Below are positions 1-42,976 of a DNA stretch of 42,976 nucleotides, one piece after another (position 1 is the stretch's first letter; each line of letters starts with the position of its first letter). The position numbers and the translations under genes are program-made. The stretch comes from a virus, in IMG/VR virus record IMGVR_UViG_3300023180_000124, positions 1 through 42,976 of that record. One strand, given 5' to 3'. The notes beneath the pieces were generated by a model, which had not been told where the DNA came from, did not search any database, and was given only the letters and a program-made list of their open reading frames with translations.

Positions 1-285
1 AACTGTAATATAGTTATTGGCTTCTAAGAAGTCAGTTGCCTTACCACCAACTTGAGCCACCGTTGTGGTGGTGTTAGTTTTCATGGCATCAATAGTTGCC
101 TGATCAAATTGATACTTTAGATAGGTTTTGATATATCCATCGTACATTCTTTCGTTGTACATTTGGATAGCATCATCCACCAGATCATCGATCTGATCAT
201 CATCGACGTTAATCTCCAGAACTGGGGCACCCAGTTTTCTCAGAGCATAATCGATAAGTTGTTGTCTGGTTCCTGGTTTAGCCAT
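1..285 (-). CDS. Virion structural protein, N-terminal part (cut by window edge)
   Basis: I translated this region by hand: an ATG at 285-283 opens a frame that runs without a stop through 95 codons to the window edge. The protein begins MAKPGTRQQLIDYALRKLG and contains the acidic motif INVDDDQIDDLVDDAIQ at about residues 25-41. I recognise this motif from structural proteins of T4-like cyanophages, but cannot assign a T4 gene number. It starts 1 nt after the stop of the subtilase-Ig protein upstream, so the two are almost certainly co-transcribed from the late promoter at 5466-5473. The C-terminus lies outside the window. The identity as a virion protein is inferred from the motif and the neighbours. 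Confidence 0.75.
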   Translation of the reverse strand, partial: MAKPGTRQQLIDYALRKLGAPVLEINVDDDQIDDLVDDAIQMYNERMYDGYIKTYLKYQFDQATIDAMKTNTTTTVAQVGGKATDFLEANNYITV

Positions 286-286
286 T

Positions 287-3200
287 TTATACGGTGTCTA
301 CGTTGAAGCGAACGCGAACATAATATGTTGTCAGTGGCAGTACAACCACATCACCTGGCAGAGTATATGACAGGAGGTTGGTTGAGTTACCAAGAGACTG
401 GTGAACAATGTCAGTGAACTGATCTGACTGGGAGAACTGCCAATCAGAAGTTACATGCTGATACCCACTCTTAATCGCTGGAGTAATAACATTGATAGTT
501 GGGTTGAACGCTGGAGTAATAGTTTGAATCTCTGGTTGATCTACCTTTGGTGTAGTAAACTGAATGGGTATAGAATAAGGAGAAGTCAAACCTGCGTTAT
601 CTTTATATTTAACAGCAACTTGATATAGAGTATCAAAGTCCAGAGTTCCTACAGGAACTGTGAACGTTGTTAGGTTGTTGGGATCTCCTTGTGAGAGATC
701 GGGAACCGTAATTGCTGAAGTGTCATAGATCACAACGTTATCAGTAACTCTCTTGATCTGCCAGAAACTAGCCGCATGGGTAGAACCAGCATACTGAGAA
801 TTGAAAGCAGAGGCAGTGAAGGTTGGTTGTCTATTGAATGTCAATCCTGTATCAGGATCAACATTAACATTCATGCTAGCGGGAGGATCAACAAACTCCG
901 CTTCATTAACTGTCAGAGCAGCAGCATCAGAAGTTACTGTAATAGCGTTGGAGTTGCTAAGTACGCAACGATACTTTCTATTCAGTGTGGGGAATGGAAG
1001 TTCCTCTGTCTGATAACTTGTGCCATTAGCAGCCGAAATGTTCGACCAGTTAGCGCCATTATCAGTAGAGATCTGCCACTGATAATTAATCGTACCAGAT
1101 GTGATCGAAGCAGTGATGTTGTATGTGGCTCTGTTGCCTTCAATGACTGCCTGACCTTGTGGTTGGACATCAATGGTGATGACCCTGTTAACAGTCAGTA
1201 CAGCGTAGGTAGATGTTACTGGCGCTTGAGAACCGACGAGAGAAAGTACACAACGATATCTGGATTCGTTATCATCAGCGAACACCAGATTTGGCGTAGT
1301 GTAGGACGCACTTGTAGCACCCGTGATGTCAGTGTAATTAACTGTGTCATCAGATCTTTGCCATTGGAAAGTCTGCGTGCCACTAGAAGTTTGACCAACA
1401 ACAGTAAAGGTTGCTGTGCCACCTTCATCTCCAGTTTGGTTAGTTGGCTCAGTATCTACAGAGTGAGTTCTGTATACTGTTAGTAGAGCAGCACTTGTGA
1501 ATACTGGATTATCGGCTCCTATAGCATCGAGTTTACAACGATAGCGATCGTCGTGGTCATCGGCATATGTTAGTGTGCCAGTTGTATAATTGGCGGAGGT
1601 TGCTCCAGGAACATCAGTCCAATTGCTTCCTTGATCATCAGATCTCTGCCACTGGAAAGTAACACTGGGGGTATGATCGCTAAGGATTTGGGCATATGTT
1701 TTATCCCAAAGTGCTTGCTGATCTGGATCGTCAAACTGATTGCCACCTCCTGCTGGGGTAGTCCAATCAGCAATACCGAAGGAAGAACTTACTAGAGCAT
1801 TGATAGCTTGATTGACAGCAGTACCATCCGCAGCAAATGATGCGGTCTCTCCCTCATTAGCCACCTGAGGAGTGGGTTCCAGGGTGATGTTGATGTTAAC
1901 AGTTTCTACCTGAAGAACCGCAACATTAGAAGTTACCGTGGGAGCACCAGCAGCAGCGATAAGAACTCTAAACTGATACTCATCATCATTAGCAGTCAGA
2001 GTAGGAGTTGTGTAAGATGCTGTAGTGGCACCAGCAATGTTTGACCAGTTAGATCCACCATCGATAGACTGTTGCCATTGGTATGTAAGATCACCAGGAA
2101 CACCGTCCGATGTGGTAGCGGTCACACTGAATGTTCTAGTGCCACCAACAGATCCAACTTGGTTTTGAGGTTGAACACTAATAACAACAAGTCTGCTAAC
2201 TGTTAACTCTGCTGCTACCGATAGAACATCAGCAGAACCATCAACCCTAAGATTACACTTGAAGAATGTGCTGTTATCGTTAGCGTATGTAGTTGCTGGT
2301 GTTGTATAAGAAGGAGAAGTAGCACCACCAATATCGGAATATACTCCGTTAAGGGTAGTGGATCTTTTCCACTGATATGCCAAAGTAGCACTATCAGCAG
2401 TAGAAGCAACAATCGAGAATGTAGCTGCGGCGGGAGCAACGACGCTCTGTGGTTGAGGATCTTGAGATACAGCGATCACTCTGTACATGCTCAAGTTAGC
2501 CACATTAGATGTGGTTGTTTGTACCGCAGTGCTGGAATTCAGAATACAACGATACTGATATCCATTAAATGCGAAGTCGTCATCAACAGTCAGAGTATCA
2601 GTAAGTTCTCCACTGTGTCCTGCCAAAGAACTAATGTTGTTCCAGTTGGAGCCTGTATCTGTAGAGTATTGCCACTGATAAGTAACTGTGGATCCATCCG
2701 AAGAGTATCCTTGGAGTGGACCGAAGACCGCATTTGTACCACCACCAGCTTCAATATTTTGATCAACTGGTTGAGTTGTGATGAATACCAGAACACCCGT
2801 TCCATTTGTTTGGAAGGAATAACTGCGAGATTCACCACTCTTCAGTTCAGTGACGGTGATATTAAAAGTTAGGTCTTGATAACTAGCAGTTACTGTTCCA
2901 GAAAGAATACCAGAAGAAGTATCGAATGAAAGACCTGTGCTGCTAATACTATCTCCACTCAGTTGATATTCCCTAGCAGCAAATGGTTCATTAGCATACG
3001 AAACAATAGTTTGGATGCCAAGTTGGACATTCACTGAATCCCCATTATCATATCCCTGACCACTTGTTAGATCACCTGCGCTAGTGTACCAAGTGATTGT
3101 CTTGGGAATGAATGGGTTGAACATACCCATGACTTTGGAGATGACCGAATCTGTACTCGATACATCAAAGTCAGCACCAGTATGTACTGGGATATTATTA

Positions 3201-5431
3201 ATGGCTCTACCACTATGAGTTGACTCTTCAGAGTCAAGCTCAGCGTATAGAGTTACGTTAGCAAATGCTGGACCATCAGTAAACTCATGAGTATCAGAAA
3301 TGATACACATGTAGTTGTTTGTTCCACCACCGCTTGCTGTGCTAGTAGCAGGATTCTGTAGAGCGATTGTGATTGTATTGTTTACAGGATCCTGTGCTAC
3401 AATCTGATGCCATTGATAGGATTCATCCTTAACATTAACACCACCAATACTCAGAGAAGCGGCACCTACTCTAAACTGGATATACTTGTTAATGTTGTTG
3501 AGGAATACAGAAGACTGTGCTGGTGGGAAAGAGATCTTCAGCGTAGCGCTAGCGGAAGTTGTAGCAAAAGGATCCGTTGGCAGTCTGTATTCTGTAGCAG
3601 TATTGATTGGATATGCGGTGCTACTGATAGCAGAGATATCTCCAACCGTACCTCTCTGGCGGATAAAGTCTTTAGCCAGACCAGTGAGATCTGTAGTTGT
3701 CAGGTTGTAATTATTGCTAGTCACCCACTGACACATAATGCCAGCAACAACAGGGGCAGAGAAAGAAGTACCGCTGATGTTTCCGTAGTTGCTTGTGCTG
3801 GTATATGGGGTATTAGCAGTCCAATCATATAGAGGAACTGTCAGGTGTGCCCCTGGGGCTACGGTGGTTGTACCAGATCCGTAGTTAGAAAAGTCTGCCC
3901 AGCGGTCATTATAATCAGAAGCACCAACCGAGATGCTCTTGATATTAACATCCTGATAGTTTACATCATTATCAGAGAAGCCAGAAGATCTAGCACCAGC
4001 AACATATCTTGTCTGGAGAGGACCAGCAAAATTGCCAGAGGCATCGCTAAATCCATTGCCAGCAGATCTGACAAGAATGATATTGTTATCGACGATTACT
4101 TTTTCAGCTTCGTCATAGAGTTCCAGGTCAAACCCAGCGTCTTGCCCACTCTCGTTAATCTCAACGTAGGGGAAAGAACCGCTTGGAGTTGTGGGACCAA
4201 AGGAAGCGTTGATTACGGCAGGTCTTGTATTGCCCTTATAGTTAGGGTGACCTGAATCATTGTGGTCAATGACTGCCTGATAGGCATCGATGATGTCAGA
4301 AAGAGATCCACTACCTGAACTATTAAAAGCCTTCAGGGCATAGATCTTTGTTTTGCGAGCCACACCTGCCTTGATACCAGCGGCACAGATAGCACAGTTG
4401 GTACCATGACCCTGGTCATCTTCATTAGAGTTAGTTCCATAACCACTAATGGTAAAACCAGATTGGAATCCAGTTACTTCATATACCCGATAAGACTGTT
4501 GCTCCGAAGTACCGTTTAGGTCAGTAATGTTATCGGGGTCATACAGTTCTGGGTGAAGCGCAGCGTTAGTTCCTGTGGGTCTAGAAGATCCACGAACACC
4601 AGTATCAATAACATAGAGGTCGCATCCGTCGCCTTCCTCTGGGCTATTGTACACACCGTTCATGTAGGAACGGTTCTGCTTTGTAATTCTATCGAGATGC
4701 CAGAAGTCATGAATACAGAACTTACCAAAACGAGCAGGACTATCGTTGTAGTTGCCGTAGTTGGAAGAGTTAGCGTTATACCAGTAAATAACAGATGGGG
4801 TGCTAGAACTGACAGTAATTCTTGTATAGGCACCAGACTGTCCAGGAGTACCAGCAGCGGTTACACCTGTGGAGTAAATAACGCCACCAGCAGTCCAAAT
4901 GCCGTCGGGCGTAATAGAGAGTCTAAGGGGGTGACCTGCGTTTGAGGAGTCTGACTGGTCAAATGTATAAGTGCCGCCTTGGAGGAATCCAGTAAAGGTT
5001 CCGATTCTACTAAATGGTCCACCCGAGCTTGTTGAGAAGACGTATCTTGGACCTGCTGTAAAGTTTTGAACACGCACATAGATAGTACCACCAGAGCCAG
5101 TGGCAAGAATCCTAGTGTTCTTAGTGTCTTGAAGTTGAGCATCAGTTTCTTCAACCTCATCACCAACATACTCTACATTTAATACTTCGCCACCATCATC
5201 ATAATCAGTGACGCGAAACTCTCTATCCCAAGTGGCTCCTTGGAGACCTTCGGTTAGACGCACACTCTCTAGATTCTCTGCTGTAGCAAACTCATCGGCT
5301 ACGCTGAATCTGATAGTACGGAATGATCTAAGTGTCTTTACAAACTCTAAATAATCATGCTGACTAAGGAGAGTATCCTTTACATCGTTAACGTCAAATG
5401 AGTCTGCGACCTTAACTAATAGGGTTGCCAT
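287..5431 (-). CDS. Subtilisin-like serine protease fused to six Ig-like domains (virion-associated)
   Basis: A 1,714-residue multidomain protein. Residues 1-95 may be a propeptide or I9-inhibitor-like region, which is a guess from position. Residues about 120-230 resemble the cupredoxin-like module of marine phage proteins; the GHPL histidine is near residue 167, but the later Cys-His-Met cluster is missing. A peptidase S8 domain covers about 265-600 with the full triad: Asp276 (VIDTG), His342 (DDQGHGTNCA) and Ser556 (SGTSFSAPVVAG), plus the oxyanion Asn in RSAGNG near 459. Six Ig-like repeats follow from about 881 to 1510, each with a QP..Q start, a YQWQ/FQWQ strand and often YRC. The C-terminal 200 residues hold two FN3-like segments. 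I see no signal peptide, so it is probably packed in the virion and could act on host surface proteins or mature other virion proteins (inference). A late promoter lies 35 nt upstream of the ATG. Confidence 0.9.
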   Translation of the reverse strand: MATLLVKVADSFDVNDVKDTLLSQHDYLEFVKTLRSFRTIRFSVADEFATAENLESVRLTEGLQGATWDREFRVTDYDDGGEVLNVEYVGDEVEETDAQLQDTKNTRILATGSGGTIYVRVQNFTAGPRYVFSTSSGGPFSRIGTFTGFLQGGTYTFDQSDSSNAGHPLRLSITPDGIWTAGGVIYSTGVTAAGTPGQSGAYTRITVSSSTPSVIYWYNANSSNYGNYNDSPARFGKFCIHDFWHLDRITKQNRSYMNGVYNSPEEGDGCDLYVIDTGVRGSSRPTGTNAALHPELYDPDNITDLNGTSEQQSYRVYEVTGFQSGFTISGYGTNSNEDDQGHGTNCAICAAGIKAGVARKTKIYALKAFNSSGSGSLSDIIDAYQAVIDHNDSGHPNYKGNTRPAVINASFGPTTPSGSFPYVEINESGQDAGFDLELYDEAEKVIVDNNIILVRSAGNGFSDASGNFAGPLQTRYVAGARSSGFSDNDVNYQDVNIKSISVGASDYNDRWADFSNYGSGTTTVAPGAHLTVPLYDWTANTPYTSTSNYGNISGTSFSAPVVAGIMCQWVTSNNYNLTTTDLTGLAKDFIRQRGTVGDISAISSTAYPINTATEYRLPTDPFATTSASATLKISFPPAQSSVFLNNINKYIQFRVGAASLSIGGVNVKDESYQWHQIVAQDPVNNTITIALQNPATSTASGGGTNNYMCIISDTHEFTDGPAFANVTLYAELDSEESTHSGRAINNIPVHTGADFDVSSTDSVISKVMGMFNPFIPKTITWYTSAGDLTSGQGYDNGDSVNVQLGIQTIVSYANEPFAAREYQLSGDSISSTGLSFDTSSGILSGTVTASYQDLTFNITVTELKSGESRSYSFQTNGTGVLVFITTQPVDQNIEAGGGTNAVFGPLQGYSSDGSTVTYQWQYSTDTGSNWNNISSLAGHSGELTDTLTVDDDFAFNGYQYRCILNSSTAVQTTTSNVANLSMYRVIAVSQDPQPQSVVAPAAATFSIVASTADSATLAYQWKRSTTLNGVYSDIGGATSPSYTTPATTYANDNSTFFKCNLRVDGSADVLSVAAELTVSRLVVISVQPQNQVGSVGGTRTFSVTATTSDGVPGDLTYQWQQSIDGGSNWSNIAGATTASYTTPTLTANDDEYQFRVLIAAAGAPTVTSNVAVLQVETVNINITLEPTPQVANEGETASFAADGTAVNQAINALVSSSFGIADWTTPAGGGNQFDDPDQQALWDKTYAQILSDHTPSVTFQWQRSDDQGSNWTDVPGATSANYTTGTLTYADDHDDRYRCKLDAIGADNPVFTSAALLTVYRTHSVDTEPTNQTGDEGGTATFTVVGQTSSGTQTFQWQRSDDTVNYTDITGATSASYTTPNLVFADDNESRYRCVLSLVGSQAPVTSTYAVLTVNRVITIDVQPQGQAVIEGNRATYNITASITSGTINYQWQISTDNGANWSNISAANGTSYQTEELPFPTLNRKYRCVLSNSNAITVTSDAAALTVNEAEFVDPPASMNVNVDPDTGLTFNRQPTFTASAFNSQYAGSTHAASFWQIKRVTDNVVIYDTSAITVPDLSQGDPNNLTTFTVPVGTLDFDTLYQVAVKYKDNAGLTSPYSIPIQFTTPKVDQPEIQTITPAFNPTINVITPAIKSGYQHVTSDWQFSQSDQFTDIVHQSLGNSTNLLSYTLPGDVVVLPLTTYYVRVRFNVDTV
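905..2790 (-). repeat. Array of six Ig-like domain repeats within the subtilase protein
   Basis: Six consecutive coding repeats of about 90 residues, except the fourth. Each has an opening QP- or EP-type strand, a central YQWQ/FQWQ/YQWK strand, an SNWSNI- or YTDI-type turn, a GATxASYTTP segment and an [A/N]DDxxxYRC-type strand. The fourth copy carries about 50 extra residues between its first strand and the QWQ strand. Boundaries are approximate. Confidence 0.8.
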
Positions 5432-5465
5432 GTACGCCTGTCCAGGTCAGTGTTATCCTCTTCTG

Positions 5466-5473
5466 TATTTATA
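5466..5473 (-). promoter_or_regulatory. T4-type late promoter TATAAATA
   Basis: The minus strand reads TATAAATA exactly, the T4 late-promoter -10 octamer recognised by the gp55 sigma factor. It lies 35 nt upstream of the subtilase-Ig gene ATG at 5431, leaving a leader of roughly 28 nt that holds an AGG ribosome-binding-like element close to the start. On the opposite strand it sits six bases before the start codon of the plus-strand gene at 5479, so the two genes diverge from one short region. Confidence 0.8.
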
Positions 5474-5478
5474 GCCCA

Positions 5479-5757
5479 ATGTCGTTAAGAGATAGAAAAC
5501 CTCCTACGGGAGAATATAGAAATAGGGAACATCTTTGGTCTCGCATCAAAGCACCCTTTGATGGAACTCCAGAGACTGTTCCCTATGAAGTAGGCGGTAA
5601 GTATGATGGAAGGGACATTCGTTCCATCGGTATTACCAAAAATATTTACGGTAATAGATATTACCTAATTGTTGCTGGTGATAAGTATCACGCTCCTCAA
5701 AGATTTGAATTTGATGAGAAGCATGATATGCTTAGCAGTAAAGCTTTACTTACTTAA
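5479..5757 (+). CDS. Small uncharacterised protein, the only plus-strand gene
   Basis: A 92-residue protein starting MSLRDRKPPTGEYRNREHLW, rich in charged and aromatic residues with a soluble-protein composition. I do not recognise the family. I chose the ATG at 5479 over the upstream one at 5425, because the extra 18 residues are hydrophobic and unlike the rest, and they would overlap the start of the opposing subtilase gene. No competing minus-strand gene covers 5479-5749, so this is not a shadow frame. It diverges from the subtilase gene, and its 3' end overlaps the end of the convergent coiled-coil gene by 8 nt. No clear plus-strand promoter or ribosome-binding site is visible. Its orientation suggests expression at a different time from the late genes (inference). 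Confidence 0.7.
   Translation: MSLRDRKPPTGEYRNREHLWSRIKAPFDGTPETVPYEVGGKYDGRDIRSIGITKNIYGNRYYLIVAGDKYHAPQRFEFDEKHDMLSSKALLT
5737..5750. other. 14-bp perfect palindrome at convergent gene ends
   Basis: AGTAAAGCTTTACT is its own reverse complement. It lies exactly where the plus-strand gene and the minus-strand coiled-coil gene meet, ending on the first base of the minus gene's stop codon. It is AT-rich with no T-tract, so a role as a terminator is weak; it could be chance. Confidence 0.3.
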
Positions 5758-5947
5758 CAACCTCAGCATCAGCAGGCACAGCAGAATCATCAAGATTCTT
5801 TTCAGCCAGACGGAGACCTTCGATTGCGCCACCAAGACGCAAGAGTTGTTCCTGTCTGGCTTTTAGTGCGTCTTCGATCTCCGAGATTTCACCACGGATC
5901 TTACCGCGCTGCTCTTCAAAGTCTTTGATCATTTCTTCAATAGTCAT
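5750..5947 (-). CDS. Small coiled-coil protein (65 aa)
   Basis: A 65-residue, highly charged protein beginning MTIEEMIKDFEEQRGK. Residues about 3-55 form a near-continuous amphipathic helix with coiled-coil heptads, including the stretch KARQEQLLRLGGAIEGLRL. Similar short helical proteins occur in cyanophage tail regions, but I cannot name a function. Its ATG overlaps the TGA of the upstream 89-residue gene by 4 nt (ATGA), indicating translational coupling. It is the last gene of the oxygenase operon, and its 3' end overlaps the convergent plus-strand gene by 8 nt. Confidence 0.8.
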   Translation of the reverse strand: MTIEEMIKDFEEQRGKIRGEISEIEDALKARQEQLLRLGGAIEGLRLAEKNLDDSAVPADAEVVK

Positions 5948-6213
5948 GCTTCACTCCGTTGGATTTTGGATTCTTCACCAAGAACTTTGGTGCGTACAAG
6001 GTCAAGGGCTTCACAAGCACCTTCAAGTTTGAGGCACTTGTTCCGAACTTCATTAAGTTCGGTAAGATCTACACGGGTCAGGAGGGCAGAATTCTTTTCG
6101 AGCTCATCTTCACGCTCTTTAACGTCCTTACGGCAAGCGACAAGTTGCTCAACAAAGTCATCCCACACATCCGTAAAATCTAGAAGACCTTCGGTTGTTG
6201 TTTCTTCAGACAT
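5944..6213 (-). CDS. Small coiled-coil protein (89 aa)
   Basis: An 89-residue acidic protein starting MSEETTTEGLLDFTDVWDDF. Residues about 20-80 are predicted helical with a coiled-coil character (EDELEKNSALLTRVDLTEL, then LEGACEALDLVRTKVLG). The pattern [L/G]GA..EAL/GL..[V/A].K echoes the following 65-residue protein, so the pair may be distant paralogues or partners. Its start overlaps the upstream oxygenase by 8 nt and its stop overlaps the next gene by 4 nt. The function is unknown. Confidence 0.75.
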   Translation of the reverse strand: MSEETTTEGLLDFTDVWDDFVEQLVACRKDVKEREDELEKNSALLTRVDLTELNEVRNKCLKLEGACEALDLVRTKVLGEESKIQRSEA

Positions 6214-6838
6214 AGTTTCTCACTTCATCTTTAATGTGTCCTTCTGTCAGCTCATATGGAGTAGCAAGATAGGGACGAGTATCATACTTTAGATCGCTGT
6301 AGTGACCATTAGCAAAGACATACTGCATGAAAGCATTCATCTGCTCTCTGCCTGTATACTTCTCACGCCAATGTGGAATGAGTGATCCCGAATATACTAC
6401 CACATCTCCTGGCTCAAGGTCAACCTTTTTCAGTTGTCCCTCCCATTCAAAGTAAAGGAATGACGGACACTCCTCGTCCCTTGCGATGTTGATGTTTACT
6501 GCTACTTCAGAACTTCTTCGGTCAACGTGCCGAACAAGCTCGCTGCCTTCAGTATATATACGACCATAAGAATAGGTCGGATGTAACTTCTCTCCTAAAA
6601 TTTTTTCGATCTTTGGTTGAAGGACCAAACTCAAAGATTCAAAACAAAGTGGAGAATACCAAGAAAAGGTATTAGGAACAGTCGGATCATTATAACCCTC
6701 ATCGCTCCCCATAGCCTTTAGAGCATCTCGCATAAGTCTAAACTCGGTAGCGAGAAGATCAATGACATTGGGAGATACCATCTGTCTAATCAGTTTAACA
6801 AATGGCTTTCTATGTAATTGTATAGTGGGTTCTGTCAT
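6206..6838 (-). CDS. 2-oxoglutarate/Fe(II)-dependent oxygenase (prolyl-4-hydroxylase-like)
   Basis: A 210-residue protein with the double-stranded beta-helix iron motif: His104-x-Asp106 in ELVRHVDRRSSEVAVNINI and a distal His156 in GDVVVYSGSLIPHWREKY. Arg164 is positioned to bind the 2-oxoglutarate carboxylate. The PGDVVVYSG turn before the distal histidine is typical of the P4H-type superfamily. Enzymes of this group couple decarboxylation of 2-oxoglutarate to hydroxylation of a protein side chain or small molecule; the substrate cannot be read from the sequence. It is last in a run of six oxygenase genes, starting inside the preceding one (29-nt overlap) and overlapping the following coiled-coil gene by 8 nt. 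Confidence 0.85.
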   Translation of the reverse strand: MTEPTIQLHRKPFVKLIRQMVSPNVIDLLATEFRLMRDALKAMGSDEGYNDPTVPNTFSWYSPLCFESLSLVLQPKIEKILGEKLHPTYSYGRIYTEGSELVRHVDRRSSEVAVNINIARDEECPSFLYFEWEGQLKKVDLEPGDVVVYSGSLIPHWREKYTGREQMNAFMQYVFANGHYSDLKYDTRPYLATPYELTEGHIKDEVRNYV

Positions 6839-7493
6839 AGAAATTAGAGGGTATCACGGTTGGCATACATGGGATGCTCATTGACAGTCTTCTGGAAGTT
6901 GGTGTGGCTTTGTGCCACGCCCTATCTGGAATATACAGCATATCTCCAGGTTTGAGAACCCCCTGCCAGTCAACTTCATATTTTGATTCATCTACGGGTT
7001 TATCATTTCTTGCTTCCCATAGAGAGGTAGCCCTATTCTTATAGACTACCCAATCTGTTTCACCTTCACATTGAATAATAAAATTAGCGAAGTGGTCATA
7101 ATGACACTTAAAAGAGTTAGCAGAATCTCTCGCTCCATAGACATGAATATCCGTATTCACATCAAAGTGCCTTTCGATTTCGGCACATAGAGATCTAACT
7201 CTAGCATTTGCTCTACTGTATGACAAGATAACAAAACTCAAACCACTCATGATATGGTTATGAATATGTTTCTTATCTTGGTCTGGAGTTCTAGCCCATG
7301 CTGGCTTATAGACTTCAATGTCTCTCTTGGAACCATCTGGCATGATGAGTTCCCAGTACATATCTGATCTATGTAAGGCATCCTCTACTGTCTCCCAAGA
7401 ACAATACTTCTCAGGAGACTTAAGGAAATCTGGAACATAAGCTGCTTGATCCTTTCCGAGTAGATTAGACGCTGCGAAGAAACTGTTCCACAT
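6810..7493 (-). CDS. JmjC/cupin-like 2OG/Fe(II) oxygenase
   Basis: A 227-residue protein. The iron facial triad is visible as His131-x-Asp133 (FKCHYDHFANFIIQ) and His194 (LKPGDMLYIPDRAWHKATP). The combination H-x-D-x-F, a Q-x-x-G-x-x-x-W motif and L-x-PGD-x-LYIP-x(4)-H is that of the JmjC/Cupin_4 group, which includes the bacterial ribosomal protein hydroxylases of the YcfD type. This argues for a protein substrate more strongly than for its neighbours, though phage members are not characterised as far as I know. The protein is shorter than cellular YcfD and lacks an obvious C-terminal dimerisation and winged-helix region. It overlaps both flanking genes by 29 nt. Confidence 0.8.
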   Translation of the reverse strand: MWNSFFAASNLLGKDQAAYVPDFLKSPEKYCSWETVEDALHRSDMYWELIMPDGSKRDIEVYKPAWARTPDQDKKHIHNHIMSGLSFVILSYSRANARVRSLCAEIERHFDVNTDIHVYGARDSANSFKCHYDHFANFIIQCEGETDWVVYKNRATSLWEARNDKPVDESKYEVDWQGVLKPGDMLYIPDRAWHKATPTSRRLSMSIPCMPTVIPSNFYDRTHYTIT

Positions 7494-8079
7494 TTCGACC
7501 TCTACTACACAGGTTGATTGTCAATGCCAATCGAGCATCATGCTCCTTGGGGCAAGAAGAAGCATGGTAATGCTTACCATCAAAGACAAACAGTTTGTTC
7601 CTCTCAGGATGACACTGGTACTTGATAGTGTATTTGTCAGATTCTGTAGTCTCATTGAACACGACAGTTGGACCATCAGAATCATTTACATAATACAAAC
7701 AAGTAAAGTGATCTCCTACTTGGGTTTCTGGATAATCGATATGTGGTTGATTGTGAAGCATATGCTCATCCCTAAAAGTAGGGAAGTTCAAACCACAGCG
7801 AATCCGAGCCAGTTGCCAATCTCTATAATCTAACTCCATCGCATCCAAGATGTAGTGGTAGATAAAACTAAACTTATCATACCACTCACTAGCGCGACCA
7901 TCGACATAAGGAGTGTGATGCATTCCAGGTTGAGACCTGTAATACGCTGGAACTTCATCCCTAGCATCGGGAGAAACTGTTACATCATCAAGCCAGTACC
8001 AAGGAAAAATATTCGAGGTAAGGAGATCATGAACCTCTAGTGCTAGAGAGTTTGGTAGGAAATTCTTAAATTCTTTCAT
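7465..8079 (-). CDS. 2OG/Fe(II)-dependent oxygenase
   Basis: A 204-residue protein with the P4H-type triad: His113-x-Asp115 (NQPHIDYPE), a distal histidine (His172, possibly His170) in FVFDGKHYHASSCP, and Arg183 in the following strand (ARLALTINL) for 2-oxoglutarate. The segment LYYVNDSDGPTVVFNE matches the strand that precedes the distal histidine in cyanophage oxygenases. It starts MKEFKNFLPNSLA, a typical short N-terminal helix in this group. The ATG overlaps the upstream stop by 4 nt (ATGA), and the 3' end overlaps the JmjC-like gene by 29 nt. Confidence 0.85.
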   Translation of the reverse strand: MKEFKNFLPNSLALEVHDLLTSNIFPWYWLDDVTVSPDARDEVPAYYRSQPGMHHTPYVDGRASEWYDKFSFIYHYILDAMELDYRDWQLARIRCGLNFPTFRDEHMLHNQPHIDYPETQVGDHFTCLYYVNDSDGPTVVFNETTESDKYTIKYQCHPERNKLFVFDGKHYHASSCPKEHDARLALTINLCSRGRNVEQFLRSV

Positions 8080-8639
8080 CGTAAATTAAATGACAAAGAT
8101 ATCCTGTCGGAAAAGGATAGGTTAGCTTTCACATGATGCATCACCCACGCTGGGAAGATAATCAAGCGATTTGGTATCGGTGTATACTCATACTCAGCAT
8201 TACTATATCTAGTCATGTTTGGAGCAATGGTTCCCAAAGCGAAGTCATTGGACCCTCTAGTAAAACATAGATTGCCAGCGTTCTCATCTGCTTTCACATA
8301 GAAGACACCAGACAGTTTACATTCTGGATGTACATGAACTTGATTGTATGAAAGTCTGGGATTGATATTGACCCATAGATTAACAATACTATCAGCAGGT
8401 TCTGGTATACCTAACTCATTGGAAGCCACCGCTGCCATCTTAGCAATTGCTTCGACTAAAGGTTTAAGTGGTGTTCTATCAAACTCTTTGTAGTCATTTG
8501 ATTGCCACCCACCAACGTTAGATACCAGTCTACCTTCATCCTTTTCTTTCTCAAGATAAGCCCAATACATGATGCTATCAAGATCAAGTTTTAGGTCAGT
8601 TCCCCATATGGGAGTGGGGAAGATTTCATCTAGGAACAT
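8076..8639 (-). CDS. 2OG-Fe(II) oxygenase, Oxy_5 / TIGR02466 type
   Basis: A 187-residue protein with the signature of the 2OG-FeII_Oxy_5 family: an N-terminal LFPTP-like start (EIFPTPIWGTDL), the HxH block at residues 102-104 followed by LSGVFYV, and a C-terminal IFPAWVMHHVKAN with His168/His169 and Arg179. This family is common in marine phages and bacteria, but its substrate is unknown. The length fits the family. It is a paralogue of the 201-residue gene two places upstream (9401-10006), with the order HxH, SGV[F/Y]Y and FP[A/S]WV conserved. It overlaps the gene before by 14 nt and the gene after by 4 nt. Confidence 0.85.
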   Translation of the reverse strand: MFLDEIFPTPIWGTDLKLDLDSIMYWAYLEKEKDEGRLVSNVGGWQSNDYKEFDRTPLKPLVEAIAKMAAVASNELGIPEPADSIVNLWVNINPRLSYNQVHVHPECKLSGVFYVKADENAGNLCFTRGSNDFALGTIAPNMTRYSNAEYEYTPIPNRLIIFPAWVMHHVKANLSFSDRISLSFNLR

Positions 8640-9408
8640 TTCGTAAAGGCGTATACTTAAATCCGAAGCAATGACTCCATCTCCATTCTACACTCTCTGG
8701 AATCCAAGGAGCGTGAATGGTGTTCGCATTGTACAGTGTCATAGTTCCGTACTCTGCTGCGGCGAAACCTGTCTTAATGAAACCCCAATGCCGTTGCTTG
8801 TCTGAATCGAAGTTGATCCATCCGTCGTCGTGATTGGTACCGTCTCCGTGCCAACTATGCCACTCTTTATACCTGTGGTGACTTGGATCGATTTGGAAAT
8901 CGTACCGTCCCTCATCAATCGTTCCTTTATACTTAAAGAAGTTGGTTCCTGTTTCATTTTCTTCGTGGTGAGAAAGCCAGAGGTTAGCAATGAATCCTTC
9001 ATCAGTGCCAAAGTCTCTATGTGGCATCTGCCAGCAACCTACAGGACGGCACCTATCTTTAACATAGATGTTCCCCCACTCAGAGAATCTCTCATCATGT
9101 AGCCCCACATCAACTGATTGCTTGAAGTGGTTGACCATTATGAAATGTCGGATCTGTTCTGCGATGGGGGAAAATATCCAATGAGATATCGACGTTTGCG
9201 CGAAAGGGTTTGGATCGCTCGCACTACCAGCATTGTTGTAGTCTTCTATCGGATAGCACTTGAGCACCTCAACGAATTCATCGAGGTCATAAAACATATC
9301 ACGAATACGCCAGTATTGCCCATGGAACGTAAAGTTCCATTCATCAAATGGTTTGATGAACTTGGCTTTATGTTTGGGAACAGGAAGAATCTTAAAGTCT
9401 TCAATCAT
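8626..9408 (-). CDS. Putative 2OG/Fe(II) oxygenase, divergent
   Basis: A 260-residue protein with a plausible iron site: His130-x-Asp132 (QMPHRDFGTDEGFIANLWL) and His232 in LYNANTIHAPWIP, with Arg243 about eleven residues later as a 2-oxoglutarate ligand candidate. It is the longest and most aromatic of the six oxygenases, with an extra His/Trp-rich section at about residues 176-208 (HHRYKEWHSWHGDGTNHDDG) between the two halves of the site. I do not recognise a named family beyond the superfamily fold. The insert could form a substrate lid or a second metal site, which is speculative. Overlaps are 8 nt upstream and 14 nt downstream. Confidence 0.7.
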   Translation of the reverse strand: MIEDFKILPVPKHKAKFIKPFDEWNFTFHGQYWRIRDMFYDLDEFVEVLKCYPIEDYNNAGSASDPNPFAQTSISHWIFSPIAEQIRHFIMVNHFKQSVDVGLHDERFSEWGNIYVKDRCRPVGCWQMPHRDFGTDEGFIANLWLSHHEENETGTNFFKYKGTIDEGRYDFQIDPSHHRYKEWHSWHGDGTNHDDGWINFDSDKQRHWGFIKTGFAAAEYGTMTLYNANTIHAPWIPESVEWRWSHCFGFKYTPLRNVPR

Positions 9409-10006
9409 AACCTAGGTAATTAAATGATATAGCGATTCTCTGAGAAGCATTGCTAGGTGGTACTCTATGCCTTACCCAAGATGGGAAAAGAATAAAATCG
9501 TACTGCTCTGCGGTCACTTCAGTAGATATAGTATCTATACCTGCCATGTGTTCGTACGGTGTCATCCTTAGAATGTAATCATTGGGATTACAAAATCGAA
9601 TGTTAGCAGAACCCTTAGGTTTCTTAAAATAATAGACTCCAGATACTTGGCATCTACCATTCCAACCATCTCTATGACTGTGCTCTGCTGTGCTGTCATT
9701 AGAGAAATGTTTGTTTGCCCAAGAGTGCTGACACTCAACGTAAGCCATCTTCCTGTAACCTAGGATATTGACCCAGTAGTCTCGGACAGCATAATCAATC
9801 CTTTCCCAGAACCATTTCAATTCGGGAATCTCATGAAGGTTCATACCATTAGGTGCGGTAGACAAACCAGTCTCACCAGCAAAGTCACCCAACTTAGAAT
9901 CCAAAAACATCCTAGTAAGGATATCATCAAAGTCGGCTTCTTGATATTCGGTGGGGCAAAGATGCCCCTTGAATACTGGAACCGAGAACAAAGGGTGGAT
10001 GGTCAT
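9401..10006 (-). CDS. 2OG-Fe(II) oxygenase, Oxy_5 / TIGR02466 type
   Basis: A 201-residue protein starting MTIHPLFSVPVFKGHL, with an iron-binding candidate cluster AEHSHRDG (His109, His111, Asp113) before CQVSGVYYF, and FILFPSWVRHRVPP with His170 and Arg180. This is the same architecture as the 187-residue gene at 8076-8639. I chose the ATG at 10006 rather than the TTG two codons upstream, because it gives a clean ATGA overlap with the upstream DUF6065-like gene. It is the first oxygenase after the halogenase/DUF6065-like group and overlaps the next gene by 8 nt. The substrate is unknown. Confidence 0.85.
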   Translation of the reverse strand: MTIHPLFSVPVFKGHLCPTEYQEADFDDILTRMFLDSKLGDFAGETGLSTAPNGMNLHEIPELKWFWERIDYAVRDYWVNILGYRKMAYVECQHSWANKHFSNDSTAEHSHRDGWNGRCQVSGVYYFKKPKGSANIRFCNPNDYILRMTPYEHMAGIDTISTEVTAEQYDFILFPSWVRHRVPPSNASQRIAISFNYLGYD

Positions 10007-10800
10007 TTCCAATACTTTCTCAAGATTTTATTAGTCTTCAGTTGACGTTTAGTGACGTTAACGTTTTCCTGAAATTCATTATAAGCAGTAAATTGAAACT
10101 CGTTCTCTAGAACAAAATCTTCTGGAGTAGCAACGTCAATGGATACATCCAAGTTTTCTAGGAGTTTGCGGGAAATAGGAACGTAGCAAGCAAGAGGAGT
10201 CCCTGCCTTAACTACTTCATCACCTTCCTTCACGTGCCACCAGAGTTGGACATTGACTTCATAAGCCGAGCGTGGATCAAGGATACCAGAAATAGCGCTG
10301 AATCTAGATTCATTTACAAACGGGACCTTAGTCTGAAGGAACACAATGTCATCATCTGCTTGTACTCTCCAACATGTATTGACTTTGATGACTTGATCAA
10401 TAACGTTATCTTTGGAAGAGTCCATCAACCACTTGGCGGTATCACTATCGTGGAGGACCACATAGTCAGAACCAGGAGGACTGAATGGAGTAGTAGTGAA
10501 AAGAATAGTATGCCCATCCCCATTGGTATGGACCTTAAAGTCAGCTGGAGCACGAACAACGTACCCAGTCCGCATCACCGAGTTAATTGCTGGACACTTA
10601 CCAATACTATGGGGTTGGTTGAATGGGATGGCATTCATGATGTTAGCCATAGGGCATTTGGTTTGCCGTTCCCTATAGTCTTCCTTCTCACTCTTAATCC
10701 AATCCCGATCCAGTTCTTCAGATCTAATCACAGGGTACAGAGTATGCGCCCCAGGAATCAGACTAAAAAATCTAGCACGCGGTTTTTTGGGTTTCTTCAT
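10003..10800 (-). CDS. DUF6065-like protein of unknown function
   Basis: A 265-residue protein. The N-terminal FFSLIPGAHTLYPVIRSEELDRDWI, followed by a CPMANIMNA segment, resembles DUF6065 proteins, which in bacteria tend to occur beside flavin-dependent halogenases; I make this call from memory of the pattern, without a search. The length also fits. The ATG at 10800 places the conserved part at the N-terminus and has a GGGG stretch just upstream. Other possible starts are ATGs at 10809 and 10833 and a TTG at 10854, all inside the halogenase gene. The overlap with the halogenase is about 29 nt and with the following oxygenase 4 nt. There is no catalytic motif I can identify. Confidence 0.65.
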   Translation of the reverse strand: MKKPKKPRARFFSLIPGAHTLYPVIRSEELDRDWIKSEKEDYRERQTKCPMANIMNAIPFNQPHSIGKCPAINSVMRTGYVVRAPADFKVHTNGDGHTILFTTTPFSPPGSDYVVLHDSDTAKWLMDSSKDNVIDQVIKVNTCWRVQADDDIVFLQTKVPFVNESRFSAISGILDPRSAYEVNVQLWWHVKEGDEVVKAGTPLACYVPISRKLLENLDVSIDVATPEDFVLENEFQFTAYNEFQENVNVTKRQLKTNKILRKYWK

Positions 10801-12334
10801 CAACCCCATAAATGTTTTGAACAAGGTAATCATAATGACTTGGGAGTTTAGCAACGTGCCTTTCTAGACTAATCTTATACTTTTCAAATTGTCTAGCCGT
10901 AGATTCCATTTCTTCTTGTGGATACTCTCTACGATTTCTAGTGTGGAGACTATCAGTAACAGTCAAAGGATGGTATCCAAGACCAGCAGCAATATAAACC
11001 AATCCTCCAAGGTCTTTAGGAGCATTTGCGATATTGAAGTTATGTATGAACTCTTGATAAAGTCTAGGTGACCTTACCACTTTATCATACATCTCCTCAT
11101 ATGTCAGTGGACTACGCTCAGTGTAATATCTCCAGTAAGGAGTGTCATCTCTAGGTGACAGATAATAATGCATGTACACGAACTCTTTCATTGCTTCGAG
11201 TTCGTATGAGACCGCATGGTTAAAACCATCAATATCCAACTGAGTGATCTTACCGTTCCTTCTTTCAAAGGTATCGATCAATCGAAGAATGTTCTCGTGT
11301 GTAGTAAAGAGACCTGTAGATTCTAGTGGCTCTAGGAAACCATAGGATAGTCCAATACCAATAACATTCTTACACCACCCATACTTGTGCTTACCGTGGC
11401 GGAACTTAATGTGTTTGACTTCTCCATCCCACTTGACATGATCACGGAACTCCTTCTCTGCCTGTTCTTGGGAACAGAACTTAGAGGAATAAACATAGCC
11501 AGTTCCGATACGATCCCAGGTAGGAATAGTCCATACCCATCCATTGCCTAGAGCATACCCATCTGTCGTGTTGCTCATCTGCTCCCTACGATTAGTGTAA
11601 GGAACCCTTGCTGCGACAGCAGAGTCATTAGGAAGATCATCTTCAAAGGAGATGAAGGGAACTCCCATATATCCCTCTAGGATTGCTGACTTGAATCCAG
11701 TACAGTCAATAAAATAATCGGCATGATACTGGTGCCCCTCGTCATCGAGCAGGTACGCAATCTCACCCTTATGATTAAGTGAGGCACCACTGATGTCACC
11801 ATAATAGTGAGTCACATTCTGGCAAAGGTTCTTACGCAACCATTGCCCAAACTGATCAGCATCAAAGTGGTAAGCCGCATTCCATTGTTTGCTGAAGTTT
11901 GGAATGTATTGATCCTGATCACACATCTTATTAGCAGAAGCCAGATATGAGATTGGATTATAAAACTCAGCAAACGATGTGTCTGGAAATTGTTCTGGGA
12001 AGAAGTTATGAAGGTGATACCAATCTAAAAATCCACCACGAGAGAAATCAAAGTCACCAAAAGGATACTGAAAGACATCTCCTTCATTCTTCCAGTTACT
12101 AAATTGGATTGATACTTTATAGGTCGCCTTACAGGAAGGCATCCAGTCTTTATCCTCAATACCTAGACAATCTAAGTACCGATTAAAATGCCCTAGGGTA
12201 GACTCACCTACACCTAGAGGCTTAGAGTATTGACTTTCAACCAGGGTGATATCCCACTGGGGAAACCTTTTAGATAAAGCAGCGGCAGTCATCCATCCAG
12301 AACTACCACCGCCAACAATACAAATCTTACGCAT
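10772..12334 (-). CDS. Flavin-dependent halogenase (tryptophan halogenase family), copy B
   Basis: A 520-residue protein of the PF04820 family. It has an N-terminal Rossmann FAD motif GGGSSG (residues 8-13), GVGEST (41-46), and the catalytic lysine at about Lys73 in CKATYKVSIQF, the position of PrnA Lys79. The diagnostic GWVWTIP motif is near residue 264, and GFLEPLEST near 333-341 carries the glutamate equivalent to PrnA Glu346. These enzymes use FADH2, O2 and halide to form hypohalous acid that reacts via the lysine. The length matches the family. I chose the ATG at 12334 (MRKICIVGGG); an upstream extension would encode residues overlapping the other halogenase and unlike the family. It overlaps copy A by 8 nt. 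Cyanophage homologues include VirX1, described as an iodinating enzyme. The substrate here is unknown. Confidence 0.93.
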   Translation of the reverse strand: MRKICIVGGGSSGWMTAAALSKRFPQWDITLVESQYSKPLGVGESTLGHFNRYLDCLGIEDKDWMPSCKATYKVSIQFSNWKNEGDVFQYPFGDFDFSRGGFLDWYHLHNFFPEQFPDTSFAEFYNPISYLASANKMCDQDQYIPNFSKQWNAAYHFDADQFGQWLRKNLCQNVTHYYGDISGASLNHKGEIAYLLDDEGHQYHADYFIDCTGFKSAILEGYMGVPFISFEDDLPNDSAVAARVPYTNRREQMSNTTDGYALGNGWVWTIPTWDRIGTGYVYSSKFCSQEQAEKEFRDHVKWDGEVKHIKFRHGKHKYGWCKNVIGIGLSYGFLEPLESTGLFTTHENILRLIDTFERRNGKITQLDIDGFNHAVSYELEAMKEFVYMHYYLSPRDDTPYWRYYTERSPLTYEEMYDKVVRSPRLYQEFIHNFNIANAPKDLGGLVYIAAGLGYHPLTVTDSLHTRNRREYPQEEMESTARQFEKYKISLERHVAKLPSHYDYLVQNIYGVDEETQKTAC

Positions 12335-13895
12335 GGATATAGTGAGGAACATCAACACCAGAGACACGTTCGTAATAGAACTCTTCTGGCGTGGGGAATT
12401 CATCGATCTCCCGTACCGTATCGGGGTGGAGCTCGTACCCAGATTCTAGCGTCCTCCACTGACTTAAGTCAAGGCTATGCCGCCTTTCCATATAATCAGC
12501 GTGCCATGAAGTCACTGGATGCTGGTTAAATCCAGCAGCAAGATATGCGTTACCTTCAAGGTTACTCATATTCCAGATGCTCATATCATGCATGTCCAGG
12601 AAGATCTGGTTCTGAGGATAGACTCGATACTCATCCTGAACGTGAGCACTAAGATAATCAATATCCTGAGTGATGTACTTCCAGTAGGGAGTATCTTCCC
12701 TGGTGGATAGCATGAAGTGATTGCCCACAAAGTAAGCAAAGTTCTGGAAGTTCTGACGGCAACGACGATTGAACTGATCCTTGATCATCGTGTTCACCTT
12801 GCCATTATGTGCTGACAAAGCATCACACAAATACATGGCGAAGTTGTGAGCACTCATGAGTCCATTGGATTCTAGTGGCTCAATGAAACCAGCAGAGAGT
12901 CCAATACCAACAACGTTCTTGTTCCAGATCTTCTTGGAGACGCCGTTCTTCCACTCAATCAAACGGAAGTCACTGATCTGACGATCCTCAAATCCCTCGC
13001 CTAGGTGCGCCTTGAACTCTTCCAGAGCATCCTCATCCGAGATGAACTTGCTGCTGAAGTTGTATCCAGTGCCGTAGCGAGTGCTGAGGGGAACATGCCA
13101 GACCCAGCCATTACCCAGTGCGGTACACAGAGTATGGTTGAGCATCTCTGTCTTCTTGTCCTTATACTTGAGGCGAACTGCCCAGGCACGATCATTGATC
13201 AGGAAGGGGAATTCATCCCACTCCGTACCCAGGGTCTCACCCAAAAGCAGAGACTTAAATCCAGTACAGTCAATGAACAGATCAGCGCTGTAGAAAGTAT
13301 CACCAACGTAGACTCGCTTGATACCAGTCTCGTCGTGATCAATCTCAGTGACAGTGCCCTGTACATGCTTGACGCCACGGGGAACACAGAACTCACGACG
13401 CAGATACTCAGCAAACTTCTGAGCATCCATATGATACCCAGCATTGTCTAGATAGCTGAAGTAATCAACGTCCCGAGGAACGACCTTGTTATCTTCGATA
13501 ATCTTCCAATAAGGAACCATCCACTCGCAGAAGGACTTATCTGGATTACCGTTAGTAGCACGGTAATGAAGGAACCAGTCCAGAAGTCCAACCTTTGCGT
13601 TGGGTGGCTCTTTACCAGGGAAGAATGGATAGTGGAAATCACCATACTCGCTGAAGTTCTTAAACTTCACGCTGTACTTATAAGTGGCTTCGCACTCATC
13701 CATCCAGACATCAGAGAGACACATCTCTCTAGTCCAGTCCCTAAAAAATTGGGTAGTCGATTCTCCGACACCAATCGTAGGAATGTCTGGTGACTCGATT
13801 AGAGTAATTTGCTTTTCAGGAAAAAATCTAATCAAAGAAGCGGCGGCAATCCATCCAGCGGTGCCGCCACCAACAATACAAATTTTATCAATCAT
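12327..13895 (-). CDS. Flavin-dependent halogenase (tryptophan halogenase family), copy A
   Basis: A 522-residue protein, collinear with copy B but clearly diverged. FAD-binding GGGTAG lies at residues 9-14, GVGEST at 42-47, and the catalytic lysine is about Lys73 in CEATYKYSVKF. The signature reads GWVWHVP near residue 259 (usual GWxWxIP, so Ile to Val), and the EPLES block ends in Asn instead of Thr (EPLESN). These changes keep the catalytic residues but alter the motif next to the halide site, which may mean a different substrate or halide preference (inference). It is first in the enzyme block, 17 nt after the 171-residue gene. No flavin reductase is encoded in the window, so FADH2 would have to come from the host or from elsewhere in the phage genome. 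Confidence 0.92.
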   Translation of the reverse strand: MIDKICIVGGGTAGWIAAASLIRFFPEKQITLIESPDIPTIGVGESTTQFFRDWTREMCLSDVWMDECEATYKYSVKFKNFSEYGDFHYPFFPGKEPPNAKVGLLDWFLHYRATNGNPDKSFCEWMVPYWKIIEDNKVVPRDVDYFSYLDNAGYHMDAQKFAEYLRREFCVPRGVKHVQGTVTEIDHDETGIKRVYVGDTFYSADLFIDCTGFKSLLLGETLGTEWDEFPFLINDRAWAVRLKYKDKKTEMLNHTLCTALGNGWVWHVPLSTRYGTGYNFSSKFISDEDALEEFKAHLGEGFEDRQISDFRLIEWKNGVSKKIWNKNVVGIGLSAGFIEPLESNGLMSAHNFAMYLCDALSAHNGKVNTMIKDQFNRRCRQNFQNFAYFVGNHFMLSTREDTPYWKYITQDIDYLSAHVQDEYRVYPQNQIFLDMHDMSIWNMSNLEGNAYLAAGFNQHPVTSWHADYMERRHSLDLSQWRTLESGYELHPDTVREIDEFPTPEEFYYERVSGVDVPHYIHA

Positions 13896-13912
13896 AATCT
13901 AGATGGATATCC

Positions 13913-14428
13913 TCAGGAGATTCTAACAGGTTTACCAGTTACGGGATCAGGACCCCAGCCCTCTTCATAAACTGTCCCATTCTTAAAGGTCGTAACTTTC
14001 TGACGCTTCTCTGCGGGAAGAGATTCCCAAGCAGGAGCATCCTCGGTACCCATTTCAAACTCTCTCTTATCAGCGTAGAAAGCAGGATCGGCATCAGCAA
14101 TAGACTGGGTAGGCTCTGCTGCTTTGATCGAGGCAATATGATCTTTCCAGGTAGTCGTTCCGTTGACCTGATCCCAGTACATCATATCCAGCTGCTCTTC
14201 GATCGAGCCATATGCGACCTTACGCTTCATATCCTGGTTACGTTCCAGGCGAAGATCTCCAGAGAAAAACTCTCCGTTATAAAGGACCCAAGTATTATCC
14301 ACGTTGTCATCATCACAAATGACCCAGCGGATATGAGAATCGGGACCTTGATATACTTCAAATTCATCACCAACATCTCTGATGTCAGTAATAAATCCTC
14401 TGTAATCTACAAGACAACTTTTAGCCAT
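13913..14428 (-). CDS. Small conserved phage protein, possible tail/fibre assembly factor
   Basis: A 171-residue acidic protein starting MAKSCLVDYRGFITDIRDVG. The C-terminal half has AYGSIEEQLDMMYWDQVNG followed by HIASIKAAEP. This resembles the YPSIxxQLDxLYxD...IxxVKAxYP motif found in many small phage proteins near tail-fibre genes, some annotated as tail assembly or XkdW-like. The very C-terminus (TVYEEGWGPDPVTGKPVRIS) is unlike that motif. Its position directly after three adhesin genes fits an assembly role, but this is inference. A CTAAATAG element 23 nt upstream could be a variant late promoter for this gene and for the enzyme block behind it. Confidence 0.75.
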   Translation of the reverse strand: MAKSCLVDYRGFITDIRDVGDEFEVYQGPDSHIRWVICDDDNVDNTWVLYNGEFFSGDLRLERNQDMKRKVAYGSIEEQLDMMYWDQVNGTTTWKDHIASIKAAEPTQSIADADPAFYADKREFEMGTEDAPAWESLPAEKRQKVTTFKNGTVYEEGWGPDPVTGKPVRIS

Positions 14429-14450
14429 TTTACTTTAGATTCCTTGGTAA

Positions 14451-14458
14451 CTATTTAG
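14451..14458 (-). promoter_or_regulatory. Candidate late promoter, variant CTAAATAG
   Basis: The minus strand reads CTAAATAG in the 32-nt gap between the last glycine-rich gene and the 171-residue gene. It keeps the TAAATA core of the T4 late promoter but lacks the first two bases of the consensus. It is the only late-promoter-like element I found between 16796 and 5473 in an intergenic position, so it may drive the whole halogenase/oxygenase block. Confidence 0.4.
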
Positions 14459-14460
14459 AA

Positions 14461-15216
14461 TTAAACGAACTCCATAACAATAACGCAGCCCTTCATGCCA
14501 TTGGCACCTTGATAAGAACGCTGATAACCAGCTGTTCCACCAGCACCATAAGCAGCACGTAGTTGGTTAGATCGAGTACCTTGTACCCAGTTACCATGAG
14601 CGCTCATGGTACCGCAACCAAAGAAAGAACTGCCACCATGACCCATGTAGTTCATGTGACCAATTCCACCACCACCATAGATGTTTAGATTGCCACCAGA
14701 GCCCAAACCACCAAGACCACCGCAATGTTGGAAAGACTGGTTAGCACCAAGACCGCCCGACGCAGAAAGGTAGTTTCCGAACGAGGATGTCTGACCGCCT
14801 CCACCATTACCAGAATAATAAGTGCCGCTCTGAGAGCCATTGCCCACAGTAACAGTAACAGACGAGATTCCACGGACATCGATTACCTCTTCGGAATAGC
14901 CGCCTGCGCCGCCCGATTCGGAATGCCCTGATCCACCACCGCCACCACCTACGACACGAACCAAGACACGGTTGATGCCTGCTGGTCTAGTCCAAGTAGA
15001 ACTATTATAAAAAGTCTGAATACTAGAGGGACCGATATTTTTATACGACGCAGAAGTTCCGTCACTGACAAGAAACTTACCAGCGTTACCTTCTGGTGGG
15101 GGTGGAATAGAGTTCTTGTTCAGAGTAGTTCCACCGAGGGACAGGTTGTATCCATCGGGGATAAGAATAGTAGTTCCCGACGCAGCGTCGAGTTCATTGA
15201 TACGAATATTAGACAT
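14461..15216 (-). CDS. Glycine-rich adhesin-like protein, copy 3
   Basis: A 251-residue protein. The N-terminal 60 residues (MSNIRINELDAASGTTILIP, then LGGTTLNKNS) form an attachment-like module shared by all three copies. A strand WTRPAGINRVLVRVVGGGGG leads into a long Gly-rich section with GGAGGY, SSFGNYLSASGG, QSFQHCGG, a variable loop region and a hydrophobic end GCVIVMEFV. Gly-rich stretches separated by variable loops recall the polyglycine-II sandwich adhesins at T2, T6 and S16 fibre tips (gp38), where the loops bind the receptor. The comparison is by pattern only. It follows copy 2 by 3 nt. It is the most diverged of the three in its central loops (HMNYMGHGGSSFFGCG). Confidence 0.8.
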   Translation of the reverse strand: MSNIRINELDAASGTTILIPDGYNLSLGGTTLNKNSIPPPPEGNAGKFLVSDGTSASYKNIGPSSIQTFYNSSTWTRPAGINRVLVRVVGGGGGGSGHSESGGAGGYSEEVIDVRGISSVTVTVGNGSQSGTYYSGNGGGGQTSSFGNYLSASGGLGANQSFQHCGGLGGLGSGGNLNIYGGGGIGHMNYMGHGGSSFFGCGTMSAHGNWVQGTRSNQLRAAYGAGGTAGYQRSYQGANGMKGCVIVMEFV

Positions 15217-15219
15217 TGT

Positions 15220-15981
15220 TTATGCGAAGTTCCAAACTACTACAATACCTGCCATACCTCTAGCACCACGAGTAGAAGTGTGATAGCCAGGGGAACCACC
15301 ACTGCCAGGAGCAGCTCTGTATTGGTGATTGTAAGCATAGTGACCACCACGAGGGTGACCAGAAGCACCTGCTCCGCCCCAGAAAGATCCGCCACCAGGA
15401 TATCCAGCCCAATACTCGTGACCAGATCCACCACCACCATAGATGTTAAGTTGACCACCTGAGCCTACGCCAGGAAGTCCTCCACAGTGCTGGTAGTTAC
15501 GGTTGGCACCGTTACCACCAGAGGCAGACAGATAGTTGCCGAAAGAAGTAGTACCACCATTAGCAGCACCGCCAGAGTAGAAAGTACCACCCCAAGATCC
15601 AGGTTGCCCAACGGTAATAGAAACAGAAGAAATGCCAGTAACGTCGATAATTTCTTCGGCGTATCCACCAGCACCACCTGCTTCACCCACACCCGAACCA
15701 GCACCGCCAGCACCAGAAAGTCTAACAAGAATTCTCTTTACACCAGAAGGTCTACTCCAAGTTCCGTTGGATGTCCATACCTGCATCGATACGGCACCAT
15801 GTTCAGTCCATGATCTAGTAGACCCGTTACTGGTCAAGATTTTACCATTTTGACCAGCTGGAGAAGGCATGACACTAGAAGCATCCAGTGTCTTAGTGCC
15901 CAGTCGAAGACTATAACCACTTTGAATGGTTACGTTACTGCCCGACTGGGCTCTCAATTCATTGACCTTAAGAATAGACAT
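15220..15981 (-). CDS. Glycine-rich adhesin-like protein, copy 2
   Basis: A 253-residue paralogue of its neighbours. It starts MSILKVNELRAQSGSNVTIQ, then WSRPSGVKRILVRLSGAGG, GGAGGYAEEIIDVTGISS, TSFGNYLSASGG, YQHCGGLPG and the C-terminal GIVVVWNFA. The variable central loop is Trp- and His-rich (GHEYWAGYPGGGSFWGG). The junctions with copies 1 and 3 are both 3 nt long, and the 13 bases TAGACATTGTTTA recur at each (plus-strand reading), a sign of tandem duplication. The likely role is a fibre-tip receptor-binding protein, inferred from the glycine pattern and from its place right after a giant fibre gene. Confidence 0.8.
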   Translation of the reverse strand: MSILKVNELRAQSGSNVTIQSGYSLRLGTKTLDASSVMPSPAGQNGKILTSNGSTRSWTEHGAVSMQVWTSNGTWSRPSGVKRILVRLSGAGGAGSGVGEAGGAGGYAEEIIDVTGISSVSITVGQPGSWGGTFYSGGAANGGTTSFGNYLSASGGNGANRNYQHCGGLPGVGSGGQLNIYGGGGSGHEYWAGYPGGGSFWGGAGASGHPRGGHYAYNHQYRAAPGSGGSPGYHTSTRGARGMAGIVVVWNFA

Positions 15982-15984
15982 TGT

Positions 15985-16737
15985 TTACTTGAATTCCCAG
16001 ATTACTACCATACCGTGTTTACCATCTGGTCCGAGGTAGGAACGGAACCAGCCATTAGCGCCACCCGATCCAGGAGCACACCTGGCTTGGTGGTTTCTCG
16101 AATAGTCTCCACCACGGGGATGTCCTCTGGCAGCGCAACCACCGAAGAAGGAATAACCACCTGCTCCGTTGTATCTACCATGAGCAGATCCACCACCTCC
16201 GTACATATTGACATCACCACCAGCACCAATGCCACCCAGTCCACCAGCATGTTGGAATGACTGGTTAGCACCATCGCCACCAGTAGCAGAACAAAATGAA
16301 CCAAAAGAAGTAGAACCACCCTGGCTAGATCTGCCAGAGTAATAAGTCCCCGCACCACCCTGTCCAACGACAACGGATACAGTATTTACTCCAGACACAT
16401 CACAAACTCTTTCGGCGTATCCACCAGCACCACCAGATTCAGCATGACCTGAACCACCGCCACCGCCGCCTACGAGTCTAACTAGGACCGTATTTACGCC
16501 AGCGCCTTTAGTGTAGGTACCAGAACTCTGGAAAACTTGGATACTTTGAGCACCGTAAGTGTCATATACCACGGACGATCCATCACTACCAACTGCTCTG
16601 TTTGCCTGCCCAGAAGCACTGGGCAGAACAGAGTTCTCATCAATCTTGGCTCCACCAAGAGAGAGGGCAGTGGTAGCAGGGATTGTAATGGTACTTCCGC
16701 TATAAGAGCGGATGTTATTTACGTATAACCTACTCAT
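15985..16737 (-). CDS. Glycine-rich adhesin-like protein, copy 1
   Basis: A 250-residue protein, first of the three paralogues and directly behind the 3,633-residue giant gene (8-nt gap). It has the shared attachment module (MSRLYVNNIRSYSGSTITIP), KGAGVNTVLVRLVGGGGGG, GGAGGYAERV, STSFGSFCSATGG, QSFQHAGGLGG and the end GMVVIWEFK. Its central loops contain GRYNGAGGYSFFGGCAARGHP. A perfect late promoter, TATAAATA at 16796-16803, lies inside the end of the giant gene, 59 nt from this ATG, so the adhesins can be made in excess of the fibre. The arrangement resembles the gp37-gp38 order of T-even phages (analogy, not homology shown). Confidence 0.8.
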   Translation of the reverse strand: MSRLYVNNIRSYSGSTITIPATTALSLGGAKIDENSVLPSASGQANRAVGSDGSSVVYDTYGAQSIQVFQSSGTYTKGAGVNTVLVRLVGGGGGGSGHAESGGAGGYAERVCDVSGVNTVSVVVGQGGAGTYYSGRSSQGGSTSFGSFCSATGGDGANQSFQHAGGLGGIGAGGDVNMYGGGGSAHGRYNGAGGYSFFGGCAARGHPRGGDYSRNHQARCAPGSGGANGWFRSYLGPDGKHGMVVIWEFK

Positions 16738-16745
16738 AGATTTAC

Positions 16746-19700
16746 TTAGAGAATTACCCAGGCACCGCCTGAGGCGACTTGAATGGTCACGCCACTATTT
16801 ATAGTGATAGGACCAAAGGATCCACAGGAGTCACCATTGTTGATGGTGATGCTCTCCCCAATGTTGTTACGGTTTCTCTTAATGATACCATAGGAGTCAA
16901 GATACTGCTTGTCTCCACTTGCTCTAAGAACCGTAGACTTCTGACCACTGGACAGACCTTCAGAAGCGTTAATGTTAAGACCATTATCGCCAGTAATCTG
17001 AACTCTGTAGCTAGACTGAATACTGTTGCTGCCTGGTTCGTGGAAGTGGCATCTACCGCCTTGATCCCAAGAAGCAAAGGTATTGTCAGAATCATTTCTG
17101 AAGAAGAAGTCATTGCCAGTTCTGAAGTATGTATGAGAGTTGTTGCTGAAGTAGAATCTTGGTTGACCACCAGCATCGTTGATCCAGGTATTGACTTGGC
17201 TAGACAGGTAAGGCAGGTTGTTTGCCTGATAACCATCCAGCAGGTCAGCATTCAGATTAGTACATACTGTAGTAGAGTCAGTGCTCACTGGAGCAGTACC
17301 AGTAGCAACGCGGGAACGAATCTGACCGAAGAAGTGTACAGTAGAATCGTTGTAGCGGTACTTCATGACACGAGTGTCAGTACCGTTATCTCTTCTGTAG
17401 AAGGTGATGTCGTCACCCTGTTCAGAACCGAACGAAGCAGGTGAGTTATCACCGTTGTAGGCAATACCACCACCATAGGCGCTGTCCTGACCTACGAACA
17501 GGTAACCAGTACCTTGGCTGTTACCGTATGCTTCAAAACCTGCCTGGTTGCTATCGCCTGCGAGTGCGCGGACAAAGGTGTTAGCAGATCTACTTGTAGT
17601 ACCGAAGACGGCATTACCAGTAGAAGTCAGACTTTGAGCTGGGTCACTGTCACCAATACCAATTCTATCATTACGGAAGTAGATTGTGCCGTAAGACAGA
17701 TGAGTTCCATTGAATCCAAGGCTCTTACCATCATTACCAAACTGGACGTAACCAGAGTTGGTGTCCTGTCTACCTCTGATGGACAGGTTGTTAGTGCCTG
17801 CCTTACCAAGGTTGATACCGTTGCCATCAGCAAGTTGAAGGATCGATTCACCAGTGTTGGCGAAGATACCCTGGTCAGCGGTGATGTCCGAAACAAAGAT
17901 GTTGCTGCTAGCGTCTCTACGAACCAGAGCATTGGCAGTGTTAGTAGCGCTCTGGATGTAACCATCAACATAGTGTGCGTCCAACTGAGAGGTAGCACCG
18001 TCATTACCAGAGTGCCATACAGTGTTGCCGTTCAGAGTAAAGGAACTGGTCTTGAGTTCGAGAACACCTTGACCATCCTGTGCGGTACCGCCACTGACTT
18101 CAAATCTTACATCATAGTCAGCAGCCAGAGCGCCAGATCTAAAATCAATAGTTGGGGTGGCAACAACGTTAGTTCTACCGATCTCAAGCAAAGCACCGTT
18201 AGCGGTGTTGCTCATAGCAAACACTTGACTTGCGCCAGTGGTCAGGAGATTGGAAGAAGTTACAGTCCACTTGGTACCAGGGTTGGGACCAAAGACCTTG
18301 ATATCTTTATTGGTAAAGGCACCAACAAAGTTAATTGTACCTCTGACCAACGTGTAGACAGATCCAGTAGTTGAATCATTTACTTCAGTGATACCATTAG
18401 CAAGAACGGTAATTGTACCGATGTTGTTGACAGCGGCTTCATCGGAGTAGATAGTATAGACTCCGTTGTTGGACAAGTTGCCAATAGGAGCAGTACCAGT
18501 AGAAGCGAAGTAGTCAGGGATATAGAGTTCATAAGTTTCGCTGGAAGCAACCAGATAGAGGTTGTCAGCAAAATACTTATTGCGACCCAGGAGTTCGGGC
18601 AGAGCAGTGTCACCAATGACACCACTTGTTCTCTGGTCATTAATGTTGTAACCAGACTGGAACCAGAGACCTTGCTTACCGTCAAGGTAATCAGCGTCTG
18701 GACCAGGGAGAGTGCCACGACGAGGATCGTTAGGATCAGGAGCACCATCATTCTCAGAATGCCAGACCTTCGCCCACTGACCGTAAACGGTACCAGTGTC
18801 AGAGTTACCTCTGAGGTACAGGTTGTCAGTAGCGGAGAAAGCCAACTGAGCAACAGAGTTACCAGTTGCGGAGCGACGGAAGGTCATGATACCCGCTCTG
18901 GTACCACCCGCATCGGTAGGAATACCAGTTACGGAGTTGGATCTCAGAGCAAGCTGAGTACCTACGTTAGCAGCACTAACCAGGGAAGCGTTAGCAGAAG
19001 ATGGAGCAGTGGTCTCACAGAACAGAGTGTTCGAGTAGTCTGCTGTACCAGAGATCGAGATGTTGTAGGTGGTGTTTGCCAGACGCTGAGGATCAAGGAT
19101 ACCCTCAGTGAGGTTAGTGGCATTCTGATAGAAGGAACCTTCGTTACCATCCAGTTTATCAGCGTTCAGTTTAGAACCAGGACCCTGGTCAATGGTAACT
19201 TCACCATTAGTGGTAATAACGAAACCGCCGAGGTCTTGGTTAGCCAGTGCTTGCTCAGCAGCGGGCTTACGGAACTTGGCGATACCATAGTTACCAAAGA
19301 CCGAACCACCAGCCTGAAGAGTTGTTGGGGTAAGGTTGTTTGCCTTGAGAAGGTCAATCGAAGTGTTACCGTAGTAACGAGAAAGTGTACCCTTAACAGC
19401 AGTCAAACTACCTGCTACAGCTGGCTGACCCAGTTCGCTAGGAACAGTCAGAGTAAAGTCTGAGTTATATCCAGTACCAGGAGTAACAACAGAAACACTG
19501 GAGATAGCACCAAATGTTGTGCTAGAAGTCAGAGTAGATACACTTAAGGTTACACCCTGCTGAACAGTACCACCGAAGAGTGGACCATCAAATTCAAGAG
19601 TGTCACCACCACTGTAACCAGAACCACCATCCAGGATGATGTCAACCGAAATGTCACCGACGGAATCAGTGAGGAATCTAATCTGAACACCAAGACCAGC

Positions 19701-22700
19701 ACCATCAGTGTTGGACGCGCCTACATCAAATGTGGAGTTAGGAGTATATGATCCAGGAACAAAGTTGAGATTACTTACGCTGTCAACGATACCGCCAGTT
19801 ACAACGTCAGAGACTGTATATGTCGCACGGGCGACCCCAGCATCAGAGATTTGAACATTACCACCGACCATTGGAATGTTCTGGTATGTACCAACGGTAT
19901 ATCCAGAACCAGGGTTAATGATATCAACTCTTTCAATATAGCTATTATCCTGAATTGAAGATTCTCCAACCAGAACATCATCTGTAGTAAATTTAATCGA
20001 CTGAACAGCATACTGGAAGGAAGCATCACCTCTAAGGAAGGTGAACGAGTTAGCGACGCCAGTATCAGCCAAGCGCTGTGGGTCAATAACACCAGCAACG
20101 ATGTTAGAAGCATCAATGTTAGTGGAGGACAACTGAGTCCAGTTTTGAGCGTTGCTAGCAGAGGTATTGACAACTCTGGTAAGATCAACAATTCTCTTTC
20201 TGTTGTAGTTACCAGAAGTCAGAAGTGCTGTCTGAGCAACAACTGTATATTCATTTGCGTTGACAATGGTGTCAATAGCGTAGAATCCACTGGTAGAAGA
20301 ACCAGAGGTGAACTCAAGATAAACGGTATCACCTTGACTAAATCCGTGATTGGTTTCAGTAATTGTGATATCGAAGGTATCGTGGGTATAGACACCACTT
20401 GCTACAGTTACGTTTGCTTCATCGAGAAGGAAGTCAATATCAGAGAGTTTGATATTGTTAGCGAGATCGACATAAAGTCTGGCTTCGATTCTAGCGGCAT
20501 TACCCTGAGCAGTAGCAGTTGTACCACCAGTAGGAGCGCCAGTGAAGGACACTGTAGGTGCGGTGTAGTAACCACTACCAGGATTGGTAATCGTGATAGA
20601 TGCTACTTGACCATTAGTGATGGTACAAGTAGCGGTCGCTTGAACACCACTTGGAGGAGCACCGATGGTGATACCAGGGGCAGTAGCGTATCCAGAACCA
20701 GGATCATCGATCAGAATGTCTCTTACAACACCACCTTCGTAGTTGGTGACGATTACCTGAGCAGTGGTCTGAGATCCAACAAGCAGACTGTTGTTGTTGA
20801 ATACGTACTGACTGTTTGGAGTAAACGCAGCAAACATCGTATCAAGGTCATTCTCCAGGATGTAGGAGATGGCAGCACCCTCTGTACGCAAAACATGAGT
20901 ACCAGTACCTTGAGATGTCAGGTTTCTTTCTGTGCCTGCCTGAGCATCAGCAAGTGATGTAGCAAGCTTAATGTAGTCGGTGGTGTTAGCACCAACGGCA
21001 TGTTGAATTACATAGTAGTTCGCACCATCAGCCAGGTTACCGATGTTAGAGGTACCTTGGAAATATGTCAGAATGTCACCAGTATTCAAACCGTGAGATG
21101 GAATGGTGATGACGTTGTTGACAATATCGACGCTAGATGGAGCAATTTGGAAAGAAGTCGAAGTTGTTTCAATAGCAATGTCACCAGCGCTGGCATCTTC
21201 AATCGCGAGACGCTCAGCGGTAGATGTAACCGATGTGATATTGAAAGGACGCAGAGCGGGGATCTGTTCAATGTTGATCTTACCGCTAGTAGTCAACTGA
21301 ACCAGAGCGCTAGGAACAGCGTTAGTTGAGTATGGCTGGTTCAGATAAGGACCAAGTTTGTTGGTGATGTAGTCCTTAACAGCAGCCTGTGTAGGCAGCA
21401 AGGAGTCAGAAGCAAAAGCACCACCCAGTTCATCACTATCGGAGAATCCAGTAACGGTGATAGAGCCACCAACGATCTTAATCGAAGACAGTTCGGAGAT
21501 ACTAACAGTACCAACGAAGCTGATACTACCAGTTCTGTTGAAGATGGTAACAAAGTCACCAACCTTGAAGTCACCAAACTCGTTAGTACCAGAGGTGTAG
21601 ACCTGACCGTATGCTTCCTCAACAGCTTCGTTAGCAGGAATACCAACACCACCGTTCTGAGGCAGAGCGTTATAGGTGTCACCAGCGCCAACATATTCCC
21701 AAGTGTGGGAGGAGGAGTTACATACCGAAGGTCTGTGGAGTCTGATGACCGCATTGTTCAGCAGATCCAGGTTACCGTTCTGGAACGATACGTTTGTACC
21801 GTCAGAAGTTCTGATCAGATCGAGACCGAGACCATCGTTAGTAGTGATGTTAGCGGTGATCTGGGTACCAATAGAACCCGACAGTTTCTCGGTGCCGAGA
21901 ATAAAGTATTCCTTGGATGGATCGCTATTTACAAATCCATCAAACTTGATGATATAATCTTCAACGGGGAAGTTGGTCATAGGACCACCAACCTCAATGA
22001 TCTGACGACCAGTCTGAGCACCGTTATTATCTGTCTGGTTTCTAACCTGAGTTACAGTACCAACGTCAAACTCATAAGCCTCAGAACGGTAACCAGTTGC
22101 CTTCAGAGCACGAGTACCAAAGTTAGAAGCAGAGTTAGTCAGAGAAGCGTAACCACCAGACTGTACGATAACACCGTCACCACCAAAGATGACGAAGACC
22201 GACACCAACTGGGTGTAACCATCGTTCAGAATGTTATATCCAACACCACCGTTGACCGAAATGATCGTGAAGGCGTTGGCAACCATCGACTTACCCTGAG
22301 GTGGGAAAGTAGGACGCTCAACACCGTTACCATCGAGGAATACACCAGGACGGGGAACGTTTGGAGTAGCAACCTTAGCACCATCAATTTCAGCACCAGA
22401 CGCACCCAAGAACGAAATCAGCGATGCGTTCTGGATGTAAGGAGATGCCTCAATGACAGGAAGGTCAAGGTTGTCAGAGAGCATTGGAACTCTCTTAAGA
22501 CCGCTATCATCTCTCAGCAAGGAGCTTGGCTCGGTAAGAGTTACGCTAGAGAGTGATGTGCCAGCAGTTGTAAGCGCATCATCCAGGATTGTATACAGAC
22601 CTGTCAGGAAGTTGATGGAAGCACCACACTCAGGTTGGTTGCTATCAACTGTAGTAGATGCGTTGTGGAATGGAGCAATCTGAGAGAAATTACCTTGAGG

Positions 22701-25700
22701 AAGTTGGTTGCGAATGGCAAGGATCGACATATCCTTCGCCTTTTCGTATACCTCACGAGTCTGAGGTACCTCATTGGTAACATAATTGATGCTAGTACCC
22801 TGAAGGTATTTCTGTGCGGCTTCAATAGTCTTGGAGTTACCGCCATAACGCATATCGTACATCCAAGAACGGAGTACGTGATATACGTCATCGATACACT
22901 GCTGATCTCCAACTGGATAGGTTCTGGTAACACCATTCAGGTTACCAGGAGAACCTGTGCTACCGATAGCATCAGTAACAATAGCGGTCAGCGATGTGAT
23001 AGCAGCTGCTGTATCAGAACAGCGGTTTGCGTAAGAAAGAGTTCTAGTGACAGTCGAGAGGCTATTGGTATCAACAGCAACCTCAACAATATTCATTAAA
23101 GCAGTAAATGCTGCGATGACATTGGCACAGATAGGTAGACCAGTATCTTGAGTAATGGTCAGATCTCTATACTGAGTCAGGTTAGTGTATCCACCAACGG
23201 AAACAAGTTCGTTTTGGAAACACTCAATCGCAATATCTCTGGCTTGGCGGAATGCGTAGATAGAATGATTTTCTTCACCAGCAACATGAGCACCAGAAAT
23301 ATACAGTTGGGCAGCATCATAGGTGAAGTCATTACCACCCATCGCAGTGTTCCAAGAAGTTACTTCCAGGATATTGATGATGTCATCGATACATGCCTGG
23401 TTTCCAGTTGGAACAGAGAAAGGAGCAGGAGTTGTCTTAGTGACACCAGCCAGGGTGTCATTCTGAATGGCATCAGTGACGATACCAAAGAGAGTATCAA
23501 TAGTGGACTGTACGTTAGCACAATCAGCAGCACTATAAGCACCACCAGCAGCAGATTGATCGTGGGTAATTGTAGTGTCAAATACCTGATCGAAATCATG
23601 ACTACCCAGTTTAGTATGGGTTCTGTTAGTGATGACCAGTTTAGCAATGTCTCTCGCATGGTTCATGATAGCGATAGACTTTGCTTCCTCTCCATCAAGG
23701 TGAGGAGTACCAACATAAAGATTAGCAGCATCCCAGACTTGGTTGTTGCTACCATGCTGGACGTTAAAAGCAATTGCTCTCAGAACATCAGCAACGTCAT
23801 CAATACAATCTTGGGGATCACCTGTTGGTGTGGTCAGTGTTGGATCAGCAGCCAACTCAACTTCATATGCCTCAGCAGCAATGAAATCAACGTTAGCAAT
23901 AATCAGATCGTGGGCATCCATGTGTCTGGAGTCCACAATCTCATAAGGAATATTCGCCATCATTCTACCGACGGCGATTTCAGCAATGAATTGCTTATTC
24001 TTATAGATCAGATTACGAGCATCACCGAAGCGATCACCGACGCCAGACTGAGCAGAGTCTGGACTAATGGTGAAGTCCTTAATCTGAGTTAGACCATGGC
24101 TACCTTGAATAGAAATGGTCTCGTTACGCATTGCCTGAATGGCAAGGTCTCTAGCCTGTTCAAAGACCTCTACCGATTCATCTTCCTCACCTACAACGTG
24201 AGCACCTTGAACATAATACTTGGCAGCATCATATACCTGATCGTTACCGCCATAGGCAAGGTTGTATGCCATTGCTTCCAAGAAGTCAATAGCGTCATCA
24301 ATACATGCCTGGTTTCCAGTTGGGATACTGAACGTTGGATTATTCAGAAGCATACGAGCAACTGCTTCTTGAGCAATCAGTTGCTTGTTAGCCAAGATCA
24401 TAGAAGTACCATCACCGTTTCTATCTACGGGAGGTACAGAGTTTGGTGTCTGCCAAGGAGCAGGTACAGTGATAGTTACTGTACCAGAATCTGTGCTAGC
24501 GGAAGGCAGAATGATTGTGAAGATTCTGTGATCAACACAGTCATCAACAATGTAAGCACCATCTTGAGTAGCACCACTGAAGTTGAAAGCGTACGAGCTC
24601 TTAGCAAATACGCCATGACCCCTAGGAGCCACAACCGTCATTACATTGCCAACGCAAGTGTAAGAACCAGTTCTGGAGAAGCTTGTGTTAGTGCCAGCAT
24701 TGTACTGAGACTTAACATAAGCATAAGATTCCTCAGCAATAAAGTTAAGGTTATTGTTGATCGTCTCAGCAGCATCTCTCTGCTTAGCAGACTCTTGGAT
24801 GCTAGCACCAAACTCTACCTTATCAAACGCATAAGGAGAGTTTCTCAGCGACATCAGGGCATAGTTAGTAGCCGAGCAAACTTGCTGGTCACCACTAGGA
24901 TCCAGAGCTACAGCGAGTCTTGAGCAAGAACCTCTAGTTACAAATTTCAGCGAGTAACCGTCAGCACGCTCAATACGATGAGTGACGTACTTACGACCGT
25001 TGAAATCGCCAAGGTTATCAAATACCGTAACGCTACCACTTCTAGTAGCACTGTCTACAGCTCTCAGGACAAAGTAAACTTCATTTGTAGAAGAATTATA
25101 TCTAGCAACACCAGCACCCAAGTTAGATGGGCTGCCCAGATAGGCACCGAAGTCGGACTGGGTTTGAGCCAACGTACCATCTTGATACGTCGCAATATGG
25201 AAAGACTTATTAATGTGACCAGTGTTTCCAGCATCGTCAAAGACCATGCGTACGCCAACGCCCTTGCCACCCACAGGACCCAAGGTCTTGAGGTTTGGCC
25301 AAAGAACGTTCATTACTGTTGGGTCCGTATTAGAAACGGTAACAGTAATTTGATTAGCAGTTTGAGTATAGGTAGCGCTAGCACCAGAACCAAAGCTCAG
25401 TGCGGTATATGGCATACCATAGATATGAACTTCCTGACCGACTTCATAGTCGTGTCCAACGAAGTTAATACCCTCAATAACTCTGGAAGCACCAGTTACT
25501 TCAAAGATGATGCCATTATACTCTTGCTGAGTGGCAACATCAGTGGTTACAGAAGCAATGTCAACAACATTGAGCGCTTTCTCAAAACGCTGATATCCAA
25601 TACCCTCGCTAGTCAGGGGCAGAATTACTGGAGCATCTTCACCAGCAATGTTCTTATTGGTAGCATCTGCCTGAGTATTAGCCAACTTAAAGTGATGGCT

Positions 25701-27647
25701 GTCTACTCTATAGACAAAGATCAGGGAGTTGTCATTAAGACCACCAATACCACCTGCTTTAGAAGCACGATAATAGACACCATTGCCCGTAAAGAGACCA
25801 TGGTTCGGGAAGTAAATGGTGTCATCATTTATAGAAACTCTACTGGTGAACAGAGTATGTTCATCACCAGCACCTTCGTCACTCAGGTTTCTAATACCAG
25901 TTGTAGTCTGGAGACTTGTGGCATCCAGCCAAGTGTCATACAACTCGATAGTATTCTCATTAATAACACGAACAAAATAAGTGGTGTTATTAGTCAGACC
26001 CTCAACCGCAGCACCGTCTTCATTCTGAACTTGATAGATTACCTTGGCGCCAGTGTACAATCTATGAAGTGGGATTGTAATCCTGTTGTCAGTGGTATCA
26101 ATAACATTAGTAAGATCTCTACCATCAAAGCGCAGAATCTCAGTTTCAGAACTGACAACGTGCTGATATCTCTGGTGCTTAATAACTTCAGTTTCAGGTC
26201 TCTGCGATTCTCGGTCAGAAACGTCAAGGGAGTCAGATGGAGAAGCACCTGTCTTAACGATGTTGGCGTAGATGTCAGCATAGTACAGTTTTTCAGCCAA
26301 CAGGAATGTTGACTGGTCATCACTCATCAGTACCTGAATAGTACCAGAAGAATATGGAGAGGCAGTAGGACCAGTGAATACTACAGATTCAATGATACCT
26401 CTGGAGGAGGACGAACCACCCTCAACGGCATAACCTACAAGAAGTGTGGTGTTATCACCAGTGTGGTTCTCAAAGGTAATAGCAAAAATGTTACGACCTT
26501 GGTTGCCAAGACCAGGAGAGAACGAGAATGGCTCAAGATCAGGTTCGTAGTAGAGACGCTGTTTGTCGTCAAATACGTAAGCGTACTTCCAGGTCCAGTC
26601 GGGAGATCCTGTATTGTCAAGGTGGTCTCTGAATACAACGCCAGCAGCATACGTCTCGTTAGACGCTTTGATCATGTGGCGATCCTGGTTCAGAGGACGC
26701 AGGATAACACGACGGAGGTTATCACCGATCAGTGAGCAGTTATAAGGCAGAGAGATCGGGTTGTCTTCAATATAGTCACCACCAGAACAGATGATGGACA
26801 CGTACTCAGGTACTTCAGTGTCCTGCTGGAGGGAGTAGGCAATCTGTGCTGCCTTCTTAATAGTACGAACTGGCTTAGCAGCGGAACGACCATCGTTATC
26901 GTCGTCACCGATACCAGGAACCGAAGATACGTATACACGACCGCCGTTATCGGCAGTAGCAACGTCATATACGAACTTGGTTGTAGCAATTCTATTATTC
27001 TGTGTCTGACGTGGAGGGTTGTCAGCAGTAGGATAGTAGATCGTACCGAAGTCATCTGCGGTAGGATCAGTTTCCTCAAAGTTAATAAGGTTAGGACCAC
27101 GCAGATCCAGACCCTTGGTTACAAACTCGTTGGTAACATCCAGGTTTCTGATTTGCGCTGTATCAGAAATGATGGATCGAGTAGTTCTGATCTGACCTTC
27201 AACGTCGAGGTCAAACTCAGGGTTGGTGTTGTTAATACCAACACGAATATTTCCAGTAGGACCTTTGTTGATGAACAGAGCATCATCTTCGTTGGCACCA
27301 GTACCAACGGTGAACGCCATGGAGTCAGTGGCGTTAAGAACAAAGGATCTTACCAGACGATAAGAGCAAGCTGTAGCCGCCTCAATGAAATTCTGACCAG
27401 TGCCAAGAATGGTAAAGGTATCATCATCAATTACATTGATGAGGTGCTGACCATCTGGGATAGTTCTAAGAAGGGCGTCTTCGCCAAACTTAATGTAGAT
27501 TCTATCCTGATCATTTAATCTATGAGCAATCGAAGTAACAGTGACGATACCATTAGCTCTACCATAAGTGGCGGAAGTCCAGGGACCCTGTGGGACTAGA
27601 CCACTACCTTCAAGTCTCTGTTGTGAAGAATTAAGGCGTAAGCTCAT
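16746..27647 (-). CDS. Giant fibre-like virion structural protein (3,633 aa)
   Basis: One of two giant proteins here and larger than any T4 fibre protein. Residues about 232-316 hold a right-handed beta-helix start (GGRVYVSSVPGIGDDDNDG, then SIICSGGDYIEDNPISLPYN), like pectin-lyase folds. Residues about 1105-1640 contain four helical repeats opening with Q[A/D/Q]CIDD. About 2316-2380 has GSGY..AP repeats. From about 2520 to the end there are fibre-type motifs: [I/L]DPQRLA twice, and repeated xDxxDG segments (ADKLDGNEGSFYQ near 2829, ADYLDGKQG near 2989, AHYVDGYIQ near 3228, ADLLDGYQA near 3469). The C-terminus ends GVTIQVASGGAWVIL. A long tail fibre or whisker role is likely. No catalytic site is visible. 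Adhesin genes follow immediately. Confidence 0.85.
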   Translation of the reverse strand: MSLRLNSSQQRLEGSGLVPQGPWTSATYGRANGIVTVTSIAHRLNDQDRIYIKFGEDALLRTIPDGQHLINVIDDDTFTILGTGQNFIEAATACSYRLVRSFVLNATDSMAFTVGTGANEDDALFINKGPTGNIRVGINNTNPEFDLDVEGQIRTTRSIISDTAQIRNLDVTNEFVTKGLDLRGPNLINFEETDPTADDFGTIYYPTADNPPRQTQNNRIATTKFVYDVATADNGGRVYVSSVPGIGDDDNDGRSAAKPVRTIKKAAQIAYSLQQDTEVPEYVSIICSGGDYIEDNPISLPYNCSLIGDNLRRVILRPLNQDRHMIKASNETYAAGVVFRDHLDNTGSPDWTWKYAYVFDDKQRLYYEPDLEPFSFSPGLGNQGRNIFAITFENHTGDNTTLLVGYAVEGGSSSSRGIIESVVFTGPTASPYSSGTIQVLMSDDQSTFLLAEKLYYADIYANIVKTGASPSDSLDVSDRESQRPETEVIKHQRYQHVVSSETEILRFDGRDLTNVIDTTDNRITIPLHRLYTGAKVIYQVQNEDGAAVEGLTNNTTYFVRVINENTIELYDTWLDATSLQTTTGIRNLSDEGAGDEHTLFTSRVSINDDTIYFPNHGLFTGNGVYYRASKAGGIGGLNDNSLIFVYRVDSHHFKLANTQADATNKNIAGEDAPVILPLTSEGIGYQRFEKALNVVDIASVTTDVATQQEYNGIIFEVTGASRVIEGINFVGHDYEVGQEVHIYGMPYTALSFGSGASATYTQTANQITVTVSNTDPTVMNVLWPNLKTLGPVGGKGVGVRMVFDDAGNTGHINKSFHIATYQDGTLAQTQSDFGAYLGSPSNLGAGVARYNSSTNEVYFVLRAVDSATRSGSVTVFDNLGDFNGRKYVTHRIERADGYSLKFVTRGSCSRLAVALDPSGDQQVCSATNYALMSLRNSPYAFDKVEFGASIQESAKQRDAAETINNNLNFIAEESYAYVKSQYNAGTNTSFSRTGSYTCVGNVMTVVAPRGHGVFAKSSYAFNFSGATQDGAYIVDDCVDHRIFTIILPSASTDSGTVTITVPAPWQTPNSVPPVDRNGDGTSMILANKQLIAQEAVARMLLNNPTFSIPTGNQACIDDAIDFLEAMAYNLAYGGNDQVYDAAKYYVQGAHVVGEEDESVEVFEQARDLAIQAMRNETISIQGSHGLTQIKDFTISPDSAQSGVGDRFGDARNLIYKNKQFIAEIAVGRMMANIPYEIVDSRHMDAHDLIIANVDFIAAEAYEVELAADPTLTTPTGDPQDCIDDVADVLRAIAFNVQHGSNNQVWDAANLYVGTPHLDGEEAKSIAIMNHARDIAKLVITNRTHTKLGSHDFDQVFDTTITHDQSAAGGAYSAADCANVQSTIDTLFGIVTDAIQNDTLAGVTKTTPAPFSVPTGNQACIDDIINILEVTSWNTAMGGNDFTYDAAQLYISGAHVAGEENHSIYAFRQARDIAIECFQNELVSVGGYTNLTQYRDLTITQDTGLPICANVIAAFTALMNIVEVAVDTNSLSTVTRTLSYANRCSDTAAAITSLTAIVTDAIGSTGSPGNLNGVTRTYPVGDQQCIDDVYHVLRSWMYDMRYGGNSKTIEAAQKYLQGTSINYVTNEVPQTREVYEKAKDMSILAIRNQLPQGNFSQIAPFHNASTTVDSNQPECGASINFLTGLYTILDDALTTAGTSLSSVTLTEPSSLLRDDSGLKRVPMLSDNLDLPVIEASPYIQNASLISFLGASGAEIDGAKVATPNVPRPGVFLDGNGVERPTFPPQGKSMVANAFTIISVNGGVGYNILNDGYTQLVSVFVIFGGDGVIVQSGGYASLTNSASNFGTRALKATGYRSEAYEFDVGTVTQVRNQTDNNGAQTGRQIIEVGGPMTNFPVEDYIIKFDGFVNSDPSKEYFILGTEKLSGSIGTQITANITTNDGLGLDLIRTSDGTNVSFQNGNLDLLNNAVIRLHRPSVCNSSSHTWEYVGAGDTYNALPQNGGVGIPANEAVEEAYGQVYTSGTNEFGDFKVGDFVTIFNRTGSISFVGTVSISELSSIKIVGGSITVTGFSDSDELGGAFASDSLLPTQAAVKDYITNKLGPYLNQPYSTNAVPSALVQLTTSGKINIEQIPALRPFNITSVTSTAERLAIEDASAGDIAIETTSTSFQIAPSSVDIVNNVITIPSHGLNTGDILTYFQGTSNIGNLADGANYYVIQHAVGANTTDYIKLATSLADAQAGTERNLTSQGTGTHVLRTEGAAISYILENDLDTMFAAFTPNSQYVFNNNSLLVGSQTTAQVIVTNYEGGVVRDILIDDPGSGYATAPGITIGAPPSGVQATATCTITNGQVASITITNPGSGYYTAPTVSFTGAPTGGTTATAQGNAARIEARLYVDLANNIKLSDIDFLLDEANVTVASGVYTHDTFDITITETNHGFSQGDTVYLEFTSGSSTSGFYAIDTIVNANEYTVVAQTALLTSGNYNRKRIVDLTRVVNTSASNAQNWTQLSSTNIDASNIVAGVIDPQRLADTGVANSFTFLRGDASFQYAVQSIKFTTDDVLVGESSIQDNSYIERVDIINPGSGYTVGTYQNIPMVGGNVQISDAGVARATYTVSDVVTGGIVDSVSNLNFVPGSYTPNSTFDVGASNTDGAGLGVQIRFLTDSVGDISVDIILDGGSGYSGGDTLEFDGPLFGGTVQQGVTLSVSTLTSSTTFGAISSVSVVTPGTGYNSDFTLTVPSELGQPAVAGSLTAVKGTLSRYYGNTSIDLLKANNLTPTTLQAGGSVFGNYGIAKFRKPAAEQALANQDLGGFVITTNGEVTIDQGPGSKLNADKLDGNEGSFYQNATNLTEGILDPQRLANTTYNISISGTADYSNTLFCETTAPSSANASLVSAANVGTQLALRSNSVTGIPTDAGGTRAGIMTFRRSATGNSVAQLAFSATDNLYLRGNSDTGTVYGQWAKVWHSENDGAPDPNDPRRGTLPGPDADYLDGKQGLWFQSGYNINDQRTSGVIGDTALPELLGRNKYFADNLYLVASSETYELYIPDYFASTGTAPIGNLSNNGVYTIYSDEAAVNNIGTITVLANGITEVNDSTTGSVYTLVRGTINFVGAFTNKDIKVFGPNPGTKWTVTSSNLLTTGASQVFAMSNTANGALLEIGRTNVVATPTIDFRSGALAADYDVRFEVSGGTAQDGQGVLELKTSSFTLNGNTVWHSGNDGATSQLDAHYVDGYIQSATNTANALVRRDASSNIFVSDITADQGIFANTGESILQLADGNGINLGKAGTNNLSIRGRQDTNSGYVQFGNDGKSLGFNGTHLSYGTIYFRNDRIGIGDSDPAQSLTSTGNAVFGTTSRSANTFVRALAGDSNQAGFEAYGNSQGTGYLFVGQDSAYGGGIAYNGDNSPASFGSEQGDDITFYRRDNGTDTRVMKYRYNDSTVHFFGQIRSRVATGTAPVSTDSTTVCTNLNADLLDGYQANNLPYLSSQVNTWINDAGGQPRFYFSNNSHTYFRTGNDFFFRNDSDNTFASWDQGGRCHFHEPGSNSIQSSYRVQITGDNGLNINASEGLSSGQKSTVLRASGDKQYLDSYGIIKRNRNNIGESITINNGDSCGSFGPITINSGVTIQVASGGAWVIL
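16796..16803 (-). promoter_or_regulatory. T4-type late promoter TATAAATA inside the giant gene
   Basis: The minus strand reads CTATAAATAGT, an exact match to the T4 late octamer, within the last 20 codons of the 3,633-residue gene (encoding TINSGV). It is 59 nt upstream of the first glycine-rich gene, so it can start transcripts for the three adhesins on their own. A match inside coding sequence could be chance, but the position is right. Confidence 0.7.
22620..24320 (-). repeat. Four CIDD-type helical repeats in the giant fibre-like protein
   Basis: Four coding repeats, 140-167 residues apart, each opening with QACIDD, QDCIDD, QACIDD or QQCIDD and followed by a predicted helix, the pattern GGN[D/S]..[Y/T].AA..Y (GSNNQVWDAANLY in the second), a G..[H/S]-type turn, and a second helix [Q/H/K]A[R/K]D[I/L/M][A/S]. 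The first three copies share GEE in the turn, which the fourth replaces. Boundaries are approximate. Confidence 0.75.
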
Positions 27648-27665
27648 CTAAGGATACTCCGAAAT

Positions 27666-28205
27666 TTATGCTGATGTTACATTTGTGATTTCAATCATCG
27701 CAAGCCATTTTACAGTAGAGGTATTAGTTACCGTCTCAACATCATAACTAAAGAAAGCTGCTGCCCCAATTTGGAAAGCAACAGGAGTGTAGTCCCAGGT
27801 TTCGATTCCAGGAAGGTGTTCGTGGATAACCGTCTTGTAACTACCCTGAAGGGTTGGAACTCCACTAGCATCAACAGTTACTACAGATTCGTCAATACCC
27901 GCAAGGATGTAGGTATTGTCGTTTGCTTCCTGTCCGAAAATTTTAGCCTTAATAAAGGCTACACTATTATGACCAAGGGAAGGAGTATTGGTAGCAATAT
28001 TTGTACTTCCGTCAAGGCTAAGGCGAAGAACCGTATTCGCGGGGTCTGTAGTTCTTTTAGCAATGTACAAATCGTTTGAAGCATCGCTAAAATTATCACT
28101 AACCATATGGATGGCTGAGATGTTTTTAAGCTCGAACTCGGTGTTAAGCACCTCGGTCGAACCTACGGCAAACCCCCCTACCGATGAAAAGTTCTTAATC
28201 GCCAT
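27666..28205 (-). CDS. Uncharacterised virion-region protein (179 aa)
   Basis: A 179-residue protein starting MAIKNFSSVGGFAVGSTEVL. The predicted content is mostly beta strand with hydrophobic alternation (NDLYIAKRTTDPANTVLRLS, then NTYILAGIDESVVTVD) and a C-terminal VKWLAMIEITNVTSA. I do not recognise a family. It sits between the two giant fibre-like genes and has an exact late promoter 21 nt upstream of its ATG, overlapping the end of the preceding gene, with AAAGG between promoter and ATG. Its own promoter suggests it is needed in many copies, for example as a structural protein (inference). The 3,633-residue gene follows after 18 nt. Confidence 0.75.
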   Translation of the reverse strand: MAIKNFSSVGGFAVGSTEVLNTEFELKNISAIHMVSDNFSDASNDLYIAKRTTDPANTVLRLSLDGSTNIATNTPSLGHNSVAFIKAKIFGQEANDNTYILAGIDESVVTVDASGVPTLQGSYKTVIHEHLPGIETWDYTPVAFQIGAAAFFSYDVETVTNTSTVKWLAMIEITNVTSA

Positions 28206-28225
28206 TTTTTTAGGTTACCTTTCGT

Positions 28226-28233
28226 TATTTATA
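28226..28233 (-). promoter_or_regulatory. T4-type late promoter TATAAATA
   Basis: The minus strand reads TATAAATAACG. The octamer overlaps the last codons and stop (28229-28231) of the 2,394-residue gene and lies 21 nt upstream of the ATG of the 179-residue gene, giving a very short leader that contains AAAGG. Confidence 0.8.
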
Positions 28234-31200
28234 CTTTGACTTTAGTGGTAGTGAATCTACCAGTAAAGGTTGAAGAAGAGGTTGCCTGCGACGATTTAGC
28301 CAAGGAAATTTGGACGTTATTGCCAGCAACCGAGACGGAAGCATCCATCAAATCATTATCAGATGTAATGGAGTTTGTGACCGTAGCATGTGCTACTGTA
28401 CCGCTAGCGGCACACACAGTTGTTACTTCAAACATGTGTACCTTACCGTCATCACTCTCAAGAGTGATTAAAGTCTTAGCACCCTTATACTGAGTCTTCT
28501 CAAACTGGGTGATAGTTACGGTTGTGGAGAAGGAAGTAATTTCACCACCTTCAACTCTGGCATCATTAAGTTCTACAAAAGAAGCCGTAGAATCGAGTAC
28601 GGTTAGATAGTCAACGCCACCAGTTGCGTATGCTCTATTTACCTTCAGTCTAGCATCCGCTTGATTGGAATCCAGATTAAGGAACTGCTTATCACCATTA
28701 AGGTTAAAGCGAAGTTCACTTTGGATAGCACTAATCTTACCGTGTGCGGTATCTGGATTGCTAATTGTGGCAACTGTGAAGGTAACATCAGTACCAACAG
28801 CGCCACCAAGAAGACCACCAGGAATAGTGATGATCTCGCCAACTTCATAGTTAATACCACCAGTGGAAATAGTGATACTTGTAATTCCACCGCTGGCATT
28901 TGTGATTACATTGAAAGCAGCACCAGAACCAGCGAACTCAGAGATGCCACCAATAGCGCTGAATGTCTGGGAGGGACTGTAAACATTACCAGCGCTATTG
29001 AAGGACCCAGCAGAAGCACCGAGAGATCCATCATTAAATGTGGCAACGGTACCAGCGGCTAACTGATTCTTAATGTACAGACCACCAGTGATTTCAAGAT
29101 CCTTGGTAGTTCTTACCTTGACAACAGATGTTCCCTTACGTTGTACATCTAAAGTGTCAAGACCAGTTGTACCATTAATGGAAAGGGTACCTTCAACATC
29201 AATGGTGCGAGTAGATTTAAGAGTAAATCTATTTTGATCAATACTAAGACTATTGATACCAGCGTTATAGAACTGGAAAGTATCTTCGTCAGAACCAGGA
29301 GTTACTTCTGTAAGAATGTAGGTGTCCTGGTCAACGTCACGAACACCACCCAGGGATACAAAGTCAATGCCATTGTAACCTTCAAACTGAGAGGTAGTTG
29401 TGTTGTATCTGATACCACCAACGTAAAGATCGTCAGAGTATGGTCTATCGTTTGTGCTACCTACTGGAACGATAAACGTACCAGTACCATCAACTCTAAC
29501 GTTTCTGCGGTTTTGTGGCTTAATGTCAATACCACTACCACTTACATCAGTAATAGTAACTGTCTGGGAAGGATCCGTACCGATAACGGCAGGGTCAATT
29601 GTGATTGTATCACCAGCAACATAATCTCTACCTCTACTTCCAGCAAGAGCAGTAGTAACACTTGTGATAGTGCCGCCAGTAACAACAACGTCTACCTGAC
29701 CACCAGTACCCCTTCCAGTACCCGTAGCAGTGATGTTGACGTTAGTATAGGAACCATTATTAAATAAAGTTGCTGTGCCACTGGTATCAAGAGAAACCAG
29801 TTCCCCAAAGGAAGACAAAGCCAGAGATTGATTAGACAGTGTGAAGTCATCAATTCTGAATCTGCCACCAAAAGTAAGGTGCCCAGCAAGTTCTGCGTTT
29901 CCACTGTCAAGATCTACCTTGAACAGTTCCGTAGCAGTGCCATCATTAAGAACAAAGTCTTTATCAGTACCACCAACAATAGTTACATTTCCTGTTCCCT
30001 TTGGTTGAAGGGTAATGCCGATATCAGAAGCAGTACCATTACCTTCAATGAGTCCAGTGCTACTAATACTGAGACCAGTAGCAGAACTACCAATTCTTAC
30101 AAGGTTAGTAGTTGGATTTACATCCAGGAGAGGTGATGCGGTTTGAGCCGTTGATCCAACTTGGAATCTAGTTCCAACAGCATAAGTAGAAGGACCAATT
30201 CTACCAGTCTCAACGCCAGCGTGAGCAAGACCAATGATGTCAGTGTCTGCCCAGAACATACCAGTCGTGGGACTGGTGTTGAGAGCCAGAGAAGGAGCAG
30301 CAGCACTACCATCAGCGATAGTGCCAGTCAACTCTTCCAGGAAAGAAGCACCGCCAGACTGAGTGAAAATACCATCAACGGTCATATCACCAGTCAAGGT
30401 GAAGTCACCTGTCTGATCCGTATCACCAGTAGCAGTTGTGGACGCAGCAACTGTGATAGTATCAACGGCAGCATTATCACCAAGAGTCAGGTTACCCTTA
30501 ACAGTAAGATTACCATCAGTTGTAATGTGACCATACTCAGTCTCCATTACAATCTTAGGAACACCAGCACCCAGACTGAGTGTACCTGGCTCATAGGTGG
30601 GATCTTTAGCGCCAGCAACCTTGAACGCTGGATTTACAATAGATCCATCATGAGTTAATTCCCAAACAGCTGTTGTGGTAGTGCTACCAACAGAAATTTG
30701 GAACGTATTGCCGTCGGTTTCGGGATTAATTCTTGGATACAGGACTTCACCTGCGGTGTATCCATAACCTTCGCTGCCCTGAACTACTTCAACGTCTCTT
30801 ACAAAACCAGCATTGCTTACTGTATATGTAAAGTTAGAACCAGATCCACCAACGTTCTGATTATCAACACTCAGAACCATACCAACTTCGTAAGGACCGC
30901 CCGTAAGGCTAATGTTACTTACGTCACTGATAGTTGTATCATTAGCAGCAAGAGTCCAAACAAATCCAGTACCAACTCCACTGGTATCAATGGCAAATGG
31001 ATTGACGGAAACGGTATCACCTACAGCATAGTCAACACCCTGCCCATCGGATTTAATTTCGGTAATCTGACCACCAGAAATGGTAACGTCAGCGGAAAGT
31101 CCAGTACCATAGTTACCAGCAGTACCTGTAGTAATGGTAATGCCACTACCCATGTTGGCATGGTTTGTACAAATATAATCAGCTACTTCACCAGCAGTAC

Positions 31201-34200
31201 CTGGCTTAACGATAATATCAACAAATGCTCCATCAGTTCCTGCTGTTCCATAAGAAACGGCAGCAATGTCAGTGGAAAGAGTTCCACCATCTTCTCTACC
31301 AACCGACAGTGGGTGACCACTGTTGGAAGCATCAGACATATCAAATCTGTAGGTATTACCCTCAACAAATGTGAGAGACTGCTGAGTAACACCATTAATC
31401 TGATATACATTATCAGGAGGAGGTGTACCAGGATTCGAGATTACAGTTACGGTGTAAGTAGCGGCAGGCACGTTGTACATAACGTGACCGTCATACTGAC
31501 CGTCAATATATCCAGAACCAGCATTGGTAATGTTGCCAGTCCAACCATTAACGGTAAAAGTTGCTGTGGCATTACTAGAAGGAGCCCCACCGCCACCAGA
31601 AACATATTCAAGTTCTACATCAGCATATTCGCCAGCAACATATCCACTACCACCATTAGTGATATTACCTGTTACTGACTGAACATTAATAGTAAATCTA
31701 CCATCGTTACCAGCACCACCATAGAACGTTACAGTAGGAGCTGAAGAATAGCAAACACCAAATCCAGTAATATCAATGGAAGAGATGTTTCCTTTCTTTT
31801 TATTCAGAATAGGAGTAAGAACGGCTTCCGTGACTGGAGATCCACCACTCAGTTGATACTGAGGAGCAAAAGCATAACCAGCACCAGGATTAGTTACTAC
31901 TATACCATTATCTTCTATCTGAGCAAGGGGGAAACCAATAGTGGATGTAGCAGCAGCACCAGAACCATAGCTGTCAATAGCAGCATTGGTAAAGCTAATA
32001 GTTGGAGCAGCATTATATCCATCACCTCTACTGTTGATGATGAAACTAGCAACAGGAGATCCAACATAAAGCGTCAGAGTCGCAGCAGTTGTTGGGGACT
32101 GCGATCCATCTTCTTGGACAGCAACACCAGCACCTCTGTCATACAGAGATCCAGGTTCATTGATTGTGACGTTAGTAATAGCGCCGCCAGACACAGTAGC
32201 AGTAGCGGTGGCTTGTACACCATCAAATAGATGAGCTTCGCCGTTACCAGCAGTAGAAGGAGTCAGAGAAATAGCACCGCCACCTTGAGTAGCGGAAACT
32301 TGGAAACTGACACCCGCTCCTGTGAGAGGATCTGAAACTACGTTGACAACGTAATAAAGAGTCCCGTCACTAAGACCAATATTTTGAGATCCAGAGTTTT
32401 GATTGTAGATTACTCTGGTGCCATTACGCATTGGGTGGTTAGCCAATACGATAGCGTTACTGACAATCTCCGTCTCAGTATCAAATGAGAAGTTGCCAGG
32501 AGCATCAACAACAAGACCAGGAGCAGCAGTATACCCTGCGCCGCCGTCGTCTACAGTGATTGCTTGAACATCACCATAGCTGTAAAGAACAGCAGTGACC
32601 GATGGAGCAGATCCCTGAGGATCCTGAGGAGCACTGAAGTTAACGGTTGGTGCGGAAATATAATTATCACCACCAGCGGTTACCGTAGCAGTCTTCAGAG
32701 AACCATCCTGAAGGTCAAGCGACAGAGTAGCAGTACATACTACTGGGGGATTAGTGTCAGCATTAACTGTAGTAGCACCACCAGCATATCCATCACCAGG
32801 GGTGTCTACATTAACAGTAGCAACAATTTCTTTTGATAGATATAGGTTGGTGTCAGATTGTACACCATAACCATTGAACCCACCACGTCTTTGACTTTGA
32901 CCTTCATAGAAACCTAGGTTACCAGCAACATCAGTCTTAAAGTTGGCAGCCTTTGGTTGATCAAAGTAGACAGCCTCAGTAAAGATGGCTTCGGCATTAT
33001 ATACAACGTCCTGGTTACCAGCAGGGTCAAAGATAATATCACCACTTGTAGTGGAGACTGTGTTGCCAGCAAGACGCAGGTTCCCAGTTTCAATATACGC
33101 TGGGAAGATATTTGTAGTACCAGTAGCATCAGACAGGGTGATGCTAGCGGCTTCCTGAGAAGTAGAGGTAGAACTAAAGTTAACGTTACCAGTTTCCTGG
33201 TCAACAATAAAGACGCTACCTACACGGAAGTCACCTTTCTGGTCAGTAGAAGAGTAGAAAACACGACCACCATTAAGTTCAATGACCTCATTACTCTGAG
33301 CAGCAAGAGATCCGTCGTTGGTAAAGTCTTGTCCAGCACCAATATAAGCAAAGTTGTGAGCAGTAAGAAGGAGTTTTACGCCATTGCCTTCAGCAACAAC
33401 ACCCTTATTACCGTAGACGTTTGCCGAAGCAATAGATCTCAGTTCAGCACCAAACTGGTTATAGTCAACCAGAGCAATGCCAGTAGCCGAATCGCCGCCG
33501 TCAGAACGGATATCCTTAATGGCAGATCCAGAGTCTACGAAGATCGTAGAGCCATCATTGGCATTAAAGTGGAGTAGCAGAACTGTAAAGATATCAGTTC
33601 CATACTCAACAGAAGGAGGAGTAAAGTTACCAGTAAATCTAGCAGTGCCTTTACTCAGTCTGATCTCATCAAAGTGACCGCTGTAGTTTCCAGTATTAGA
33701 ATAATCAGCACCGAGTTTAAGACCTTTCTCAGCACCGTAATTATTAGTATCAGTGTAGTTGGAACCTACTTGGTTACCAGCAACAAAGAGCTTTGTAACT
33801 CCATTAAATCTAGCAACAGCTACATGTACCCAGTTGCCAGTTGTAAGAGATCCACCAGAAATCTGAGTTGTGCCACCAACAGCATACTCAACAGTACCAC
33901 CATTGAGTCTCAGAGTTGGAGCAGTGTCAGCAGCAGATCCTCTAAAGTCAAGCAGAGTCTGGGTGCCAGCAAGAGAATTTGGATAGATCCAAGTCTCAAC
34001 GCAGAAGTTAGCAGTACCGAAACCGAAGTCAGCTTCGGAAGCATAGTTAACGTAGTCGCCAGTACCATCAAGTAACAGCGAACCAGTACCAAACTGCTTG
34101 ATAGAATTATCTACCTGAGCGTCAGCATTAGGTACAGCGGTCTTACCACCCTCAACGGTGGTTGTAAATTGACCCTCACCCTTGCCATTCAGGTAAATGT

Positions 34201-35413
34201 AGTTACCATCGTTAAGGGTAATTAAACCGTAACCTTCGGCTTTTTTATACGTTACGTTACCACTGGTTGTTCCAGACGCACCAGTAGAGAAAGTAAATGT
34301 ATTTGTAGTAGCACTGGTGATTTGATAGAAACCATCAGTAGCAGTACCAGAAATGAAATCAGCGTAAATACGGTCATTTTGTACAAGACCGTGAGCATTT
34401 CTAGATACGGTTACTGTAGTCCCAGAACGAGAATATGTACCAGACTGGAATTGATCTTCCAACTGGTAGATAGATTCACCAGCCGAGAATGTACCAGAGG
34501 TACCAGAAAGTCTAAGACGTGTTCTACCAGTGCCATATACACCTGTGGCACCCTGAACACCTTTAATACCTTCATCAGCAAAGTAGATAAAGCCGTTAAG
34601 CCACTCTACGCGAATACCATTGGTCAGATACAGACCAATAGAGTTGGGTACGATAAACGTACATTCATTGAAAAGAACAGCAGCTTCAATATTAGCGCTG
34701 CTAGCAATAGAACCGTCCAGTTTGGCACCACGACCAGCATCACCTTGCTGGAAACCATATGGATCCGAACCAGTAACTACACTACCCTTATTGAGGATAG
34801 TTACTCTTTGGATGTAGGCGCTTCTGCTGGAGTTCCAGTTATTAGCGCATACAAAACCATACCCAGTATCGTTTGTACTGTTATAAAAGAAATCACGAAC
34901 AGTAAGATCCTCAATAGTGGTATCACCATTGAGGACGAAAGCGTTGAGGTCATTTGTACCGCCAGTTGGTTTAATTTCTGTTTGGCGAATTCCAGATCCC
35001 CTAACATGAACCCCATCAGGGACAACTAGAGGGAAGGTCTCAACATAAGTACCAGCACCAATTTCAATAGCATCACCAGACTGAGCCACGCTCAGTGCTT
35101 TAGCAACAGTTAAGAATGGAGTGTCAGGGTGTTTACCATTTGCTCCACCACCACCCAAGGTGGTTACATCAGTACCATTTAGAGCGACAAACCAAGTTTG
35201 CCCAGGACCATTTGTAATGTCCGTGGCAAGCATCGCCGTAGTAACACTAGCAGGATTGGGTTCGGCGTTAGCCACCTCCACAATCGTACCATTGTCATTG
35301 ACGTATAATTTTTGGTCAGCAATGTTTAGGGCAACTTCACGATCTTCTATATTAGAAGTCGTTGGAACTGCCTGAGGTGTTACTGAGCTTTTGAGTTTGA
35401 TCCTCGTTGCCAT
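28229..35413 (-). CDS. Giant multidomain fibre-like virion protein (2,394 aa) with LamG and cupredoxin-like modules
   Basis: The N-terminus (MATRIKLKSSVTPQAVPTTS, then EVALNIADQKLYVNDNG) is a fibre-attachment-like module also seen in the 562-residue protein. Residues about 92-155 look like a pectin-lyase beta-helix start (PFLTVAKALSVAQSGDAIEI). A LamG/concanavalin-like domain covers about 445-600 (LLLDGTGDYVNY, CVETWIYP, FDEIRLSKGTARFTG). Residues about 870-1310 carry many GxGY..AP repeats. A cupredoxin-like module at about 1318-1425 has His1367 (SGHPLSV) and Cys1414, His1417, Met1420 (YICTNHANMG), the type-1 copper ligand set. The C-terminal third is fibre-like (TVKGNLTLGDNA). Sugar or surface binding is the likely role (inference). 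The 69-residue gene overlaps its start by 62 nt. Confidence 0.88.
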   Translation of the reverse strand: MATRIKLKSSVTPQAVPTTSNIEDREVALNIADQKLYVNDNGTIVEVANAEPNPASVTTAMLATDITNGPGQTWFVALNGTDVTTLGGGGANGKHPDTPFLTVAKALSVAQSGDAIEIGAGTYVETFPLVVPDGVHVRGSGIRQTEIKPTGGTNDLNAFVLNGDTTIEDLTVRDFFYNSTNDTGYGFVCANNWNSSRSAYIQRVTILNKGSVVTGSDPYGFQQGDAGRGAKLDGSIASSANIEAAVLFNECTFIVPNSIGLYLTNGIRVEWLNGFIYFADEGIKGVQGATGVYGTGRTRLRLSGTSGTFSAGESIYQLEDQFQSGTYSRSGTTVTVSRNAHGLVQNDRIYADFISGTATDGFYQITSATTNTFTFSTGASGTTSGNVTYKKAEGYGLITLNDGNYIYLNGKGEGQFTTTVEGGKTAVPNADAQVDNSIKQFGTGSLLLDGTGDYVNYASEADFGFGTANFCVETWIYPNSLAGTQTLLDFRGSAADTAPTLRLNGGTVEYAVGGTTQISGGSLTTGNWVHVAVARFNGVTKLFVAGNQVGSNYTDTNNYGAEKGLKLGADYSNTGNYSGHFDEIRLSKGTARFTGNFTPPSVEYGTDIFTVLLLHFNANDGSTIFVDSGSAIKDIRSDGGDSATGIALVDYNQFGAELRSIASANVYGNKGVVAEGNGVKLLLTAHNFAYIGAGQDFTNDGSLAAQSNEVIELNGGRVFYSSTDQKGDFRVGSVFIVDQETGNVNFSSTSTSQEAASITLSDATGTTNIFPAYIETGNLRLAGNTVSTTSGDIIFDPAGNQDVVYNAEAIFTEAVYFDQPKAANFKTDVAGNLGFYEGQSQRRGGFNGYGVQSDTNLYLSKEIVATVNVDTPGDGYAGGATTVNADTNPPVVCTATLSLDLQDGSLKTATVTAGGDNYISAPTVNFSAPQDPQGSAPSVTAVLYSYGDVQAITVDDGGAGYTAAPGLVVDAPGNFSFDTETEIVSNAIVLANHPMRNGTRVIYNQNSGSQNIGLSDGTLYYVVNVVSDPLTGAGVSFQVSATQGGGAISLTPSTAGNGEAHLFDGVQATATATVSGGAITNVTINEPGSLYDRGAGVAVQEDGSQSPTTAATLTLYVGSPVASFIINSRGDGYNAAPTISFTNAAIDSYGSGAAATSTIGFPLAQIEDNGIVVTNPGAGYAFAPQYQLSGGSPVTEAVLTPILNKKKGNISSIDITGFGVCYSSAPTVTFYGGAGNDGRFTINVQSVTGNITNGGSGYVAGEYADVELEYVSGGGGAPSSNATATFTVNGWTGNITNAGSGYIDGQYDGHVMYNVPAATYTVTVISNPGTPPPDNVYQINGVTQQSLTFVEGNTYRFDMSDASNSGHPLSVGREDGGTLSTDIAAVSYGTAGTDGAFVDIIVKPGTAGEVADYICTNHANMGSGITITTGTAGNYGTGLSADVTISGGQITEIKSDGQGVDYAVGDTVSVNPFAIDTSGVGTGFVWTLAANDTTISDVSNISLTGGPYEVGMVLSVDNQNVGGSGSNFTYTVSNAGFVRDVEVVQGSEGYGYTAGEVLYPRINPETDGNTFQISVGSTTTTAVWELTHDGSIVNPAFKVAGAKDPTYEPGTLSLGAGVPKIVMETEYGHITTDGNLTVKGNLTLGDNAAVDTITVAASTTATGDTDQTGDFTLTGDMTVDGIFTQSGGASFLEELTGTIADGSAAAPSLALNTSPTTGMFWADTDIIGLAHAGVETGRIGPSTYAVGTRFQVGSTAQTASPLLDVNPTTNLVRIGSSATGLSISSTGLIEGNGTASDIGITLQPKGTGNVTIVGGTDKDFVLNDGTATELFKVDLDSGNAELAGHLTFGGRFRIDDFTLSNQSLALSSFGELVSLDTSGTATLFNNGSYTNVNITATGTGRGTGGQVDVVVTGGTITSVTTALAGSRGRDYVAGDTITIDPAVIGTDPSQTVTITDVSGSGIDIKPQNRRNVRVDGTGTFIVPVGSTNDRPYSDDLYVGGIRYNTTTSQFEGYNGIDFVSLGGVRDVDQDTYILTEVTPGSDEDTFQFYNAGINSLSIDQNRFTLKSTRTIDVEGTLSINGTTGLDTLDVQRKGTSVVKVRTTKDLEITGGLYIKNQLAAGTVATFNDGSLGASAGSFNSAGNVYSPSQTFSAIGGISEFAGSGAAFNVITNASGGITSITISTGGINYEVGEIITIPGGLLGGAVGTDVTFTVATISNPDTAHGKISAIQSELRFNLNGDKQFLNLDSNQADARLKVNRAYATGGVDYLTVLDSTASFVELNDARVEGGEITSFSTTVTITQFEKTQYKGAKTLITLESDDGKVHMFEVTTVCAASGTVAHATVTNSITSDNDLMDASVSVAGNNVQISLAKSSQATSSSTFTGRFTTTKVKV

Positions 35414-35561
35414 TTATAGCATTCTCTGGTGAGTTTTTTTCTTGGTTAATACTATTTAACTGGTTAGTTAAATCGAGAATTTTCGCTTCCAACATAATGT
35501 TACTCAAGGTCAACTCAGAAACTTTACGTTGTAATGTAGCAATAATAAGGTTTACATCCAT
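35352..35561 (-). CDS. Small coiled-coil protein (69 aa)
   Basis: A 69-residue protein starting MDVNLIIATLQRKVSELTLS. Residues 3-42 are one amphipathic helix with coiled-coil heptads, followed by a polar Asn/Ser/Gln-rich tail (QEKNSPENAINGNEDQ). Short MDVN-type coiled-coil proteins are found in other cyanophage tail regions, without known function. Its last 20 codons overlap the start of the 2,394-residue gene by 62 nt in another frame, so that gene's start lies inside this one. It begins 13 nt after the 562-residue gene. A trimerisation or assembly-helper role for the adjacent fibre is possible (inference). Confidence 0.75.
   Translation of the reverse strand: MDVNLIIATLQRKVSELTLSNIMLEAKILDLTNQLNSINQEKNSPENAINGNEDQTQKLSNTSGSSNDF
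35454..35473. repeat. 7-bp perfect inverted repeat with 6-nt loop
   Basis: ATTTAAC-TGGTTA-GTTAAAT lies inside the 69-residue gene about 40 nt upstream of the 2,394-residue gene start. The minus strand also reads TTAAATAG here, a partial late-promoter match. It could affect translation of the giant gene or be chance in AT-rich coding DNA. Confidence 0.3.
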
Positions 35562-35573
35562 GTTAATTTAATT

Positions 35574-37262
35574 CTAGAACGTTCCGCCATCGAGGACGTT
35601 AGTCCAGACGGGGATCCCAGCAGAGGTCACTGTCAGGATTTGGTAAGAGGTAGTAGCATCGCTACCAGTGCCAGGTGCTCCCATGTTGGCAGCATCTGTA
35701 ACTTGGAAAGGATTAGCAGCGTTACCGTAGATGATACCATACTGAGTAAAGGTAGAACCACCAGTACCACCATACTGAACAGCAAGATCAGTATCGAGTT
35801 CCAGATCTCCCAGTACAACAGTACCGCGATTACCATTTACACCGAATACGGTGCCAACGTCGGTAGCATCTTCGATAAAGGTCCAAGCGCCTTGACCGTC
35901 AGCACCACCGCTGCGATCGTAACCAAAGAAGCCAAATTTGGCAGCACTACCATCATGGTAGTGAAGTTTAACACCACGATCAAGAGCATCGTTAGTGTCT
36001 CTTACAACTGTCAGTTGCTCACCAGCATTACAGTCTGCGGTGAGAGCAGCACTCAGAGTAAGAGTGTGAACTGTTGGAGCACCAGCAGAAGAGATATTGC
36101 TAATTGTGGTGGCAGCAGGGATGCCAGCACCAGAAATAGTATCGTTGATAGCAATACCATCTACTTTATCTACTTCAATAGTAGTAGCACCAGACAGAGC
36201 AGTAGTGGTTGCTGTCAGTACAGTAGTGGGATCACCCAGTTCAATGGTAGGATCGTTAACCGACATAGAAGCCGAGTTAACAGTAGTTGTAGTACCGTCG
36301 ATCTGGAGGTCACCTTTGATGATAACCAGACCCTCAGCATCACCACCAGCGGGGAAGGGGTCAATGATCAGTTCTGTACCAGAGGTGGTAGACAGAGCGT
36401 TACCATCAAGTCTCAGTTGGTCAATATCAATGTAACCAGACTGAGAGGTGTTACCAGTAACAGTGCTAGTACCATTGAAGATAACGTTGCCGTTGAAGGT
36501 AGTAGCAGAGTTTACAGTCAGATTATCAGAGGTGGTGTCACCAATTGTGGCATCACCATCAACAGCCAAACCATTTGCCCAGACTGTACCACCAACACCC
36601 ACACCACCAACAACTTGAACAGCGCCAGTTGTTTGGGAAGTAGCAGCAGTATTATCGGCAAACTTTACTTGAACGCCAAGGTCAAACTCCTGATCGGCAC
36701 CAGCCCAACGCAGTTTATCGAGAGTTGCCTCATCGTAATAAACACGAGCATCATTATTGGTACCAAACTTCAGGGAAATGTCATCTTGTACCAAAAGAGC
36801 AGCAGCGGCATTACCACCTGCTCTACGAATCTCTAGATCACCAGTAGTGTCGTTCCAAGCCAGTTCGATATCACCAGATGTACCGAACTCAAGTTCTTGA
36901 CCATCTTCCAGGACAACCTTACCAGCACCGTTAGCGCCGAGGATCAGATCGCTATCAACTACGTTGGTGGTAATAGTATTACCATCAAGGGTAATGTTAT
37001 CAACCAGGAATTGATCAACTTTGAGATTGCTGTCAACAATTACAGCACTAGATGCGGTCAGAGTACCATGTACCTGATCCAGAAGGTCGGTGAAATACTT
37101 ACCACCAACTACCTGAGCAGCGGAGTTATTATCACCAACAAAAAGACGGTCGCCCAGGTTACCTTGAGTACCTGCGCCGACAGTTACGGCAAGTTCACCG
37201 TAGTTAATAGTACCAGGCGCAACTGTGCCTGTACTCCTTTTAATTAGAATTTCCGATGCCAC
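35574..37262 (-). CDS. Fibre-like virion structural protein (562 aa), GTG start
   Basis: A 562-residue protein. The N-terminus (ASEILIKRSTGTVAPGTINY, then GELAV and GDRLFVGDN) is the common marine phage fibre module in which ILIKRS, GELA and LFVGD strands follow each other. The middle is repetitive beta sequence of fibre type (VDSDLILGANGAGKVVLEDG, LEFGTSGDIELAWND, then TVNSATTFNGNVIFNGTSTV). The C-terminus ends VLDGGTF, similar to the VNGGTF end of the 73-residue protein before it. The start codon is GTG (37262-37260), overlapping the upstream TAG by 1 nt as TAGTG; no ATG fits this N-terminus. It is probably a tail-fibre or baseplate-associated structural protein. Confidence 0.85.
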   Translation of the reverse strand: MASEILIKRSTGTVAPGTINYGELAVTVGAGTQGNLGDRLFVGDNNSAAQVVGGKYFTDLLDQVHGTLTASSAVIVDSNLKVDQFLVDNITLDGNTITTNVVDSDLILGANGAGKVVLEDGQELEFGTSGDIELAWNDTTGDLEIRRAGGNAAAALLVQDDISLKFGTNNDARVYYDEATLDKLRWAGADQEFDLGVQVKFADNTAATSQTTGAVQVVGGVGVGGTVWANGLAVDGDATIGDTTSDNLTVNSATTFNGNVIFNGTSTVTGNTSQSGYIDIDQLRLDGNALSTTSGTELIIDPFPAGGDAEGLVIIKGDLQIDGTTTTVNSASMSVNDPTIELGDPTTVLTATTTALSGATTIEVDKVDGIAINDTISGAGIPAATTISNISSAGAPTVHTLTLSAALTADCNAGEQLTVVRDTNDALDRGVKLHYHDGSAAKFGFFGYDRSGGADGQGAWTFIEDATDVGTVFGVNGNRGTVVLGDLELDTDLAVQYGGTGGSTFTQYGIIYGNAANPFQVTDAANMGAPGTGSDATTSYQILTVTSAGIPVWTNVLDGGTF

Positions 37263-37483
37263 TAGAAGGTGCCTCCGTTAACTGTGATGTTGTTCAGAAC
37301 CGTTGTTGGGATAAATTTTGTTTTGTTGGAATCATAAACAAGCAGGCTTCCATCCTGTAATCCACCCAACGATGTGTCCGTCAAATCAATGTCCGCAAGT
37401 GCGCCAATAGTTCCGCCGCCACCACCAGTGGCAACGCGGGTCACTCTAGGAACTGACTGATCTCCGAATCTTAATCTTGCCAT
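37262..37483 (-). CDS. Small structural-region protein (73 aa)
   Basis: A 73-residue protein, MARLRFGDQSVPRVTRVATG, then a glycine run and IGALADIDLTDTSLGGLQDG. The pattern LADIDLTDTS..G...GSLLVYDSNKTKFIP is a short fibre-type motif found in larger phage fibre proteins. It ends TVNGGTF, matching the C-terminus of the next protein (VLDGGTF). It could be a separated piece or a partner of that fibre protein (inference). It is coupled on both sides by 1-nt stop-start overlaps: TAATG with the gene before and TAGTG with the gene after. Confidence 0.8.
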   Translation of the reverse strand: MARLRFGDQSVPRVTRVATGGGGGTIGALADIDLTDTSLGGLQDGSLLVYDSNKTKFIPTTVLNNITVNGGTF

Positions 37484-37821
37484 TAGAGTGTAACGCCCTC
37501 CAGAACACTAACAGTACCTTCAAGCACTCTAGTTTTTAAGCCAGATGGTGCGGTGATGACAACATCATAAACATAACGACCAGACTTCATTGCTGCTGTC
37601 TGTGAGTTATTAAGAGAAAGTTGAATGCGTCCTGCGGTTTCGGGTGTAATGATTGCGGTAGTAACAGTGACCGCAGAAGAACTTGTGTAGTGCTTCTTAA
37701 TCTTACATGCCGCAGAATACCCTGACAAATTGAACTCGGTCCCGTTATCATTCTCGACTGAAAAGTCGATGGTGAAATCGGCACCTTGATAGATCAATAA
37801 ATTGGATACAGCAGATGCCAT
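37483..37821 (-). CDS. Ig-like small structural protein (112 aa)
   Basis: A 112-residue protein, MASAVSNLLIYQGADFTIDF, then NLSGYSAACKIKKHY, GRIQLSLNNSQTAAMKSGRY and VYDVVITAPSGLKTRVLEGTV. The order of strands (QGADF, LSGY.A.C.IKK, I.LSL...QTA.....YVYDV, V.EG.V) matches small phage proteins often placed beside tail-fibre or baseplate genes and predicted to form a beta-sandwich. The function is unknown. Two late-promoter-like elements lie within 45 nt upstream. It overlaps the next gene by 1 nt (TAATG). Confidence 0.8.
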   Translation of the reverse strand: MASAVSNLLIYQGADFTIDFSVENDNGTEFNLSGYSAACKIKKHYTSSSAVTVTTAIITPETAGRIQLSLNNSQTAAMKSGRYVYDVVITAPSGLKTRVLEGTVSVLEGVTL

Positions 37822-37842
37822 TCGCTAAGGTTTTTCTCTTTA

Positions 37843-37850
37843 GTATTTAG
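37843..37850 (-). promoter_or_regulatory. Candidate late promoter, variant CTAAATAC
   Basis: The minus strand reads CTAAATAC in the 36-nt gap, 22 nt from the ATG at 37821. It has the same TAAATA core and leading C as the element at 14451-14458. Confidence 0.4.
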
Positions 37851-37857
37851 CTCACTC

Positions 37858-38172
37858 TTATTTATCGTTCTTCTCAACTAGAAGTTTGAGCATTTCTTTC
37901 AACTCGTTAATCTCGTTCTTCAGTTCCTGAGTCTCAGAGACTTTGAGTTTATTTTTTTCCCTAGCCTGAATGTATTGCTGATAACCAGTCTTATCGGTAT
38001 TAATGATCGCATTGGATTTAGGGTCACGCCCTAAGGTTTCGTGACCCTCAACTTTCATCAATCCAAGTTCTGATCTAATATCTCTATTTTTTTCATACTC
38101 AGCTTTATCACGACGAGCGAGAACTTCTTGTTCCCGCTGTCTCACTATATCCTCAATTTTATCAAAGTCCAT
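37858..38172 (-). CDS. Small charged coiled-coil protein (104 aa)
   Basis: A 104-residue, strongly charged protein starting MDFDKIEDIVRQREQEVLAR. Residues 1-35 form a charged helix, the middle has GHETLGRDPKSNAI, and residues about 75-103 form a clear coiled coil (TQELKNEINELKEMLKLLVE). I do not recognise a named family. It is coupled to the large DUF4815-type gene by a 1-nt TAATG overlap and precedes a promoter-bearing gap. A scaffolding or assembly partner of the large structural protein is conceivable (inference). Confidence 0.75.
   Translation of the reverse strand: MDFDKIEDIVRQREQEVLARRDKAEYEKNRDIRSELGLMKVEGHETLGRDPKSNAIINTDKTGYQQYIQAREKNKLKVSETQELKNEINELKEMLKLLVEKNDK
37859..37866 (-). 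promoter_or_regulatory. Candidate late promoter GATAAATA
   Basis: The minus strand reads GATAAATA, one base from the T4 octamer, overlapping the stop codon of the 104-residue gene and 38 nt from the ATG at 37821. This position, at the end of the preceding gene, is the same as for the exact match at 28226-28233. Confidence 0.55.
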
Positions 38173-41100
38173 TATGCCAGAGCGATAATTCTAAGATCCT
38201 TAACTCTTGGAATGTATGGCTGGTTATAATTTCTCAGTACCAACTTAAGTTGGAATCCATCGAAAGCAGCCGCGTCGTTCAGGGTGTACTCGTAATCATT
38301 CCAGACAAATGGGTCATTTTGAGGAACCATTTTTCCACTATCGGGACGACCATCAGTGTTGAAGAATTCATAGTTGATGTCGTCTGGATCGCCAGTGTAA
38401 CCAGCGGGAACGAGTTTGTACATAGCAACGATGTCTGAGAATTCAAATGTATTAGCAGACAAAGCAACCTTAACACCTGTAGACGAATTTTCCAGTCTAG
38501 CAAGTCTCGTGATGTATATAGCGGCGTTCTCATCACCGATACCCTGACTAGGAGTAGCGTAGTTGATGAGGTTAGCAGTCGTGGTGACACTCATGCGCTG
38601 GGTATCAATGACTGGTGACAGATGGCTTACATCCGAGAACATGTTCAATTCCAAGGTCAGAGACTTACCACCAGACATGTTGCTGATTTCGTTCTGCTTG
38701 GAAGCAATAATCTTATGGGACAGGAAGTAGTTAATATCGTTAAGGGTAATTTCTCTCCAGGTAGAATCTGCTTGGAAAGAAGTCTCAGGGCTAACACCAG
38801 CTGGGAAAGGACCACAGGAAGTACCGCTGGTGGCTCTTGCTCTAGCAGCAATAGAGCATCCAGGTTGTACTTGAGTCTGAACTTGTGGTGTCAAAACATC
38901 CCAGGGGACATTTTGAGAAGCAAGAATATTTTCACCACCACCATTGATAGTCTTATGTGACTTGAATCCAGTGATATTCAATCTATACTTATGGGGGCTA
39001 TTCAGAGAAGAAAGACCACCAAAAGTAGTTGTGTGGTGAGTTCCATTAACTCTTGTCAGAGGAATACCAGCAAGGTTATAGCACTGAACAGAGGCGCTGG
39101 CAGTATGAGCAGTTCCAGAAGCGCCACCAGAATTGCTAGCGGCATCCCAGTTTCTACCAGATACGGTACCCGAGTTGTGACCCAGGACGTTAATTACCCA
39201 GTTGGGAGAACCATTGTTAATGTACTCATAAGCAATGATCTCATCGCCAATCTTAATGAATCCAGGATTGGTGTCAGAGACCGCAGGAGCGGCGTTACCA
39301 GGACCAGTGTTAGAAGCAGTCAGAGAAGCGGCTTGAGTGCTGTTGCCGCCGATACAGCGGTGGAATAGTGAGGCATCAGAGACAACAATCTGAGAAGCCG
39401 TAGCAGACAAATCGCTAGAAAGTACAGTGTCACCAATTTCAGAAATAACACCATCCAATATCACATAGTTGGCATTACTCTGCATGCCGTGGTTGCTGTG
39501 GAAAACTTCAATGTATGCTTGATCGTCAGTTACAGCAATCGAGTTTGGCAGCAGTGGAAGGAAACCACCGTTGTTCTCTTCGAGAGTAGCGTTGTTCAGG
39601 AAGACTTGAGACTGATTCAGAGTAGTAGGCAGAACAAAGTCTGCTCTGTAGATCTTGAACATCAGGTCTTCAAACTGAGAAGGTGTCCAAGTAGAAGCGT
39701 TCTGAGACTTGAACAGTACACCGATATAGGGTTGCTCAGAGATCTTCTCACCAGCATGAGCAGCGTCGATAGCATCCTCACCCAGCAAGGAGATGAACAC
39801 CTTGTACTGATTAGAGTCAGAGGTTACGACGATACAATGCTCAGTTTGGTGGGGGATATAAACGGGAGATTCAAATGTAAAGGTAGTAGGAGCCGAAGCA
39901 TCAGCAGAAGTAACTACATCACCCGCTTTCTTAATGACCTTAGAGAAAGGAAGAATAGTCTGAGTTGGAATACCATTTTCTACTGTACGGATGTCAATAG
40001 CAACAGGAATCTCAGAGTCCTTCTGCTGGAAGTACAGATCAATCTTGGTAAGGAATACACCACCCTCAAGCTCGTCATCTTGAATCAAGAAAGTTTGAGC
40101 CAGTGGGTCAGACCACAGAGTTCTGTTTTGAGTCAATCTCTCTTCATCGAGTTTAGCATTACGAACCGAGATGATTGTTTCCTGAGTGGTCTGGAGAATA
40201 CCAGTTGCGCTGTATTCAGTTTGAGCGCTGGACTCAGACTCACCAACAACTGTAGAATCATTAGTGGTATCCGACAAGCGGAATACACGAGTACCAGTCT
40301 TGAACTTGGGATTAGTAGATTTGCTTGGATCGGGGATAAAGAATGTACCTTTCAGGAAACCTGCCTGGTCAGTAACCAATCTTCTTTCCTTAACCTTTGC
40401 CTTAGCACCAGAAGACTGACCAACAAGAATTTCACCAGCGATAGGATTGCCCGAATAAGCACCCAGAGCCTGAGCGGCAAGCGAAGTGGTGTCAAGGTTA
40501 ATCCAACCAAGGTTAGCAGTATAATCGTTAACTGATGCGATATTCTGGTTAGTGTATGGGTTTACAGTGTACTCATTGTTTGGCTCAAGAATGCGAAGGG
40601 TCGCACCAGAAGTCAAACCTTTAACAGTTTCACCAACTTGGAATGGAATACTATTGGTGTCAGAGTCATCATTGGGATTCTTAGTCACTTCCAACATCTT
40701 AGGTGTGATGTAAGACTTGACTGAAACGCCATCAAAGAAAGCATAGAAACGAGTTTTGGGCTTAAGTTTCTCTGCCTTAAACTCAATATTTCTAGAGCGC
40801 ATATTTTGAATGTGCTCAACAGAAACAACTCTATTACCAAGAGACTGCTGCTCAATGATAGGAGTAATTCTGTAACGGACACCAGTTCTGGTCTGGTCTG
40901 TTCTAACTCTAGAGAAACGTTCTGTACGAGTCGAACGATTCTTACCCTTACCTGTAGTAACTTGGCGACTAAACCAAATACGACCAGACCATGTGGTTTG
41001 CCAGGAACCCCACTGAATAGGAGTAATACCATTCTGGTCCGCTCTCATATCACGGAGAGTGGTCTGGTAGTTACCCTCAACAGTTGGACCCTGAAGAGCA

Positions 41101-42976
41101 GCCAGAGATTTAGTATCTACCCAGTCATCAGACTCAGGATAGAGTTTGATATCACCAACGAAAGTAAAGACGTTGAATGGGTTAACATTCTCAAGGGCAG
41201 AGGCAAATGGCTGGTCAACCAAAACAACATCACTATAAGGCAGGGTGATGATGTCGCCAGTCTGCTGGATGTTGGTGGAATTGGAGCTAACGATCAAAGG
41301 AACGTTAGTTGTATAGTGAGAAGGACGCAGATGACCTTCTTCAAAGTCAATAGAAACTCTGTAGTCTGGATGGAATGTATCGCTAGTTCCCAGAGAAGCA
41401 AAGTTGTCTACAATAAAACCATTCTTAAATCTGTCCAGACCATTGGTATCTCTGATCTGAAGAGTAGCAGTTTCAGTTTCAAGGAGAGACAGTTGAGTGT
41501 AGTATTCCAGAGTTTTAATTCTGGTTTCTAACTGTTGGATATCTCTAAAAGTATATCTCTTATAGTTTGTCTGAGTAATATCGACATCTTTGTCGATATC
41601 AAAGATGTAGGGACGCATGAAGATGGTAGCCAGAAGCATGGCATCTTCAATCTCAGAAGGCTCTACTGGATTTTCAGCAGGTTCACCTTTAATTACTTGA
41701 ATCTTATTATCTTTGTTGATGAATACTTTATCAGTTCTACCCAAGTAATATTCATAAGAAAGAATAGTGGTATCAGACTGACCAGGAAGACCAACGAAAT
41801 TACCAGTAAAGTCTCTATTGTCAAAGTCAAGTTTGCCCGAAGAAGTATGCTCAAAAGGAGACAGTCTTGTACCAGATCCACTGATCAGGCTTGGAACCAT
41901 TGGACGGAAGTCCAAAACATTTCTCAGTGGGAACTCAGCAAAAGTTGGAATCTCTTTGTATACTTCACTAGAGTAAGAATCTACAGTATAGAAACCATCA
42001 CCACCAGTGGTTACAAATCTATCAAAAATTACAAGCAGTTTGTGAGTAGGAGCAGCATAGCCAGACTTTCTAACCAGTCTGGAATAATCATAATACTGCT
42101 CTCTTTGACCATTGTCTAATTCGTAAGCACTGGTTACATTAGAACTACCTAAAACAATGCTATTGGCTACGATGCGAGCGCTGGTTGTTTCAGTAGTAAT
42201 GATCTCTGCGTTATCAAACAGAGTATCAGTTAGCATCACATAGTAAACATAGTTACTATCAAAGGATACAATCTGTGCTTTAGCGCCAGAAGAAGCACCA
42301 GTTATAATCTGGTTGATCGCATAAGAACCAACTAGGTTGGTATATGAGAAGTGTGGAATAACAGGAGACTGAGAATCTTTGGATTCATAGACTGCCTTAA
42401 TCTTAAAGACATCAGGACAACCCAAAGAGATTGTACGATCCTCAACTCTAGTGCCATAACCAGTTGTATAACTGGTAAGACCATTAGAACTGCCAAGAGC
42501 AGATCTATCAATCAAAGCCACTTTCATGCGTTCAGTGGTCTTAGACTTAGCAGATCTATTGCTACTGTATACTGTGGCAATTACAATACAACCATTAACT
42601 GTAGTGGGAAGACCAGAAACAGAAACGGAAGCAGATCCAGCACCAGTGCTAGTAGTAAAATTGGGGTAAGTATAACTATTACCAAGAACACCAGTTCCAG
42701 AAGAGACGCTAGTTACAATGATTTGGAAATCATCAGCGTCTTGTGGTGCCCTAAAGACAAGGTTTGATCCAGCAGAAAGCGAGAACGAACCGCTAGTGAT
42801 CTCAGAAGAAGGAATAACGTATGACTTACGGAAATAACCCAGAGGAGTTACAGAAGCACCCTGGCTATTTGTGCTGGTAGATTTGACAGCAGCCTTGGGA
42901 ATAGGAGTAATCAGAGCACGCTTAGTAGCGAATTGAATCTGAGGTCTCGTAAGAGTAATAGCAGAAGTTACAGCAC
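38172..42976 (-). CDS. Large virion structural protein, DUF4815-like (5' end outside window)
   Basis: At least 1,600 residues. The frame stays open from the window edge: reading it by hand, I find 149 further codons upstream of the ATG at 42527 without a stop (for example LTRPQIQFATKRALITPIPK near the edge), so that ATG is internal and the true start lies outside. The segment RTISLGCPDVFKIKAVYESK, then GYGTR, FRPMV, PFEHTSSGKL and YEYYLGRTDKVFI is typical of DUF4815 proteins of T4-like cyanophages. Later, TFLIQDDELEGGVFLTKIDL and the C-terminal PYIPRVKDLRIIALA also match that group. It is thought to be a structural, probably baseplate- or tail-associated protein; the exact role is not known to me. 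It is coupled to the 104-residue gene by TAATG. Confidence 0.88.
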   Translation of the reverse strand, partial: AVTSAITLTRPQIQFATKRALITPIPKAAVKSTSTNSQGASVTPLGYFRKSYVIPSSEITSGSFSLSAGSNLVFRAPQDADDFQIIVTSVSSGTGVLGNSYTYPNFTTSTGAGSASVSVSGLPTTVNGCIVIATVYSSNRSAKSKTTERMKVALIDRSALGSSNGLTSYTTGYGTRVEDRTISLGCPDVFKIKAVYESKDSQSPVIPHFSYTNLVGSYAINQIITGASSGAKAQIVSFDSNYVYYVMLTDTLFDNAEIITTETTSARIVANSIVLGSSNVTSAYELDNGQREQYYDYSRLVRKSGYAAPTHKLLVIFDRFVTTGGDGFYTVDSYSSEVYKEIPTFAEFPLRNVLDFRPMVPSLISGSGTRLSPFEHTSSGKLDFDNRDFTGNFVGLPGQSDTTILSYEYYLGRTDKVFINKDNKIQVIKGEPAENPVEPSEIEDAMLLATIFMRPYIFDIDKDVDITQTNYKRYTFRDIQQLETRIKTLEYYTQLSLLETETATLQIRDTNGLDRFKNGFIVDNFASLGTSDTFHPDYRVSIDFEEGHLRPSHYTTNVPLIVSSNSTNIQQTGDIITLPYSDVVLVDQPFASALENVNPFNVFTFVGDIKLYPESDDWVDTKSLAALQGPTVEGNYQTTLRDMRADQNGITPIQWGSWQTTWSGRIWFSRQVTTGKGKNRSTRTERFSRVRTDQTRTGVRYRITPIIEQQSLGNRVVSVEHIQNMRSRNIEFKAEKLKPKTRFYAFFDGVSVKSYITPKMLEVTKNPNDDSDTNSIPFQVGETVKGLTSGATLRILEPNNEYTVNPYTNQNIASVNDYTANLGWINLDTTSLAAQALGAYSGNPIAGEILVGQSSGAKAKVKERRLVTDQAGFLKGTFFIPDPSKSTNPKFKTGTRVFRLSDTTNDSTVVGESESSAQTEYSATGILQTTQETIISVRNAKLDEERLTQNRTLWSDPLAQTFLIQDDELEGGVFLTKIDLYFQQKDSEIPVAIDIRTVENGIPTQTILPFSKVIKKAGDVVTSADASAPTTFTFESPVYIPHQTEHCIVVTSDSNQYKVFISLLGEDAIDAAHAGEKISEQPYIGVLFKSQNASTWTPSQFEDLMFKIYRADFVLPTTLNQSQVFLNNATLEENNGGFLPLLPNSIAVTDDQAYIEVFHSNHGMQSNANYVILDGVISEIGDTVLSSDLSATASQIVVSDASLFHRCIGGNSTQAASLTASNTGPGNAAPAVSDTNPGFIKIGDEIIAYEYINNGSPNWVINVLGHNSGTVSGRNWDAASNSGGASGTAHTASASVQCYNLAGIPLTRVNGTHHTTTFGGLSSLNSPHKYRLNITGFKSHKTINGGGENILASQNVPWDVLTPQVQTQVQPGCSIAARARATSGTSCGPFPAGVSPETSFQADSTWREITLNDINYFLSHKIIASKQNEISNMSGGKSLTLELNMFSDVSHLSPVIDTQRMSVTTTANLINYATPSQGIGDENAAIYITRLARLENSSTGVKVALSANTFEFSDIVAMYKLVPAGYTGDPDDINYEFFNTDGRPDSGKMVPQNDPFVWNDYEYTLNDAAAFDGFQLKLVLRNYNQPYIPRVKDLRIIALA

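Follow-up and report, generated by a model that had tools for sequence, protein, structure and literature searches.

Two flavin-dependent halogenases, a protein of predicted dUTPase-like fold and six oxygenase-like proteins, which are encoded side by side in the window (i.e. the whole stretch of viral DNA analysed here, 42,976 bases, an entire IMG/VR record), form part of what gene families and their order identify as a conserved module of cyanomyoviruses (Kyanoviridae). In this module the halogenase is near-obligately linked to the genes of a subfamily of glycine-rich tail adhesins and of a small protein, s. The arrangement is so constant in many marine cyanobacterial viruses that the adhesin or s is the probable substrate of the enzymes. 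Thus, with moderate confidence, the block is regarded as the enzymatic part of a late-expressed module for tail-adhesin maturation, acting on one or the other of these two proteins. The window has a near-identical relative of 200 kb, which carries a photosystem II reaction-centre gene; the host is, therefore, a cyanobacterium.

Gene order and enzyme families in the window

The genes are transcribed from the minus strand in the order G1-G3 (adhesins, 16737-14461), s (14428-13913), hal1 and hal2 (halogenases, 13895-10772), D (10800-10003), the oxygenase-like genes ox6 to ox1 (10012-6206) and the small gene e (6213-5944; table 1). With the likely starts of hal2 (12334) and D (10800), successive overlaps from hal1 to ox1 measure 8, 29, 10, 8, 14, 4, 29 and 29 nt, and overlapping of neighbours by 4-29 nt continues through e. 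The open reading frames agree, therefore, with the preliminary description of this DNA, which had reported nine same-strand genes at 6206-13895 without gaps and with overlaps of 4-29 nt. Its placement of the nine between glycine-rich adhesins and a virion protease also stands, in that Gly_rich_2 adhesins and a protein with a protease profile are found there, but s and e, which directly adjoin the nine genes, had not been listed. Gene e lies 3' of the oxygenases in the window, whereas other lineages have it ahead of them, after D. In the large protein encoded beyond it, Ig-like segments are repeated and a subtilisin-like motif, GTSFSAPVVAG, is present.

Table 1. Features of the adhesin-enzyme region of the window, in order of transcription.
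Feature	Position	Strand	Evidence
T4-type late promoter motif ATAAATA	16796..16802	-	ahead of G1 and of the adhesin-enzyme unit
G1, glycine-rich tail adhesin	15985..16737	-	Pfam Gly_rich_2 6e-6
G2, glycine-rich tail adhesin	15220..15981	-	AlphaFold pLDDT 89; Pam3 match
G3, glycine-rich tail adhesin	14461..15216	-	Gly_rich_2 5e-8; phrog_863 tail
s, putative adhesin chaperone, 171 aa, Trp-containing C-terminal tail	13913..14428	-	position, tail
hal1, predicted flavin-dependent halogenase, 522 aa	12327..13895	-	Pfam Trp_halogenase 1.1e-91
hal2, predicted flavin-dependent halogenase, VirX1 ortholog	10772..12334	-	Pfam Trp_halogenase 1e-105
D, predicted dUTPase fold (beta-clip), remotely DUF6065-like, 265 aa	10003..10800	-	phrog_7084 1e-52
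ox6, putative 2OG/Fe(II) oxygenase, 2OG-FeII_Oxy_5	9401..10012	-	Pfam 2e-14, HxH..H..R
ox5, oxygenase-like, phrog_1644	8626..9408	-	motif only: H130xD132..H232..R243
ox4, putative 2OG/Fe(II) oxygenase, 2OG-FeII_Oxy_5/TIGR02466	8076..8639	-	Pfam 4e-20
ox3, 2OG/Fe(II) oxygenase-like, phrog_274	7465..8079	-	phrog_274 2e-33
ox2, JmjC_2 protein, 227 aa	6810..7493	-	Pfam 2.9e-19
ox1, oxygenase-like, phrog_2954	6206..6838	-	motif only: H104xD106..H156..R158
e, small gene, 89 aa	5944..6213	-	phrog_20247
Large protein, 1714 aa	287-5431	-	protease profile phrog_3677

The two flavin halogenases recognised earlier are borne out by their Pfam scores and are predicted, from sequence, to be Trp-type enzymes of the VirX1 group. 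The best PDB match of hal1 is VirX1 (E 5e-94), and hal2, which matches VirX1 (PDB 6QGM) with E 5.6e-138, is its ortholog. Both retain GGGxxGW (for FAD), WVW(H/T)(V/I)P (the WxWxIP motif, which reads WVWHVP in hal1), the Lys in ATYK and the Glu in EPLES, all being invariant or nearly so across the family alignment. VirX1, from cyanophage Syn10, is an iodinating halogenase, characterised with free aromatic compounds according to a review (PMC8407142), which takes many free heteroaromatics in vitro and whose large, open active site accepts bulky substrates. Its sequence matches the second halogenase of Syn9 in the alignment; at the VirX1 position of both Syn9 and Syn10, hal1, s and the adhesins lie ahead of the gene and D follows directly after it. 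The order adhesins, s, hal1, hal2/VirX1 and dUTPase-fold gene is, thus, shared by Syn10 and the window, the difference being that VirX1 has been characterised on free aromatics while the function of hal2 is predicted from sequence. No discussion of the VirX1 operon or of the native substrate was found in the literature searched, which did not include the original VirX1 paper.

Of the six 2OG/Fe(II) oxygenases originally proposed, four are recovered by profile, and the remaining two, ox1 and ox5, are called oxygenases because of a strictly conserved H-x-D...H...R pattern only. Neither has a significant Pfam family (the best for ox5 is DUF6445, E 0.054), and their membership of the other oxygenase families was discarded, hhalign giving no profile-level support. 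Among the four, ox4 exceeds the NCBIfam cut-off of TIGR02466, and ox3 shows the pattern H113xD115..H172..R183 and is related to the ox4 family with an hhalign value of 96%. The JmjC-like member, also correctly identified at the outset, is ox2, which scores 69 bits against a Pfam cut-off of 22 for JmjC_2 and the nearest solved relatives of which are the protein histidyl hydroxylases NO66 and MINA (PDB NO66, E 1.8e-7). It shares with NO66/MINA53 the JmjC_2 domain and the HxD..H facial triad, but is much smaller and is uncorrelated with the NHQ/NHN motif of the adhesins. NO66 prefers NHXH; an action of the JmjC protein on adhesin NHQ/NHN was rejected, as the motif is independent of JmjC presence (49/73 versus 15/29 loci), and none of the adhesin residues tested tracked the presence of an enzyme. 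HxD..H with the Arg is kept in ox1, ox2, ox3 and ox5, while ox4 and ox6 show a family-invariant HxH..H..R, H-x-H in place of H-x-D possibly denoting an unusual metal site. The names 'ferrochelatase', 'DNA endonuclease V' and 'minor coat protein', derived from PHROG, are attached to HxD..H..R oxygenase-like proteins of the window (6206-8079 and 8626-9408) and to their homologs in five further loci (L004-L008); judging by the motif, these labels, which are spread over cyanophage records, look wrong.

Protein D had been labelled DUF6065-like, a relation that holds only remotely: the window protein has no match to DUF6065 over the Pfam gathering cut-off, and one of 50 relatives matches it with E 0.0039. 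The AlphaFold model (pLDDT 90) has, instead, a predicted beta-clip fold of the dUTPase superfamily, all top Foldseek matches being dUTPases (E 1.7e-4 to 1e-3, with target TM values of at most 0.65). A motif-III-like stretch is weakly discernible by eye, and D is not classed as a dUTPase enzyme. Its gene lies directly 3' of a halogenase gene in 14/14 phage records.

Linkage of halogenases to adhesins and protein s

The adhesins are predicted to adopt the glycine-rich distal tail-tip fold of the Pam3 gp24/gp38 type, the best PDB match of the G2 model being the tail fiber of cyanophage Pam3 (7ypx; E 7.8e-9, probability 1.00, TM 0.57). In Pam3 the glycine-rich tip is a proposed receptor binder, capped by a dedicated chaperone encoded adjacent to it (PMC9608196). 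As in Pam3 gp24/gp25 (PDB 7YPX), such an adhesin fold is found in the window beside a small helper gene; the identity is, however, about 26%, and a sequence search with s matched neither a solved chaperone nor any other PDB entry. Position and the Pam3 analogy suggest that s is a putative chaperone of the adhesin.

The glycine-rich fold is widespread across phages and, therefore, it is to a sequence subfamily of adhesins, rather than to the fold, that the halogenase is linked. The least biased test of this linkage is offered by searches started from the adhesin rather than from the enzymes. A tblastn search of 50,697 phages with G3 as the query gave 20 records, every one of them in the list of halogenase-encoding records, and s and a halogenase lie downstream in 11/11 of the distinct phages matched. 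A pattern scan of viral contigs, again anchored on the adhesin, yielded 61 distinct loci in which sufficient DNA follows the adhesin; here s is adjacent in 60/61, a halogenase is found within 2.5 kb in 59/61 (with one locus having the enzymes on the opposite strand) and an oxygenase within 8 kb in 52/61. The environmental contigs repeat, with variations, the order adhesin(s)-s-halogenase(s)-D-(e)-oxygenases, s separating the adhesins from the halogenase in nearly all loci; the oxygenase set differs among phages, and adhesin, s and halogenase form the constant core. Given this variability, the single pathway suggested earlier for all of the enzymes is only a possibility. Genome comparison, thus, finds genes that co-occur far beyond chance rather than being scattered. 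Furthermore, co-transcription alone fails to explain the association, because the linkage persists where halogenase, D and oxygenases occupy the opposite strand and converge on adhesins and s (L243), where the halogenase precedes s (G-G-G-H-s, L238) and where D is missing and adhesins and s still adjoin the halogenase (L130, L133, L134, L144, L146, L149 and L152). Halogenases away from such adhesins occur in S-H35, S-MbCM6 and P-SSM2.

Diverged adhesin homologs (about 35-41% identity, at a relaxed threshold) are encoded just upstream of an s homolog in Syn33, S-RIM12, metaG-MbCM1 and P-RSM1, which are of the same virus family (Kyanoviridae) and are absent from the 64 halogenase records (60 listed, the others being, by count, Campylobacter phages). 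In these four phages s ends at 116-119 aa. Over distinct loci, a Trp-containing C-terminal tail is present in 119/121 halogenase-linked s proteins (118 by script, plus L105, in which the tail contains Trp but could not be delimited) versus 0/6 halogenase-less ones, a contrast that is a strong lead, not proof, because the control set of six loci is small and drawn from few lineages. The two halogenase-linked exceptions are L243 and L216, and the tail of the Syn9 protein reads STREVPCWKRYPGWSGY. A strict P(A/C)W signature of s was given up, as it fits only 95/121 loci, in favour of the broader 'Trp in the added tail'. A conserved His at the loop tip as a halogenase-specific mark of the adhesin was likewise abandoned: the first two controls fitted, but the Syn33-type adhesins are also His-rich.

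The T4 late-promoter core, ATAAATA, is found at four sites in the window, each on the coding strand and some 20-60 bp upstream of a minus-strand gene; after the copy ahead of G1, the next on the minus strand is at 5466, after the final gene of the block, where it provides the large protease-profile protein with a late motif of its own. Over 121 distinct related loci, the motif lies within 110 bp of the first adhesin in 58/110 and within 110 bp of the first halogenase in 21/121, versus about 2.5 expected.

Proposed role of the enzymes and alternatives

In the proposed scheme, a T4-type late promoter would drive G1-G3, s, the halogenases, D and the oxygenases together; s would, on the model of Pam3 gp24/gp25, hold the glycine-rich loops at the distal end of the adhesin, and the enzymes would act on the adhesin-s complex during tail assembly. 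The halogenases, probably transferring bromine or iodine like VirX1, would target an aromatic residue in the loops of the adhesin or in the Trp tail of s, while the 2OG oxygenases would hydroxylate other side chains, and the modification may alter receptor binding by the tail tip or its stability, and adsorption. More tentatively, and as a possibility that we hold with some reserve, the system may be a dedicated post-translational tailoring line, in which the chaperone-bound adhesin is halogenated and hydroxylated, possibly via the Trp tail of s, to reach an adhesion chemistry beyond the twenty amino acids.

The preliminary description had left open whether the block decorates virion proteins or processes a host metabolite, and the comparative evidence gives partial support to the former: decoration is favoured because of the near-obligate linkage to adhesin and s, the late promoters and the survival of the linkage on inversion. 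The open active site of VirX1, the Pam3 match of G2, the Trp tail of s and the kinship of ox2 with protein histidyl hydroxylases also speak for it, and the halogenases that lie away from such adhesins speak against it. The classical substrate of Trp halogenases is free Trp, as would suit a pathway in which a halogenated, oxidised small molecule (e.g. an antibiotic-like compound, a defence product, or a capsule or secondary metabolite) is made or modified in the infected cell, the place in the tail region being incidental. Protection from antibiotics has indeed been proposed for cyanophage halogenases (PMC2984593, PMC9964418), a halogenase and 2OG-oxygenase cluster of jumbo cyanophages has been read as serving capsule decoration or secondary metabolism (PMC7824862), and the range of free heteroaromatics accepted by VirX1 in vitro (PMC8407142) points the same way. 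Such a pathway is, nevertheless, rather unlikely in view of the link to a single adhesin subfamily and s, which inversion does not break, of a block devoid of ligase, carrier-protein or transporter genes, and of the late-promoter motifs.

Tail regions of phages recombine frequently, and adhesin, s and enzymes might simply travel together as an exchangeable cassette without acting on each other, a view with which the variable number of adhesins, the variable enzyme content and the occurrence of same-family oxygenases elsewhere in the 200 kb relative are consistent. A pure cassette would, however, be expected to shed enzymes often, whereas the halogenase is kept in 59 of the 61 testable loci; the association also outlasts inversion and reordering, and halogenase presence tracks the added Trp tail of s, so that mere co-travelling is judged unlikely. 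That the 2OG oxygenases tune the 2-oxoglutarate/NtcA signalling of the host, as proposed for cyanophage 2OG oxygenases generally (PMC3037559), or repair phage DNA, a metabolic or DNA role having been proposed also for Syn9 genes adjoining uvsX/uvsY (PMC2984593), is highly improbable here: the halogenases, the adhesin linkage and the late-promoter motifs would be unexplained, and the oxygenases of the window do not adjoin repair genes.

In the literature searched, guesses for cyanophage halogenases concern antibiotic or metabolite roles. The near-obligate linkage described here makes the loops of the adhesin and the tail of s candidate native substrates of VirX1. Should the modification prove real, halogenation and hydroxylation of the tail tip would add a new layer to phage-host recognition in abundant marine viruses and would help to explain why several oxygenases are encoded by so many cyanophages.

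Occurrence, precedents and variants

The window order recurs in Syn9, Syn10, S-RIM44, Sf-CH3, Sf-FR1, S-CREM1 and P-TIM40, and, in a version lacking D, in S-WAM1, S-SZBM1 and P-RSM6. The statement that single halogenases or oxygenases are known from cyanophages had, therefore, understated the precedent, as such blocks are already present in Syn9, Syn10, S-RIM44, P-TIM40 and S-CREM1. The blocks of Syn9, S-RIM44, P-TIM40, S-CREM1, Sf-CH3, S-WAM1, S-SZBM1 and P-RSM6 contain the gene families of the window in the same order, but their deposited annotation is piecemeal (tryptophan halogenase, DNA endonuclease V, ferrochelatase, minor coat protein, gp43), and in the cyanophage literature halogenase and oxygenases are handled as separate auxiliary genes. 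Components, and even whole blocks, have thus been deposited since Syn9, while the literature searched seems to be silent on the linkage to adhesins, on the tail of s and on the setting of VirX1; no description of the adhesin-s-halogenase unit was found there, the original VirX1, Syn9 genome and Syn9 transcriptome papers being outside the search. The main text on the S-SZBM1 virion proteome (PMC9146016) names neither the adhesins nor the enzymes among the detected proteins. The cluster of jumbo cyanophages such as S-SSM6a (PMC7824862) resembles the window block in that a halogenase is joined by 2OG and cupin-like enzymes, but it is described with sugar and carbamoyltransferase genes and has been read as capsule or secondary metabolism, whereas the window block is tied to adhesins.

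An apparent bacterial occurrence, in Nonlabens xiamenensis (NZ_RMVE01000006.1, L169), was set aside: block layout and coordinates are identical to those of P-TIM40, and with sizes of 188,235 and 188,632 bp the entry is most likely a cyanophage contamination. Three to four consecutive halogenase-family genes lie beside adhesins and s in some viral contigs (L242:9765-16017, L221 and L224). Finally, in Sf-CH11 (L173, 5770-11932), L165 and L099, halogenase/oxygenase clusters are found beside tail proteins outside the glycine-rich adhesin family, which suggests that the enzyme set can pair with other types of adhesin.
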